A stretch of DNA of 64,000 bases from Vreelandella malpeensis. Its GTDB lineage: Bacteria > Pseudomonadota > Gammaproteobacteria > Pseudomonadales > Halomonadaceae. Position 1 is the first letter of the stretch, and each line of letters begins with the position of its first letter. The translations under genes were made by a program, and so were the position numbers. The DNA lies in NCBI RefSeq assembly GCF_020622355.1, contig NZ_WHVL01000002.1:434001-498000 (forward strand), in the 5' to 3' direction. This document shows positions 1-64,000 of this stretch, one piece after another. The notes under the pieces were generated by a model, which was not told the DNA's origin, did no database searches, and saw only the letters and a program-made list of their open reading frames with translations.

Positions 1-119
1 TCGACCGCCTGGTCGAGGCGCGGCACCCGACGCTGACGCTGAAGCCTGCGAACCCCGTCGACCACGATAAGCGATACCAACGCCAATCCTAGAATGATTA
101 ACCACTCTCTTAATTCCAT
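1..119 (-). CDS. zipA: Cell division protein ZipA, N-terminal fragment (runs off the window)
   Basis: The minus-strand frame from the ATG at 119 encodes 39 complete residues before the window edge. It begins MELREWLIILGLALVSLIVV and continues into a basic stretch rich in Arg and Gln. A very short N-terminus, one membrane helix and then a basic linker is the ZipA topology; the LREWLI start closely resembles pseudomonad ZipA. ZipA anchors FtsZ filaments to the inner membrane during division, and its C-terminal FtsZ-binding domain lies outside this window. It is normally the gene directly after smc; here two unrelated genes intervene. The ribosome-binding site is weak, but no other start fits the pattern. 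Confidence 0.88.
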   Translation of the reverse strand, partial: MELREWLIILGLALVSLIVVDGVRRLQRQRRVPRLDQAV

Positions 120-591
120 GTCGAGCATTCCATGGGTCATTTAACCGGTTAGGGCGCTACGCTTGCGATATCCGCGTCCGTACAGGGGCTATATTTACCA
201 CCAAGCATAGTGCAGCTGCTACAAAAAAAGGGCGACCTATTGCTTATTGTGCGCATGCGCACCGAGTGTTAATTATAGCTCGGCACGAAAAGTCCAGTGC
301 TTGGACAGACGATTTTGCCAAAAGTGCCATCCTGGCCTCTTATTGGTTCGATCCCCTTCCTGCAATGATGCCCCTGGCCTTCTTTTCCAGCGCTCGTACG
401 CATCTACTGTTGGCCGCTGCGTCGAACGATGAGGGGTGAATCGAGCCTGAATCGTTAACCCGCTACTAATTATAGTTCGTCTTGCACTTCGCTAATGCGG
501 TAATTGTAGAAGGGTTAACTCAATATGACAAAATCTTACAGCCTTGTCGAAGCATAAAACAAGCACAATCAAAGTGTGATCGCAACTCTTA
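120..591. other. AT-richer intergenic region between zipA and lysR
   Basis: About 470 bases without a convincing gene, visibly lower in GC than the rest of the window. Short open frames exist but show neither family resemblance nor a good ribosome-binding site. The element TAATTATAGYTCGKC occurs twice (270-284 and 467-481); read on the minus strand each copy contains TATAAT, so they may be -10 regions for zipA. The composition suggests sequence acquired or decayed when the lysR-tarD pair came to lie between smc and zipA. Confidence 0.5.
272..277 (-). promoter_or_regulatory. Candidate -10 element upstream of zipA
   Basis: TATAAT on the minus strand, about 150 bases before the zipA start. A second copy in the same sequence context lies at 469-474. 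Neither has a good -35 at 17 bases spacing, so the assignment is tentative. Confidence 0.3.
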
Positions 592-1470
592 TTATCGGGA
601 ACTTGAAAGTTTCGACCAGAACGAGTCGGCGAACCCGTTTGCCAGTGAACGCGGCTTCACTATATGTATCTCCAGTGGTATGTCGTTACCGCCTCCAAAG
701 GCTCTTAACAGGCGTCCTTCTTCAATCTCCTGTTCTGCAAGACTTTCCGGCAGCCACGCCACCCCCTTGTCCTCCAGGGCCATCGACATTAGTACCGCTG
801 CAAGATGGCTGGTGAAGTGTGCGGGCAAGATGCCGGTGCGCACTTCTTGTTCATGGACGTGCTGCTCGACGATCCTTCCCAATCCTGACGACCTGGAATA
901 AGCAAGATAAGGAAAAGGTCGATCACCTTGCTGCCTTAATGCTCTTCCGACCAAGGGAACGAGTTTATCTTCACCGATGATACAACTCTCATAATACTTG
1001 TCAGGGAAAAGTGAGGCCGCCAAAGGATCGCGATGGCTGAGAAGAAAGTGCACCTTGCCTTCCATCAACAATCGCTCGCAGCCGGCCATGGTATCCGAGT
1101 GAAGCTGGATGGCCGCGACAGGGGCGGCGTCGATGCGTCGTATCCAGCGCGGGAAGAAGGTGAACGACAGCGAATGAGTGGCAGCGAACTGCAGCGTCTT
1201 CAGGCTATGCCCTGCCGCCTCCTGGGCCCGGGCGCGCAGCGCATAGAGCGCCTGGCTCGCCTGAGCGGCGCTCTCCTGCACCTGGCGGCCCGCTTCGGTG
1301 AGCGTGGTGCCCTGGGGTGTGCGCGCAAACAGCGCCACCCCCATCCACTGCTCCAGCGCGCGAATGCGCCGGCTGAAGGCGGGTTGGGTGACATGGCGCG
1401 CTTTCGCGGCGCGCACGAAGCTCTTGTGCTCGGCAAGAGCGGCGAAATCCTCGAGCCAGGAAAGCTCCAC
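592..1470 (-). CDS. LysR-family transcriptional regulator, divergent from tarD
   Basis: 292 residues, the usual LysR length. Residues 1-60 form the winged helix-turn-helix, with the typical pattern FxxxAEHKSFxRAA, then VTQPAFSRRIRALE, then the LFARTPQGTTLTEAG wing. Residues 90-290 are the periplasmic-binding-protein-like effector domain. It is transcribed away from the dehydratase gene tarD across a 106-base gap, the standard arrangement of a LysR activator and its target, so I infer control of tarD with tartrate or a related acid as inducer. The effector half is coded in visibly more AT-rich DNA than the DNA-binding half, which may reflect foreign origin. Confidence 0.9.
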   Translation of the reverse strand: MELSWLEDFAALAEHKSFVRAAKARHVTQPAFSRRIRALEQWMGVALFARTPQGTTLTEAGRQVQESAAQASQALYALRARAQEAAGHSLKTLQFAATHSLSFTFFPRWIRRIDAAPVAAIQLHSDTMAGCERLLMEGKVHFLLSHRDPLAASLFPDKYYESCIIGEDKLVPLVGRALRQQGDRPFPYLAYSRSSGLGRIVEQHVHEQEVRTGILPAHFTSHLAAVLMSMALEDKGVAWLPESLAEQEIEEGRLLRAFGGGNDIPLEIHIVKPRSLANGFADSFWSKLSSSR

Positions 1471-1474
1471 GGCA

Positions 1475-1489
1475 ATGCCTCTTTAGCAT
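1475..1489. promoter_or_regulatory. Candidate LysR operator (T-N11-A type) in the lysR-tarD intergenic region
   Basis: The interrupted palindrome ATGC-N7-GCAT lies four bases upstream of the lysR start codon and about 90 bases upstream of tarD. It fits the general T-N11-A form of LysR binding sites. Position suits autorepression plus activation of tarD. It was assigned by pattern only. Confidence 0.4.
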
Positions 1490-1576
1490 GGGATGGGCCA
1501 GTATAAGCATTGGCCGCCGAGGTTCGCCATGCCTATCGTGGTGCGTGTTTCCCCCAACGACATGAAGGAGCGCGCC

Positions 1577-2742
1577 ATGCGCATTGTGGACATTCGCGAG
1601 AAGACGGTTTCCATCGCCTCGCCCATTGCCAACGCCTATATCGATTTTTCCAAGATGACCTGCTCGGTGGTCGCCGTGATCACCGACGTGATTCGCGACG
1701 GCAAGCCCGTCATCGGCTACGGCTTCAATTCCAATGGCCGCTACGGCCAGGGCGCACTGATGCGCGATCGTTTCATCGACCGCGTGCTCGAGGCGGACCC
1801 GGCAAGCCTCGTCGATGAAGCCAACGACAACCTCGACCCGTTCGCCATCTGGAAAGCCTTGATGAGCAACGAGAAGCCCGGCGGACACGGCGAACGCTCC
1901 GTGGCGGTAGGCACCATCGACATGGCGGTGTGGGACGCGGTCGCCAAGATCGCCGGCAAGCCGCTCTACCGGCTGCTCGCCGAGCGCTATCGCGATGGTC
2001 AGGCCGACGACAAGGTGTGGGTCTACGCCGCCGGGGGCTACTACTACCCGGGCAAGGGCAACGAAAAACTCCAGGACGAAATGCGCAGCTACCTGGATCG
2101 CGGCTATGACGTGGTCAAGATGAAGATCGGCGCCACCTCCTTGGACGAGGACCTGCGCCGCATCGAGGCGGTGCTCGAGGTAGTGGGCGACGGCCGTCGC
2201 CTGGCGGTGGACGCCAACGGCCGCTTCGATCTCAAGACCGCGATCGCCTATGCCCGGGCACTCAAGCCTTACGATCTCTTCTGGTACGAGGAGGCCGGCG
2301 ACCCGCTAGACTACGCACTGCAGGCCGAACTCGCCGAGCACTACGACGGCCCCATGGCCACCGGAGAGAACCTGTTCTCCCACCAGGATGCCCGCAACCT
2401 GCTGCGCCACGGCGGCATGCGGCCAGACCGGGACTACCTGCAGTTCGACTGCGCCCTCTCCTACGGGCTGGTGGAGTACATGAAGACGCTGGAGGTGATG
2501 GAAGAACTTGGCTGGTCGAGCCGGCGCGTGGTGCCCCACGGCGGCCACCAGATGTCGCTGAACATCGCCGCCGGCCTCAAGCTCGGCGGTAACGAATCCT
2601 ACCCGGACGTGTTCCAGCCCTTCGGTGGCTTTGCCGACGGAATCGCGGTGGAAAACGGTTTCGTGGCGCTGCCAGACATTCCCGGCGTCGGTTTCGAGGC
2701 CAAGTCCAAGCTCTACGCCCTGATGCGCGAGCTCGGCGAAGG

Positions 2743-2746
<4 letters not shown>
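1577..2746 (+). CDS. tarD: D(-)-tartrate dehydratase, enolase superfamily
   Basis: 389 residues; dehydrates D-tartrate to oxaloacetate with Mg2+. I recognise strong end-to-end resemblance to the characterised Bradyrhizobium japonicum enzyme. Visible catalytic set: the KMK motif on strand 2 (K181, K183), metal ligands D212, E238 and E264, and the general acid/base H321 in PHGGHQ. Each lies one residue before the Bradyrhizobium numbering. The start at 1577 is preceded by AAGGAG at 1565-1570; an in-frame extension to 1493 lacks a ribosome-binding site and is unlike the family N-terminus. The product oxaloacetate is also the substrate of OadGAB encoded 12 kb away. The stop codon overlaps that of convergent smc. 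A related sugar-acid substrate cannot be excluded. Confidence 0.9.
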
Positions 2747-6234
<3,488 letters not shown>

Positions 6235-6310
6235 GGCGGCTCTTCAGCTCCGGTTTCTGGACAGGGGTCGATACGCGACGAGCCCTGGAAGGACGGTCGT
6301 CGCTCGGACA

Positions 6311-7180
6311 TCACTCATCGCGGCCCTCCAGGCGTGCCTGGGCGGTGCGAATTCCCTCGCGCAGCGCCTCGATGGTGGCCTCGTCCTCGAGGCTCGCCAG
6401 GGCCCGGCGCCAGCGGTCGATCGCGAGTTCGAAATCGCCCTCATCGAAGGCGTGGATACCGAGCAGGCTCAACACCTTGGGCTGGCGCGGGTCTTTCGCC
6501 TGGGCCTCGTCGACCAGTGCCTGGACGGCCGGAGTGAGCCGGCGGCCGGCCTGGAAGAAGCGCAGCTCCGCGAGCTCTGCCAGCAGCGCAGGCGAGCGCC
6601 CCTCGATCTCGATCAGCCGCGTCAGGGCAGCGTCGGCTAGGTCGAGCTCGCCGGCCTGGCGATAGAGCGAGAACAGCGCTCCCCAGACGTTGGGATTGCC
6701 GGGTTGGCGCTCGGCCTCCTGCTCGATGCGCGCCCGGTACGCTTCGATATCCGGCGCGGGCGTGCCGAGCATGTCCTGGTTGATGGCGTAGAGCGCAAGA
6801 TCGCCCTCGGCACCGTTTCGCTGGTAGCCGAGCAAGCAGGCCGCAAGGGCCAGCACCATCACCACGGGCACCAGCAGGCGACCGGCGCTCGGCGCCTTGA
6901 GCGCGCGCCGGGGAGCGGCGGCGGTGTCCTCGAGCAGGCTGCGCTCGAGTTCCAGGCGATCCTCGGCGAAGCGCGCCGCGTCGATCTCGCCGCGCGCCCG
7001 GGCGCGCTCGAGAGACTCAAGCCGGCGCTCGAAGATGGCCACGTTCTGCGCGTCGCTGCTGTCCTGCTGCTCGAAGCGACGCTGGGTATCAAAAAGCGGC
7101 CGGGCGCGCCACAGCGGGGCGAGCAGAAACCCGAGCGCGGGCAGCGCGGTCAGGGCGATCGCGATCCAGAGCGGCGTCAT
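6311..7180 (-). CDS. ccmI: Cytochrome c maturation protein CcmI (CycH)
   Basis: 289 residues. An N-terminal membrane helix (MTPLWIAIALTALPALGFLL) is followed by a cytoplasmic leucine-rich helical loop, a second helix near residues 100-118 (LLVPVVMVLALAACLLG) and a periplasmic TPR region to the end. CcmI is the apocytochrome chaperone of the haem lyase complex with CcmF and CcmH. Last gene of the ccm operon; its ATG overlaps the ccmH stop (ATGA, 7177-7180), implying translational coupling. I rejected a longer start because the upstream residues belong to the overlapping ccmH region. Confidence 0.93.
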   Translation of the reverse strand: MTPLWIAIALTALPALGFLLAPLWRARPLFDTQRRFEQQDSSDAQNVAIFERRLESLERARARGEIDAARFAEDRLELERSLLEDTAAAPRRALKAPSAGRLLVPVVMVLALAACLLGYQRNGAEGDLALYAINQDMLGTPAPDIEAYRARIEQEAERQPGNPNVWGALFSLYRQAGELDLADAALTRLIEIEGRSPALLAELAELRFFQAGRRLTPAVQALVDEAQAKDPRQPKVLSLLGIHAFDEGDFELAIDRWRRALASLEDEATIEALREGIRTAQARLEGRDE

Positions 7181-7644
7181 GAAGACCTCTTGCGGTTGAG
7201 CAGCGCCGCGAGCCGTTCGCGCTCCTGGTCGCTGAGCGCCTGGCTCGAGGCGTGGCGCCGAGCACGCACCAGCAGGATCACCAGGAGGGTAGCCAGCACC
7301 ACCAGAGCAATGGGCACGCCCCATAGCAGGTAGGTGCGGTTTTCCAGGCGCGGGTTGTAGAGGATGTATTCGCCAAAGCGCGTCACCATGTGATCGACGA
7401 TCTCGCTGTCGGACTGGCCCTCCTGGAGGAGCTCGAACACGCGCTGGCGCATGTCGGCGGCGATCGGCGCGTTGGAGTCGTCGATCGCCTGGTTCTCGCA
7501 CAGCGGGCAGCGCATCGAGGCGGTCAGGTCCGCGTAGCGGCGCTCGAGCACCGGGTCGTCGAAGGAGCGCACCTCGATGGCCGCCAAACTCGCCACGTTC
7601 ACCAGAAGCCCCACCAGCAGGGCCAGAAGTCGCATCAACGCCAT
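7177..7644 (-). CDS. ccmH: Cytochrome c maturation protein CcmH (CycL)
   Basis: 155 residues. A signal peptide (MALMRLLALLVGLLVNVASLAA) leads into a periplasmic domain with the redox motif LTASMRCPLCENQAI (the CPLC thiol pair of all CcmH proteins). One membrane helix near residues 105-126 and a short cytoplasmic tail follow. CcmH keeps apocytochrome CXXCH cysteines reduced for haem ligation. This is the single-domain form, with the TPR part in separate ccmI, unlike fused E. coli CcmH. The start at 7644 has GGAGG seven bases upstream; an internal ATG at 7635 exactly overlaps the ccmG stop but lacks equally good spacing. Confidence 0.93.
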   Translation of the reverse strand: MALMRLLALLVGLLVNVASLAAIEVRSFDDPVLERRYADLTASMRCPLCENQAIDDSNAPIAADMRQRVFELLQEGQSDSEIVDHMVTRFGEYILYNPRLENRTYLLWGVPIALVVLATLLVILLVRARRHASSQALSDQERERLAALLNRKRSS

Positions 7645-8159
7645 TTTTCCACCTCCGGCAGAATGCGCGCCTGCACGTCACTCGGTGCGATGTAGCCCTT
7701 GTGGTGATAGCGGATCACGCCGTCGGCATCGACCAGAAACGTTTCCGGGGCGCCGTAGACGCCGAGATCGAAGCCGAGGCTCCCCTCGGGGTCGAAGATG
7801 TTCAGCTCGAACGGGTCGCCGTACTCGTCGAGAAACGCCCTTCCCTTTTCGCGGCGGTCGCGGTAGTTCACGCCCACCATTCGGATGCCGTGGTCGGCGA
7901 GCTCCAGAAGCTGGGGCATCTCCTGCTTGCAGGCCGGGCACCACTCGCCCCATACGTTGACCAGGGTCACCTCGCCGCGCAGCAGCGTTTCGTCGACACG
8001 GCGGTTCGCATCCTCGAGCGTGACGGCCTCGAAGGCGGGAAACGCGCGCGCCATCAGCGCCGAATCGCGGGCGGTGGGGTCGCGCCCCAGGCCCTGGTAG
8101 AAGAACAGCGCAATGCCGACGAACCCCAGCGGCAGCAGCAGCAAGAGCCAGCGCTTCAT
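7635..8159 (-). CDS. ccmG: Thiol:disulfide interchange protein CcmG (DsbE)
   Basis: 174 residues. An N-terminal membrane anchor (residues 4-21) precedes a periplasmic thioredoxin fold. The active site is WCPAC with Cys74 and Cys77, preceded by the characteristic VNVWGEW; GAPETFLVDADG carries the cis-proline-type loop of CcmG. It passes electrons from the DsbD/CcdA system to CcmH and apocytochromes. Its ATG overlaps the ccmF stop by four bases (8156-8159), and its stop overlaps ccmH. A longer frame upstream exists only because it reads through the end of ccmF. Confidence 0.95.
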   Translation of the reverse strand: MKRWLLLLLPLGFVGIALFFYQGLGRDPTARDSALMARAFPAFEAVTLEDANRRVDETLLRGEVTLVNVWGEWCPACKQEMPQLLELADHGIRMVGVNYRDRREKGRAFLDEYGDPFELNIFDPEGSLGFDLGVYGAPETFLVDADGVIRYHHKGYIAPSDVQARILPEVEKWR

Positions 8160-10141
8160 GGCGTCACCCTCCGAGTAGCGGCGCCCCGGCGCGTGGCGAC
8201 TCGCCGGTAGCGCTTGTCGATCACCGCCAGCACCGCCCCCGCCGCCATCAACAGCGCCCCGAGCCACAGCCAGCGCACGAAGGGCTTGTACTGGATGCGC
8301 ATGGCGTAGCTGCCGCCGCCCAGGTCCTCCCCCATCGCCACGTAGAGATCGCGGAAAAGCCCCGGGCGCAGCGCCACTTGGGTCATGGGCATGCCTGTGG
8401 CGAGGTAGAGGCGTTTTTCCGGGTGCATCATGAAGGTGCGCCCGTCGCCTCCCCGGCGCACCTCGATCAGCGAGGTATCGGCAAGGAAGTTCGGCCCGCG
8501 CCGACTCGTCAGTTCACGCATGGTGAACTGGTAGCCGGCCACCTCGACGGTGACATCCGGCGCCATACGCACGTTGCGCTCGACGTTGTAGTTCGACACC
8601 ACCGTGACGCCGACGAGGGTGACCGCCAGGCCCAGATGCCCCAGCACCATGCCCCAGTAGGCCGGCGAGAGCCTTGCAAGCCCTCGCCCCAGAGAGCCCG
8701 CGTGGCGGCACTTGTCGATCACGTCGCGCACCAGCGGCAGCACGATCCACAGCGCCGCGACCAGCCCCAGGCTCACCCACAGATTCCACTGACCGGCGTA
8801 GAGCAGCGGCGCCAGCACGCCGATCACCAGGGCCCCGGCTCCGGCGAGCCAGAGCTTCGTCGTAAGCTCCCGGGCGCCCATGCGCTTCCAGCGCGCCGAG
8901 GGGCCGAGCCCCATGAAGGCGCACAGCAAGACCGTGAGCGGCACGAACAGCGCGTTGAAGTAGGGCGGGCCCACGCTGATCTTGCCCAGGTTCAGCGAGT
9001 CGAGGATCAGCGGGTAGAGCGTACCCAGGAGCACCGTGACGGTCATGATCACCAACAGCAGGTTGTTGACCAGAAGCAAGGAGTCCCGCGAGAGCCAGCC
9101 AAAACCCACCCGATGGCTCACCCGGGGCGCGCGCAGGGCGAACAGCAGAAGCGATAGCGTCACCGTCACGCCGAGCAGCACCAGGATGAAGAACCCGCGG
9201 GAGGGATCGTTGGCGAAGGCGTGCACCGAGGTGAGCACGCCGGAGCGCACCAGAAAGGTCCCCATCAGCGACAGCGAAAAGGTGGAAATGGCCAGCAGCA
9301 CCGTCCAGCTCTTGAAGGAGCCTCGCTTTTCGGTCACCGCCAGCGAATGCAAGAGCGCCGTGCCGGTGAGCCAGGGCAGAAGCGAGGCGTTCTCCACCGG
9401 GTCCCAGAACCACCAGCCGCCCCAGCCGAGCTCGTAGTACGCCCACCAGCTGCCGAGTGCGATGCCGACGGTCAGAAACGCCCAGGCGACGTTGGCCCAG
9501 GGCCGCGCCCAGCGGGTCCAGGCCGCATCCAGCCGCCCGCCCATGAGCGCGGCGATGGCGAAGGCGAACACCACCGAGAAGCCGACGTAGCCCATGTAGA
9601 GCATCGGCGGGTGGACCACCAGGCCGAAATCCTGCAGCAGCGGGTTCAGGTCGGCGCCGTCGGCGGGCACGTTGGGCAACAGCCGCTCGAAAGGGTTGGA
9701 GGTCAGCAGGATGAACAGCAGAAAGCCCGCGCTGACCATCGCCATGACGCTCTGCACCCGCGCCACCATGTCACGCGGAAGCGAAGTCGAGAACGCCGAG
9801 GCGGCGAAGCCCCAGCCGGCGAGCATCAAGCTCCACAACAGCACCGACCCCTCGTGGTTGCCCCACACGGCGCTGGCCTTGTAGTACCAGGGCAGCAGCG
9901 AGTTGGAGTTGTTGGCCACGTTGGCGACGCTGAAGTCGTCCAGCAGGTAGCTTGCGCTCAGGCACAGGTAGGCCAGGGCCAGAAACACGAACTGCCCAGC
10001 CGCCATGGGCGCGCCATAGGCCATCCACAGCGAGCGCCTCGTCGCGACGCCCGCCAGCGGCACCACGGCCTGGATGATCGCCATCACCAGCGCCATCATC
10101 AGCGCGAAATGGCCCACTTCCGGAATGATCTCGATCGCCAT
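8156..10141 (-). CDS. ccmF: Cytochrome c haem lyase subunit CcmF
   Basis: 661 residues of a polytopic inner-membrane protein with about 14-15 helices. Diagnostic features are the WWD domain WGGWWFWDPVENAS (240-253), the early GNHEGS (95-100), and conserved membrane histidines in VVHPPMLYMGY (H178) and LLHS (H265). CcmF takes haem from holo-CcmE and, with CcmH and CcmI, attaches it to apocytochrome c. Sits five bases downstream of ccmE and overlaps ccmG by four bases. Length and motifs are ordinary for the family. Confidence 0.97.
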   Translation of the reverse strand: MAIEIIPEVGHFALMMALVMAIIQAVVPLAGVATRRSLWMAYGAPMAAGQFVFLALAYLCLSASYLLDDFSVANVANNSNSLLPWYYKASAVWGNHEGSVLLWSLMLAGWGFAASAFSTSLPRDMVARVQSVMAMVSAGFLLFILLTSNPFERLLPNVPADGADLNPLLQDFGLVVHPPMLYMGYVGFSVVFAFAIAALMGGRLDAAWTRWARPWANVAWAFLTVGIALGSWWAYYELGWGGWWFWDPVENASLLPWLTGTALLHSLAVTEKRGSFKSWTVLLAISTFSLSLMGTFLVRSGVLTSVHAFANDPSRGFFILVLLGVTVTLSLLLFALRAPRVSHRVGFGWLSRDSLLLVNNLLLVIMTVTVLLGTLYPLILDSLNLGKISVGPPYFNALFVPLTVLLCAFMGLGPSARWKRMGARELTTKLWLAGAGALVIGVLAPLLYAGQWNLWVSLGLVAALWIVLPLVRDVIDKCRHAGSLGRGLARLSPAYWGMVLGHLGLAVTLVGVTVVSNYNVERNVRMAPDVTVEVAGYQFTMRELTSRRGPNFLADTSLIEVRRGGDGRTFMMHPEKRLYLATGMPMTQVALRPGLFRDLYVAMGEDLGGGSYAMRIQYKPFVRWLWLGALLMAAGAVLAVIDKRYRRVATRRGAATRRVTP

Positions 10142-10146
10142 ACGCG

Positions 10147-10656
10147 CTAGTTCTCGTCTGGCTGGAAACCCGCCCGGGCCTCCAGCTCCTTGACCACCTG
10201 CTCGGCCTTCTGCTGGTAATCCGCCGGCGAGTAGCCCGCCTCTTCCAGCGCCTGGGCCACCTCCGGCGGCATGTAGTTCTCGTCGTGGCGGGCCAGCACC
10301 TTGTCGGCACGGATCCGACCATCGCTCTGGAGTTCGCCGACCACCACCACGCCCTGCCCCTCGCGAAACAGGTCCGGCAGTATGCCGCTGTAGGCAACCT
10401 CGACCTCCTCCACGTAGTCGGTGACCGTGAAGGCGACGTCCAGGCTCTGCGGGTCGCGGGCGACGGAGCCCGCCTTGACCAGCCCGCCGGCGCGGATCTG
10501 GCGCTCCAGCGGCGCCTGCCCTTGGGCAATCTGCACCGGGCTGAAGAACAGGTTGATGTTGGCGCGCAGCGCGAAGAGGGTCAGTCCCACGGCGATGGCC
10601 GCGAGTACCACGATCCCGAGAAGCGCGAAGAGCCGCTGCTTGCGTTTAGGCGTCAT
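10147..10656 (-). CDS. ccmE: Haem chaperone CcmE
   Basis: 169 residues. One N-terminal membrane helix (about 9-30) is followed by a periplasmic OB-fold. The haem-binding histidine is His124 in LARHDENYMPPE, followed by the conserved Tyr of the H-x3-Y motif. It accepts haem covalently from the CcmABCD complex and delivers it to CcmF. The start MTPKRKQRLF is chosen because it gives the family N-terminus; the gene overlaps the end of ccmD by 11 bases. The C-terminus after His124 is a flexible acidic tail, as usual. Confidence 0.95.
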   Translation of the reverse strand: MTPKRKQRLFALLGIVVLAAIAVGLTLFALRANINLFFSPVQIAQGQAPLERQIRAGGLVKAGSVARDPQSLDVAFTVTDYVEEVEVAYSGILPDLFREGQGVVVVGELQSDGRIRADKVLARHDENYMPPEVAQALEEAGYSPADYQQKAEQVVKELEARAGFQPDEN

Positions 10657-10876
10657 CGTCCACCATGGGCCTTGAAGAGTGAGCGGGGTCGGTCGTCTGG
10701 CGACGCCGGGCATCGCGACGCACACGGCGCGACAGTGTCTTGAGCAGGGCGCGCCGCTCCAGGCGCGCCTGGAGAAGGCTTGCCGCGAACAGCGCCGCGG
10801 TCACCCCCCAGGCAGCCCAGACGTAGACGCCGTGGCCGCCCATGGCGAAGAACTCTTGCAAAGACGTGAAGGCCAT
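10646..10876 (-). CDS. ccmD: Haem exporter accessory protein CcmD
   Basis: 76 residues. Starts [20 protein letters not shown], the typical CcmD N-terminus (FFAMGGHGxYVWxxW), then one membrane helix (about 18-36) and a strongly basic cytoplasmic tail rich in Arg. CcmD is needed to release holo-CcmE from the CcmABC complex. The start codon shares one base with the ccmC stop (TGATG at 10876) and the end overlaps ccmE. The C-terminal tail after residue 60 (ending MVDDDA) is longer than in many homologues. Confidence 0.9.
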   Translation of the reverse strand: MAFTSLQEFFAMGGHGVYVWAAWGVTAALFAASLLQARLERRALLKTLSRRVRRDARRRQTTDPAHSSRPMVDDDA

Positions 10877-11616
10877 CAGAGCTCCTTGTCGACCAGCGCG
10901 CGCACCCAGCGCTTGTCGCCTTCGCGCTTCACTATCTCGCTGCGCGTGCGCGCAAGTGTCAGCGCCGTGAAGAAGCTGTAGAAGCCGACCAGCATGATCA
11001 GAAGCGGCAGCCACATCGAGGCTGGCATGGCCGGGCGCGAGGTCAGGGTGAAGGTGGCGGACTGGTGCAGGGTATACCACCACTCCACGGAGTACTTGAT
11101 GATCGGAATGTTGATCACCCCGACCAGGGCGAGCAGCGACGCGGCTCGCGCCCCGCTGTCGCGCCGGGCGAAGGCGCCGCGCAGCGCGATCACGCCCAGA
11201 TAGAGAAACAGCAGGATCAGCATCGAGGTCAGCCGCGCGTCCCACTCCCACCAAGTGCCCCAGGTAGGAATGCCCCACACCGCCCCGGAGAACAGCGCTG
11301 CAAAGGTCATCATGGCGCCGAAAGGTGCCATCACCGTCGCCGCCATGTCCGCCACCTTGATCTTCCAGACCATGAAGACGAGCCCGGAAAGCGCCATGGC
11401 GACGAAGATCGACTGGGCGAGCAGCGCCGCCGGCACGTGCACGTAGATGATGCGAAAGCTCTCGCCCTGCTGGTAGTCCGCCGGCGCCACCGCCAGCCCC
11501 CACAGTGTGCCGACGCCCAGCGCCAGCGCCGCCAGCGCCCAGCACCAGGGCTCGAGCCGGGCGCTGATGGCGTAGAACCACTTGGGGGATCCGAACTTGT
11601 GAATGAAGGCCCACAT
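10876..11616 (-). CDS. ccmC: Haem transporter / CcmE haem-loading protein CcmC
   Basis: 246 residues, six predicted membrane helices. The periplasmic tryptophan-rich WWD motif [12 protein letters not shown] (119-130) and the flanking haem-ligand histidines H60 (IIYVHVP) and H184 (YTLHQSA) are all present. CcmC presents haem to CcmE. It is the third gene of the operon, ten bases after ccmB, and its stop codon is shared with the ccmD start. Confidence 0.97.
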
Positions 11617-11626
11617 GAAGGCGTCC

Positions 11627-12334
11627 TCAACCGTTGATACTGATACGAAGCGAGACGGCGATGGCCAGCGGCGCCAGCATCAGCGCCAACGCCAGAAGCG
11701 CCCCGAGGATCGCCAGGTACGCCCCGGCGCCGCCCATGGCCGCCGCCTGGACGGCGCCGGTACCGAAGATGAGCACCGGAATGTAGAGCGGCAGGATCAA
11801 GAGCGACAACAGCGCCCCGCCCCGGGCAAGCCCCACCGTGAGCGCCGCACCGATGGCGCCGATCAGGCTCAGGCTCGCGCTGCCCAGCGCAAGCGACAGC
11901 GCAAGCACCATATAACTTCCCGGCGGCAGCGCCAGCATCGCCCCGAGCAGCGGCGCCATCAGCGAAAGGGGAAGCCCCGTGAGCAGCCAGTGAACGCTCA
12001 CCTTCGCCATCACCAGCGCCGTCAGCGGCTGGGGCGCGAGCAGCAGTTGCTCGAGGGTACCATCCTCGAAGTCGCCGCGAAAAAGCGTATCCAGCGAAAG
12101 CAGCGCCGCCAGCAGCGCCGCCACCCATAGAAGACCCGGCGCGATCAGCGCCAGCCGCTCCGGGTCCGGCGAGATGCCGATGGGAAACAGCGTGATGACC
12201 AGTGCATAGAACACCAGCGGATTGAGCACGTCGCCCCGCCGGCGCAGCGCCAGCGTCACATCGCGCTTCAAAGTGGCCGTGAACGCTCCCCAGAGCCCTG
12301 CCGGCGGCGGCGCAGGCGCATCGCTCGTGCTCAC
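11627..12334 (-). CDS. ccmB: Haem exporter permease CcmB
   Basis: 235 residues with six hydrophobic helices and the cytoplasmic motif [17 protein letters not shown] typical of CcmB. It forms the ABC complex with CcmA that powers release of haem-loaded CcmE. The N-terminus carries a short Pro/Ala-rich extension before the conserved [19 protein letters not shown] segment. Overlaps the ccmA stop by four bases, so the two are probably translationally coupled. Confidence 0.96.
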
Positions 12335-12978
12335 GCCGCCTCCCCGTGATGGCCCTGCTCGCCCAGCGCCAGCCGGCGTATGCCGGCCATGTCACCCAGC
12401 GCGTGGTGGGTGGTGATTACCACGCTTCCGCCACGCTCAGCGTGGGCGAGCAGCCGGCGCTCTAGCCCCGCGACCCCGTGCTTGTCGATGGCGGTGAACG
12501 GCTCGTCGAGAATCCACAGCTCGCGATAGCCCAGCGCCAGTCGCGCAAGCGCCACCCGGCGCGCCTGACCGGCGGAGAGCTTCCCGACCGGCACGTCCTC
12601 GAACCCGGCCAAACCGATCTCCTCGAGGGCGCGCTCGCAGGCCGCCTCGTCGAAAGCGTCGCCGGCGAGCGCCTGGTACCAGGCAAGGTTCTCGAGCGCG
12701 GTCAATCCCGCCTTGACCCCCGCCGAGTGCCCCAGGTAGAGCAGGTTGGCCAGAAAGCGTTCGCGGCAACGGCGCAGCGGCTCGCCCCGGTAATGAAGCT
12801 CGCCGGTATAGTCGCCGAGCTGGCCGGACAGGATCTTCAAAAGCGTTGTCTTGCCGCTGCCGTTGGGGCCTTCGACGCAAAGAATCTCGCCGGCGTCGAG
12901 GGTGACGTCGAGTCCTTTAAACAGCACGCGGTCATCGCGCTCGCAGGCAAGCTCGCGGGCTTGAAGGCGCAGGCTCAA
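12331..12978 (-). CDS. ccmA: Haem exporter ATP-binding protein CcmA
   Basis: 215 residues with the start used here. Walker A GPNGSGKTT (37-45), ABC signature LSAGQARR (134-141), Walker B LWILDEP (154-160) and the switch histidine in ITTHH are intact. It is the ATPase of the CcmABCD complex and the first gene of the ccm operon. I chose the TTG at 12978 because GGGAG lies six bases before it and the protein then begins MSLRLQARELACERDD, like relatives. In-frame GTG and TTG codons further upstream (to 13020) would add a non-conserved leader. The operon promoter should lie in 12979-13225, the region that also holds the LexA boxes of the next gene. Confidence 0.93.
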   Translation of the reverse strand: MSLRLQARELACERDDRVLFKGLDVTLDAGEILCVEGPNGSGKTTLLKILSGQLGDYTGELHYRGEPLRRCRERFLANLLYLGHSAGVKAGLTALENLAWYQALAGDAFDEAACERALEEIGLAGFEDVPVGKLSAGQARRVALARLALGYRELWILDEPFTAIDKHGVAGLERRLLAHAERGGSVVITTHHALGDMAGIRRLALGEQGHHGEAA

Positions 12979-13117
12979 AGACGTCTCCCGGGGAGTGAGT
13001 ATCGCGCGCACTGTACACAAAAAGGGGCTTTTTCGCCAGCGCGGGGCGCCGGCGTGTCGGCACGACTCACAAGCGAAAAAGGGGCTTCTTAAAAAAGTTC
13101 ACATACAGGCACTAGCA

Positions 13118-13133
13118 CTGTATGCAAAGACAG
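13118..13133. promoter_or_regulatory. LexA (SOS) box upstream of the LexA-like gene
   Basis: CTGTATGCAAAGACAG matches the gammaproteobacterial LexA operator CTG-N10-CAG with an A/T-rich core start. It lies 93 bases before the start at 13226 and about 140 bases upstream of ccmA on the other strand. Because recA and dinB in this window have boxes of the same form, I take this as genuine, though binding is unproven. Confidence 0.65.
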
Positions 13134-13149
13134 GCTTATACTCCAACCA

Positions 13150-13165
13150 CTGTACGAATAGACAT
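13150..13165. promoter_or_regulatory. Second, imperfect LexA box
   Basis: CTGTACGAATAGACAT is CTG-N10-CAT, one base off the LexA consensus, 32 bases centre to centre from the better box at 13118. Tandem boxes are seen at lexA itself and some other tightly controlled SOS genes. Weak alone; its position beside the good box raises its credibility. Confidence 0.4.
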
Positions 13166-13225
13166 GAACTGACTAGTTAACCTCATTCAACGCCTAGGGA
13201 GTGGGCGCCATGCTGGAGAGAACCG

Positions 13226-13618
13226 ATGACGATCGCCCCCCGACTGCCGGATAACGCCAATACGCTGCGCGCCGCGCCGCCCCCTGCCGGCCTGCGTTCA
13301 CCGGACGGCGAGCGCGAGATCACGCGGCGCAACACCTACGCGGTACGCGTGCGGGGTCATCGCATGCGCCAGTACAATCTCTTCGACGGCGACGTCATCG
13401 TGCTTCGCCGCCATCAGCGCGGCCCGCATCGCGAGATCGCCTCGGCAACCATCAACCAGCGCGAGGTCGCGCTCAGAGAGCTCTCCATCAGCCGCCTGGG
13501 CGTGCGCCTGTGCCCGGAGGACCAGACGCTGCCGACGGTTTTCCTGCATAATGGCGACATCCAGGTGCTGGGCATGGTGATGGGCGTCGAAGCCCCGAGG
13601 CCCGCCCGGCGCCACTGA
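13226..13618 (+). CDS. LexA/UmuD-fold (S24-like) protein with the catalytic dyad replaced
   Basis: 130 residues. The segment YAVRVRGHRMRQYNLFDGDVI aligns by eye with the LexA/UmuD active-site region (RVRGxSMxxxGIxDGD), and REVALREL aligns with EVTVKRL. The nucleophile Ser is Arg46 and the general-base Lys is Arg84; their spacing (38) is within one residue of LexA and UmuD (37). Residues 1-30 are Pro/Ala-rich with no recognisable DNA-binding domain, and no clear Ala-Gly cleavage site is seen. It should therefore be a non-cleaving member of the fold. Upstream lie a good LexA box and a weaker one, implying DNA-damage induction. Function unknown; a UmuD-like partner or decoy for a polymerase or RecA is speculation. 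Followed 21 bases later by yigZ. Confidence 0.72.
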   Translation: MTIAPRLPDNANTLRAAPPPAGLRSPDGEREITRRNTYAVRVRGHRMRQYNLFDGDVIVLRRHQRGPHREIASATINQREVALRELSISRLGVRLCPEDQTLPTVFLHNGDIQVLGMVMGVEAPRPARRH

Positions 13619-13639
13619 CCGCCACCCAGGGAGCCCCGC

Positions 13640-14263
13640 GTGCGTTACCGAGCCCCGCACCTGCCGCCGGACGAACACCACCGCGTCGATACCGTCGTCG
13701 AGAAGAGCCAGTTCATCGCCTGGCTCTGCCATGCCCCCACCGTCGCCGCCTTCGAGGCTCTTCTGAGACAGGCACGCAGCGATCACCCCGCCGCCAGCCA
13801 CCACTGCAGCGCCTTCATCGCCGGCCCGCCGAGTGAGCAGACCCACATCGGCTTTTCCGACGACGGCGAGCCCGGTGGCACCGCCGGGCGGCCGATGTAC
13901 CAGGCGCTGGCGGGCAGCGGGCTCGGCGAGGTGGGGTGCGTGGTGATCCGCTACTTCGGCGGTACCAAGCTTGGCACCGGGGGGCTGGCCCGCGCCTACG
14001 CCCTGGCGGTGAACAAGGCCTTGGAGACGCTGCCGACCTGCGAGATCGTCGAGCGCGAGGCGTACCGACTGAAGATCGACTTCGCCCAGGAGGCTTTGGC
14101 CCGCGACTACTTCGCGCAGCTTGACGTGCCGATCACTGACGCCGACTACGATGGCCAGGGCGTGGCCCTGACCCTTGCCTGGCCCACGGACGAGGCGGCC
14201 GACTTCACCGCACTCGAGAGCCGCCTAAAAGGCGTCCTGGACATTCGTCGGATCGAAAACTGA
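13640..14263 (+). CDS. yigZ: IMPACT / YigZ family protein
   Basis: 207 residues from a GTG start. The N-terminal IMPACT (UPF0029) domain, about residues 15-125, carries the conserved stretch FSDDGEPGGTAGRPMYQAL, then VVIRYFGGTKLGTGGLARAY. A C-terminal ferredoxin-like domain of the EF-G domain V type follows. E. coli YigZ is structurally known, but its exact biochemical role is unsettled; a link to translation regulation comes from eukaryotic IMPACT. Likely cotranscribed with the SOS-type gene 21 bases upstream, which would place it under damage control here. Confidence 0.9.
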   Translation: MRYRAPHLPPDEHHRVDTVVEKSQFIAWLCHAPTVAAFEALLRQARSDHPAASHHCSAFIAGPPSEQTHIGFSDDGEPGGTAGRPMYQALAGSGLGEVGCVVIRYFGGTKLGTGGLARAYALAVNKALETLPTCEIVEREAYRLKIDFAQEALARDYFAQLDVPITDADYDGQGVALTLAWPTDEAADFTALESRLKGVLDIRRIEN

Positions 14264-14307
14264 AACGCCCCGTACGAGGCGAGGCGTTCGAGGCGACGAG
14301 ACCGCCG

Positions 14308-15627
14308 CTACCCCAGGTACTTGATCATCACCCCGGCGGCGACCGCCGAGCCGATCACGCCGGCCACGTTCGGCCCCATGGCGTGCATCAGCAGGAAATT
14401 GTGCGGGTTCGCCTCGAGGCCCACCTTGTTGGCCACCCGGGCCGCCATCGGCACCGCGGAGACGCCGGCCGCGCCGATCAAGGGGTTGATCGGCATCTTG
14501 CTGACCAGGTTCAAGAGCTTGGCCATCAGCACGCCGGCGGCGGTACCGATCCCGAAGGCGACGATGCCCAGCCCCAGAATGCCCAGCGTCTCGACGGCCA
14601 GAAAGCTCTCGGCCATGAGCTTCGAGCCCACCGAAAGCCCGAGTACGATGGTGACGATGTTGATCAGCGCGTTCTGGGCGGTGTCCGCCAGCCGCTCGAC
14701 CACGCCACACTCGCGCATCAGGTTACCGAAACAGAACATGCCCAGAAGCGGCGCCGCGTCGGGCAGAAACAGCGCCACCAGCACCAGCAGCACCAGCGGA
14801 AACACGATCTTCTCGAGCTTCGAGACCGGGCGCAGTTGGGTCATGGTGATCTTGCGTTCCTTCTCGGTGGTCAGAAGACGCATGATCGGCGGCTGGATCA
14901 GCGGTACCAGCGCCATGTAGGCGTAGGCCGCCACGGCGATCGCCCCCAGAAGCTCCGGCGCCAGCATGCTCGAGACGTAGATCGAGGTCGGCCCGTCCGC
15001 CCCGCCTATGATGCCGATCGCCGCCGCCTGGTTGAGTGAGAAGTCCATCACGCCCATCGAGGTGAGCAGCACCGCGCCGAACAGCGTGGCAAAGATGCCG
15101 AACTGCGCCGCCGCGCCCAGAAACAGCGTGCGCGGGTTGGCCAAGAGCGGGCCGAAGTCGGTCATTGCGCCCACGCCCATGAAGATGACCAAAGGCGCGA
15201 TGCCCGAGGCGATGGCCACGCTGTAGAAGCTGTAGAGCACGCCGTTGCTGTAGCCCGCGCCCACCGCCACGTCGCGGGCGGCGCGAAGCGCCTCCGGCGG
15301 CGCGCTGTGGGCGAGCGCCTTGAGCGCCTCGCGAGACGCCTCGAGCCCCGCTGCCGGGTCGAGCGTCACGCCGAGCGCTGCGCCGATGCCGTCGAGCACC
15401 GCCGGGCGCGCCACGTCGATGGCCTGGTCCAGCGCCGACACGGCAAGCCCCGCCTCGGGAATGTTGGCGAGCAGCCCGCCGAAGCCGATCGGCACCAGCA
15501 GAAGCGGCTCGAACCTCTTGTAGATGGCGAGATACAAGAGCAGCAGCGCCACCGCCATCATGACCGCCTGGCCGAGGGTGAGGTTGTAGAGCCCCGACCC
15601 TTCCCAGAGGGTGATCAGCTTTTCCAT
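14308..15627 (-). CDS. oadB: Oxaloacetate decarboxylase, beta subunit (sodium pump)
   Basis: 439 residues, polytopic membrane protein. Family signatures include the regions around [20 protein letters not shown] and [21 protein letters not shown], plus the C-terminal [20 protein letters not shown]. OadB decarboxylates carboxybiotin and couples this to export of Na+. The start at 15627 ([17 protein letters not shown]) matches the family N-terminus. Last gene of oadGAB, ten bases after oadA, convergent with yigZ. The central loop around residues 70-130 is longer than in the Klebsiella type, with Ala-rich sequence, as in many marine gammaproteobacterial homologues. Confidence 0.95.
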
Positions 15628-15637
15628 AGTCCCGCCC

Positions 15638-17452
15638 TCACAGCTCGACCAGCGAATCGCCCACGGCGACGCTGTCACCCTCGCTCACGTTGACCCGGGA
15701 GACCGTGCCGGCACTCTGGGCGCGCACCTCGGTCTCCATCTTCATCGCCTCGAGAATCACCACGACGTCGCCCTCGGCCACCGGGTCTCCCACCTTCACG
15801 TTCACCTTGAAGATGTTGCCGGCAAGCGGGGCTGCCACGCTTTCACCGCTCGAGGCGGGCTCGGCGGCGGGTGTCGGCGCAGGGGCGGCGCCCGGGGTCT
15901 CGCTCACCTGAGAGATGTCACCGCCCTCGGCCACCTCGACCACGTAGGCCTTGCCGTTGAGCCTGACGGTGTAGGTTTCCGGCCCCCGGGACGCAGCGGC
16001 CCTGGCAGGTGCTACGGGCTTTTCGCTGACGGCGGCGTCACGCGTGGCGGCCTGGGGTGCGGGCTCGAAGGCGTCCGGGTTGTCACGATTTTTCAGGAAC
16101 TTGAGGCCGATCTGCGGGAAGAGTGCGTAGGTCAGCACGTCGTCGAGGCGCTGCTCGCCATCCATCAGACGAATGGTCTCGGCACTCGCCTTTTCGCCGA
16201 GCTCGTGCTGCAGGCGCTCCATTTCCGGCGCGAGGGTATCCGCCGGGCGCGCGGTGATCGGCTCGGCCCCGTCGAGCACGCGCGCCTGCAGATCACGATC
16301 GAACGGCGCCGGCGCGGCGCCGTACTCGCCCTTGAGCAGCGCCTGCACCTCCTTGGAGATCGACTTGTAGCGCTCGCCCATCATCACGTTCATCACCGCC
16401 TGGGTTCCGACCATCTGGGAGGTCGGCGTGACCAGCGGAATGAAGCCGAGATCCTCGCGCACCCGCGGGATTTCGGCCAGCACCTCGTCGAGGCGGTCAC
16501 CGGCGCCCTGCTCCTTGAGCTGGCCCTCCATGTTGGTGAGCATGCCGCCGGGCACCTGGGCGACCAGGATGCGCGAGTCGATGCCCCTGAGCGAGCCCTC
16601 GAAGGCGGCGTACTTCTTGCGCACCTCGCGGAAATAGCCAGCGATATCCTCGAGCGCCTCGAGATCGAGTCCGGTATCGCGATCGGTGCCCTTGAGCATC
16701 GCCACCACCGACTCGGTCGGGCTGTGGCCGTAGGTCATCGACATCGACGAGATCGCGGTGTCGACGTTGTCCACACCCGCCTCGACCGCTTTCAGGATGG
16801 TCGAGGTCGAAAGCCCGGTGGTCGCGTGGCAGTGCAGATGCACCGGAATGCCAAGCGCCTTCTTGAGGCGGCTGACGAGCTCGAAGGCGGTATAGGGGGT
16901 CAGAAGCCCCGCCATGTCCTTGATCGCCAGCGAATCGGCGCCCATGGCGGCGATGGTCTCGGCGAGCTCGACCCAGGTGTCCAGCGTATGCACCGGGCTC
17001 ACGGTATAGGAAATGGTGCCCTGGGCATGACCGCCCACTCGCCGCACCGCCGTGATCGCACGCTCGAGGTTGCGCGGGTCGTTCATGGCGTCGAACACGC
17101 GGAACACATCCACGCCGTTGACCTTGGCGCGCTCGACGAAGGCGTCGACCACGTCGTCGGCGTAGTGGCGATAGCCCAACAGGTTCTGGCCGCGCAGCAG
17201 CATGGCCTGGCGTGTGTTAGGCATCGCCTCCTTGAGCGCGCGAATGCGCTCCCACGGGTCTTCACCCAGGTAGCGAATGCAGGCATCGAAGGTGGCGCCG
17301 CCCCAAGTCTCCAGCGACCAGAAGCCGATGCGATCGAGCTTCTCGGCGATGGGCAGCATGTCGTCCAGGCGCAGCCGCGTCGCGAACAGGGATTGATGGG
17401 CGTCACGCAGCACGACATCGGTGATTCCCAGCGGGCGTGGTGTCTCGTTCAT
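15638..17452 (-). CDS. oadA: Oxaloacetate decarboxylase, alpha subunit
   Basis: 604 residues. Residues 1-290 are the carboxyltransferase TIM barrel with [14 protein letters not shown] at the start, the lysine region [13 protein letters not shown] and the zinc-binding [11 protein letters not shown]. Then come the conserved PYC/OadA domain, a Pro/Ala-rich linker and a C-terminal biotinyl domain with EAMKMET, biotin on Lys571. It transfers CO2 from oxaloacetate to biotin, giving pyruvate. Middle gene of the operon; the leader between oadG and oadA carries a strong inverted repeat. Confidence 0.96.
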
Positions 17453-17478
17453 GTTTCATGCCTCAATCAGCAATATTG

Positions 17479-17529
17479 TTTTGTAGTAAACTTTACAAAA
17501 TAAAGCCTGATCTTTTGTAAAGTTTGCTA
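17479..17529. promoter_or_regulatory. AT-rich inverted repeat between oadG and oadA
   Basis: The arms TAGTAAACTTTACAAAA (17484-17500) and TTTTGTAAAGTTTGCTA (17513-17529) are reverse complements at 16 of 17 positions, separated by 12 bases. The left arm itself starts a nested palindrome, TTTTGTA and TACAAAA around 8 bases (17479-17500). No U-tract follows, so it is not a standard terminator. It may be an operator, or an RNA hairpin adjusting OadG:OadA stoichiometry. The 12-mer TTTACTACAAAA also occurs at the start of dusC (17938-17949). Confidence 0.6.
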
Positions 17530-17542
17530 TACCTTGCGAGTT

Positions 17543-17800
17543 TCAGGACCGACATGCGCCGCGGTAGCGGTGCACCGCCGCCGAAATGACGGCCAGCGTC
17601 TCATCGTCCGGGCTCGTGAGCGTCGAGGTCGCCGGGCGCGACGCGGCGTTTGACGAGGTACCTGCAGGCGGTTGAAAACGATTGACCAGGGTCGACATCA
17701 GCATCATGCTGAGCACGAGAATAGTAAGAAAAACAAACACGAACCCCATCCCTAACCCCATCAGGACGAGACCTTCCCGAAGCAGATCATGTTGCTGCAT
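17543..17800 (-). CDS. oadG: Oxaloacetate decarboxylase, gamma subunit
   Basis: 85 residues: a short polar start (MQQHDLLREG), one long membrane helix (about residues 10-33, LVLMGLGMGFVFVFLTILVL), a Ser/Thr/Pro-rich linker and the C-terminal DDETLAVISAAVHRYR motif conserved in OadG and in methylmalonyl-CoA decarboxylase delta subunits. OadG tethers OadA to OadB and helps CO2 handling through zinc. First gene of the operon. I start it at the ATG in MQQHDLL; upstream in-frame codons would add a basic leader unlike the family. Confidence 0.9.
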   Translation of the reverse strand: MQQHDLLREGLVLMGLGMGFVFVFLTILVLSMMLMSTLVNRFQPPAGTSSNAASRPATSTLTSPDDETLAVISAAVHRYRGACRS

Positions 17801-17926
17801 GACATTTCCCCTGCTAGGTCGATTCGATCGGCACGCCAAACGCCTCGAAAGGCGCTTGGCGCAGTGAGGACAATCCTCTAACCTGCCACATCAAGCATAT
17901 ATTGCAATGCCGCAAAAGTGGAAGTC

Positions 17927-18904
17927 ATGGTTGTTAATTTACTACAAAAGGGGGAGATCGGCCTGGCGCCGATGGAAGGAGTGATCGACGCCCTCACCCG
18001 CGATCTACTCACCCGTCAGCGCGGCTTCGACTGGGCGGTGACGGAGTTCGTGCGGGTGGTGGATGCTCGCTTGCCGCCCAGGGTGTTCTACAAACACTGT
18101 CCGGAGCTTGCCCTTGAGCGCGTCGCCACGCCCAGCGGCGTGCCCGTTCACCTGCAGCTTCTCGGCTCGGCCCCCGAGGCGCTGGGCGAGAATGCACGTC
18201 AGGCGGCGGCGCTGGGCGCGATCAGCGTGGACCTGAACTTCGGCTGCCCCGCCAAACTGGTCAATCGCCACGATGGCGGCGCGTCGCTACTGCGTCGCCC
18301 GGAGCGGGTCTACCAGGCCGTTCGCGCGGTTTTCGAGGCCTTAGAGGGCCGCATTCCCGTCACCGCCAAGATCCGCCTGGGCTTCTCGGATCGACGCCTG
18401 GCCGTCGCCTGCGCCCAGGCCGCCGAAGCCGGCGGCGCGGCGCGGCTGGTGGTACATGGACGCACTCGCGATGAAGGCTATCGCCCGCCGGCGCACTGGG
18501 AGTGGATCGGCCGGATTCGCGCCAACGTCTCGCTGCCGGTGGTCGCCAACGGCGATATCTGGACGCTGGAGGATTACTGGAAAGCGCGCACGCTCTCGGG
18601 CTGTCAGGACGTGATGCTTGGACGCAGCGCCCTGGCCGACCCGTGGCTCGCTCCGCGCATTCGCCACTGGCTCGATACCGGCGAGCGCCTGCCCGAAACC
18701 ACCTGGCAGATGCGCGCCGAGGTCATCGTGGATTACGCGACGCGTCAGCGCGAGGCGCTGCCCGAGCGCATCGTGGCATCGCTGGTCAAGCAGTGGCTGG
18801 CCCAGATGCGCCCCTCTAGCGACGAGGCCGAGGAGCACTTCCAGCGCGTCAAACGCATCACCGACCTGGACGCGCTACTCGACGCTCTGGTGGCGACGCC
18901 CTAG
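17927..18904 (+). CDS. dusC: tRNA-dihydrouridine synthase DusC
   Basis: 325 residues. FMN-dependent reduction of uridine in the tRNA D-loop; the DusC subfamily modifies U16. Begins with the FMN-site motif LAPMEGVID. The catalytic cysteine is Cys107 in LNFGCPAKLVNRHDGGA, and VHGRTRDEGY and VANGDIW complete the barrel. I read it as DusC because of the FGCPAK motif and the family C-terminus with QWLAQM. The start is uncertain: ATG 17927 or in-frame GTG 17918, neither with a strong ribosome-binding site. It stands alone, divergent from oadG and convergent with the tRNA cluster. Confidence 0.88.
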   Translation: MVVNLLQKGEIGLAPMEGVIDALTRDLLTRQRGFDWAVTEFVRVVDARLPPRVFYKHCPELALERVATPSGVPVHLQLLGSAPEALGENARQAAALGAISVDLNFGCPAKLVNRHDGGASLLRRPERVYQAVRAVFEALEGRIPVTAKIRLGFSDRRLAVACAQAAEAGGAARLVVHGRTRDEGYRPPAHWEWIGRIRANVSLPVVANGDIWTLEDYWKARTLSGCQDVMLGRSALADPWLAPRIRHWLDTGERLPETTWQMRAEVIVDYATRQREALPERIVASLVKQWLAQMRPSSDEAEEHFQRVKRITDLDALLDALVATP

Positions 18905-18918
18905 CCTCGCCAGGCTCA

Positions 18919-18953
18919 AGAAAAGCGCCCGGCCACTTGCGTGGCGGGCGCTT
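18919..18953 (-). terminator. Strong hairpin between dusC and the tRNA cluster
   Basis: Arms 18923-18936 and 18941-18953 pair almost perfectly around a 4-base loop with a very GC-rich stem. Reading on the minus strand it is followed by TTTTCTTG, so it fits as a second terminator for the tRNA transcript. On the plus strand it lacks a U-tract but could still limit dusC read-through. Confidence 0.55.
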
Positions 18954-19033
18954 CAAACGACCGCAGAGGGCGCGAGCCACCCTCTTGCTAGATCAACTCG
19001 ATGACACACGCGATCGTGTTCGATGTATAAACG

Positions 19034-19062
19034 CAGAAAACCCGCCTCGAGCGAGGCGGGTT
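19034..19062 (-). terminator. Intrinsic terminator of the tRNA-Ser/tRNA-Arg transcript
   Basis: Perfect 11-bp stem AACCCGCCTCG / CGAGGCGGGTT (19039-19062), followed on the minus strand by TTTTCTG. It begins 10 bases after the CCA end of the last tRNA-Arg. Confidence 0.8.
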
Positions 19063-19072
19063 CTCAGGAATT

Positions 19073-19149
19073 TGGCGCGCCCGGGAGGATTCGAACCTCC
19101 GACCCTCTGATTCGTAGTCAGATACTCTATCCAGCTGAGCTACGGGCGC
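19073..19149 (-). tRNA. tRNA-Arg (anticodon ACG)
   Basis: 77 bases including an encoded CCA (19073-19075). The acceptor stem GCGCCCG / CGGGCGC, anticodon arm CTGACTACGAATCAG with anticodon ACG, T arm with GGTTCGAATCC and a standard D loop are all visible. ACG is normally edited to ICG by TadA and reads CGU, CGC and CGA. Identical in sequence to the copy 69 bases upstream. Confidence 0.97.
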
Positions 19150-19218
19150 TTGGGTACAAACTGTCTGTCTTACTGCTGCATGTCGCTGCATGCGACTTGC
19201 TGCGTGTCCGGCTCTGGA

Positions 19219-19295
19219 TGGCGCGCCCGGGAGGATTCGAACCTCCGACCCTCTGATTCGTAGTCAGATACTCTATCCAGCTGAGCTACGGGCGC
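19219..19295 (-). tRNA. tRNA-Arg (anticodon ACG), second copy
   Basis: 77 bases with encoded CCA (19219-19221), identical to the copy at 19073-19149, so a recent or homogenised tandem duplication. It lies between tRNA-Ser and the other tRNA-Arg and was probably processed from the same transcript. Confidence 0.97.
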
Positions 19296-19357
19296 ATATC
19301 CAAAACGTTTCACTTGCTTCATCCAAAGCCACTCGTGCTTTCGATGAGTACGGCAGT

Positions 19358-19450
19358 TGGCGGAGAGGGAGGGATTCGAACCCTCGATAGGGCTATAAAC
19401 CCTATACTCCCTTAGCAGGGGAGCGCCTTCAGCCACTCGGCCACCTCTCC
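19358..19450 (-). tRNA. tRNA-Ser (anticodon GCT)
   Basis: 93 bases with encoded CCA. A class II tRNA: acceptor GGAGAGG / CCTCTCC, anticodon arm CTCCCCTGCTAAGGGAG with GCT (reads AGU and AGC), and a long variable arm GTATAGGGTTTATAGCCCTAT. First tRNA of the cluster, 125 bases after the csrA stop. The csrA / tRNA-Ser / tRNA-Arg order is common in gammaproteobacteria. Confidence 0.97.
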
Positions 19451-19575
19451 TCAACGGCACGGCGCGAATATTACCGATTATGCTGTTCGTTGTCCAGGCC
19501 TAAGCAGAAATTTTTTCGCGCCGGCTTCGAGTTAGCGCTTAAACGCCCTGTAGTGAGCGTGGTATAAGCCGCCAT

Positions 19576-19764
19576 TTATTCGGGTTCGCTTTCGGTAGTA
19601 CGCTCGCGCTGGATCCGCTGATAGATCTCTTCGCGGTGCACAGCGACATCCTTGGGTGCGTTCACACCGATCCTGACTTGATTACCTTTCACACCTAACA
19701 CTGTGACGGTGATCTCATCACCGATCATCAGCGTTTCGCCTACGCGGCGCGTTAGGATGAGCAT
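19576..19764 (-). CDS. csrA: Carbon storage regulator CsrA (RsmA)
   Basis: 62 residues; homodimeric RNA-binding protein that recognises A(N)GGA motifs in hairpin loops and ribosome-binding sites. Conserved L4 and R6 (MLILTRR), the beta-strand core [25 protein letters not shown] and R44 in [16 protein letters not shown] are all present. The start has AAGGAG eight bases upstream. Lies between lysC and the tRNAs, its usual place. A candidate antagonist RNA for it is encoded at 31065-31255 in this same window. Confidence 0.97.
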
Positions 19765-19964
19765 GGCTGATCTCCTTCTCAGACGTTTGTACAACGGTTC
19801 GTGTCCGCCAGAGGCGTCACCGCCGCCTATTATGCGGCAAAGCGACACGCGTCACCAACGACTGTTGCCTCTGGCGCCTTGACACTCGAACCTTCCGTTG
19901 CAAGTTAGCTCACCACCTTGGGCAGCAAGTTACCTCTTAGCGTAGAAGGTTTAGAGCACAAATG

Positions 19965-21215
19965 TTATTCGGATTCTATATTTGCCTTATCCAGACCGAA
20001 TGCCTTGTGCAGCGCGTTGACGGCCAATTCCATGTGCTTCTCGTCGATGACCACGGAAATCTTGATTTCCGAGGTGGAGACCATGCGGATGTTGACGTTC
20101 TCGTCGGCCAGCACGCGGAACATCTTGGACGCCACGCCCGCATGCGAGCGCATGCCCACGCCGACCAGCGAGACCTTGGCGATGTTGTCGTCGCCACGAA
20201 GCTCCCCGCCGCCGAGATCCGGGATCACGCTCTCTTCCAGAAGGCGCTTGGTGGCCTTGTAGTCGCCCTTGGCGACGGTGAAGGTGAAGTCGGTGTAGTC
20301 GCCGGCGGGAGCGACGTTCTGCACGATCATGTCGACTTCGATGTTGGCATCGGCGATGGGGCCGAGAATGCGCGAGGCGACACCGGGTACGTCCGGGGTA
20401 TGCAAAAGCGTCAGCTTGGCTTCGTTCTTGGTGAAGGCGATACCGGAGATCAGCGGTTCTTCCATGGAATCCTCGTCTTGGTCAGAGTCTGCAACAATCA
20501 GGGTGCCGGGGCCGTCTTGGAAGCTCGACAGCACCCGGAGAGGAACGTTGTACTTGCCGGCGAACTCCACCGCGCGGATCTGCAGCACCTTGGAGCCGAG
20601 GCTCGCAAGCTCGAGCATCTCCTCGACGGTGATGCTTTCCAGGCGCTGGGCCTTCGAGCACACCCGCGGGTCGGTGGTGTAGACACCGTCGACATCGGTG
20701 TAGATCTGGCACTCGTCGGCATTGAGCGCGGCGGCCAAAGCAACGCCGGTGGTATCCGAGCCGCCGCGGCCGAGCGTGGTGATGTTGCCGTTCTCGTCCA
20801 CGCCTTGAAAGCCCGCCACCACCACGACCTTGCCCGCGTCCAGGTCGGACTTCAGGTCATCGGTCTCGATGCGCTGGATACGCGCCTTGGTGTAGGCGCT
20901 GTCGGTGTGGATACCCACCTGGGCGCCGGTGTGGGACGTGGCGCTGACACCGAGCCGTTGAAGCGCCATGGCCAGCAGCGAAATGGTCACCTGCTCGCCG
21001 GTGGAGAGCAGCATGTCCATCTCGCGCGGCGCAGGGTCCTCGTTCAGGGCGTGAGCCATATCGGTCAAGCGGTTGGTCTCGCCGCTCATGGCGGAGACGA
21101 CCACCACTACCTGGTGACCCTGGTCGCGAAAGCCTTTCACCTTTTCCGCCACGGCCTTGATGCGGTCGACGGAACCTACCGAGGTGCCGCCGAACTTTTG
21201 TACGTATAGTGCCAT
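19965..21215 (-). CDS. lysC: Aspartate kinase (ACT-domain regulated)
   Basis: 416 residues, a monofunctional aspartokinase. The amino acid kinase domain starts with ALYVQKFGGTSVGS and contains STGEQVTISLLAMAL and GRGGSDTTGVALAAAL. Two C-terminal ACT domains (about residues 265-410) include the typical effector-site sequence FTKNEAKLTLLHTPDVPG. It phosphorylates aspartate at the entry to lysine, threonine, methionine and, in halophiles, ectoine synthesis. Located between alaS and csrA, as in pseudomonads. No lysine riboswitch is recognisable in the 100 bases upstream. Confidence 0.96.
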   Translation of the reverse strand: MALYVQKFGGTSVGSVDRIKAVAEKVKGFRDQGHQVVVVVSAMSGETNRLTDMAHALNEDPAPREMDMLLSTGEQVTISLLAMALQRLGVSATSHTGAQVGIHTDSAYTKARIQRIETDDLKSDLDAGKVVVVAGFQGVDENGNITTLGRGGSDTTGVALAAALNADECQIYTDVDGVYTTDPRVCSKAQRLESITVEEMLELASLGSKVLQIRAVEFAGKYNVPLRVLSSFQDGPGTLIVADSDQDEDSMEEPLISGIAFTKNEAKLTLLHTPDVPGVASRILGPIADANIEVDMIVQNVAPAGDYTDFTFTVAKGDYKATKRLLEESVIPDLGGGELRGDDNIAKVSLVGVGMRSHAGVASKMFRVLADENVNIRMVSTSEIKISVVIDEKHMELAVNALHKAFGLDKANIESE

Positions 21216-21304
21216 ATGCCGGTTTCCCTATGCGTTCGGAGTCAAAGGATCGATCGAGCGCGGCGAGCCCTGCAGGCCACCATGGCCCCGCCGCTTCCCG
21301 ATCG

Positions 21305-21341
21305 GATAATAAAAGGCCGATGGCACAGGATGCCATCGGCC
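21305..21341 (-). terminator. Intrinsic terminator of alaS
   Basis: Perfect 11-bp stem GGCCGATGGCA / TGCCATCGGCC (21315-21341) with a 5-base loop. Read on the minus strand it is followed by TTTTATTAT. It begins seven bases after the alaS stop codon and separates alaS from lysC. Confidence 0.88.
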
Positions 21342-21347
21342 GTCGCC

Positions 21348-23957
<2,610 letters not shown>

Positions 23958-24104
23958 AGGGGTTCCGTGGCGATAAAGCGTGATGCCCCCGGCGCTGTTG
24001 CGGCTACCTCGGGGCACGCAAAACATCCATTATAACGAAGTTGTCACGCGACTAAAGCCACGATGCATCGCGTCACGGTAAAGGAGGGCAGGCTTTGAGT
24101 GGTA

Positions 24105-24575
24105 TCAGGCGTCCCGAGGTGAGAGCGCGTGGCGGATCTGATCGAAGTCGAAGCCGCGATTGGCGAGAAAGCGCTCGCGGCGGGCGCGCTCCTTGGGGGG
24201 CAGGTTGGCCACGGACTCGCCGAAACGGCGCTGGCAGGCCTCGGCGGCGAGTTCGAACCAGTCGATGCACTCCTGGCGCTCGACCTCGGCAATAGCCGCC
24301 GCCAGCATCTCGCCGTTCACGCCGCGAAGCCTGAGCTCCTGCTTGATGCGAATGACGCCCTGGCCGCGCAGGATGCGCGTACGCACGAAACTCTCGGCAA
24401 AGCGGGTATCCGATTGAAGGCCCTGCTCCTCGAGGGCATCGAGGCAGGCCTGGATGTCGTCGGCTTCGAAGGATTTCTTGACGAGCCGATCGACAAGCTC
24501 GGCGCGGGAGTACTCGCGCCGCGCCAGAAGCTGGATCGCCACCCCGCGTGGGGTGGCGCTTTCAGTGCCGAACAT
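24105..24575 (-). CDS. recX: Regulatory protein RecX
   Basis: 156 residues made of three tandem three-helix repeats, the RecX architecture. Conserved elements include AIQLLARREYSRAEL, DTRFAESFVRTR and GVIRIKQELRLRGV. RecX binds RecA filaments and limits their growth and strand exchange. It lies 23 bases after recA on the same strand and should be cotranscribed under the LexA box at 25682, with lower expression set by the intergenic gap. Confidence 0.93.
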   Translation of the reverse strand: MFGTESATPRGVAIQLLARREYSRAELVDRLVKKSFEADDIQACLDALEEQGLQSDTRFAESFVRTRILRGQGVIRIKQELRLRGVNGEMLAAAIAEVERQECIDWFELAAEACQRRFGESVANLPPKERARRERFLANRGFDFDQIRHALSPRDA

Positions 24576-24598
24576 GGGTCACTCCGGCAAGGCGTGGC

Positions 24599-25660
<1,062 letters not shown>

Positions 25661-25681
25661 GTGAAGCTTCCTCGCGATGGA

Positions 25682-25697
25682 CTGTATAATTACCCAG
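25682..25697. promoter_or_regulatory. LexA (SOS) box of recA
   Basis: CTGTATAATTACCCAG matches CTG-N10-CAG with the preferred TATA start of the core. It lies 22 bases upstream of the recA start codon, the usual place for recA autoregulation through LexA. Confidence 0.88.
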
Positions 25698-25742
25698 TAT
25701 TATGCCAAATGTTGGCCGGTAAACAAAGCACCAACTCGCTAT

Positions 25743-26276
25743 TTATTCGTCGGGGGCGTCGTGGTCGGAGCGTGAAAGATGAAGTATCAGCGCCACCAGC
25801 GCCTCACGCACCGCCTGTTCGCGCACCGCCTGGCGATCGCCGGGGAACACGAAGCGCATCGCCTCCTGATGGGTCTCGTTACCGATGGCAAGCCACACCA
25901 GACCCACAGGCTTGTCGTCACTGCCGCCGTCCGGGCCTGCCACGCCGCTGACCGCCACGCCGAGTGTGGCGCCACTTTCGCGACACGCCCCCTTCACCAT
26001 GGCGTTGACCACCGCCTCGCTCACCGCGCCGTGGGTCTCGAGCAGCGCCTCGGGCACGCCGAGCAGCCGGGTCTTGGCGGCATTGGAGTAGGTCACCACG
26101 CCCGAGCCGAAGTAGCCGGAGCTTCCGGGTGCGGCGGTGATCGCCGAGGCAATGCCGCCGCCAGTGCAGGATTCGGCGGTGGTCAGCGCCACGCCGCGCG
26201 CAAGGCACAGTTTGCCCAGCCGCCGGGACAAAAGCGCCAGATCGAGATTTTTCAGGCCAGAGGCGCCGTTCGGCAT
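25743..26276 (-). CDS. pncC: Nicotinamide-nucleotide amidohydrolase PncC (CinA C-terminal domain)
   Basis: 177 residues, the stand-alone CinA C-terminal domain. Contains LTTAESCTGGGIASAIT with the catalytic Ser36, GSGVVTYSNAAKTRLLGV, and the SGVAGPDGGSDDKPVG loop. It hydrolyses NMN to nicotinate mononucleotide in the pyridine nucleotide salvage cycle. Sits between recA (same strand, 82 bases) and divergent mutS, the usual recA-pncC-mutS neighbourhood. It lacks the COG1058 N-terminal half of full-length CinA. Confidence 0.93.
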   Translation of the reverse strand: MPNGASGLKNLDLALLSRRLGKLCLARGVALTTAESCTGGGIASAITAAPGSSGYFGSGVVTYSNAAKTRLLGVPEALLETHGAVSEAVVNAMVKGACRESGATLGVAVSGVAGPDGGSDDKPVGLVWLAIGNETHQEAMRFVFPGDRQAVREQAVREALVALILHLSRSDHDAPDE

Positions 26277-26396
26277 GCAGACTCCTTCATGTAGGTACTC
26301 AGTTCAGCGTAGAATACTGCGTTTCACTTGCCCATAGAACTCGAACACCGGCCAAGGTGCAAACGCTGCCCCGGGCCACACTCGATCAGGACGCCC

Positions 26397-28964
26397 ATGT
26401 CACAAAGCCCCGCGCACACGCCCATGATGGCGCAATATCTGAAGATCAAACGCGACCACCCCGAGGTACTGCTGTTCTACCGGATGGGGGATTTCTACGA
26501 GCTTTTCTTCGACGATGCCAAGCGCGCCGCGAGGCTTCTGGACATCACGCTGACCGCCCGGGGCCAGAGCGGCGGCAAGCCGATCCCCATGGCCGGCGTG
26601 CCCTACCACAGTGCCGAGGGCTATCTCGCCCGGCTGGTGGCTGCCGGCGAGTCGGTGGCGATCTGCGAGCAGATCGGCGATCCGGCCACCAGCAAGGGCC
26701 CGGTGGAGCGCCAGGTAGTGCGCATCGTCACCCCGGGCACGCTGCACGACGAAGCACTGCTCGACGCCCGACGCGACAACGTGCTGGTCGCCCTCGCCCC
26801 GGGCCGCGAGCGCTTCGGCCTGGCGTGGCTCGAGCTCGCCAGCGGGCGCTTCAACGTGCTCGAGGTCGAAAGCGAAGCGGAAATGCTCGCTGAGCTTACC
26901 CGCCTGGCACCGGCGGAGCTGCTGGTACCGGAAAACCTCACCCTGCCCGAGCCCTGGGCGCAAAAGCGCACGCTGCGCCGTCAGGGCGAGTGGCTGTTCG
27001 ATCTCGAGAGCGCCACGCGCAGCCTGTGCGATCAGTTCGAGGTGCAGGATCTGCGCGGCTTCGGCTGCGCTCACCTCACCAGCGCACTCATCGCCGCCGG
27101 CGTGCTGATCGACTACGCCCGGGACACCCAGCGCTCGCGCCTGCCCCACGTCACCGCGATTACGGTGGAGAACCGCGACGACGCGGTGGTGATCGATGCT
27201 GCCAGCCGGCGCAACCTCGAGATCGACATCAACCTCGGCGGCACCGCCGACAATACCCTGGCGAGCGTGCTCGACACCTGCGCGACCCCCATGGGCTCAC
27301 GACTTCTGAAGCGCTGGCTCAACCGCCCGCTGCGCCAGACCGAGATCGTCCAGGCGCGTCAGGCGGGCGTGGCACTCTTGACCCTCGACAGCGCCTATCT
27401 GGGCTTTCGCGAGGCGCTCGGCGAGCTTGGCGACATCGAGCGCATCCTGGCGCGAGTGGCTCTCTACAGCGCCCGCCCGCGCGACCTGGCCAAGCTGCGT
27501 GACGCGCTGAACGCCCTGCCCGCGCTCCAGGCGCTGCTCGAGAACGTCGAGAGCGGCAGCGCCATCGATGCCCTCAAGCCGCACATTCGCCCCTACCCGG
27601 AAATGGCGGACACCCTGAGCCGGGCGATCGTCGACAACCCGCCGGTGGTGATCCGCGACGGCGGCGTGATTGCCGAAGGTTACGACGCCGAGCTCGACGA
27701 GCACCGGGGCCTGGCTGAAAACGCCGGTCACTATCTGGTCGAGCTCGAGCGGCGCGAGCGCGAGCGCACCGGGCTTGCCAACCTGAAGGTTGGCTACAAC
27801 CGCGTGCATGGCTACTTCATCGAGCTGCCCCGGGCCCAGGCCCAGCAGGCGCCGGCGGAGTACATCCGCCGGCAGACGCTGAAAAACGCCGAGCGCTTCA
27901 TCATTCCCGAGCTCAAGGAATTCGAGGACAAGGCGCTGTCGGCGAAATCCCGAGCGTTGTCGCGCGAGAAGTGGCTCTACGAGCGGCTTCTGGGCAGCCT
28001 CAACGGGATTCTGGGCGAGCTTCAGGGCACGTCTCAGGCGCTTTCCGAGCTCGACGTGCTGTGCGCCTTCGCCGAGCGCGCCGAGGCGCTGGACTGGGTG
28101 CGCCCGACGCTCACCACCGACACCGGCATCCACGTGATGGCCGGGCGTCATCCGGTGGTCGAGCACGTCAGCCACACGCCCTTCGTGCCCAACGACATCG
28201 AACTCTCGCCCAGGCGCCACATGCTGGTGATCACCGGCCCCAACATGGGCGGTAAATCGACCTACATGCGCCAGACCGCGCTGATCGCCCTGCTCGCCCA
28301 CAGCGGTAGCTTCGTACCGGCACAACAGGCCGAGATCGGCCCGCTCGATCGCATCTTCACCCGCATCGGCTCCTCGGACGATCTGGCCGGCGGGCGCTCC
28401 ACCTTCATGGTGGAGATGACCGAGACCGCCAACATCCTGCATAACGCGACCGAGCAGAGCCTGGTGCTGATGGACGAGATCGGCCGCGGCACCAGCACCT
28501 TCGACGGGCTATCATTGGCCTGGGCCAGCGCCGAGCACCTGGCCGGCACCCGTGCGCTGACGCTGTTCGCCACCCACTACTTCGAGATGACGGCCCTGGC
28601 CGAGCACGGCGACGGCGTGGCGAACATCCACCTGACGGCCACCGAGCACGGCGACGGTATCGTTTTCATGCACCGCATCGAGGACGGCCCGGCGAGCCAG
28701 AGCTACGGGCTTCAGGTTGCCCAGCTCGCCGGCGTCCCCGGCGGCGTCATCGCTCGTGCTCGCGAGAAGCTGGTGACGCTGGAGCAGCGCGATGTCGACG
28801 AGCAGCAGCGCCTGCCGACTGCGCCGGCGGCACCGCTGCAGAACGACCTGTTCGCCAGCGGCCCGCATCCGGTGGTGGAGGCTCTTTCCACCTTGGAGGT
28901 GGACGAGCTGTCACCTCGCGAGGCGCTCACGCTGCTCTACCGGTGGCGCGACGAGCTCTTGTGA
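26397..28964 (+). CDS. mutS: DNA mismatch repair protein MutS
   Basis: 855 residues. The mismatch-reading motif GDFYELF (F33, E35) near the N-terminus is followed by connector, lever and clamp domains. The ATPase has Walker [10 protein letters not shown] (from Gly614, Lys620), [12 protein letters not shown] and the ATHYFEMT switch region. The C-terminal tail should form the tetramerisation element. The start at 26397 is preceded by AGGA; in-frame residues upstream of it are not conserved. Divergent from pncC. Confidence 0.98.
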
Positions 28965-29118
28965 GGGGCGAGTTCGCGCTTGCCGCCGCAAGGCGCCGCC
29001 TCTAGAATACTCGCCATGCGCTTTATCTTATAAAAACTGGTTAGCTTATAACCATACGCGATTAGCAATCATTTACGACTACCGTGGCCGCCGGCGGCCA
29101 GGCAAGAGGATCCAACCG

Positions 29119-29442
29119 ATGACGTTCGTCGTTACCGAAAACTGCATCCAGTGCAAATACACCGACTGCGTGGAAGTCTGCCCGGTCGACTGCTTCTACG
29201 AAGGCCCGAACTTCCTGGTCATCCACCCGGACGAGTGCATCGACTGCGCGCTGTGCGAGCCGGAGTGCCCCGCCGAGGCGATATTCTCCGAAGACGAGTT
29301 GCCGGACGGCCAGCAGCAGTTCATCGAGATCAACGCCGAGCTTGCCGAAGTGTGGCCCAACATCAACGAGAAGAAGGACGCCCTGCCGGACGCCGAGGAG
29401 TGGGACGGCAAGAGCGGCAAGCTCGAGAAGCTCGAACGCTGA
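29119..29442 (+). CDS. fdxA: 7Fe ferredoxin FdxA
   Basis: 107 residues, very close to Azotobacter Fd[18 protein letters not shown] and [12 protein letters not shown] give the ligands of one [3Fe-4S] and one [4Fe-4S] cluster (Cys9, 17, 21, 40, 43, 46, 50), with the free Cys25 next to the second cluster. A low-potential electron carrier, often linked to redox stress responses. Between mutS and tcyP; in pseudomonads fdxA is the neighbour of the regulatory RNA gene rsmZ. A 154-base leader separates it from mutS, suggesting its own promoter. Confidence 0.96.
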
Positions 29443-29460
29443 ACCACGACGCACACACGA

Positions 29461-29486
29461 AAAAGCCACCCGCGGGTGGCTTTTTT
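29461..29486. terminator. Bidirectional intrinsic terminator between fdxA and tcyP
   Basis: Stem AAAAGCCACC / GGTGGCTTTT with CGCG loop, T-run on the plus strand (29481-29486) and A-run on the other side. It serves fdxA and the convergent tcyP, whose stop is at 29508. Confidence 0.92.
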
Positions 29487-29507
29487 CATGGCATGAAAAC
29501 GTGCCGG

Positions 29508-30902
29508 CTAGACGCTTCGCGGCTCACCCAGCTCGTCGGACTCGGCGGCGAAGACCGTCGCGTCATGCTGGCCCAGCAGCCGGCTGGTCACCGTGCCGGC
29601 GGTCATCGAGCCGTTGACGTTGATCGCCGTGCGGCCCATGTCGATCAGCGGCTCGATGGAGATCAGAAGCCCGGCCAGCGCAATGGGAAGATCGAGCGTG
29701 GAGAGCACGATGATCGCCGCGAAGGTCGCCCCGCCACCCACGCCTGCAATGCCGAAAGAGGCCAACGTCACCACTAGCACCAGGGTCGCCAGGAACTCGA
29801 AGGAGAGCGGATCGATGCCCACGGTGGGCGCGATCATCATGGCGAGCATTGCCGGATACAGCCCCGCGCAGCCGTTCTGGCCGATGGTGGCGCCGAAGGA
29901 AGCGGCGAAGTTGGCGATCGCCGGCGGCACGCCGATGCGATCTACCTGGGCTTCGATGTTGAGCGGGATGGTCGCCGCACTCGAGCGCGAGGTGAACGCG
30001 AACGTCAGCACCGGCCACACCTTCTTGAAGTAGCGCAGCGGATTGACGCCGGCCCCGGAGAGAAACAGCGCGTGCATCACCAGGATCAGCGCCAGGCCGA
30101 TATATGAGGCGACCACGAAACCGAGAAGACCGAGGATGTCATCGAGGTTCGAGGTGGCCACCACCTTCGCCATCAGCGCCAGAACGCCGTAAGGGGTCAG
30201 GCGAATCACCATGCGCACCAGACGCATGATCCACTTCTGTACCACGTCGATACCATCGATCAGTTTGTCGCCGAGGACGGGGTTCTCGCGCTTGATGCCC
30301 AGCGCCGCCATGCCCAGAAAAGCCGCGAAAATCACCACGCTGATGATCGAGGTGGGGCGAGCGCCGGCCAGGTCCTGGAAGGGGTTGCTGGGAATGAACG
30401 ACAGCAGCAGCTGGGGCACGGTCAGATCCGCCACCTGGGCGCTGCGCTCGATGATGTCCTGGCCGCGCTCGAGCTCGCGCGCACCCTGGACGAGTCCCTC
30501 GGCGGAAAGGCCGAACAGCTGGGTCATGCCGATGCCGATGATCGCCGAGATCGCCGTGGTGATCATCAGAAGCCCCAGCACGCCGACGCTGATCTTGCCC
30601 AGGGCGCTGGCATCATGCAGCCGGGTGACCGCCGAGAGGATCGTCACCAGTACCAGCGGCATGATGATCATCTTCAAGAGCTGCACATAGCCGCCGCCGA
30701 CCAGATTGACCCAGTCGATGGTGCCGGTGAGCGTCGCCGTGTCGTCGGCGTAGAGGGCCTGCAGCAGGGCACCGAGCACTACCCCGACCACAAGGCCCGC
30801 CAGCACCACCCGGGACAAGCTGGCGCCGCTTCGCTGCCAGCGCGCGAGCGCCACGATGGCGAGCGCGAAAATCAATACATTAATGGCTACTAACCAGGGC
30901 AT
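29508..30902 (-). CDS. tcyP: L-cystine transporter TcyP (YdjN-like), dicarboxylate/amino acid:cation symporter family
   Basis: 464 residues, DAACS (SLC1-type) fold. I recognise strong resemblance to E. coli YdjN/TcyP along the whole length: [47 protein letters not shown], the HP1 serine loop [33 protein letters not shown] and the ion site [19 protein letters not shown]. Imports cystine with cation coupling. It lies between fdxA and the candidate Csr-type RNA, apparently inserted in a neighbourhood where pseudomonads have rsmZ directly beside fdxA. No sulphur-control site is recognisable upstream. Confidence 0.9.
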
Positions 30903-30929
30903 GGAAACCGTCTCCTAGTGGCAAACAGC

Positions 30930-30947
30930 GGCACTGAAGCCAGTGCC
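30930..30947 (-). other. Small hairpin in the tcyP leader
   Basis: Perfect 7-bp stem GGCACTG / CAGTGCC with AAGC loop, ending 28 bases before the tcyP start codon. It could be an operator half-site pair or an RNA structure near the ribosome-binding site. A second small palindrome, GGCTAT / ATAGCC, lies just upstream (30955-30970). Confidence 0.4.
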
Positions 30948-31064
30948 ACGGACAGGCTATGTAGATAGCCCGCTAATCCAGGCGCGTCATGGTAAGTAAT
31001 AGTGGAAAGGAATAACAATGCATTTTACTTATAACCAACTGAAAGTTTTCGTATCGACGAGCAT

Positions 31065-31090
31065 AAAAAAAGGCGACCCGTAGGTCGCCC
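31065..31090 (-). terminator. Intrinsic terminator of the candidate sRNA
   Basis: Stem GGCGACC / GGTCGCC (31072-31089) with a short loop, followed on the minus strand by seven T residues (31065-31071). It has no protein gene directly upstream, which itself points to a non-coding transcript ending here. Confidence 0.88.
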
Positions 31091-31255
31091 GCTCCAAGCA
31101 CTTCCTCTGACCACTCCCTGTGTCATACCTCCTGGGTGACCTTCCCTGCCGGGGCCAAAATCACTTCATCGCCCGGCGCACCCTGACATCACTCTCTTCT
31201 GCCTAAAGCATCCTTGCCTCCCCTAGTCCTTGGGGCAGTGTGACAGAGATTGCCG
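31065..31255 (-). ncRNA. Candidate Csr/Rsm-type small RNA (CsrA-sequestering, RsmZ-like)
   Basis: About 190 nt between eno and tcyP with no coding potential but eight GGA motifs on the minus strand; a ninth, in CTGGAG, lies just upstream. Several sit in the loops of small hairpins: CCCC-AAGGACTA-GGGG (31220-31235), GCA-AGGA-TGC, ACC-CAGGA-GGT and CAC-AGGGA-GTG. It ends at an intrinsic terminator (31065-31090). Two GacA/UvrY-type boxes lie upstream at 31403-31442. GGA-in-loop repeats, a terminator and GacA boxes are the known layout of RsmX/Y/Z and CsrB/C, which titrate CsrA; csrA is at 19576. The 5' end is not resolved; a longer RNA starting near 31310-31330 would include the hairpin at 31280-31309. 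No covariance model was run. Confidence 0.75.
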
Positions 31256-31279
31256 TTTTGGCAAAAAGCTCCAGGAGTG

Positions 31280-31309
31280 CGAAGGGCGAGCCTTTCGGCT
31301 CACCCTTCG
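31280..31309 (-). other. 13-bp GAAA-tetraloop hairpin between the GacA boxes and the GGA-rich core
   Basis: Read on the minus strand, CGAAGGGTGAGCC and GGCTCGCCCTTCG pair over 13 positions (one G-U) around a GAAA tetraloop. Immediately after comes CTCC-T-GGAG and then a T5 run. It is either the eno terminator, with a poorly placed U-tract, or the 5' stabilising domain of the sRNA. Confidence 0.6.
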
Positions 31310-31402
31310 ATACAGCATGGCTTTAAAATCAAAAACTTGAGTTTTAATTAGAGGTAAAATCCGTCTTGAATTACCGTTTCCAGAGCGATTTTCCTCGCCT
31401 CA

Positions 31403-31420
31403 AGTAAGAGATGTCTTACA
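31403..31420. promoter_or_regulatory. GacA/UvrY-type box A
   Basis: On the minus strand TGTAAGACATCTCTTACT, matching the GacA upstream activating sequence TGTAAG-N6-CTTACA at 11 of 12 defined positions. It lies in the eno-sRNA gap, about 150 bases upstream of the GGA-rich core. Confidence 0.75.
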
Positions 31421-31424
31421 TTTT

Positions 31425-31442
31425 TTTAAGCGATTGCTTACA
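31425..31442. promoter_or_regulatory. GacA/UvrY-type box B
   Basis: On the minus strand TGTAAGCAATCGCTTAAA, matching TGTAAG-N6-CTTACA at 10 of 12 positions. It is 22 bases (about two helical turns) from box A on the same face of the DNA and begins four bases beyond the eno stop codon. Confidence 0.65.
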
Positions 31443-31446
31443 CGGG

Positions 31447-32760
<1,314 letters not shown>

Positions 32761-32834
32761 CTACTACGTGCGATCCAATGAATGACGGCGTTTCCCGTGG
32801 GCACCGCTCATGGTCGGTGCCGCCTTGCCGGTGT

Positions 32835-35372
<2,538 letters not shown>

Positions 35373-35501
35373 TCAAGGGGTGTTGCAGAAAGCCACACCA
35401 GGATGGGACGACAGAATAGCAGAGTACGCCTTTGGGCTCAATTGAACTGCCCGGCGGGCGGCAGCGGGAAGAGCGCCTGGCGCGCCCTCCCCGCCTGCGC
35501 G

Positions 35502-41393
<5,892 letters not shown>

Positions 41394-41837
41394 GGGCGTG
41401 CCTCTAGTCAAGGTATTTTACTGGCAGCATCATTATGCTTTAATGGCGGGTTTTCTTTTTATTTATCGGCTCATTTCCCGCTCGAGGCTCTCGCCCTCAT
41501 GGCGTCGCTGCCCGTTCAAAATGGCCGCTCAGCATAGCCATTTGCCCCCTGCCAGCGCAATCGTCGCGCCGCACGAAACCTTCTAAAATCCTTGTCAAAT
41601 CCTGCATTTGCGCTTTGGTTACGTAAAAAAACATAGATGCGTCAACCACTTAAAAAGTGAACACTGTTCGATCACATCGTCACTACAGAGACATAGACTT
41701 TAGTCTAACATCATCTTAAAAATCCATGCCGATAGCGTATATGCCATACCGATTACTGCATGCAGGCGCCTTTCATGCCCCTGAAACGACGCTACCCGCC
41801 ATCAGGCGGGTAACGTTGCGGGAATGCAGAAGCTGTT
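41394..41837. promoter_or_regulatory. gltB leader / aroB downstream region
   Basis: 444 bases without a gene, AT-rich in its centre (about 41580-41730). It must hold the gltBD promoter, read on the minus strand. Small palindromes visible: GCATCATTATGC (about 41427-41438), CACTT-AAA-AAGTG near 41650 and AGACT-TT-AGTCT (about 41695-41706). No ribosomal leader or riboswitch fold is recognised. In pseudomonads a SPOR-domain gene lies between aroB and gltB; nothing similar is coded here. Confidence 0.5.
41793..41812 (-). other. Hairpin after aroB
   Basis: Stem TACCCGCC / GGCGGGTA with ATCA loop, 26 bases beyond the aroB stop. It has no U-tract on either strand, so it may stabilise the 3' end of the pil-aro transcript rather than terminate it. 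Confidence 0.45.
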
Positions 41838-42938
41838 TCAGCGGCGCGGGTAGTCGTCGAGCAGCGCGTCGAGTATGGCCGGCGGCGTCTGGTCGTCGAT
41901 CACCGCCTCACCGATGGCCGCGAGCAGAATCAGGCGCAGCCTTGCATTGACGTTCTTCTTGTCCAGGCGCATGCGAACGAGAAAATCCTCGCGGCTCATG
42001 TTGGCAGGCGCGGCCAGCGGCAGCCCGGCGCTTTCGATCACCGCTCTTGTGCGCGCAAGGGCCGACACATCGATCATGCCGAGCTTACAAGAGAGCGCGG
42101 CGGCCATCGCCATGCCGGCACCCACCGCCTCGCCATGCAGCCAGTTGCCGTAACCCTGATGCGCCTCGATGGCATGGCCGAAGGTGTGCCCCAGGTTCAA
42201 GAGCGCGCGTACGCCCTGCTCGGTCTCATCCTCGGCGACGATATCGGCCTTGATTCGGCAGCTCACGGCGATCGCCTCGCTGACCGCCTCGGCATCGATG
42301 CAGCGCAGCGCGGTCATGTTGTTCTCGAGCCAGCCAAGAAACGCCTCGTCGCGAATCAGGCCGTACTTGATCACCTCGGCCAGACCTGCCGAGAGCTCGC
42401 GGGCGGGCAGCGTCTTCAGGGTGTCGGTATCGATCAGCACGGCCTTGGGCTGATGGAAGGCGCCGATCATGTTCTTGCCCAACGGATGGTTGACGCCGGT
42501 CTTTCCGCCCACCGAGGAGTCGACCTGGGAGAGCAGCGTGGTGGGTACCTGGATAAACGCCACACCGCGCTGGTAGGCAGCGGCGGCAAAGCCGACCATG
42601 TCGCCGATCACGCCGCCCCCGAGCGCGACCAGCGTGCAGCGGCGGTTGAAGCCGGCACCGAGCAGCGCGTCCCAGATGCGCTCGACCTGCTCGAGGTTCT
42701 TGTACATCTCGCCGTCGGGCAGCACCAGCGTGCGCACATCCAGACTTTCGGGCAGCCCCGCGCGCAGCGCGTCGAGATACAGCGGTGCCACGCTCTCGTT
42801 GGTGACGATCATCACCTGGCTGCCCGCCAGGTAAGGTGTCAGGGCATCCGGACGGCGCATCACGCCGGCGCCGATGTGAATGGGATAGCTGCGCTCTCCG
42901 AGCGCGACGTTCAGGGTGCGCGTGGCGCTTGCGGTCAT
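41838..42938 (-). CDS. aroB: 3-dehydroquinate synthase
   Basis: 366 residues. NAD+- and metal-dependent cyclisation of DAHP, second step of the shikimate pathway. Conserved: [48 protein letters not shown], the zinc-ligand Glu in [11 protein letters not shown] and His residues in [12 protein letters not shown] and GEAVGAGM. The start at 42938 overlaps the aroK stop by four bases. Last gene of the pilMNOPQ-aroKB transcription unit. Confidence 0.98.
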
Positions 42939-43531
42939 GGGGACACCTTGGAGTCGGATGCCTGGGAGCCAAAGGGCCGGGCATCGGGCGGATCGAGACG
43001 GTCGAGCGAGTCGTTCAGGCACCGGGCGCGATGCAGGATGTCGCTGACCACCGCGCGCGGGCTGCGCCGGTCGGTACGCACGATGACGTCGGCGGTGGCA
43101 CGATAGAGCGGGTCGCGGAGGGTGAACATCTCGTTGAGCACCTGTTCGCGGTCGACACGCTGCAGAAGTGGGCGATTCTTGTCGCGGGCGGTACGCTTCA
43201 GCTGCTGTTCGACGGTGGTGAACAGATAGACCACGGTGCCGCGCTCGCGCAGCGCCCGGCGATTCTCCTCACGTAGCACCGCCCCGCCGCCGGTGGCCAG
43301 CACCACGCCGGAAAGGCGGGTGAGTTCGTCGATCGTCTGCACCTCGCGCAAGCGAAAGCCGGGCTCGCCCTCGACGTCGAAGATCCAGGGAATGTCGGCG
43401 CCACAGCGCTCCTGTATGACGTGGTCGCTGTCATGGAAACGGCGCGAGAGCTCCGCAGCCAGCAGCCGACCGATGGTGCTCTTGCCGGCCCCCATGGGGC
43501 CGATCAGAAAAAGGTTGGGTAAATCCTGCAT
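42935..43531 (-). CDS. aroK: Shikimate kinase
   Basis: 198 residues, a little longer than the usual 170-175 owing to a non-conserved C-terminal tail (about 175-198) that runs into aroB. Walker [10 protein letters not shown] (11-19), shikimate-binding Asp in HDSDHVIQ and the [13 protein letters not shown] motif are intact. Phosphorylates shikimate. The ATG at 43531 shares a base with the pilQ stop (TGATG), so translation is coupled to the pilus gene upstream. Confidence 0.97.
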
Positions 43532-45624
43532 CAACGAACCGCCAAGCCATCATCAAGTAGTCGTGGAGTAATGAACACTAACAGCTCTACCTTGTCATTG
43601 CTCTCCTGGGTGTAGCGAAACAGATGCCCCAGGATCGGCAGATCGCCCAGAAGCGGGGTCTTGGCGATCTGACTGAGCTGCTCGGTAGTCAAGATACCGC
43701 CAAGCACCACGGTTTGACCATTGTCGACGAGCACCTGGGTCTCGATCTGGTTGGTGTCGATGGGCGGCTCGCCACCGAATTCGCTTTCACGAAAGCTGTC
43801 GTTCTTGATCACCAGGTCCATGATGATGCGGTTGTCCGGGGTGATCTGCGGGGTGACCTCAAGCGAAAGCTCCGCCTCCTTGAACTGGGTGTCCGGGTTG
43901 CCCTGCACGTCCACACTCTGGAACGCCCGCTCCTCGCCCTGGCGAATGGTCGCGGTGCGCTGGTTGGCGGTAATGATGCGCGGCTGCGAGATCGTCTGGC
44001 TCTTGCCCTCGCTCTCCAGCGCCCGGAGCTCGAGATCGAGCAGCACATCGCCGGCCAGATAGCCGAAGCTGAACCCGGTACCGGCCACCGCGCCCGGACC
44101 GAGATCGACCGCGAGTCCACCTTGAGCGCGGTTAATGCCGCCCGGATTGATGTCGCGACGCTGGTATTGCCCACTACCGTCACCGACGAGTTCGAACCCG
44201 CGCGTGCTGGAAAGCCCCCAGTTGATGCCGAGCTCCCGCGAGGCGGTGTCCCGGGCGATGACGATGCGCGCCTCGATCTGCACCTGGCGCACGGCGACGT
44301 CGAGCCGATCGAGCGTGGCGGTGATCTCGCGGATCTGCTCGGCGGTATCCTGCACCAGCAGCGTGTTGGTGCGCTGGTCGACGCTCACCCGGCCCCGCTC
44401 GGTCAGAAGCCCGAAGCCCTCGGCGCCGCGCAGCAGCTGGGCGAAATCCTCGGCGCGGGCGTAGCGCACTTCGATGAACTCGGTCACCAGCGGCGTCAGG
44501 GTCTGGCGCTGGTTGCGCGACTCGATCTCCTGACGCTCGACCTCGGCAAGCTCCCCGGCCGGGGCGATCACGATCACGTTGCCCTGCTCGCGGCTCGACA
44601 GCCCCTGGCTTTGCAGGATCAGCGCCAGCGCCTGGTCCCAGGGCACGTCGTTCAAGTTCAGCGTCACCCGGCCGGTGACGCTGTCGCTGGCCACCAGGTT
44701 CAAGCCGGTGAACTGGGCCAGCGTCGCCAGCACCGCCCGCACCTCGATGTCTTGGAAGTTGAGGCTCAGCCGATCGCCGGTGAAGCGCTCCTCGGGGCGC
44801 TGGGTGAGCGACTCGCTGGGCTCGGCGGCGGGCTCCACGTCCACCGTCAGCACCCGTCCGCTTTGCGAGGAGAGCATGGCGTAGGCGCCCTGGGTCTGCA
44901 TCTCGAGCTGCACGCCGCGCGGCGTGGTGCGCGGCGTGATGCGCTGGATGGGCGTGGCGAAGTCGGTGGTGTCGAGAATCTGATCCAGGCTCGCGGGCAG
45001 CGTCACGTCATCGAGGGTGGCGATCACCACGCCGTTGTCGGCCTCCTGGACGCTGGCCGTCACGCCGCTCTGGCTGAAGGTGACCAGCAGCCGCCCACCG
45101 CCGTTGGGACCGCGGCGAAAATCGATGCTGTCGATGAGAGGGCCGGTGACCGGCGCCGGCGATGCCACGTTCGAGGCCGCGCGAGGCGCAGCGGCTGCCG
45201 TGCTGAAGGCCGGTGCGGGTGCGCCGGCCTGAGCGGTGCCGCCCGCCTCCGGCGACAAGAACACGCTCAGCCGATTGTCCGCGGCAATCGAGCGAAAGCC
45301 GTGGGCGCCTTGCAGGTCGACGATCAAGCGGGTGCGCCCACCGCCTTCGATGGCGGTGATACGCTCGATGCCGCTGCGGTTCACCGGCAGATCGCGCCGG
45401 GCCAGACCATTCTGGGTCTCGGCCAGGTCCAGCGCCAGACGCGGCGGCACCTGGAGCGCGTAGCCGGTCAGCTCGCCCGGGGCGCCGTCGAAGGAGAGCA
45501 GAAGCTCCACCTCGCCCTGAGGGGCGTCGCGCACCTCGAGGTCGGTCAGCACCGAGGCGCCGGCCCAGGCGGGCCAGCAGGCGATCAGAAACAGCGCGAA
45601 GGTGGTGCGAGCGGTGATGACCAT
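43531..45624 (-). CDS. pilQ: Type IV pilus secretin PilQ
   Basis: 697 residues. Signal peptide ([23 protein letters not shown]), two AMIN domains (about 25-280) that bind peptidoglycan, an N0/N1 region with [21 protein letters not shown] and the [20 protein letters not shown] repeat, then the C-terminal secretin barrel ending with [18 protein letters not shown]. Forms the outer-membrane pore for the pilus fibre. I start at the ATG 45624; a TTG two codons upstream is less likely. Followed directly by aroK. Confidence 0.97.
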
Positions 45625-45669
45625 AGACAAGGCTTCCGGGTAGACATCGATCGATCGTGATGGTGGTTG

Positions 45670-46194
45670 TCAGGGCGCAAGCGAGAGTGCCGCCGGGCTC
45701 TCCCGCCAGCCCTCCCGCTCGTCGAAGACGCGCTCGAGAAGGCGCACCTCGTCGCGCGTGATACGGGTGATCTCCCCGTAGTTGGCGCCCAGATGGTTGC
45801 CTTCGCGCACGCTGGTCACGTTGCCGTCGGGCGTGGCGATCATCGCCAGACGCTGCCCCCCCATCTCGAGGGTGCCGACCAGGCGCAGCGACTGGAGCGC
45901 GAAGGCCTCGAGCGGCTCCAGGGGCCGCTGGGTATCCGGTGCCAGGGCGCTTGCGACCGTGGCGATTGTCGCACTGGGCGTCGGGCGGCCAGGCGCCAAG
46001 AACGGGCTGCGCGCGTCGCTATATTGGTAGTTCAGCACCACCGGCGGCGGAATCGCCGCAATCGCAAGCGCCGCCTGCTGGGTCGGGGCGCGGCGAATGT
46101 CCGCCAGGGTGGCGTCGAGCTGGTCGAGATCGGCGTCGCTGCAACCCGCGAGCAGCGCGACGACGCCCAGGACGGTCAGGCGAGCAGGCATCAT
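45670..46194 (-). CDS. pilP: Type IV pilus lipoprotein PilP
   Basis: 174 residues. Lipoprotein signal with lipobox LLAGC (Cys18), a linker, then the beta-sandwich with ARSPFL (the RSPF motif of PilP), LRLVGTLEMGGQRLAMI and VREGNHLGANYGEITRI. Connects the inner-membrane PilMNO complex to PilQ. The ATG overlaps the pilO stop (46191-46194). 45 bases before pilQ. Confidence 0.95.
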   Translation of the reverse strand: MMPARLTVLGVVALLAGCSDADLDQLDATLADIRRAPTQQAALAIAAIPPPVVLNYQYSDARSPFLAPGRPTPSATIATVASALAPDTQRPLEPLEAFALQSLRLVGTLEMGGQRLAMIATPDGNVTSVREGNHLGANYGEITRITRDEVRLLERVFDEREGWRESPAALSLAP

Positions 46195-46835
46195 GGCGTC
46201 ACCTGCGCGCCTGCGGGGTCGTCGAGGTAGCTGTAGGTACGCGCGACCAGCGAGAGTCGCAGGCTGTCGCCTTGGCCATCGACCGGCGCGATGGTCAGGT
46301 CGTGCTGGGTAACGATGCGCGCCAGCTGGCTGATATCGGCGGCGAAGCTTGCCAGCTGGTGGTAGCCGCCGCGCACCTGGATATCCAGCGGATGCTCGAT
46401 GTAGTGCTCGTTGCTGACCGTGGCGCGCAGGCGAATCACCTCGATGGTCAGCCGGTTGTCCACCGCAGCGTCGCTGATGCTGTCCAGAAGCGAGGGAATC
46501 TCGGCGCTGGTGGGCAGCATGGCGCGCATGCGTCCCATCTGCTCCTCCAGGTCCATCAGCTGGTTCTGCACGTTGGGCAGCAGCGCCACTTCCGACGCCT
46601 TCACCCGGTACTCGCTGAGAAGGCGTGCCTCCTGGCGCTTCTCCTCGGCGAGCTTGGCGCGCTTGTCGCTGACCTCCCACCAGACGAGACCGCCGAAGGC
46701 GAGCAGGAACACCAGCGCCACGCACAGCGCGCGCAGAAGCGGCGGCCACTCGCCTGCCTCCTTGAGATCGAGGCTTTGCAGCTCCACTTCCTTGAGCCGC
46801 TGCCACTCGCGGCCCAGTTGATCGCGGGTCATCAT
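46191..46835 (-). CDS. pilO: Type IV pilus assembly protein PilO
   Basis: 214 residues. A short cytoplasmic segment with a WPPLLRALCVALVFLLAFGG membrane helix, a coiled coil (about 58-110), and a periplasmic ferredoxin-like domain with YIEHPLDIQVRGGYHQLASF, the typical PilO motif. Forms heterodimers with PilN as part of the alignment complex. Overlaps pilN and pilP by four bases on each side. Confidence 0.95.
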   Translation of the reverse strand: MMTRDQLGREWQRLKEVELQSLDLKEAGEWPPLLRALCVALVFLLAFGGLVWWEVSDKRAKLAEEKRQEARLLSEYRVKASEVALLPNVQNQLMDLEEQMGRMRAMLPTSAEIPSLLDSISDAAVDNRLTIEVIRLRATVSNEHYIEHPLDIQVRGGYHQLASFAADISQLARIVTQHDLTIAPVDGQGDSLRLSLVARTYSYLDDPAGAQVTP

Positions 46836-47398
46836 GGGGCACTCTCCTCGCCGTTTTCCGGGCCGAGTGCCTGGGTCACCTCGAAGCGAAACAGCCGCCC
46901 CTGCTGGTCCGGGGCGCTGGTCACCTCGGAGAGCACCGGCACCCCGAGTCCCGGCATGCGGGCGATGCGGCGCAGCTGCTCGGACACCTGGCGCTCGTCG
47001 TCGGCGATGGCGGTCACGCTGACCTGATGGCCGGTGCGGGCGAGTTGTTCAAAGACCACGCCGTCGGTCAGGCTCGCCGCCAGGGCGTTGAACAGCTCCA
47101 CCGTATCGGTGCGGTCCTCCTGCAGGGTCGTGAACAGCGCAAGCTGGGCCGCCAACTGCTCGGCATCGGTCTGGTAGCGCTGCACGTCGTCGATCTCGCG
47201 CTCCAGGGTCTCGATATGGCGGGCGATGTAGGCGGTGCGCAGCTTCTGCTCGTCGAGCTCCAGCTGGTAGATCATCGCTACCGCCAGCGCCACCAGCACG
47301 CCGAGCAATAGCGCCAGCAGCGCCAGGCCGTAGAAGCGTCGTGTGCGCCTTTCGCGGCGGACATCGCGCCAGGGCAGCAGGTTGATGTTGATGCTCAT
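46832..47398 (-). CDS. pilN: Type IV pilus assembly protein PilN
   Basis: 188 residues beginning MSININLLPWRDVRRERR. The conserved INLLPWR cytoplasmic motif docks into the groove of PilM. One membrane helix (about 24-46), a coiled coil and a periplasmic ferredoxin-like domain complete the protein. The start at 47398 overlaps the pilM stop (ATGA). I trimmed a longer in-frame extension that lies inside pilM. Confidence 0.95.
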   Translation of the reverse strand: MSININLLPWRDVRRERRTRRFYGLALLALLLGVLVALAVAMIYQLELDEQKLRTAYIARHIETLEREIDDVQRYQTDAEQLAAQLALFTTLQEDRTDTVELFNALAASLTDGVVFEQLARTGHQVSVTAIADDERQVSEQLRRIARMPGLGVPVLSEVTSAPDQQGRLFRFEVTQALGPENGEESAP

Positions 47399-48456
47399 TG
47401 GCTCACCTTCATCGCCAGCCCCCCGGCGGTCAGCATCGCCGGCGCGTCGCTTGCCAGCCCCTGCACGTTGAGGCGCCGGTTCACCTTCATGCGGTGGAAG
47501 GGATTGGCCAGCGTTACCGTCACGCCGTTCTCGGCGGCGATGCGCTCGGCGAGTCCCGGAATCACGCTGGAGCCGCCGGCCAGCACGATGTGCTCGACGC
47601 GCTGCTTGCGGCCGGCGGTGTAGTAGAGCTGAAGCGAGCGGCGCACCTGCTGGACCACGGTATCCAGAAAGGGGTCGAGCACGCTTGCCTGGTAATCCTC
47701 GGGCAGGCCGCCGCGCTTCTTGGCAAGCCCCGCTTCCTCGACGCTGAGGGCGTAGCGTTCGCGAATGGCGTCGGTCAACTGGCGGCCGCCGTAGACGCTG
47801 TCGCGGCTGTAGATGATGCGCCCGCCGCGCAGCACGTGAAAGGCGTTCATGGTAGCGCCCAGGTCGACCAGCCCCACGCAGGCCGACGGCGCATCCTCCC
47901 CGCTGAGCTGGCGCCTGAGCTCGGCGAAGGCGCGCTCGACGGCGAAGGACTCGACATCCACCGCGGCGGGCTCGAGCCCCGCCTGGACAAGGGTATCGGT
48001 GAGCTGGCTGACATCGCGCTGGCGACACGCCACCAGGACCACCTGCTGCTGGCTCTCGTCGAAGGAAGAAGGCCCCAGGGGCTGGAAGTCGAAGGCCACC
48101 TCGTTGAACGGAAAGGGAATGTGGCGGTCGGACTCTTCGACGATGCGCGCTTCGATCTCGTCTTCACCGAGGCTTGCGGGAAAGGTCAGCGTCTTGGTGA
48201 TGGCGGCGCTGGCCGGCACGGCCACGGCGGCCTTCTTGGTGGAGGGACGGGCGTGCTCGACGGCATTGCGCAAGACCCTTGCCACATCGACGATATCGCG
48301 AATGCGCCGTTCGACCACGGCGCCCTCTCTGAGCGGGCGTACGGCATAGCTCTCGACCTGGTAGCTGCTGTCCAGCTGCTTGAGCTCGAGGAGCTTGACG
48401 GTGGCCGACGTGATGTCCACCCCGATCAGTCCCTTGCCGGGCTTGAGTAAGCGCAT
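47395..48456 (-). CDS. pilM: Type IV pilus actin-like ATPase PilM
   Basis: 353 residues. Actin/FtsA-like fold: GVDITSATVKLLEL (phosphate 1), GLVDLGATMNAFHVLRGG (phosphate 2) and IVLAGGSSVIPGLAERIA (adenosine). Cytoplasmic ring component that binds the PilN N-terminus. First gene of pilMNOPQ, divergent from ponA with a 193-base gap, the conserved gammaproteobacterial arrangement. Confidence 0.96.
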   Translation of the reverse strand: MRLLKPGKGLIGVDITSATVKLLELKQLDSSYQVESYAVRPLREGAVVERRIRDIVDVARVLRNAVEHARPSTKKAAVAVPASAAITKTLTFPASLGEDEIEARIVEESDRHIPFPFNEVAFDFQPLGPSSFDESQQQVVLVACRQRDVSQLTDTLVQAGLEPAAVDVESFAVERAFAELRRQLSGEDAPSACVGLVDLGATMNAFHVLRGGRIIYSRDSVYGGRQLTDAIRERYALSVEEAGLAKKRGGLPEDYQASVLDPFLDTVVQQVRRSLQLYYTAGRKQRVEHIVLAGGSSVIPGLAERIAAENGVTVTLANPFHRMKVNRRLNVQGLASDAPAMLTAGGLAMKVSQ

Positions 48457-48574
48457 GGCGTCTCGCTTGGTATTATCGTCTTATGCGTATAGCGAGATTA
48501 CATTATTTTTAGGCGCCTCACACCGTCAAGCCAATCTAGTCATATCAATACTGGTGGCCGTCGACATGCCTTCT

Positions 48575-48580
48575 TATAAT
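48575..48580 (+). promoter_or_regulatory. Candidate -10 of ponA
   Basis: A TATAAT hexamer 70 bases upstream of the ponA start. The hexamer 17 bases upstream (TGGTGG, 48552-48557) is a poor -35, so the element is a candidate only. Confidence 0.4.
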
Positions 48581-48649
48581 GGTGACCAATTGCGCAATGT
48601 GGCCGCTAAAGCGCCGCACTGATCCTCTCTTCACGGATACCCTCTGTTC

Positions 48650-51178
48650 ATGACGTTTCTTCGCACCCTCCTCGTTTCACTCTTCTCGCTGGTGGTGGCC
48701 GTTGCCGGCGCCATCGTGCTGGCGGTAGTGGCAGCGGCCATCTACTTCTCGCCGGGACTTCCCGATGTTCGCCAATTGCAGGACTTCGAGCTTCATACGC
48801 CACTGCGCATCTTCACCAGCGACGGCCGCCTGATCGGCGAGTTCGGCGAAGAGCGGCGCATGGTGGTGGACTACGATGAGATCCCCCAGGACATGATCAA
48901 CGCCCTGATCGCCGCCGAGGACGCCAGCTTCTTCGAGCACGCAGGCGTCGATCCGCGAGGCCTGGCCCGCGCCGCGGTGGAGCTCGCCAGCAGCGGCGGC
49001 GCGATCCAGTCCGGTGGCTCCACCATCACCATGCAGGTCGCACGTAACTACATGCTGACGCTGGACCAGACCTTCACCCGCAAGATTCGCGAGATCCTGC
49101 TGGCGCTGCAGATGGAGCAGGTCCTTTCCAAGCAGCAGATCTTTTCGCTCTACGTCAACAAGATCTTTCTCGGCAACCGCGCCTACGGAATCGCCACCGC
49201 CGCCGAGACCTACTACGACAAGCCGCTCTCCGAGCTGACTCTGGCAGAAACCGCGATGATCGCGGGCCTGCCCAAGGCCCCCTCGGCGTTCAACCCGCTG
49301 GCCAATTCCGAGCGCTCCCTGATCCGCCGCAACTGGATCCTGTTTCGCATGCGCGAGCTCGGCTACATCGACAACGACACCTACGCCGCCGCGGTGCAGG
49401 AGCCGGTCACGGCGCGCCGCCACTACACCCAGACCGAGGTGGACGCCTCCTACGTCTCGGAAATGGCCCGCCAGTACGCCGTCGAGCGCTTTGGTGACAC
49501 CGCCTACACCGGCGGCTACCGGATCTACACCACCATCGACAGCGAGCTCCAGCCCGCTGCCCGTCAGGCGCTGGCGAGCGGTCTGATCGCCTACGACCAG
49601 CGCCACGGCTGGCGCGGTGCCGAGCAGAGCGACATCGCCGCAAGTCTCGTCGAAGCCCAGGAGCAGACCACGACCCAGGGCCTCGAGGAGGAGCTTTCCG
49701 AGTCGCCGGAAATCCGCCAGACCGCACGCCAGGCCGCCGAGCGCAGCCAGACCGAGATCGCCGGTATCGACGGCGACGTCTCCAACTGGCTGCAGGTGCT
49801 CGAACGCACGCCTAACTACGGCCTGCTGCGCCCGGCCATCGTGGTCCAGAGCGGCGGCCGCGAGATGCAGGTGCTGACCCGCGACCGCGAGCTCAAGACC
49901 ATTCCCTGGGAAGGGCTCAGCTGGGCGCGCGCCTACCAGAACCCGAGAAGCCGTGGCGGCGAGCCGTCGAGCGCCGACCAGATCGCCGTGCGCGGCGACC
50001 TGGTGCGCATCGTCGAGAACGACGACGGCTCGGTGCGCCTTTCCCAGCGCCCGGACGTCGAAGGATCGCTGGTGGTCCAGGACCCGCGCACCGGCGCGAT
50101 CCTGGCGCTGCAGGGCGGCTTCGACTTCAATGCCAGCAAGTTCAACCGCGCCATCCAGGCCCAGCGCCAGTCCGGCTCGATCTTCAAGCCGTTCATCTAC
50201 CTGGCCGCCCTCGACGACGGCGGCATGACCGCGGCGAGCGTGGTCAACGATGCGCCGCTGGTGGTCGACGACGGCAGCAACTCGCTGTGGCGCCCGGTCA
50301 ACTCCAGCCGCGACTTCCAGGGCCCGATGCGCCTGCGCCCGGCGCTCGCCCGCTCGCGCAACCTGGTCACCATTCGCGTGCTGCAGTCCATGGGCGTCAA
50401 CCCGACCATCGACTACCTGGCCGGCTTCGGCTTCTCCGTCGACCGCCTGCCCCGGGGCCTGTCGCTGGCACTGGGCAGCGCCAGCCTCACGCCCATGGAG
50501 ATGACCAACGCCTACGCGGTGATCGCCAACGGCGGCTTCCAGGTCTCGCCCTGGTTCATCGAACGCGTCACCCGCAACGACGACAACGAGGTGCTCGACG
50601 AAGCCACACCGCGCATCGCCTGCCCGAGCTGTGCCGATGGCCAGCAGAGCGTGGAGATCGACGGCAAGGAGTACCCGGTCGCCGAGCGGGTGGCCGACCC
50701 GGCGGCGGTCTACATCCTGCGCGACATGCTGCGCGACGTCATTACCTCCGGCACCGGGCGTGCCGCGCTGAGCCTGAACCGTGACGATATCGTCGGCAAG
50801 ACCGGCACCACCAACAACCAGCGCGATGCCTGGTTCGCCGGCTTCAACAGCGATCTGGTGACCACCGTCTGGGTGGGCAAGGACAGCAACGAGACCACCG
50901 CCGAGTACGGCGCCAGCGCTGCGCTTCCGATCTGGATCGACTTCATGGGTCAGGCGCTGGAAGGCACCCCGCCGGCCATACCGGAGCGCCCCGCCACGGT
51001 GGTCACTGCCCGAGTCGACCCGGACAGCGGCCGCCGTCTCTACGACGAACAGTCCGGCGGGATCTCGGAGCTGTTCCGCGAGGATCGCCTGCCCTCCTAC
51101 CAGACCCGCACCATCAGTCGCGAGCTCGAAGAGGCGAGCGGCTCCCAAGGCTCCGGCGCGGCGGAATCGATCTTCTGA
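48650..51178 (+). CDS. mrcA: Penicillin-binding protein 1A (bifunctional transglycosylase/transpeptidase)
   Basis: 842 residues. N-terminal membrane anchor (about 5-30). GT51 glycosyltransferase with catalytic Glu90 in AAEDASFFEHAGVD and GGSTITMQVARNYML. An OB-like insert with Gln/Glu-rich sequence follows around residues 315-370. The transpeptidase has Ser510 in SGSIFKPF, SRN, and KTGTTNNQRDAWFAGF (from Lys717). Polymerises and cross-links peptidoglycan. Divergent from pilM, as in pseudomonads where it is called ponA. Ends at a strong terminator shared with the convergent TRAP operon. Confidence 0.97.
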   Translation: MTFLRTLLVSLFSLVVAVAGAIVLAVVAAAIYFSPGLPDVRQLQDFELHTPLRIFTSDGRLIGEFGEERRMVVDYDEIPQDMINALIAAEDASFFEHAGVDPRGLARAAVELASSGGAIQSGGSTITMQVARNYMLTLDQTFTRKIREILLALQMEQVLSKQQIFSLYVNKIFLGNRAYGIATAAETYYDKPLSELTLAETAMIAGLPKAPSAFNPLANSERSLIRRNWILFRMRELGYIDNDTYAAAVQEPVTARRHYTQTEVDASYVSEMARQYAVERFGDTAYTGGYRIYTTIDSELQPAARQALASGLIAYDQRHGWRGAEQSDIAASLVEAQEQTTTQGLEEELSESPEIRQTARQAAERSQTEIAGIDGDVSNWLQVLERTPNYGLLRPAIVVQSGGREMQVLTRDRELKTIPWEGLSWARAYQNPRSRGGEPSSADQIAVRGDLVRIVENDDGSVRLSQRPDVEGSLVVQDPRTGAILALQGGFDFNASKFNRAIQAQRQSGSIFKPFIYLAALDDGGMTAASVVNDAPLVVDDGSNSLWRPVNSSRDFQGPMRLRPALARSRNLVTIRVLQSMGVNPTIDYLAGFGFSVDRLPRGLSLALGSASLTPMEMTNAYAVIANGGFQVSPWFIERVTRNDDNEVLDEATPRIACPSCADGQQSVEIDGKEYPVAERVADPAAVYILRDMLRDVITSGTGRAALSLNRDDIVGKTGTTNNQRDAWFAGFNSDLVTTVWVGKDSNETTAEYGASAALPIWIDFMGQALEGTPPAIPERPATVVTARVDPDSGRRLYDEQSGGISELFREDRLPSYQTRTISRELEEASGSQGSGAAESIF

Positions 51179-51204
51179 TCACCGCCCGCCCAGGCCTTGA
51201 ACGC

Positions 51205-51235
51205 AAAAGCCCGGAACATTGTTCCGGGCTTTTTT
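51205..51235. terminator. Bidirectional intrinsic terminator between mrcA and the TRAP operon
   Basis: Stem AAAGCCCGGAAC / GTTCCGGGCTTT with ATT loop, T6 on the plus strand and A4 on the other side. It serves mrcA on the plus strand and the TRAP permease gene on the minus strand. Confidence 0.93.
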
Positions 51236-51294
51236 GTGCCTGCGTACGTCGTGGCTACGCACTCGGGTAGTTGCATACGCACTTGAGTAGTGCG

Positions 51295-53310
51295 TCAAGC
51301 GCGCGTCGGGACCGCCCCCTCCTGGCGGCTGGCCAGGTAGTTGGCACCGATCACCACGGCCATTACCACCACGCCGGCGATCTCGGTCCACAGGTTCGGG
51401 TAGAAGACCCCGAAGATCGCCGCTCCGATGGCCAGGCGCGGAATCAGTGACATGCGCGTGAACAGGTAGCCTTCGAGCGAAGCCGCGAAGGCACATAGCG
51501 CGAACAGCGCGATCACCGCGTTCCAGATCACCACCGGCACCGGGCCGCCGATGATGATCTCCGGGTTGAACACCATGAACAGCGGAATCAGGTAGAGCCC
51601 CTTGGCGAATTTCCACGCCTGGAAGCTCGTCTCCATCGGCTTGCTGCCGGCGATTGCCGCCCCGGCGAAACCGGCAAGGGCTATCGGTGGCGTGACGTTG
51701 GAGTCCTGGGAGTACCAGAACACCACCAGGTGCGCGATCAGAAGCGGCACGCCGAACTCGCTGGTCAAGGCCGGCCCGACCAGCACGATCAGCACGATGT
51801 AGCTCGCGGTGACCGGCAGCCCCATGCCGAGCACCAGGCTCGCCAACAGCACCATCACCAGCGCCAGCACCAGGTTGCCGCCGGAGAAGGCGAGCATCAT
51901 CGAGGAGAACTTGAGCCCGAGGCCGGTCAGCCCCACCACGCCGACGATGATACCGGCCACGGCGCAGGCCATGGAGACCGCCACGGCGTTGCGCGCGCCG
52001 AGTTCGAGACCTTCCACGAGCTTTCCAAGCCCCGCTTTAACGACGCCCACGGTGCGCTCGGCGGTAACCGGTTGCCCCTGACGGGGAGCGACGAAGAAGT
52101 ACCACAAGGCGTAACGGATCACCGCCACCGCGACCATGGTGATGACCGCGTAGTAGCCCACCCGCATCGGCGACAGGTTCATGACCAGAAGCCACACCAG
52201 TACCGCCAGCGGCAAGAGGAAGTGCCAGCCATCCTTCATCACCTGGCGCATCTTCGGCAGCTCCGAGCGCGGCATGCCCTGCATGCCCTGCTTGAGCGCG
52301 ATGATGTGCACGAACAGGTAGACCGTGGCGAAGTACATGATCGCCGGCAGGATGCTGATCTTGACGATCTCGAGATACGGTGTGTTGGTGTATTCGGCGA
52401 TCAAGAAGGCGCCGGCGCCCATCAGAGGTGGGGTGATCTGCCCGCCGGTCGAGGCAGCGGCCTCGATGCCGCCGGCCTGCTTGGCCTTGTAGCCGAGCTT
52501 TTTCATCAGTGGAATGGTGAAGGCGCCGGTGGTCACCACGTTGGCGATGGCGCTGCCCGAGATCGAGCCCATGCCCGCCGAGGCGAGCACGGCCGCCTTG
52601 GCCGGGCCGCCGCGCTGGCGACCGGTGGCGGCGTAGGCCATGTCGATGAAGAACCGTCCTGCTCCAGTGCATTCCAGAAAGGCGCCGAACAGCACGAAGA
52701 TGAAGATGTAGGTGGCGGCGACCCCGAGCGGCAGCCCGAAGATGCCCTCCTGGCCGAGATAGAGCTGTCCCGCCACCCGATCCAGGGTATAGCCGCGATG
52801 GGAGAGAATGCCCGGCAGCCACTCACCGAGCCAGGGCAGTTCGCCCCGCGGACCGGCCAGAGCGTAGATGATCGCGATCAAGCCGATGATGGTCATCCCG
52901 AGCCCCACCGCCCGGCGGCTGGCCTCGAGCACCGTCACCGTGGCGATGATCGCCACGGTGATATCGGTCTGGTTCCAGAAACCGGCACGGTTGACGATCT
53001 CGTCGAGATACAGCACCAGATACCCGCCAGTGATCAAGGCGCCAGCGAAGAAGAGCGCATCGATTGCCCAGCCCAGTACACCGCGTTTGCGGGTAGGGCC
53101 GAAGACGGGAAACATCAAGAAGGCCAACAGCATGATCAGCGCCAGGTGGATGCTGCGCTGATAGAAAAGCCCCAGCGGCTGAATGCCCGCGGAGTAGAGC
53201 TGGAAAAGCGAGAGGGCGACCGCGACCAGCGTGATCACCTTGAGTACCAGCCGCGGCTGTCGCGCGTTGGCCCCGGGGATGACCACCGGCGGTTGAGTGG
53301 ATTCGCTCAT
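51295..53310 (-). CDS. TRAP transporter fused permease, 4TM-12TM (TAXI type)
   Basis: 671 residues, about 16-18 hydrophobic helices. It fuses the small (DctQ-like, about residues 1-190) and large (DctM-like) permease parts. Family motifs: GMGSISGSAIANVVTTGAFTIP and AASTGGQITPPLMGAGAFL in the first half, and VLGMGLPVTASYIVL and WYSQDSNVTPPIALAGFAG in the second. Works with the periplasmic TAXI receptor encoded upstream, driven by an ion gradient. I start it at MSESTQPP; in-frame sequence upstream is poor in family resemblance. Third gene of the TAXI-DUF1850-permease operon. Confidence 0.94.
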   Translation of the reverse strand: MSESTQPPVVIPGANARQPRLVLKVITLVAVALSLFQLYSAGIQPLGLFYQRSIHLALIMLLAFLMFPVFGPTRKRGVLGWAIDALFFAGALITGGYLVLYLDEIVNRAGFWNQTDITVAIIATVTVLEASRRAVGLGMTIIGLIAIIYALAGPRGELPWLGEWLPGILSHRGYTLDRVAGQLYLGQEGIFGLPLGVAATYIFIFVLFGAFLECTGAGRFFIDMAYAATGRQRGGPAKAAVLASAGMGSISGSAIANVVTTGAFTIPLMKKLGYKAKQAGGIEAAASTGGQITPPLMGAGAFLIAEYTNTPYLEIVKISILPAIMYFATVYLFVHIIALKQGMQGMPRSELPKMRQVMKDGWHFLLPLAVLVWLLVMNLSPMRVGYYAVITMVAVAVIRYALWYFFVAPRQGQPVTAERTVGVVKAGLGKLVEGLELGARNAVAVSMACAVAGIIVGVVGLTGLGLKFSSMMLAFSGGNLVLALVMVLLASLVLGMGLPVTASYIVLIVLVGPALTSEFGVPLLIAHLVVFWYSQDSNVTPPIALAGFAGAAIAGSKPMETSFQAWKFAKGLYLIPLFMVFNPEIIIGGPVPVVIWNAVIALFALCAFAASLEGYLFTRMSLIPRLAIGAAIFGVFYPNLWTEIAGVVVMAVVIGANYLASRQEGAVPTRA

Positions 53311-53406
53311 GGGAACCTCGAAGAGAGCAATGGAAGCTAAAGTGATGAAACGTCGATATTGGAATGTCTTTTTTTCAGTTCGCGCCGGCGTGATAGCTGG
53401 CACGGG

Positions 53407-53886
53407 TCAGGGCGAGGTGAGCTCGACATATACCCGCTCGCCGGCGGCACGCACGGAAAGGCTCACCGTGGGGTACTCGCCACCGGGCCAGGCCAGCCGG
53501 TGATCCACCGCAGGAGCGCCCACGCGCAGTGCGTAGCGATTGCCCGGTACCGGCTCCATGATCTCTTCGATCCAGTAGCCGCCTTCGCCGTCGGACACCT
53601 GCACGCCGCGACCTTCGATATGGCCAAGACCGGCGGCGAAGTCCGGCTGGTGGCTGCGCTCGAGCACCATGGTGCCTTCACGGTTCACATAGCAGTCGCG
53701 CACGGTGAAGTGCGCCACCGAGTGATTCCAGGTCATGCACCAGCGGCTGCCCGTCGGCGCCGGCTCGTCGAGCAGTACCTCGCCGCTTTCGCGGGTGACC
53801 TGCAAATGCGCCGGCGCCTGTTCCCAGGCGCCGGCGGGCGGTATCACCAGTGAAAGCGTCATCAGCGGCAGAAACGACCACTGCAT
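53407..53886 (-). CDS. DUF1850 family exported protein, TRAP-TAXI accessory
   Basis: 159 residues with a signal peptide (about 1-20, ending PAGAWE). The mature part is beta-rich, with RWCMTWNHSVAHFTVRDCY and the two cysteines typical of DUF1850 (C50, C65). Genes of this family lie between TAXI receptors and fused permeases in many proteobacteria, so a role in that transporter is inferred from context. Biochemical function is unknown. 19 bases after the receptor gene, 96 bases before the permease. Confidence 0.85.
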   Translation of the reverse strand: MQWSFLPLMTLSLVIPPAGAWEQAPAHLQVTRESGEVLLDEPAPTGSRWCMTWNHSVAHFTVRDCYVNREGTMVLERSHQPDFAAGLGHIEGRGVQVSDGEGGYWIEEIMEPVPGNRYALRVGAPAVDHRLAWPGGEYPTVSLSVRAAGERVYVELTSP

Positions 53887-53905
53887 GAGAACGCCTCCTC
53901 AAAAA

Positions 53906-54865
53906 TCAAGGACGCAGGCGGTCCGGAATCTCGGCGCCGACTTCCTCGAAGTAGCGAATCGCGCCGGGGTGCAGCGGTACCGGCGTGGACTCCATGGTGA
54001 ACTCCACGGTGGTGTCGTTGGCCGCCGGGTGCACCGCGATCAGCTCGTCGATGTGCTCGAACAGAAGCTGCGTGAGCTGGTAGGCGAGCTCTTCGTCCAT
54101 GTCGGCGTTGACCACCAGCACGTTGGGAATACCGATGGTCTGTACCGCCTCGTCCATGCCGTCGTAGAGGCCAGCCGCCAGCTCGTAAGGCGCGAACACC
54201 GCCTCCTCTTCCTGGGCGTTGGCAATCTCCTCGTCGGAGAGGCCGATAAGGCGGATATCCCGGGTGGCTGCCAGGTTCATGATCGAGCTGGTCGGCGGGC
54301 CGACGCTCCAGAAGCCGGCATCGATGTCGCCGTCGCGAATGGCGTCGGCGGTCTCGTTGAAGTTGAGCCGCTGGGCGGTGAAGTCGTCGTAGCTTACGCC
54401 GTTGGACTCGAGCACGGCGCGGGCGTTGAGCTCGGTGCCGCTGCCCGGCGCGCCGACCGAGACGCGCTTGCCGGCCAGATCCTCGATGCCTTGAATGTCG
54501 GATTCCGCCAGCACCACCAGCTGCACGGCGTTGGGGTAGATCGACGCCAGCGCCCGGGTGTTCTCGACCTGGCGGCCTTCGAAGTCACCGGTGCCGGTGT
54601 AGGCCTGGTAGACGGTATCGGCCAGGGCCGTGGCGAGATCCGCGTCACCGCGCATGATCAGGCCCATGTTCTCGACCGAGGCGCCAGTGACTTCCGCCGT
54701 GGCCTGGGCACCTTCGATATGGTTGTTGATCATTTCGGCCAAGCCCCCGCCGATGGGGTAATACACCCCGCCGGTGCCGCCGGTGGCGATCGAGAGCTGC
54801 TGGGCGCTGGCGGGTAGCGCCAGGGCCAGCATGGTGGTGGCTACTGCATAGTTCAGCGTTCGCAT
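53906..54865 (-). CDS. TAXI family TRAP transporter solute-binding protein
   Basis: 319 residues. Signal peptide (MRTLNYAVATTMLALALPASA), then the TAXI signature LSIATGGTGGVYYPIGGGLA and MRGDADLATALADTVYQAYTG; SVGAPGSGTELNARAVL and GLYDGMDEAVQTIGIPNVLV are also typical. Binds the substrate in the periplasm and delivers it to the fused permease. The start at 54865 is chosen because AGGGG lies eight bases upstream; an ATG two codons earlier has too short a gap. Divergent from a GntR regulator. Substrate not deducible from sequence; the neighbours suggest glutarate or a similar dicarboxylate. Confidence 0.93.
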   Translation of the reverse strand: MRTLNYAVATTMLALALPASAQQLSIATGGTGGVYYPIGGGLAEMINNHIEGAQATAEVTGASVENMGLIMRGDADLATALADTVYQAYTGTGDFEGRQVENTRALASIYPNAVQLVVLAESDIQGIEDLAGKRVSVGAPGSGTELNARAVLESNGVSYDDFTAQRLNFNETADAIRDGDIDAGFWSVGPPTSSIMNLAATRDIRLIGLSDEEIANAQEEEAVFAPYELAAGLYDGMDEAVQTIGIPNVLVVNADMDEELAYQLTQLLFEHIDELIAVHPAANDTTVEFTMESTPVPLHPGAIRYFEEVGAEIPDRLRP

Positions 54866-55190
54866 GAGCATTGCCCCTGTCTTGAAAGATCGTTGTTGAC
54901 GTTCTTGAAAGATCGTTGTTGACGTTGCAGATCCAGGCGGTGCAAAACGACCATCCGGGTATCGGAGAGCGTTTAACCGACGTTAGCACGGTTTCAAATC
55001 AAACGTTAATGGGACGATGGTTCCATAGCCAAGAGGACGAAAACGCCCTTCGGCGGGTGCCAGGTGGCGTTGTTCGAGGACCACTTGCCCAGGCCAAGTC
55101 GCGCGAATTTCTGTAGAATCTCCCCCATCTGACCACAATGTCCGCTATTTTAGCGTTTTAATGCACGATCGAGACGCTCAAGGAGAGTCG
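54866..55190. promoter_or_regulatory. Divergent control region between TAXI operon and gntR
   Basis: 325 bases. Contains a 23-bp tandem duplication (54881-54926), several variants of CGTTAA/CGTTTAA between about 54970 and 55010, and the small palindrome GCTA-TTT-TAGC (55143-55153) followed by GTTTTAAT just before gntR. Any of these could be operators for the GntR regulator. No coding potential seen. Confidence 0.55.
54881..54926. repeat. 23-bp perfect tandem duplication upstream of the TAXI gene
   Basis: Two identical 23-base units, 54881-54903 and 54904-54926, each starting CTTGAAAGATCG and ending TTGACGTT. They begin 16 bases upstream of the TAXI start and therefore lie in its 5' leader or promoter. 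This is direct observation; whether it alters control is unknown. Confidence 0.95.
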
Positions 55191-55880
55191 ATGGCCTCGC
55201 CCCTGCCCCGCCCCAACCTGGCCATCAGCGCCTACCGAGAACTCAAGCGCGACATCATTCGTGGCCGCTACCAGGCCGGCGAAAAACTGCTGATGAGCCT
55301 TCTGAAAGAGCGCTACGGGCTGAGCACCGGCCCGCTGCGCGAGGCGCTCTCCCAACTGGTGGCGGATCGCCTGGTGGTCGCCATCAGTCAGCGCGGCTAC
55401 CGCGTGGCCGCGATGTCGCTGGCCGAGCTCAACGACATCTACGATGCGCGCGCCCAGCTCGAGGGGTTGATTCTGAGGCTTGCCATCGAGCGCGGCGACG
55501 ACGACTGGGAAGCTGGCGTGCTGGCCACCGCCCATCGCCTTGGCAAGATCACCCGCCTCAACACGCCCACGGACCTGCTCGACGTGTGGGATACGCGCCA
55601 CCAGGCGTTTCATACCGCCATCGCCAGCGGCTGCAACTCTCCTCATCTTCTGCAGATGCGCGAGTCGCTGTTCAACCAGGTAGAGCGCTACCGTCATCTA
55701 TGGCTTCAGGAGACGGTGATGTCCGCCCCGGCGCTCGAACGCAAGCATCGCGAACACACCGCGCTGGTCGAGGTGATCCTAGCCCGCGACGCCGAACGCG
55801 CCGCCGTCCTGATGCGCGAGCATCTGATGACCCCGGTGCCCATCATTACCGACGTGTTGCGCGCACGCGGTATCGACTAA
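55191..55880 (+). CDS. GntR family transcriptional regulator, FCD subfamily (CsiR-like)
   Basis: 229 residues. N-terminal winged helix (about 12-75, SAYRELKRDIIRGRYQAGEKL and STGPLREALSQLVADRLV). The all-helical FCD ligand domain carries candidate metal-binding residues in NDIYDARAQLEG, HQAFHTAIA, EHTALVE and MREHL. The start at 55191 has AAGGAG at the right distance; the ATG at 55161 does not. Same subfamily as CsiR, which controls glutarate/2-hydroxyglutarate genes in E. coli. It lies between the TAXI operon and gcdH, so I infer control of both. Confidence 0.9.
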   Translation: MASPLPRPNLAISAYRELKRDIIRGRYQAGEKLLMSLLKERYGLSTGPLREALSQLVADRLVVAISQRGYRVAAMSLAELNDIYDARAQLEGLILRLAIERGDDDWEAGVLATAHRLGKITRLNTPTDLLDVWDTRHQAFHTAIASGCNSPHLLQMRESLFNQVERYRHLWLQETVMSAPALERKHREHTALVEVILARDAERAAVLMREHLMTPVPIITDVLRARGID

Positions 55881-55905
55881 CGTCGGCGTTTCAAAAAAAT
55901 GTAGA

Positions 55906-55917
55906 TATTTTAAAATA
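55906..55917. promoter_or_regulatory. 12-bp perfect AT palindrome upstream of gcdH
   Basis: TATTTTAAAATA in the gntR-gcdH gap, 117 bases before gcdH. Shares TATTTTA with the element at 55144 before gntR, so the two may be sites for the same regulator; a simple AT-rich promoter is the alternative. Confidence 0.4.
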
Positions 55918-56033
55918 ACGGCGATAGATTGAACCAGGCGGTCTTGTACCGCCCCGACTTCCATTATTCGCCGTGCTCACCGGTTGCAAGCGCGGCGCCA
56001 CGCTACGAGCCAACACGCTCAGGAGCCTTCGCC

Positions 56034-57212
56034 ATGTCACGCTTCAACTGGGACGACCCGCTACTTCTGGAACAGCAGCTCAGCGACGAGGAGCGCCAGA
56101 TTCGCGACGCCGCCCGGGACTACTGCCAGGAAAACCTTCAGCCCCGCGTGCTCGGCGCCTTCCGCGAGGAGCGCTTCGATCGCGAGATCATGTCCGAGAT
56201 GGGCGAGCTTGGCCTGCTCGGCGCGACGGTTTCTGAGGCGTACGGCGGCGCCGGCGTCAACCACGTGGCCTACGGGCTGATCGCCCGCGAGGTCGAGCGC
56301 GTCGATTCCGGCTACCGCTCGGCGATGAGCGTGCAGTCCTCCTTGGTGATGTACCCGATCGAGACCTACGGTAGTGAAGAGCAGAAGCAGAAGTACCTGC
56401 CCAAACTTGCCACCGGCGAGCTGGTCGGCTGCTTCGGGCTCACCGAGCCGGACCACGGCTCCGACCCGGGCTCGATGATCACCCGCGCCGAGAAGGTCGA
56501 TGGCGGCTACCGCCTGACCGGGGCCAAGATGTGGATCACCAATAGCCCCATCGCCGATCTCGCCGTGGTATGGGCGAAATCCGCCGCTCATGACGACCAG
56601 ATCAAGGGCTTCATCGTCGAGCGCGGCACGGAAGGCTTCTCCACGCCGAAGATCGAGGGCAAGGTATCGCTTCGCGCCTCGATCACCGGCGAGATCGTGC
56701 TCGATGGCGCCTTCGTGCCGGAAGAGAACCTGTTGCCGGGCGTCAGCGGCCTGAAAGGCCCGTTTGGTTGCCTCAACAAGGCGCGCTACGGCATCGCCTG
56801 GGGCGTGATGGGCACCGCCGAGTTCTGCTGGCACGCCGCGCGCCAGTACACTCTGGATCGCAAGCAGTTCAACCGCCCGCTCGCCGCCAACCAGTTGATC
56901 CAGAAGAAGCTCGCCGACATGCAGACCGAGATCGCCCTCGGTCTTCAGGCGGCGCTGCAGGTCGGCCGGCTGATGGATGCGGGCAACTGGACCCCGGAAA
57001 TGGTGTCGCTGATCAAGCGCAACAACTGCGGCAAGGCGCTGGACATCGCCCGGCTTTCCCGCGACATGCACGGCGGCAACGGCGTATCCGACGAGTACGG
57101 CGTGATTCGCCACATGGTGAACCTGGAGTCGGTCAACACCTACGAGGGTACCCATGACGTGCACGCGCTGATCCTGGGTCGCGCCCAGACCGGTCTGCAG
57201 GCGTTCTTCTAA
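56034..57212 (+). CDS. gcdH: Glutaryl-CoA dehydrogenase
   Basis: 392 residues. FAD-dependent oxidation and decarboxylation of glutaryl-CoA to crotonyl-CoA. The acyl-CoA dehydrogenase fold carries GCDH-specific sequence [18 protein letters not shown], with Arg95 for the distal carboxylate, [12 protein letters not shown] and the catalytic base Glu371 in [12 protein letters not shown]. Start at 56034 with AGGAG eight bases upstream. Followed 20 bases later by the CoA-transferase gene, forming an operon. Completes the lysine/5-aminovalerate route when combined with the aminotransferase at 59660. Confidence 0.95.
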
Positions 57213-57232
57213 CCCGCCCGACGAGGTGCCCC

Positions 57233-58483
57233 ATGAGCGATACGCCCACGCCGCTTGCCGGCATCAAGGTGCTCGATCTCTCCCGCGTGCTCGCCGGCCC
57301 CTGGTGCGGGCAGCTCCTGGCGGATATGGGCGCCGAGGTGATCAAGATCGAGCGCCCGGGCCTGGGCGACGATACCCGCCAGTGGGGCCCGCCCTGGCTG
57401 GGAGAGCGATCGGGAGAAGGGCTGGGAGACGGGCTTGCCGACAGCTTCGAGTCCGCCTACTACCTGTGCGCCAACCGTGGCAAGCGCTCGGTCACCGTCG
57501 ACATGGCCAAACCCGAAGGCCAGGCGCTGATCAAGACGCTCGCCCGCGGCGCCGACGTGCTGCTCGAGAACTTCAAGGTCGGCGGGCTTGCGAAGTACGG
57601 TCTGGATTTTGAAAGCCTGAAGGCGATCAACCCGGGGCTCGTCTACTGTTCGATCACCGGTTTCGGCCAACATAGCCCCTACGCCCATCGCGCCGGCTAC
57701 GACTTCATGATCCAGGCCATGGGGGGCCTGATGAGCCTGACCGGCCAACCGGACAGCGCCCCTGGCGGCGGGCCGGTCAAGGTGGGCGTGGCAATCACCG
57801 ACCTGTTCACCGGCCTTTATGCCAGCAACGCCATCCTTGCTGCGCTCTATGCCCGGCGTGATTCAGGCCAGGGTTGCCATGTCGATCTTTCGCTGATGGA
57901 CGTGCAGGTGGGGGTGCTCGCCAACCAGGCGAGCAACTATCTCACCTCCGGCCAGATACCCACGCGCCTGGGCAACGCTCACCCCAACATCGTGCCCTAC
58001 CAGGCCTTCGCCACGCGCGATGGCCATCTCATCGTCGCGGTGGGCAACGACACGCAGTTCCAGCGCTTTTGCCAAGTGATCGGAGAACCGGTGCTTTGCG
58101 AGGATGCGCGCTTTGCCACCAACGGCGCGCGGGTGGCGAACCGAGCGCAGCTGGTACCCAGGCTGGAAGCGGCTCTTGCGCAGCGCTCGCTTGACGAGTG
58201 GCTGGCCGCGTTCGAGGCGGTCGGCGTGCCCTGCGGGCCGATCAACACCCTCGACCGCGTCTTCGACGACGCCCACGTCAAGGCGCGCACGCTCAAGCAG
58301 ACCCTGCCCCATCCCCGGGCGGGCAGCGTGGATCTTGTCGCCTGCCCGATCCGTATCGACGGCCACCAGGTCACTGCCGGCACCGCCCCGCCGCTGCTCG
58401 GTGAGCACACCGATGGCGTACTCGAGGAGATCGGCATCACGCCGGAGCAGCGCCAGGCGCTTCGCGAGGCAGGCATCATCTAG
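57233..58483 (+). CDS. gcdG: CaiB/BaiF (class III) CoA-transferase, probable succinyl-CoA:glutarate CoA-transferase
   Basis: 416 residues. Family motifs: GIKVLDLSRVLAGPWCGQLL at the start, the CoA-site region GADVLLENFKVGGLAKYGL and the catalytic Asp157 in HRAGYDFMIQAMGGLMSLTG. Coupling to gcdH (20 bases apart) marks it as the enzyme that activates glutarate to glutaryl-CoA, known as GcdG or SugCT. Sequence alone cannot separate glutarate from other dicarboxylates. A terminator follows 37 bases downstream. Confidence 0.88.
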   Translation: MSDTPTPLAGIKVLDLSRVLAGPWCGQLLADMGAEVIKIERPGLGDDTRQWGPPWLGERSGEGLGDGLADSFESAYYLCANRGKRSVTVDMAKPEGQALIKTLARGADVLLENFKVGGLAKYGLDFESLKAINPGLVYCSITGFGQHSPYAHRAGYDFMIQAMGGLMSLTGQPDSAPGGGPVKVGVAITDLFTGLYASNAILAALYARRDSGQGCHVDLSLMDVQVGVLANQASNYLTSGQIPTRLGNAHPNIVPYQAFATRDGHLIVAVGNDTQFQRFCQVIGEPVLCEDARFATNGARVANRAQLVPRLEAALAQRSLDEWLAAFEAVGVPCGPINTLDRVFDDAHVKARTLKQTLPHPRAGSVDLVACPIRIDGHQVTAGTAPPLLGEHTDGVLEEIGITPEQRQALREAGII

Positions 58484-58520
58484 CCATTTGCCGTTGCATA
58501 CCTTGCCATACCTTCCCCTT

Positions 58521-58545
58521 GCGCCCGTTACAGGGCGCTTTTTTT
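58521..58545 (+). terminator. Intrinsic terminator of gcdH-gcdG
   Basis: Stem GCGCCC / GGGCGC with GTTACA loop, followed by T7-T8. It begins 37 bases after the gcdG stop, showing that the EAL gene downstream has its own promoter. Confidence 0.9.
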
Positions 58546-58719
58546 GATTGCAAGCACGGAAACATTTGTTAAAAGCCCGGAGCCTGGATAACGCGTGCCA
58601 TGTACGCGCTGGCGGCGGGCAACTAGACTGAGTCGACTAGTCATAAAGGACTAGCCCACAGGCGCACGCCAGATGCGCCATTAAAACCAGCAACATCGGC
58701 TTGAAAACCAGGAGTTTCC

Positions 58720-59523
58720 ATGAGCAATTGCGCTCGGGTAGAGGGGCACTGCAATCGCTGCGAAGGCGAGTTGCCGTTCGAGTTCACCATGGCATTCCAG
58801 CCCATCGTGGACGTGGCGCACGCCAGGATCACCACTTACGAGGCGCTGGTGCGTGGGGTCAACGGCGAGTCGGCCTTCAGTATCCTTTCTCAGGTAACCG
58901 AGGGGCTTCTGTACCGTTTCGACCAGGCCTGCCGGGTAAAGGCGATCGAGATGGCCAGCGCCCTGAACATGCAGACCGATCTTTCGATCAACTTCCTGCC
59001 CAACGCGGTCTACGAGCCTCACGCCTGCATCCAGGCAACACTCGAGGTGTCCCGGCGTGTGGGCTGGCCCATCAACCGCCTGGTGTTCGAGATTACCGAG
59101 ACCGAGCGGGTCAACGACCGCCAGCACCTGACCGACATCATCGACGCCTACAAGAGCATGGGATTCAAGACCGCGCTGGACGACTTCGGCAACGGCTACG
59201 CCAACCTGGACCTGCTCACCGACCTCGCCCCGGACAAGCTCAAGATCGACCGCGAGATCGTCATGAACTGCGACCGCGACCCGCGTCGCCAGGCGCTCTT
59301 GAAGGCGGTGGTCACCCTGGGTCGCGAGCTCGGCATCAGCCTGATCGCTGAAGGCATCGAGACCGAAGCAGAGGCGCTGTGGCTCGCTCGCGTCGGCATC
59401 ACCCGTCAGCAGGGCTACTTCTACGCCCGGCCGGTCATCGACTCGCTCGGCGAGGACCTCACCCCGCGACTTCTCGCCCTGCGCGAAAAGCTTCACTCCC
59501 GGGCCGACCTGGCCAACGCCTGA
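58720..59523 (+). CDS. EAL domain protein, probable cyclic-di-GMP phosphodiesterase
   Basis: 267 residues, essentially a single EAL domain (about 20-255). The residues needed for catalysis look complete: E41-A-L, Asn91, Glu124 (FEITE), Asp154-Asp155 (ALDDFGNGY), Lys175 (LKIDR), Glu211 (EGIE) and Gln231. No sensory domain is fused, but the first 14 residues carry Cys4, His10, Cys11 and Cys14, which could bind a metal or act as a redox switch. It lowers c-di-GMP if active. It stands between the glutarate operon and gabT with its own leader; a link to them is unproven. Confidence 0.9.
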   Translation: MSNCARVEGHCNRCEGELPFEFTMAFQPIVDVAHARITTYEALVRGVNGESAFSILSQVTEGLLYRFDQACRVKAIEMASALNMQTDLSINFLPNAVYEPHACIQATLEVSRRVGWPINRLVFEITETERVNDRQHLTDIIDAYKSMGFKTALDDFGNGYANLDLLTDLAPDKLKIDREIVMNCDRDPRRQALLKAVVTLGRELGISLIAEGIETEAEALWLARVGITRQQGYFYARPVIDSLGEDLTPRLLALREKLHSRADLANA

Positions 59524-59560
59524 CCGCCCTGCGGTGGCGGGATGTCAACCGCGCTCCTGC

Positions 59561-59602
59561 GTACTATGCTGACGGTACTATGCTGACGGTACCATGCTAA
59601 CG
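59561..59602. repeat. Three tandem 14-bp repeats upstream of gabT
   Basis: Units GTACTATGCTGACG at 59561-59574 and 59575-59588 are identical; the third (59589-59602, GTACCATGCTAACG) differs at two bases, and a partial fourth starts at 59603. They end 57 bases before the gabT start, in its promoter or leader. Confidence 0.93.
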
Positions 59603-59659
59603 GTACCAACACCCATGAGGGACGGCGCGAGGCCGCACGTCCCACGACAGGAGCAAGCC

Positions 59660-60940
59660 ATGACCAATGCCGAGCTCGACAAGCTAAAGCAGAAATACGT
59701 GGCCGCGGGTGCGGCAAGCCCCGCCACCGCCTATGCCGCCCGGGCCGAGAACGCCGAGATCTGGGACGCCGACGGCAACCGTTTTATCGACTTCGCCGGC
59801 GGCATCGGCGTGCTCAACATCGGCCACCGCCACCCCAAGGTGGTCGCCGCGGTCAAGGAGCAGCTCGACAAGGTCATGCACACCTGCCAGACCGTGATGC
59901 CCTATGAAGGCTACGTGAAGGTCGCCGAGAAATTGAGCCAGGTGGTGCCGGTACGCGGCCACGCCAAGGTGATGCTCGCCAACTCCGGCGCCGAGGCGCT
60001 GGAGAACGCGGTCAAGATCGCCCGGGCGGCCACCAAGCGGCCCAACGTGATCTGCTTCGACGGCGGCTACCATGGTCGCACCTTCTTCACCATGGCGATG
60101 AACGGAAAGGTCGCGCCGTACCAGACCGACTTCGGCCCAATGCCCGGCACCGTGTTTCGCGCGCCTTATCCTGTGCCCTACCATGGCATCAGCGAAGACG
60201 AGGCGATTCGGGGGCTGATGATGGCGTTGAAGACCGACGCCGGCCCGACCAATACCGCCGCCATCGTGCTCGAACCGGTACTCGGCGAAGGCGGCTTCTA
60301 CCCCGCGCCCGCCTCGTTTCTGAAGCGAGTGCGCGACATCTGCGACGAACTCGGCATCCTGATGATCGTCGACGAGGTGCAGTCCGGCTTCGGGCGCACC
60401 GGCAAGCTCTTCGCCATCGAGCACAGCGGCGTGGAGCCGGACATCATGACCATGGCGAAAAGCATGGCGGACGGCATGCCGATCTCGGCGATCGTCGGCA
60501 CCGACAAGCTCATGGACGCCTCCGGCCCCAATTCCCTCGGCGGTACCTACACTGGCAGCCCCACCGCCTGCGCGGCGGCGCTGGCCGTGCTTGAGGTGTT
60601 CGAGCAGGAGAACATCCTGGAGAGAAGTCAGGCCCTGGGCGAGAAGCTCGGCCAACGCTTTGGCGAGTGGCAGCAGAAGTTCGACTGCGTCGACAACGCC
60701 CGCCACATGGGCGCGATGGCCGCCTTCGAGCTGGTCACCGACAAGGGCAAGAGTGAACGCGCGCCGAACCCGGAGCTGGCCGGCGCACTTTGCAAGAAGG
60801 CGCGCGAAGAGGGGCTGATCCTGCTCTCCTGCGGCATGTACGCCAATACCATCCGCTTTCTGATGCCGGTGACCATCGAGGACAGCGTGCTCGACGAAGG
60901 CCTCGACATCATCGAGGCGTGCCTGGAGTCGTTGATCTGA
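59660..60940 (+). CDS. gabT: 4-aminobutyrate / 5-aminovalerate aminotransferase
   Basis: 426 residues, class III PLP aminotransferase. Schiff-base Lys267 in MTMAKSMADG, Asp238 in MIVDEVQSGFGRTG and LANSGAEALENAVKIAR; numbering is one below E. coli GabT. Removes the amino group from GABA or 5-aminovalerate using 2-oxoglutarate. Start at 59660 with AGGAG seven bases upstream. There is no gabD beside it, unlike the usual gabDT pair. Its place after gcdH-gcdG suggests the DavT role in lysine breakdown through 5-aminovalerate; GABA use cannot be excluded. Confidence 0.92.
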   Translation: MTNAELDKLKQKYVAAGAASPATAYAARAENAEIWDADGNRFIDFAGGIGVLNIGHRHPKVVAAVKEQLDKVMHTCQTVMPYEGYVKVAEKLSQVVPVRGHAKVMLANSGAEALENAVKIARAATKRPNVICFDGGYHGRTFFTMAMNGKVAPYQTDFGPMPGTVFRAPYPVPYHGISEDEAIRGLMMALKTDAGPTNTAAIVLEPVLGEGGFYPAPASFLKRVRDICDELGILMIVDEVQSGFGRTGKLFAIEHSGVEPDIMTMAKSMADGMPISAIVGTDKLMDASGPNSLGGTYTGSPTACAAALAVLEVFEQENILERSQALGEKLGQRFGEWQQKFDCVDNARHMGAMAAFELVTDKGKSERAPNPELAGALCKKAREEGLILLSCGMYANTIRFLMPVTIEDSVLDEGLDIIEACLESLI

Positions 60941-60960
60941 CAAAGAACCCGCCCAACAAG

Positions 60961-60986
60961 AACGCCGCCCCTCGGGGCGGCGTTTT
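60961..60986 (+). terminator. Intrinsic terminator of gabT
   Basis: 11-bp stem AACGCCGCCCC / GGGGCGGCGTT with a TC loop, then TT. It begins 20 bases after the gabT stop. The convergent small gene ends at 61009, so it may work in both directions. Confidence 0.8.
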
Positions 60987-61008
60987 CATGTCGGCAGGTT
61001 TGGCGCAC

Positions 61009-61260
61009 TCACTTCCGCGGGCGGCGGTCCCCTTCGAGGAAATTCGCCGTGAACACCGCCTTGCCGTGGGTCTCGAAGGACCACTTCATGACATCGTTGA
61101 GCGCGCTCATCACCGCGTCGAATTCGCCGAACACCTGGGTGCTCATGCGGTTGGGATGCACCTCGAGGCCGGTGGCTTCCAGGCGTTTGACGACCTCTTT
61201 CACCACCGGCTTGTAATCGTCGGCCAGCGGGTAGTAGCTCAGCTGCACGGAAAGATACAT
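61009..61260 (-). CDS. YkoF-like / MTH1187-type small thiamine-binding domain protein
   Basis: 83 residues. The pattern MYLSVQLSYYPLADDYKPVV, then VKRLEATGLEVHPNRMSTQVFGEF and DVMKWSFETHGKAVFTANF resembles the ferredoxin-like YkoF/MTH1187 family, whose members bind thiamine or related pyrimidines. Follows the alpha/beta hydrolase gene by 11 bases, so the two are probably cotranscribed. Precise ligand unknown; assigned from remembered family pattern. Confidence 0.7.
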   Translation of the reverse strand: MYLSVQLSYYPLADDYKPVVKEVVKRLEATGLEVHPNRMSTQVFGEFDAVMSALNDVMKWSFETHGKAVFTANFLEGDRRPRK

Positions 61261-61271
61261 GGCGTGCCTCC

Positions 61272-62081
61272 TTATCGATGTGCCTGGCGAGACTGGAACC
61301 GGTGCCAGGCGGCCAGAATGGCGGCGCGGGTTTCGCCGGGGTGTTCCATGGGGAACATGTGCCCGCCGGGAACACGGGTAAGCGCCAGGCCTCGGCGCTC
61401 AAGACGGCGAATGCGCGCAGCGGTGAGCAGATCCGAGCGCTCGCCGGCGACGATCTCCACCGGCACCCGCAGCCGCTTGAGGCGCGACGTGAGGTGATCC
61501 GGCAGGTTGCGAAAGATCGCCACCTCGACCTCCGGCTCGAAGACCAGCTCCGCCTGGCCATCGTCGAGCAGCCGGGTGCCCGTTTCAACATAGTCGTTGA
61601 GCGCCTCCGGCGTAAAGCCGCGAAAAAGCCCCCGGCGGCCGAGCGAGGTGGCCATCGCCTCGCGGCTCGGCCACACGCTGCGCCGCCCCCGGGTCTTGCC
61701 CGCCGGCGTGATGCGATCGACGAAGCCGAAACGCTTGGCGGCCTTCATGGCCCAGGCGTCCATGCCCAGCATCAAAGGCGGGTCGAGTATCACCAGGCCC
61801 AGAAAGCGCTCCGGCTCGCGCAGCGCGGCCATCATCATCAGTGTGCCGCCGAGCGAGTGCCCCACGCCCAGTACCGGCCCAGCCTTGGGCAGATGGTGAT
61901 GAAGCAGCTCATCCACCAGATTGGCCCAGTTGCGATTGACCGGGTACTGCGGGTGATGGCCCACCCGTTCGATGGGCTGCACATCGAAATGCTCGGCCAG
62001 CGGCGCAAGCAGGCTGCGGTAGCTCGAACCGGGAAAGCCGTTGGCGTGAGCGAAGACGAGCGGAGGGCGCGAAGAGGTCAT
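61272..62081 (-). CDS. Alpha/beta hydrolase
   Basis: 269 residues with the start used here. Oxyanion motif FAHANGFPGSSY, nucleophile Ser76 in GVGHSLGGT, acid region VAGERSDLL and catalytic His in PGGHMFPMEHP give a complete triad. The HANGFPG pattern is shared with a group of uncharacterised gammaproteobacterial hydrolases. Substrate unknown. An ATG at 62132 in the same frame would add 17 residues; neither start has a clear ribosome-binding site, and I prefer 62081 for fit to the fold. Pairs with the YkoF-like gene. Confidence 0.85.
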   Translation of the reverse strand: MTSSRPPLVFAHANGFPGSSYRSLLAPLAEHFDVQPIERVGHHPQYPVNRNWANLVDELLHHHLPKAGPVLGVGHSLGGTLMMMAALREPERFLGLVILDPPLMLGMDAWAMKAAKRFGFVDRITPAGKTRGRRSVWPSREAMATSLGRRGLFRGFTPEALNDYVETGTRLLDDGQAELVFEPEVEVAIFRNLPDHLTSRLKRLRVPVEIVAGERSDLLTAARIRRLERRGLALTRVPGGHMFPMEHPGETRAAILAAWHRFQSRQAHR

Positions 62082-62186
62082 GGGCGGGCTCGGTATGTCA
62101 TGGGTCGTTGTTATAAGGCCGCTATCGATCATACAACTGTTTTAATCGCTGCCGGAAGCCGCGTCAATGACCACGTCGGCGGAACA

Positions 62187-63233
62187 TCAAAATAACGCGA
62201 GCTGGGTTTGCGGCGCACCGTCGGCCAGGCGATAGCCCACGCCCAGAAGCCGCACAGGACGGGCGCCCCTTGCCCAACCCACGTTCAAGAGTGATTCGAA
62301 CTGGGCCATGTTGGGCGCGGGGTCGGCGTGCTCCACCGTGGTCTGGGTAAAGTCGTTGAACTTGACCTTGACCATCAGCCCCTTCACCGCCGGCGGCGGG
62401 TCGAGCCGGGCGTAGCGCCGCTCCAGATCCTCGAGCAGCGCGGGCAGCTCCTGGCGGCACGCCTCCAGCGTCGGTAGATCCCGCGAGTAGGTCTGTTCGG
62501 TGCTGATCGACTTGCGCTCGCGGTGGGTCTTCACCGGGCGCTCGTCGTGCCCCCGGCTCAGCTCGAAAAGACGCTTGCCGAAGCGGCCAAAGTGCTCGAC
62601 CAGCTCGGTCAGGGGCCGCGCGCGCAGATCCGCGCAGGTGTGGATATCGAGGCTCGCCATCTTCTCGGCGGTGCGCGGGCCCACGCCGTGAATCTTCTTC
62701 ACTGGAAGCGCAGCGACGAAGCTTTCGACCTCACTCGGTGCGATCACGCAGAGCCCGTCGGGCTTGTTCCAGTCGCTGGCGATCTTGGCCAGGAACTTGT
62801 TCGGCGCCACTCCGGCGGAGACAGTGATACCCACTTCGCGGTGCACCTTGTCGCGAATCGCCTGGGCCATCAGCGTGGCGCTGCCCTTGAACTGCGTGAC
62901 CCCGGAGACGTCCAGAAAGGCTTCGTCCAGGGAAAGCGGCTCGATCAGCTCGGTCAACTCGCGATAGATGGCGAAGACCTGGCGGGCGACCTCCTTGTAC
63001 TTGGCCATGTCGCCGCGCACGACCGTGAGGTGCGGGCAGCGCTTGAGCGCCTGGCCCATGGGCATGGCGGAATGAATACCGTACGCCCGGGCCGGGTAGT
63101 TGCAGGTGGCGACCACCCCGCGCTGCTCGACGCTCCCGCCGATGGCGATGGGAATGTCCTTGAGCGCCGGGTTGTCGCGCATCTCGACCGCCGCGTAGAA
63201 GCAGTCGCAATCGCAGTGAATGATCTTGCGCAC
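62187..63233 (-). CDS. dinB: DNA polymerase IV
   Basis: 348 residues, Y-family translesion polymerase. Palm acidic residues Asp8 in IIHCDCDCFYAAVE and Asp103-Glu104 in LSLDEAFLDVS; Tyr13 is the likely steric gate. Thumb helix-hairpin-helix VKKIHGVGPRTAEKM, little finger, and a C-terminal beta-clamp motif QLALF. A LexA box lies 40 bases upstream of the start. Independent transcription unit between selO and the hydrolase. Confidence 0.97.
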   Translation of the reverse strand: MRKIIHCDCDCFYAAVEMRDNPALKDIPIAIGGSVEQRGVVATCNYPARAYGIHSAMPMGQALKRCPHLTVVRGDMAKYKEVARQVFAIYRELTELIEPLSLDEAFLDVSGVTQFKGSATLMAQAIRDKVHREVGITVSAGVAPNKFLAKIASDWNKPDGLCVIAPSEVESFVAALPVKKIHGVGPRTAEKMASLDIHTCADLRARPLTELVEHFGRFGKRLFELSRGHDERPVKTHRERKSISTEQTYSRDLPTLEACRQELPALLEDLERRYARLDPPPAVKGLMVKVKFNDFTQTTVEHADPAPNMAQFESLLNVGWARGARPVRLLGVGYRLADGAPQTQLALF

Positions 63234-63272
63234 GGGCGCCTGGTCCTGGGGTCAGAAAACAGAAGCGATAGA

Positions 63273-63288
63273 CTGTAAAAAATCACAG
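63273..63288. promoter_or_regulatory. LexA (SOS) box of dinB
   Basis: CTGTAAAAAATCACAG, an exact CTG-N10-CAG with AT-rich core, 40 bases upstream of the dinB start. It lies in the 76-base gap after selO. Confidence 0.85.
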
Positions 63289-63309
63289 TTTATCACACCC
63301 GGGTTCCCA

Positions 63310-64000
63310 TCAGGTGCCGCAGAAAGTGCGCAGCACCTGCTCGCTCTGGGTGGCGGGGGCGGCCAGCCAGCGCGCCTCCTCGGTATCGTCGAAGGGTGCG
63401 CTGATCACCGCCAGAAGCGCATGGAACGGCGCGAAGTCACCCTCGTAGGCGGCGTCGATCACCTCTTTCACCCGGTGGTTGCGCGGAATTGCCACCGGGT
63501 TGGCCCGGCGCATGGTGGCCACGCGGTCGGCGTCCTGCAAAAGCGCGGCCTCGCGCCACTGCTCGAGCCACTCGCCGAGGGCAGCCGGCGTCTCGGTCAG
63601 CGCCAGCAGCGCCTCGCGGTGGCGCTCGTCGAAGGTGCCTGCGTACAGCGTCAGCGCATCGAAGGTGGCGGTCATATCCATGCGCCCCTGGTGCATCAGC
63701 GCCTCGAGCGCCTCCATCAGCGTATCCGCCTGCTCGCCGGCGGCCTCCTCGAGCCCGAGCTTTTCCCGGCGCAGCGCCTGGCGGGTCTGCTCGAAGTGGC
63801 TTTCGAAACCGCGAATCACCTCGACGGCGAGCTCCACGCCCTCTTCACCCTGCACGTTCATCAGCGGCAACAGTGTCTCGGCGAAGCGAGCCAGGTTCCA
63901 CTGGGCAACCGCCGGCTGATTGCCGAAGGCGTAGCGCCCGCCCTCGTCGATGGAGCTGAACACCTTGCGCGGGTCGAACTGCTCCATGAAGGCGCAGGGG
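63310..64000 (-). CDS. selO: Protein adenylyltransferase SelO (YdiU), C-terminal part (5' end outside the window)
   Basis: The frame is open to the window edge and its last visible residues upstream are PCAFMEQFDPRKVFSS, followed by SIDEGGRYAFGNQPAVAQWN. This is the SelO motif after the pseudokinase core. The rest is helical and ends PATQSEQVLRTFCGT; the CG-T ending near a C-terminal Cys is typical (Sec in eukaryotes). SelO AMPylates redox-related proteins. About 230 residues are visible of an expected 480-500. The apparent internal Met is not the true start. Confidence 0.92.
   Translation of the reverse strand, partial: PCAFMEQFDPRKVFSSIDEGGRYAFGNQPAVAQWNLARFAETLLPLMNVQGEEGVELAVEVIRGFESHFEQTRQALRREKLGLEEAAGEQADTLMEALEALMHQGRMDMTATFDALTLYAGTFDERHREALLALTETPAALGEWLEQWREAALLQDADRVATMRRANPVAIPRNHRVKEVIDAAYEGDFAPFHALLAVISAPFDDTEEARWLAAPATQSEQVLRTFCGT

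Follow-up and report, generated by a model that had tools for sequence, protein, structure and literature searches.

A candidate GacA-controlled, CsrA-sequestering small RNA gene behind eno in Vreelandella malpeensis and its Halomonadaceae relatives

The DNA directly behind eno in Vreelandella malpeensis in all likelihood holds an unannotated gene for a Csr/Rsm-type small RNA, which would be activated by GacA through tandem boxes and IHF and would bind CsrA. The locus lies on the minus strand at 31065–31442 of the window, the whole stretch of 64,000 nucleotides that was analysed (contig NZ_WHVL01000002.1, positions 434,001 to 498,000), and all positions without a contig label refer to it. Judged from the sequence, the RNA is very probably a CsrA sponge switched on by a two-component system. 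What the sequence itself provides is the boxes, their spacing, a covarying RNA with unpaired GGA motifs, and genes for CsrA, GacA, a BarA-like kinase and IHF alpha; from there we infer the promoter, the start site, transcription, the binding of GacA and IHF, the binding of CsrA, and the effect on the regulon.

Two GacA/UvrY boxes, TGTAAGCAATCGCTTAAA (box 1, 31425–31442) and TGTAAGACATCTCTTACT (box 2, 31403–31420), are present on the minus strand as the sequence-only reading had quoted them, and each matches 11 of the 12 palindrome positions. The 22 bp given there as their distance is measured from start to start, and the gap between the boxes is 4 bp; in many relatives box 1 reads TGTAAGAGATnTCTCAAA, with the same 22 bp from its start to that of box 2. 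The centre of box 2 falls at about −181 from the predicted RNA start. The conserved upstream neighbour is eno (31447–32736, minus strand; TIGR01060, 667.7 bits against a cut-off of 300). A whole-genome scan for TGTAAGN6CTTACA with at most one mismatch returned six places, two of them at the eno locus, and no other two box-like places lay close together at that tolerance, so that the eno locus is the sole two-box place. The reversed pattern, scanned as a control over the whole genome, occurred twice per strand.

The sequence-only reading had let the RNA run for about 190 nt after the boxes. Its end, at the terminator (31065), was retained, and its start was moved to near 31230, because a putative −35 element (TTGCCA, 31259–31264) and −10 element (CACACT, 31237–31242) stand at 31264–31237 on the minus strand with a 16-bp spacer, and because the layout shared by the relatives' loci marks the boxes as an upstream control region. 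The predicted RNA is thus about 166 nt long (31065–31230, minus strand). A start directly after the boxes was rejected; a GC-rich hairpin (31280–31309, minus strand), which occupies the place of the eno terminator, lies between the boxes and the predicted promoter. The loci read in the window's genus follow one order: eno, two boxes, an AT-rich stretch, a hairpin replacing the eno terminator, the −35/−10 pair (often TTGAGA and CACAAT, 16 bp apart) and the RNA. As had been claimed, the RNA ends in an intrinsic terminator with seven T residues (31065–31090, minus strand) and the stretch contains no gene: among open reading frames of at least 40 aa, only a 42-aa frame touches it, over the last 37 bases of the RNA.

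A generic promoter scan of 31000–31500 returned no sigma-70 site. This miss, the position of the RNA directly behind eno on the same strand, and the lack of a T run in the hairpin at 31309–31280 would all suit an RNA derived from the 3' UTR of the eno mRNA, or a leader belonging to the transporter gene downstream, transcribed in either case without a promoter of its own. Despite the generic scan's result, however, the −35/−10 pair is conserved among relatives: with spacers of 15–19 bp allowed, it was found with 16 bp in 53 of 56 loci and with 17 bp in the other three (a separate promoter-plus-core pattern fixes the spacer at 16), and the boxes stand at a near-constant distance from it. The 15–19 bp search found no promoter in L016, L018, L026, L050, L051, L061 and L064. 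Moreover, in several other genera an eno terminator with a T run precedes the boxes (e.g., L045, L046, L076), and the RNA ends in its own terminator. Against a leader, the next gene in the relatives read downstream is mostly a convergent ferredoxin gene, with a transporter in L009 and L014. An eno 3'-UTR origin was rejected, and we regard an RNA of either kind without its own promoter as highly improbable. In the window, the transporter gene (29508–30902) separates the RNA from the ferredoxin gene that directly follows it in many relatives. The name tcyP previously given to this neighbour could not be upheld, because no NCBIfam model reaches its cut-off for 29508–30902; its product resembles GltP/DctA-type symporters.

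Measured from the predicted RNA start, the best box begins between −193 and −186 in 48 of 55 loci; the remainder lie at −179 (two loci), at −169 to −167 (four) and at −212 (one). In six loci the distance is shorter by about one or two helical turns, and the four with a box at about −168 resemble one clade by eye; L056 (−212) was not taken as a helical shift, because its box occupies the usual place of box 1. Between box and predicted promoter lies an IHF-like site, AATCAAAAACTTG (31327–31339, plus strand), a perfect match to WATCAANNNNTTR, which we take to be the IHF consensus and used as the yardstick; the match in the window spacer was equalled in 1 of 100 shuffles. Of the 55 loci, 40 have a match with at most one mismatch in this interval, and in 11 of them, the window among these, it is perfect; shuffles showed that one-mismatch matches are common by chance in such AT-rich DNA. 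Thirty-one of the 40 share both their offset (62–64 bp after box 2) and their orientation, one of these sites (L056) being ambiguous. In four of the six shortened loci the IHF-like site is displaced equally, so its distance to the promoter is kept. IHF alpha is encoded in the genome. The locus thus appears to have a csrB-type layout, with a box about 180 bp upstream and an IHF-like site between box and predicted promoter.

The GGA content of the window RNA was evaluated against shuffled sequences. Eight GGA motifs, the number claimed earlier, do occur from predicted start to end, at chance level (7.5 and 7.7 in dinucleotide shuffles, of which 98 of 200 and 54 of 100 were as high). The further claim that several of them lie in hairpin loops did not hold for the minimum-energy fold, in which one of the eight does so (1.2 in shuffles; 138 of 200 as high), whereas the consensus of the relatives does place GGA in two loops. 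The fold energy is ordinary (z −0.64). Both G residues are unpaired in six of the eight motifs, against 2.8 in shuffles (12 of 200 as high). As the number of GGA motifs, the hairpin-loop GGA and the fold energy of the window are all at chance level, the case rests on conservation. A GGA count and a fold no better than shuffled sequence are also what a terminator preceded by two accidental palindromes would give; the family-wide conservation and covariation described below speak against such a coincidence, to which we attach almost no probability.

Similar comparisons were made among the relatives. In 34 of 56 loci, no more than 5 of 100 dinucleotide shuffles reached the GGA count; in the other 22 the count was not clearly above shuffles. 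All six short-form relatives that were folded showed an excess of unpaired GG (4–8 motifs unpaired; 0–11 of 200 shuffles as high). In their minimum-energy folds, hairpin-loop GGA was in excess in L055 (0 of 200 shuffles as high) and L046 (2 of 200), and in L004, L025, L043 and L059 it was equalled or exceeded by 119, 116, 34 and 46 of 200 shuffles, respectively. Several GGA motifs are thus single-stranded in the window, in these six relatives, in the consensus, and in three longer Cobetia-type forms described below.

To follow the RNA across the family, we compared the locus with 201 Halomonadaceae genomes. A blastn search with the 387-nt locus matched 106 of them; within the genus it matched 49 of 50 (the own genome counted), G146 being the one without. 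The sequence-only reading had named loss of the boxes in close relatives as an argument against itself; this was not seen, and at least one box is present in 45 of 46 same-genus eno loci examined (G138 among them), G146 again being the sole case with no box at eno. Forty-two of 55 short-form loci were then aligned on sequence alone (alignment A1, 196 columns). Fetched loci without a promoter-plus-core match, for example Cobetia-type and ~300-nt forms, are not among the 55, nor are L050, L051, L053, L060, L071 and L073; L018 was admitted with a promoter-and-core match of four mismatches.

The RNAalifold consensus of the 42 short forms contains 31 pairs, 15 of which are changed on both sides, and 97.8% of its cells are paired. 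Changes on both sides affect 77 cells, where shuffles gave 21.9, and on each of five measures of covariation none of 500 shuffles was as high; the structure was derived from A1 itself, and the sequences are related. Sliding the partner columns by 1–3 positions reduced pairing to 34–51%. On the minus strand of the window, helix 1 is a 5' hairpin with GGA in its loop (31205–31220; three of six pairs changed on both sides). Helices 2 and 3 form a long stem, GGTG-GCCGGG / CCCGGC-CACC (31135–31182; seven of ten pairs changed on both sides), with GGGA single-stranded within its 3' internal loop; in the window, the pairing of GGTG is shifted by one base relative to the alignment. Helix 4 is a hairpin, TGAC-(ACAGGGAGTG)-GTCA, with GGGA in its loop (31108–31125), and all four of its pairs are changed on both sides. 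In the consensus, GGA accordingly occupies the 5' hairpin loop, the 3' internal loop, the linkers and the loop of the strongly covarying hairpin.

A covariance model, R1, was built from the 42 family sequences. It scores the window RNA, itself one of the 42, at 155.6 bits (E 2.0e-42). Among the 201 family genomes, 173 match at E ≤ 0.01, 161 of them at E ≤ 1.4e-9 and the other 12 weakly; the 161, of which 42 supplied model sequences, cover 16 of 24 genera. Alignment and model together show a family-wide covarying RNA with unpaired GGA. In an order-wide sample of 293 genomes, 104 matched R1 at E ≤ 0.01; of these, 11 belong to the family, and the best match outside it was weak (34.5 bits). Nine of the weak loci outside the family, compared with Rfam, gave only a tRNA in one locus, and in L201, L203 and L205 the match is by eye a terminator between or behind genes; these were set aside. 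An exact terminator-pattern scan of a named collection yielded 114 stretches, 82 with eno at most 1.4 kb upstream; within 1 kb, 77 of these 82 show a box that matches 10 or more of the 12 positions, and five show one that matches 9. No eno was seen for the other 32 of the 114, among which one Cobetia record had too little upstream DNA.

Known RNA families were searched as well. An Rfam scan of the window at the thresholds returned three tRNAs only, and 20 related loci gave no match. Of the families with which the sequence-only reading had associated the RNA, CsrB, CsrC, RsmX, RsmY and PrrB_RsmZ all stayed below threshold in the window; the best sub-threshold match at the locus is nevertheless rsmX (19.9 bits against 56, E 0.25). 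A weak RsmY match lies inside the Cobetia-type RNA of L075 (20.1 bits against a threshold of 57, E 0.39). Other sub-threshold matches concerned families without bearing, such as eukaryotic microRNAs.

Elsewhere in the genome, the only exact TGTAAGN6CTTACA lies outside the window, at G000:C16:55942-55959 (L002, L034). It falls in the long intergenic stretch that separates the divergent genes tssB and hcp in a type VI secretion locus, and GacA may act there directly. The GacA-like palindromes of C12 and C17 fall inside long open frames, and that of C14 is intergenic with no such RNA seen by eye. At G000:C9:174582-174613 (L033) and at G172:C1:1079378-1079413 (L035), in two genomes of the same genus, a stretch of about 34 nt is similar to the RNA's 5' end; it spans the ends of two convergent genes, one lipoprotein-like and the other for an XRE-type regulator. 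A second RNA at G000:C9:174582 was rejected, as by eye no box, further GGA-hairpin stretch or terminator stands alongside; the likeness may be a duplication remnant or a coincidence.

Next, the protein partners were considered. CsrA and GacA are both encoded in this genome: the proposed target, csrA, lies where it had been placed (19576–19764, minus strand) and was confirmed by NF002469 (115.5 bits against a cut-off of 73), and GacA is encoded at C11:35853 (283.6 bits, just above the curated cut-off of 280), next to a frame that is presumably uvrC. A BarA-like hybrid kinase scores 601 bits over positions 3–892 of 920, below its cut-off of 890. Taking E ≤ 1e-60 as the definition of GacA+, GacA was found in 35 of 42 and 19 of 31 genomes in two sets, of which only 16 of 42 and 17 of 31 pass the curated cut-off. 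Among the 38 RNA-bearing genomes with both GacA status and eno locus at hand, a box with 10 or more of the 12 positions stands at eno in 25 of 27 GacA+ genomes (9 of 12 in the other two) and in none of 11 GacA− genomes (Fisher 6e-8, a p-value that overstates the association, because five GacA-less genera form one clade, which means about one loss). That clade comprises genera g10, g15, g16, g17 and g18 (100/99) in a tree of Eno, which does not include genera g3, g8 and g22 or the H. elongata row and in which three rows are partial. The association is largely one evolutionary event.

The absence of boxes where GacA is absent further supports control by GacA. Together with the boxes at near-constant spacing, the covarying RNA, and the presence of CsrA and GacA, it favours on comparative grounds the earlier proposal of a GacA-controlled, CsrA-sequestering RNA. 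Some GacA+ genomes lack both a clear RNA and a box at eno, namely G146 of the same genus and eight genomes of genera g3, g4, g5, g22 and g24; the best box in these eight has 7–9 of 12 positions, apart from G024, with 10 of 12 at eno+3 (6 of 200 shuffles as high). As none is clear at eno, the Csr RNA of these nine genomes, if any, would lie elsewhere. In L256 (G018), the place just behind eno that the RNA has in many other genera is taken by 7-nt repeats in a long run, TGCCACC at first and a related unit after it.

The RNA varies widely in size. In Cobetia-type loci (L040, L041, L075, L079) the predicted RNA is far longer than the 166-nt form. In three of them the predicted RNA measures 705–723 nt and carries 34–40 GGA motifs (22–25 in shuffles), with 9–14 in hairpin loops (about 3 in shuffles) and 19–20 with unpaired GG; for both of the latter counts, 0 of 40 shuffles were as high in all three forms. 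A 727-nt stretch of L041 that covers most of the RNA has a much more stable fold than 20 shuffled versions (z −7.5), and a Cobetia amphilecti record gives 715 nt and 39 GGA with the start rule unchanged. In three genus-g20 loci the predicted promoter gives 301–317 nt with 11–13 GGA, a length that is unsure because the R1 match spans only 159–199 nt in those genomes. In the GacA-less genus g8, four tandem units were counted by eye in two genomes, where model R1 found three and two; these RNA-like units (L220, L221) stand behind eno with terminator-like ends by eye and without GacA boxes.

The Cobetia-type forms bear on what the RNA does. A GacA-activated small RNA acting mainly by base-pairing with mRNAs (of the Hfq type), its GGA motifs being secondary, would fit the finding that conservation is highest in the 3' part, a feature of some seed regions. 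The conserved bases cluster, however, on the GGA motifs, the covarying stems and the terminator, and the surplus of GGA and of hairpin-loop GGA in the Cobetia-type forms is what is expected of a protein sponge; we consider a base-pairing RNA very unlikely. For the sponge, the chances seem evenly balanced that a single gene behind eno in most Halomonadaceae genera has been resized about fourfold and has outlived the loss of GacA, the boxes being lost and the RNA kept, such that CsrA titration no longer followed the Gac signal but depended on gene size or copy number. The forms in such a history would be the 166-nt RNA, one of possibly about 300 nt in some genomes, the 705–723-nt RNA of Cobetia, and the tandem units of g8. 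The giant Cobetia form and the GacA-less clade would then be natural experiments on the amount of sponge needed and on the loss of an activator.

These observations suggest the following working model. Phosphorylated GacA (UvrY) would bind the tandem boxes about 180 bp upstream, and DNA bending by IHF would bring this activator to a weak sigma-70 promoter around 31264–31237. An RNA of about 166 nt would be transcribed, ending at 31065, and its unpaired GGA motifs would bind CsrA dimers and thereby release CsrA-controlled mRNAs.

A 2020 table enters the small RNA partner of the Gac system in Halomonas anticariensis as 'Unknown', and for a Halomonas the same source lists quorum sensing, exopolysaccharide and biofilm as controlled by GacS/GacA (PMC7366521). 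No description of a Csr/Rsm RNA was found in the part of the open-access literature on Halomonas, Chromohalobacter and Cobetia that was covered. The RNA family in Halomonadaceae thus appears to be undescribed in the searchable literature, the class and its mechanism being long known. Our analysis offers a candidate for the RNA that would link GacS/GacA to CsrA in 16 of the 24 sampled genera of the family, and model R1 can be used for annotating it there.

An arrangement similar to that of the present locus occurs in L086, the record of strain FP35 of Halomonas anticariensis (a species now placed in Litchfieldella), where eno, the terminator pattern and a box with 11 of the 12 positions are present; L039, taken as the contig of L086, contains both promoter and RNA. 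The Pseudomonas RNAs RsmX, RsmY and RsmZ are similar in size to the 166-nt RNA and share with it a GacA box and GGA motifs, as well as the sub-threshold rsmX and RsmY matches. Their GacA box lies near −65, whereas here it is about 180 bp upstream of the predicted start, and the RNA remains below every Rfam threshold. E. coli CsrB is 369 nt long; in contrast, the RNA described here has 166 nt, is placed behind eno and gives no CsrB match at threshold. The E. coli csrB upstream region contains an 18-nt near-palindrome, TGTGAGAGATCTCTTACA, centred at −183/−182, with a partial second repeat at a distance of 5 bp; a putative IHF site lies between palindrome and promoter (PMC4682653). The candidate resembles csrB of E. 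coli and Salmonella, with its UvrY(SirA)-IHF promoter, in its distal box, the second box nearby, the IHF-like site between box and promoter, and the GGA-rich RNA, which suggests that the distal-box and IHF layout of enteric csrB also exists in a Halomonadaceae lineage.
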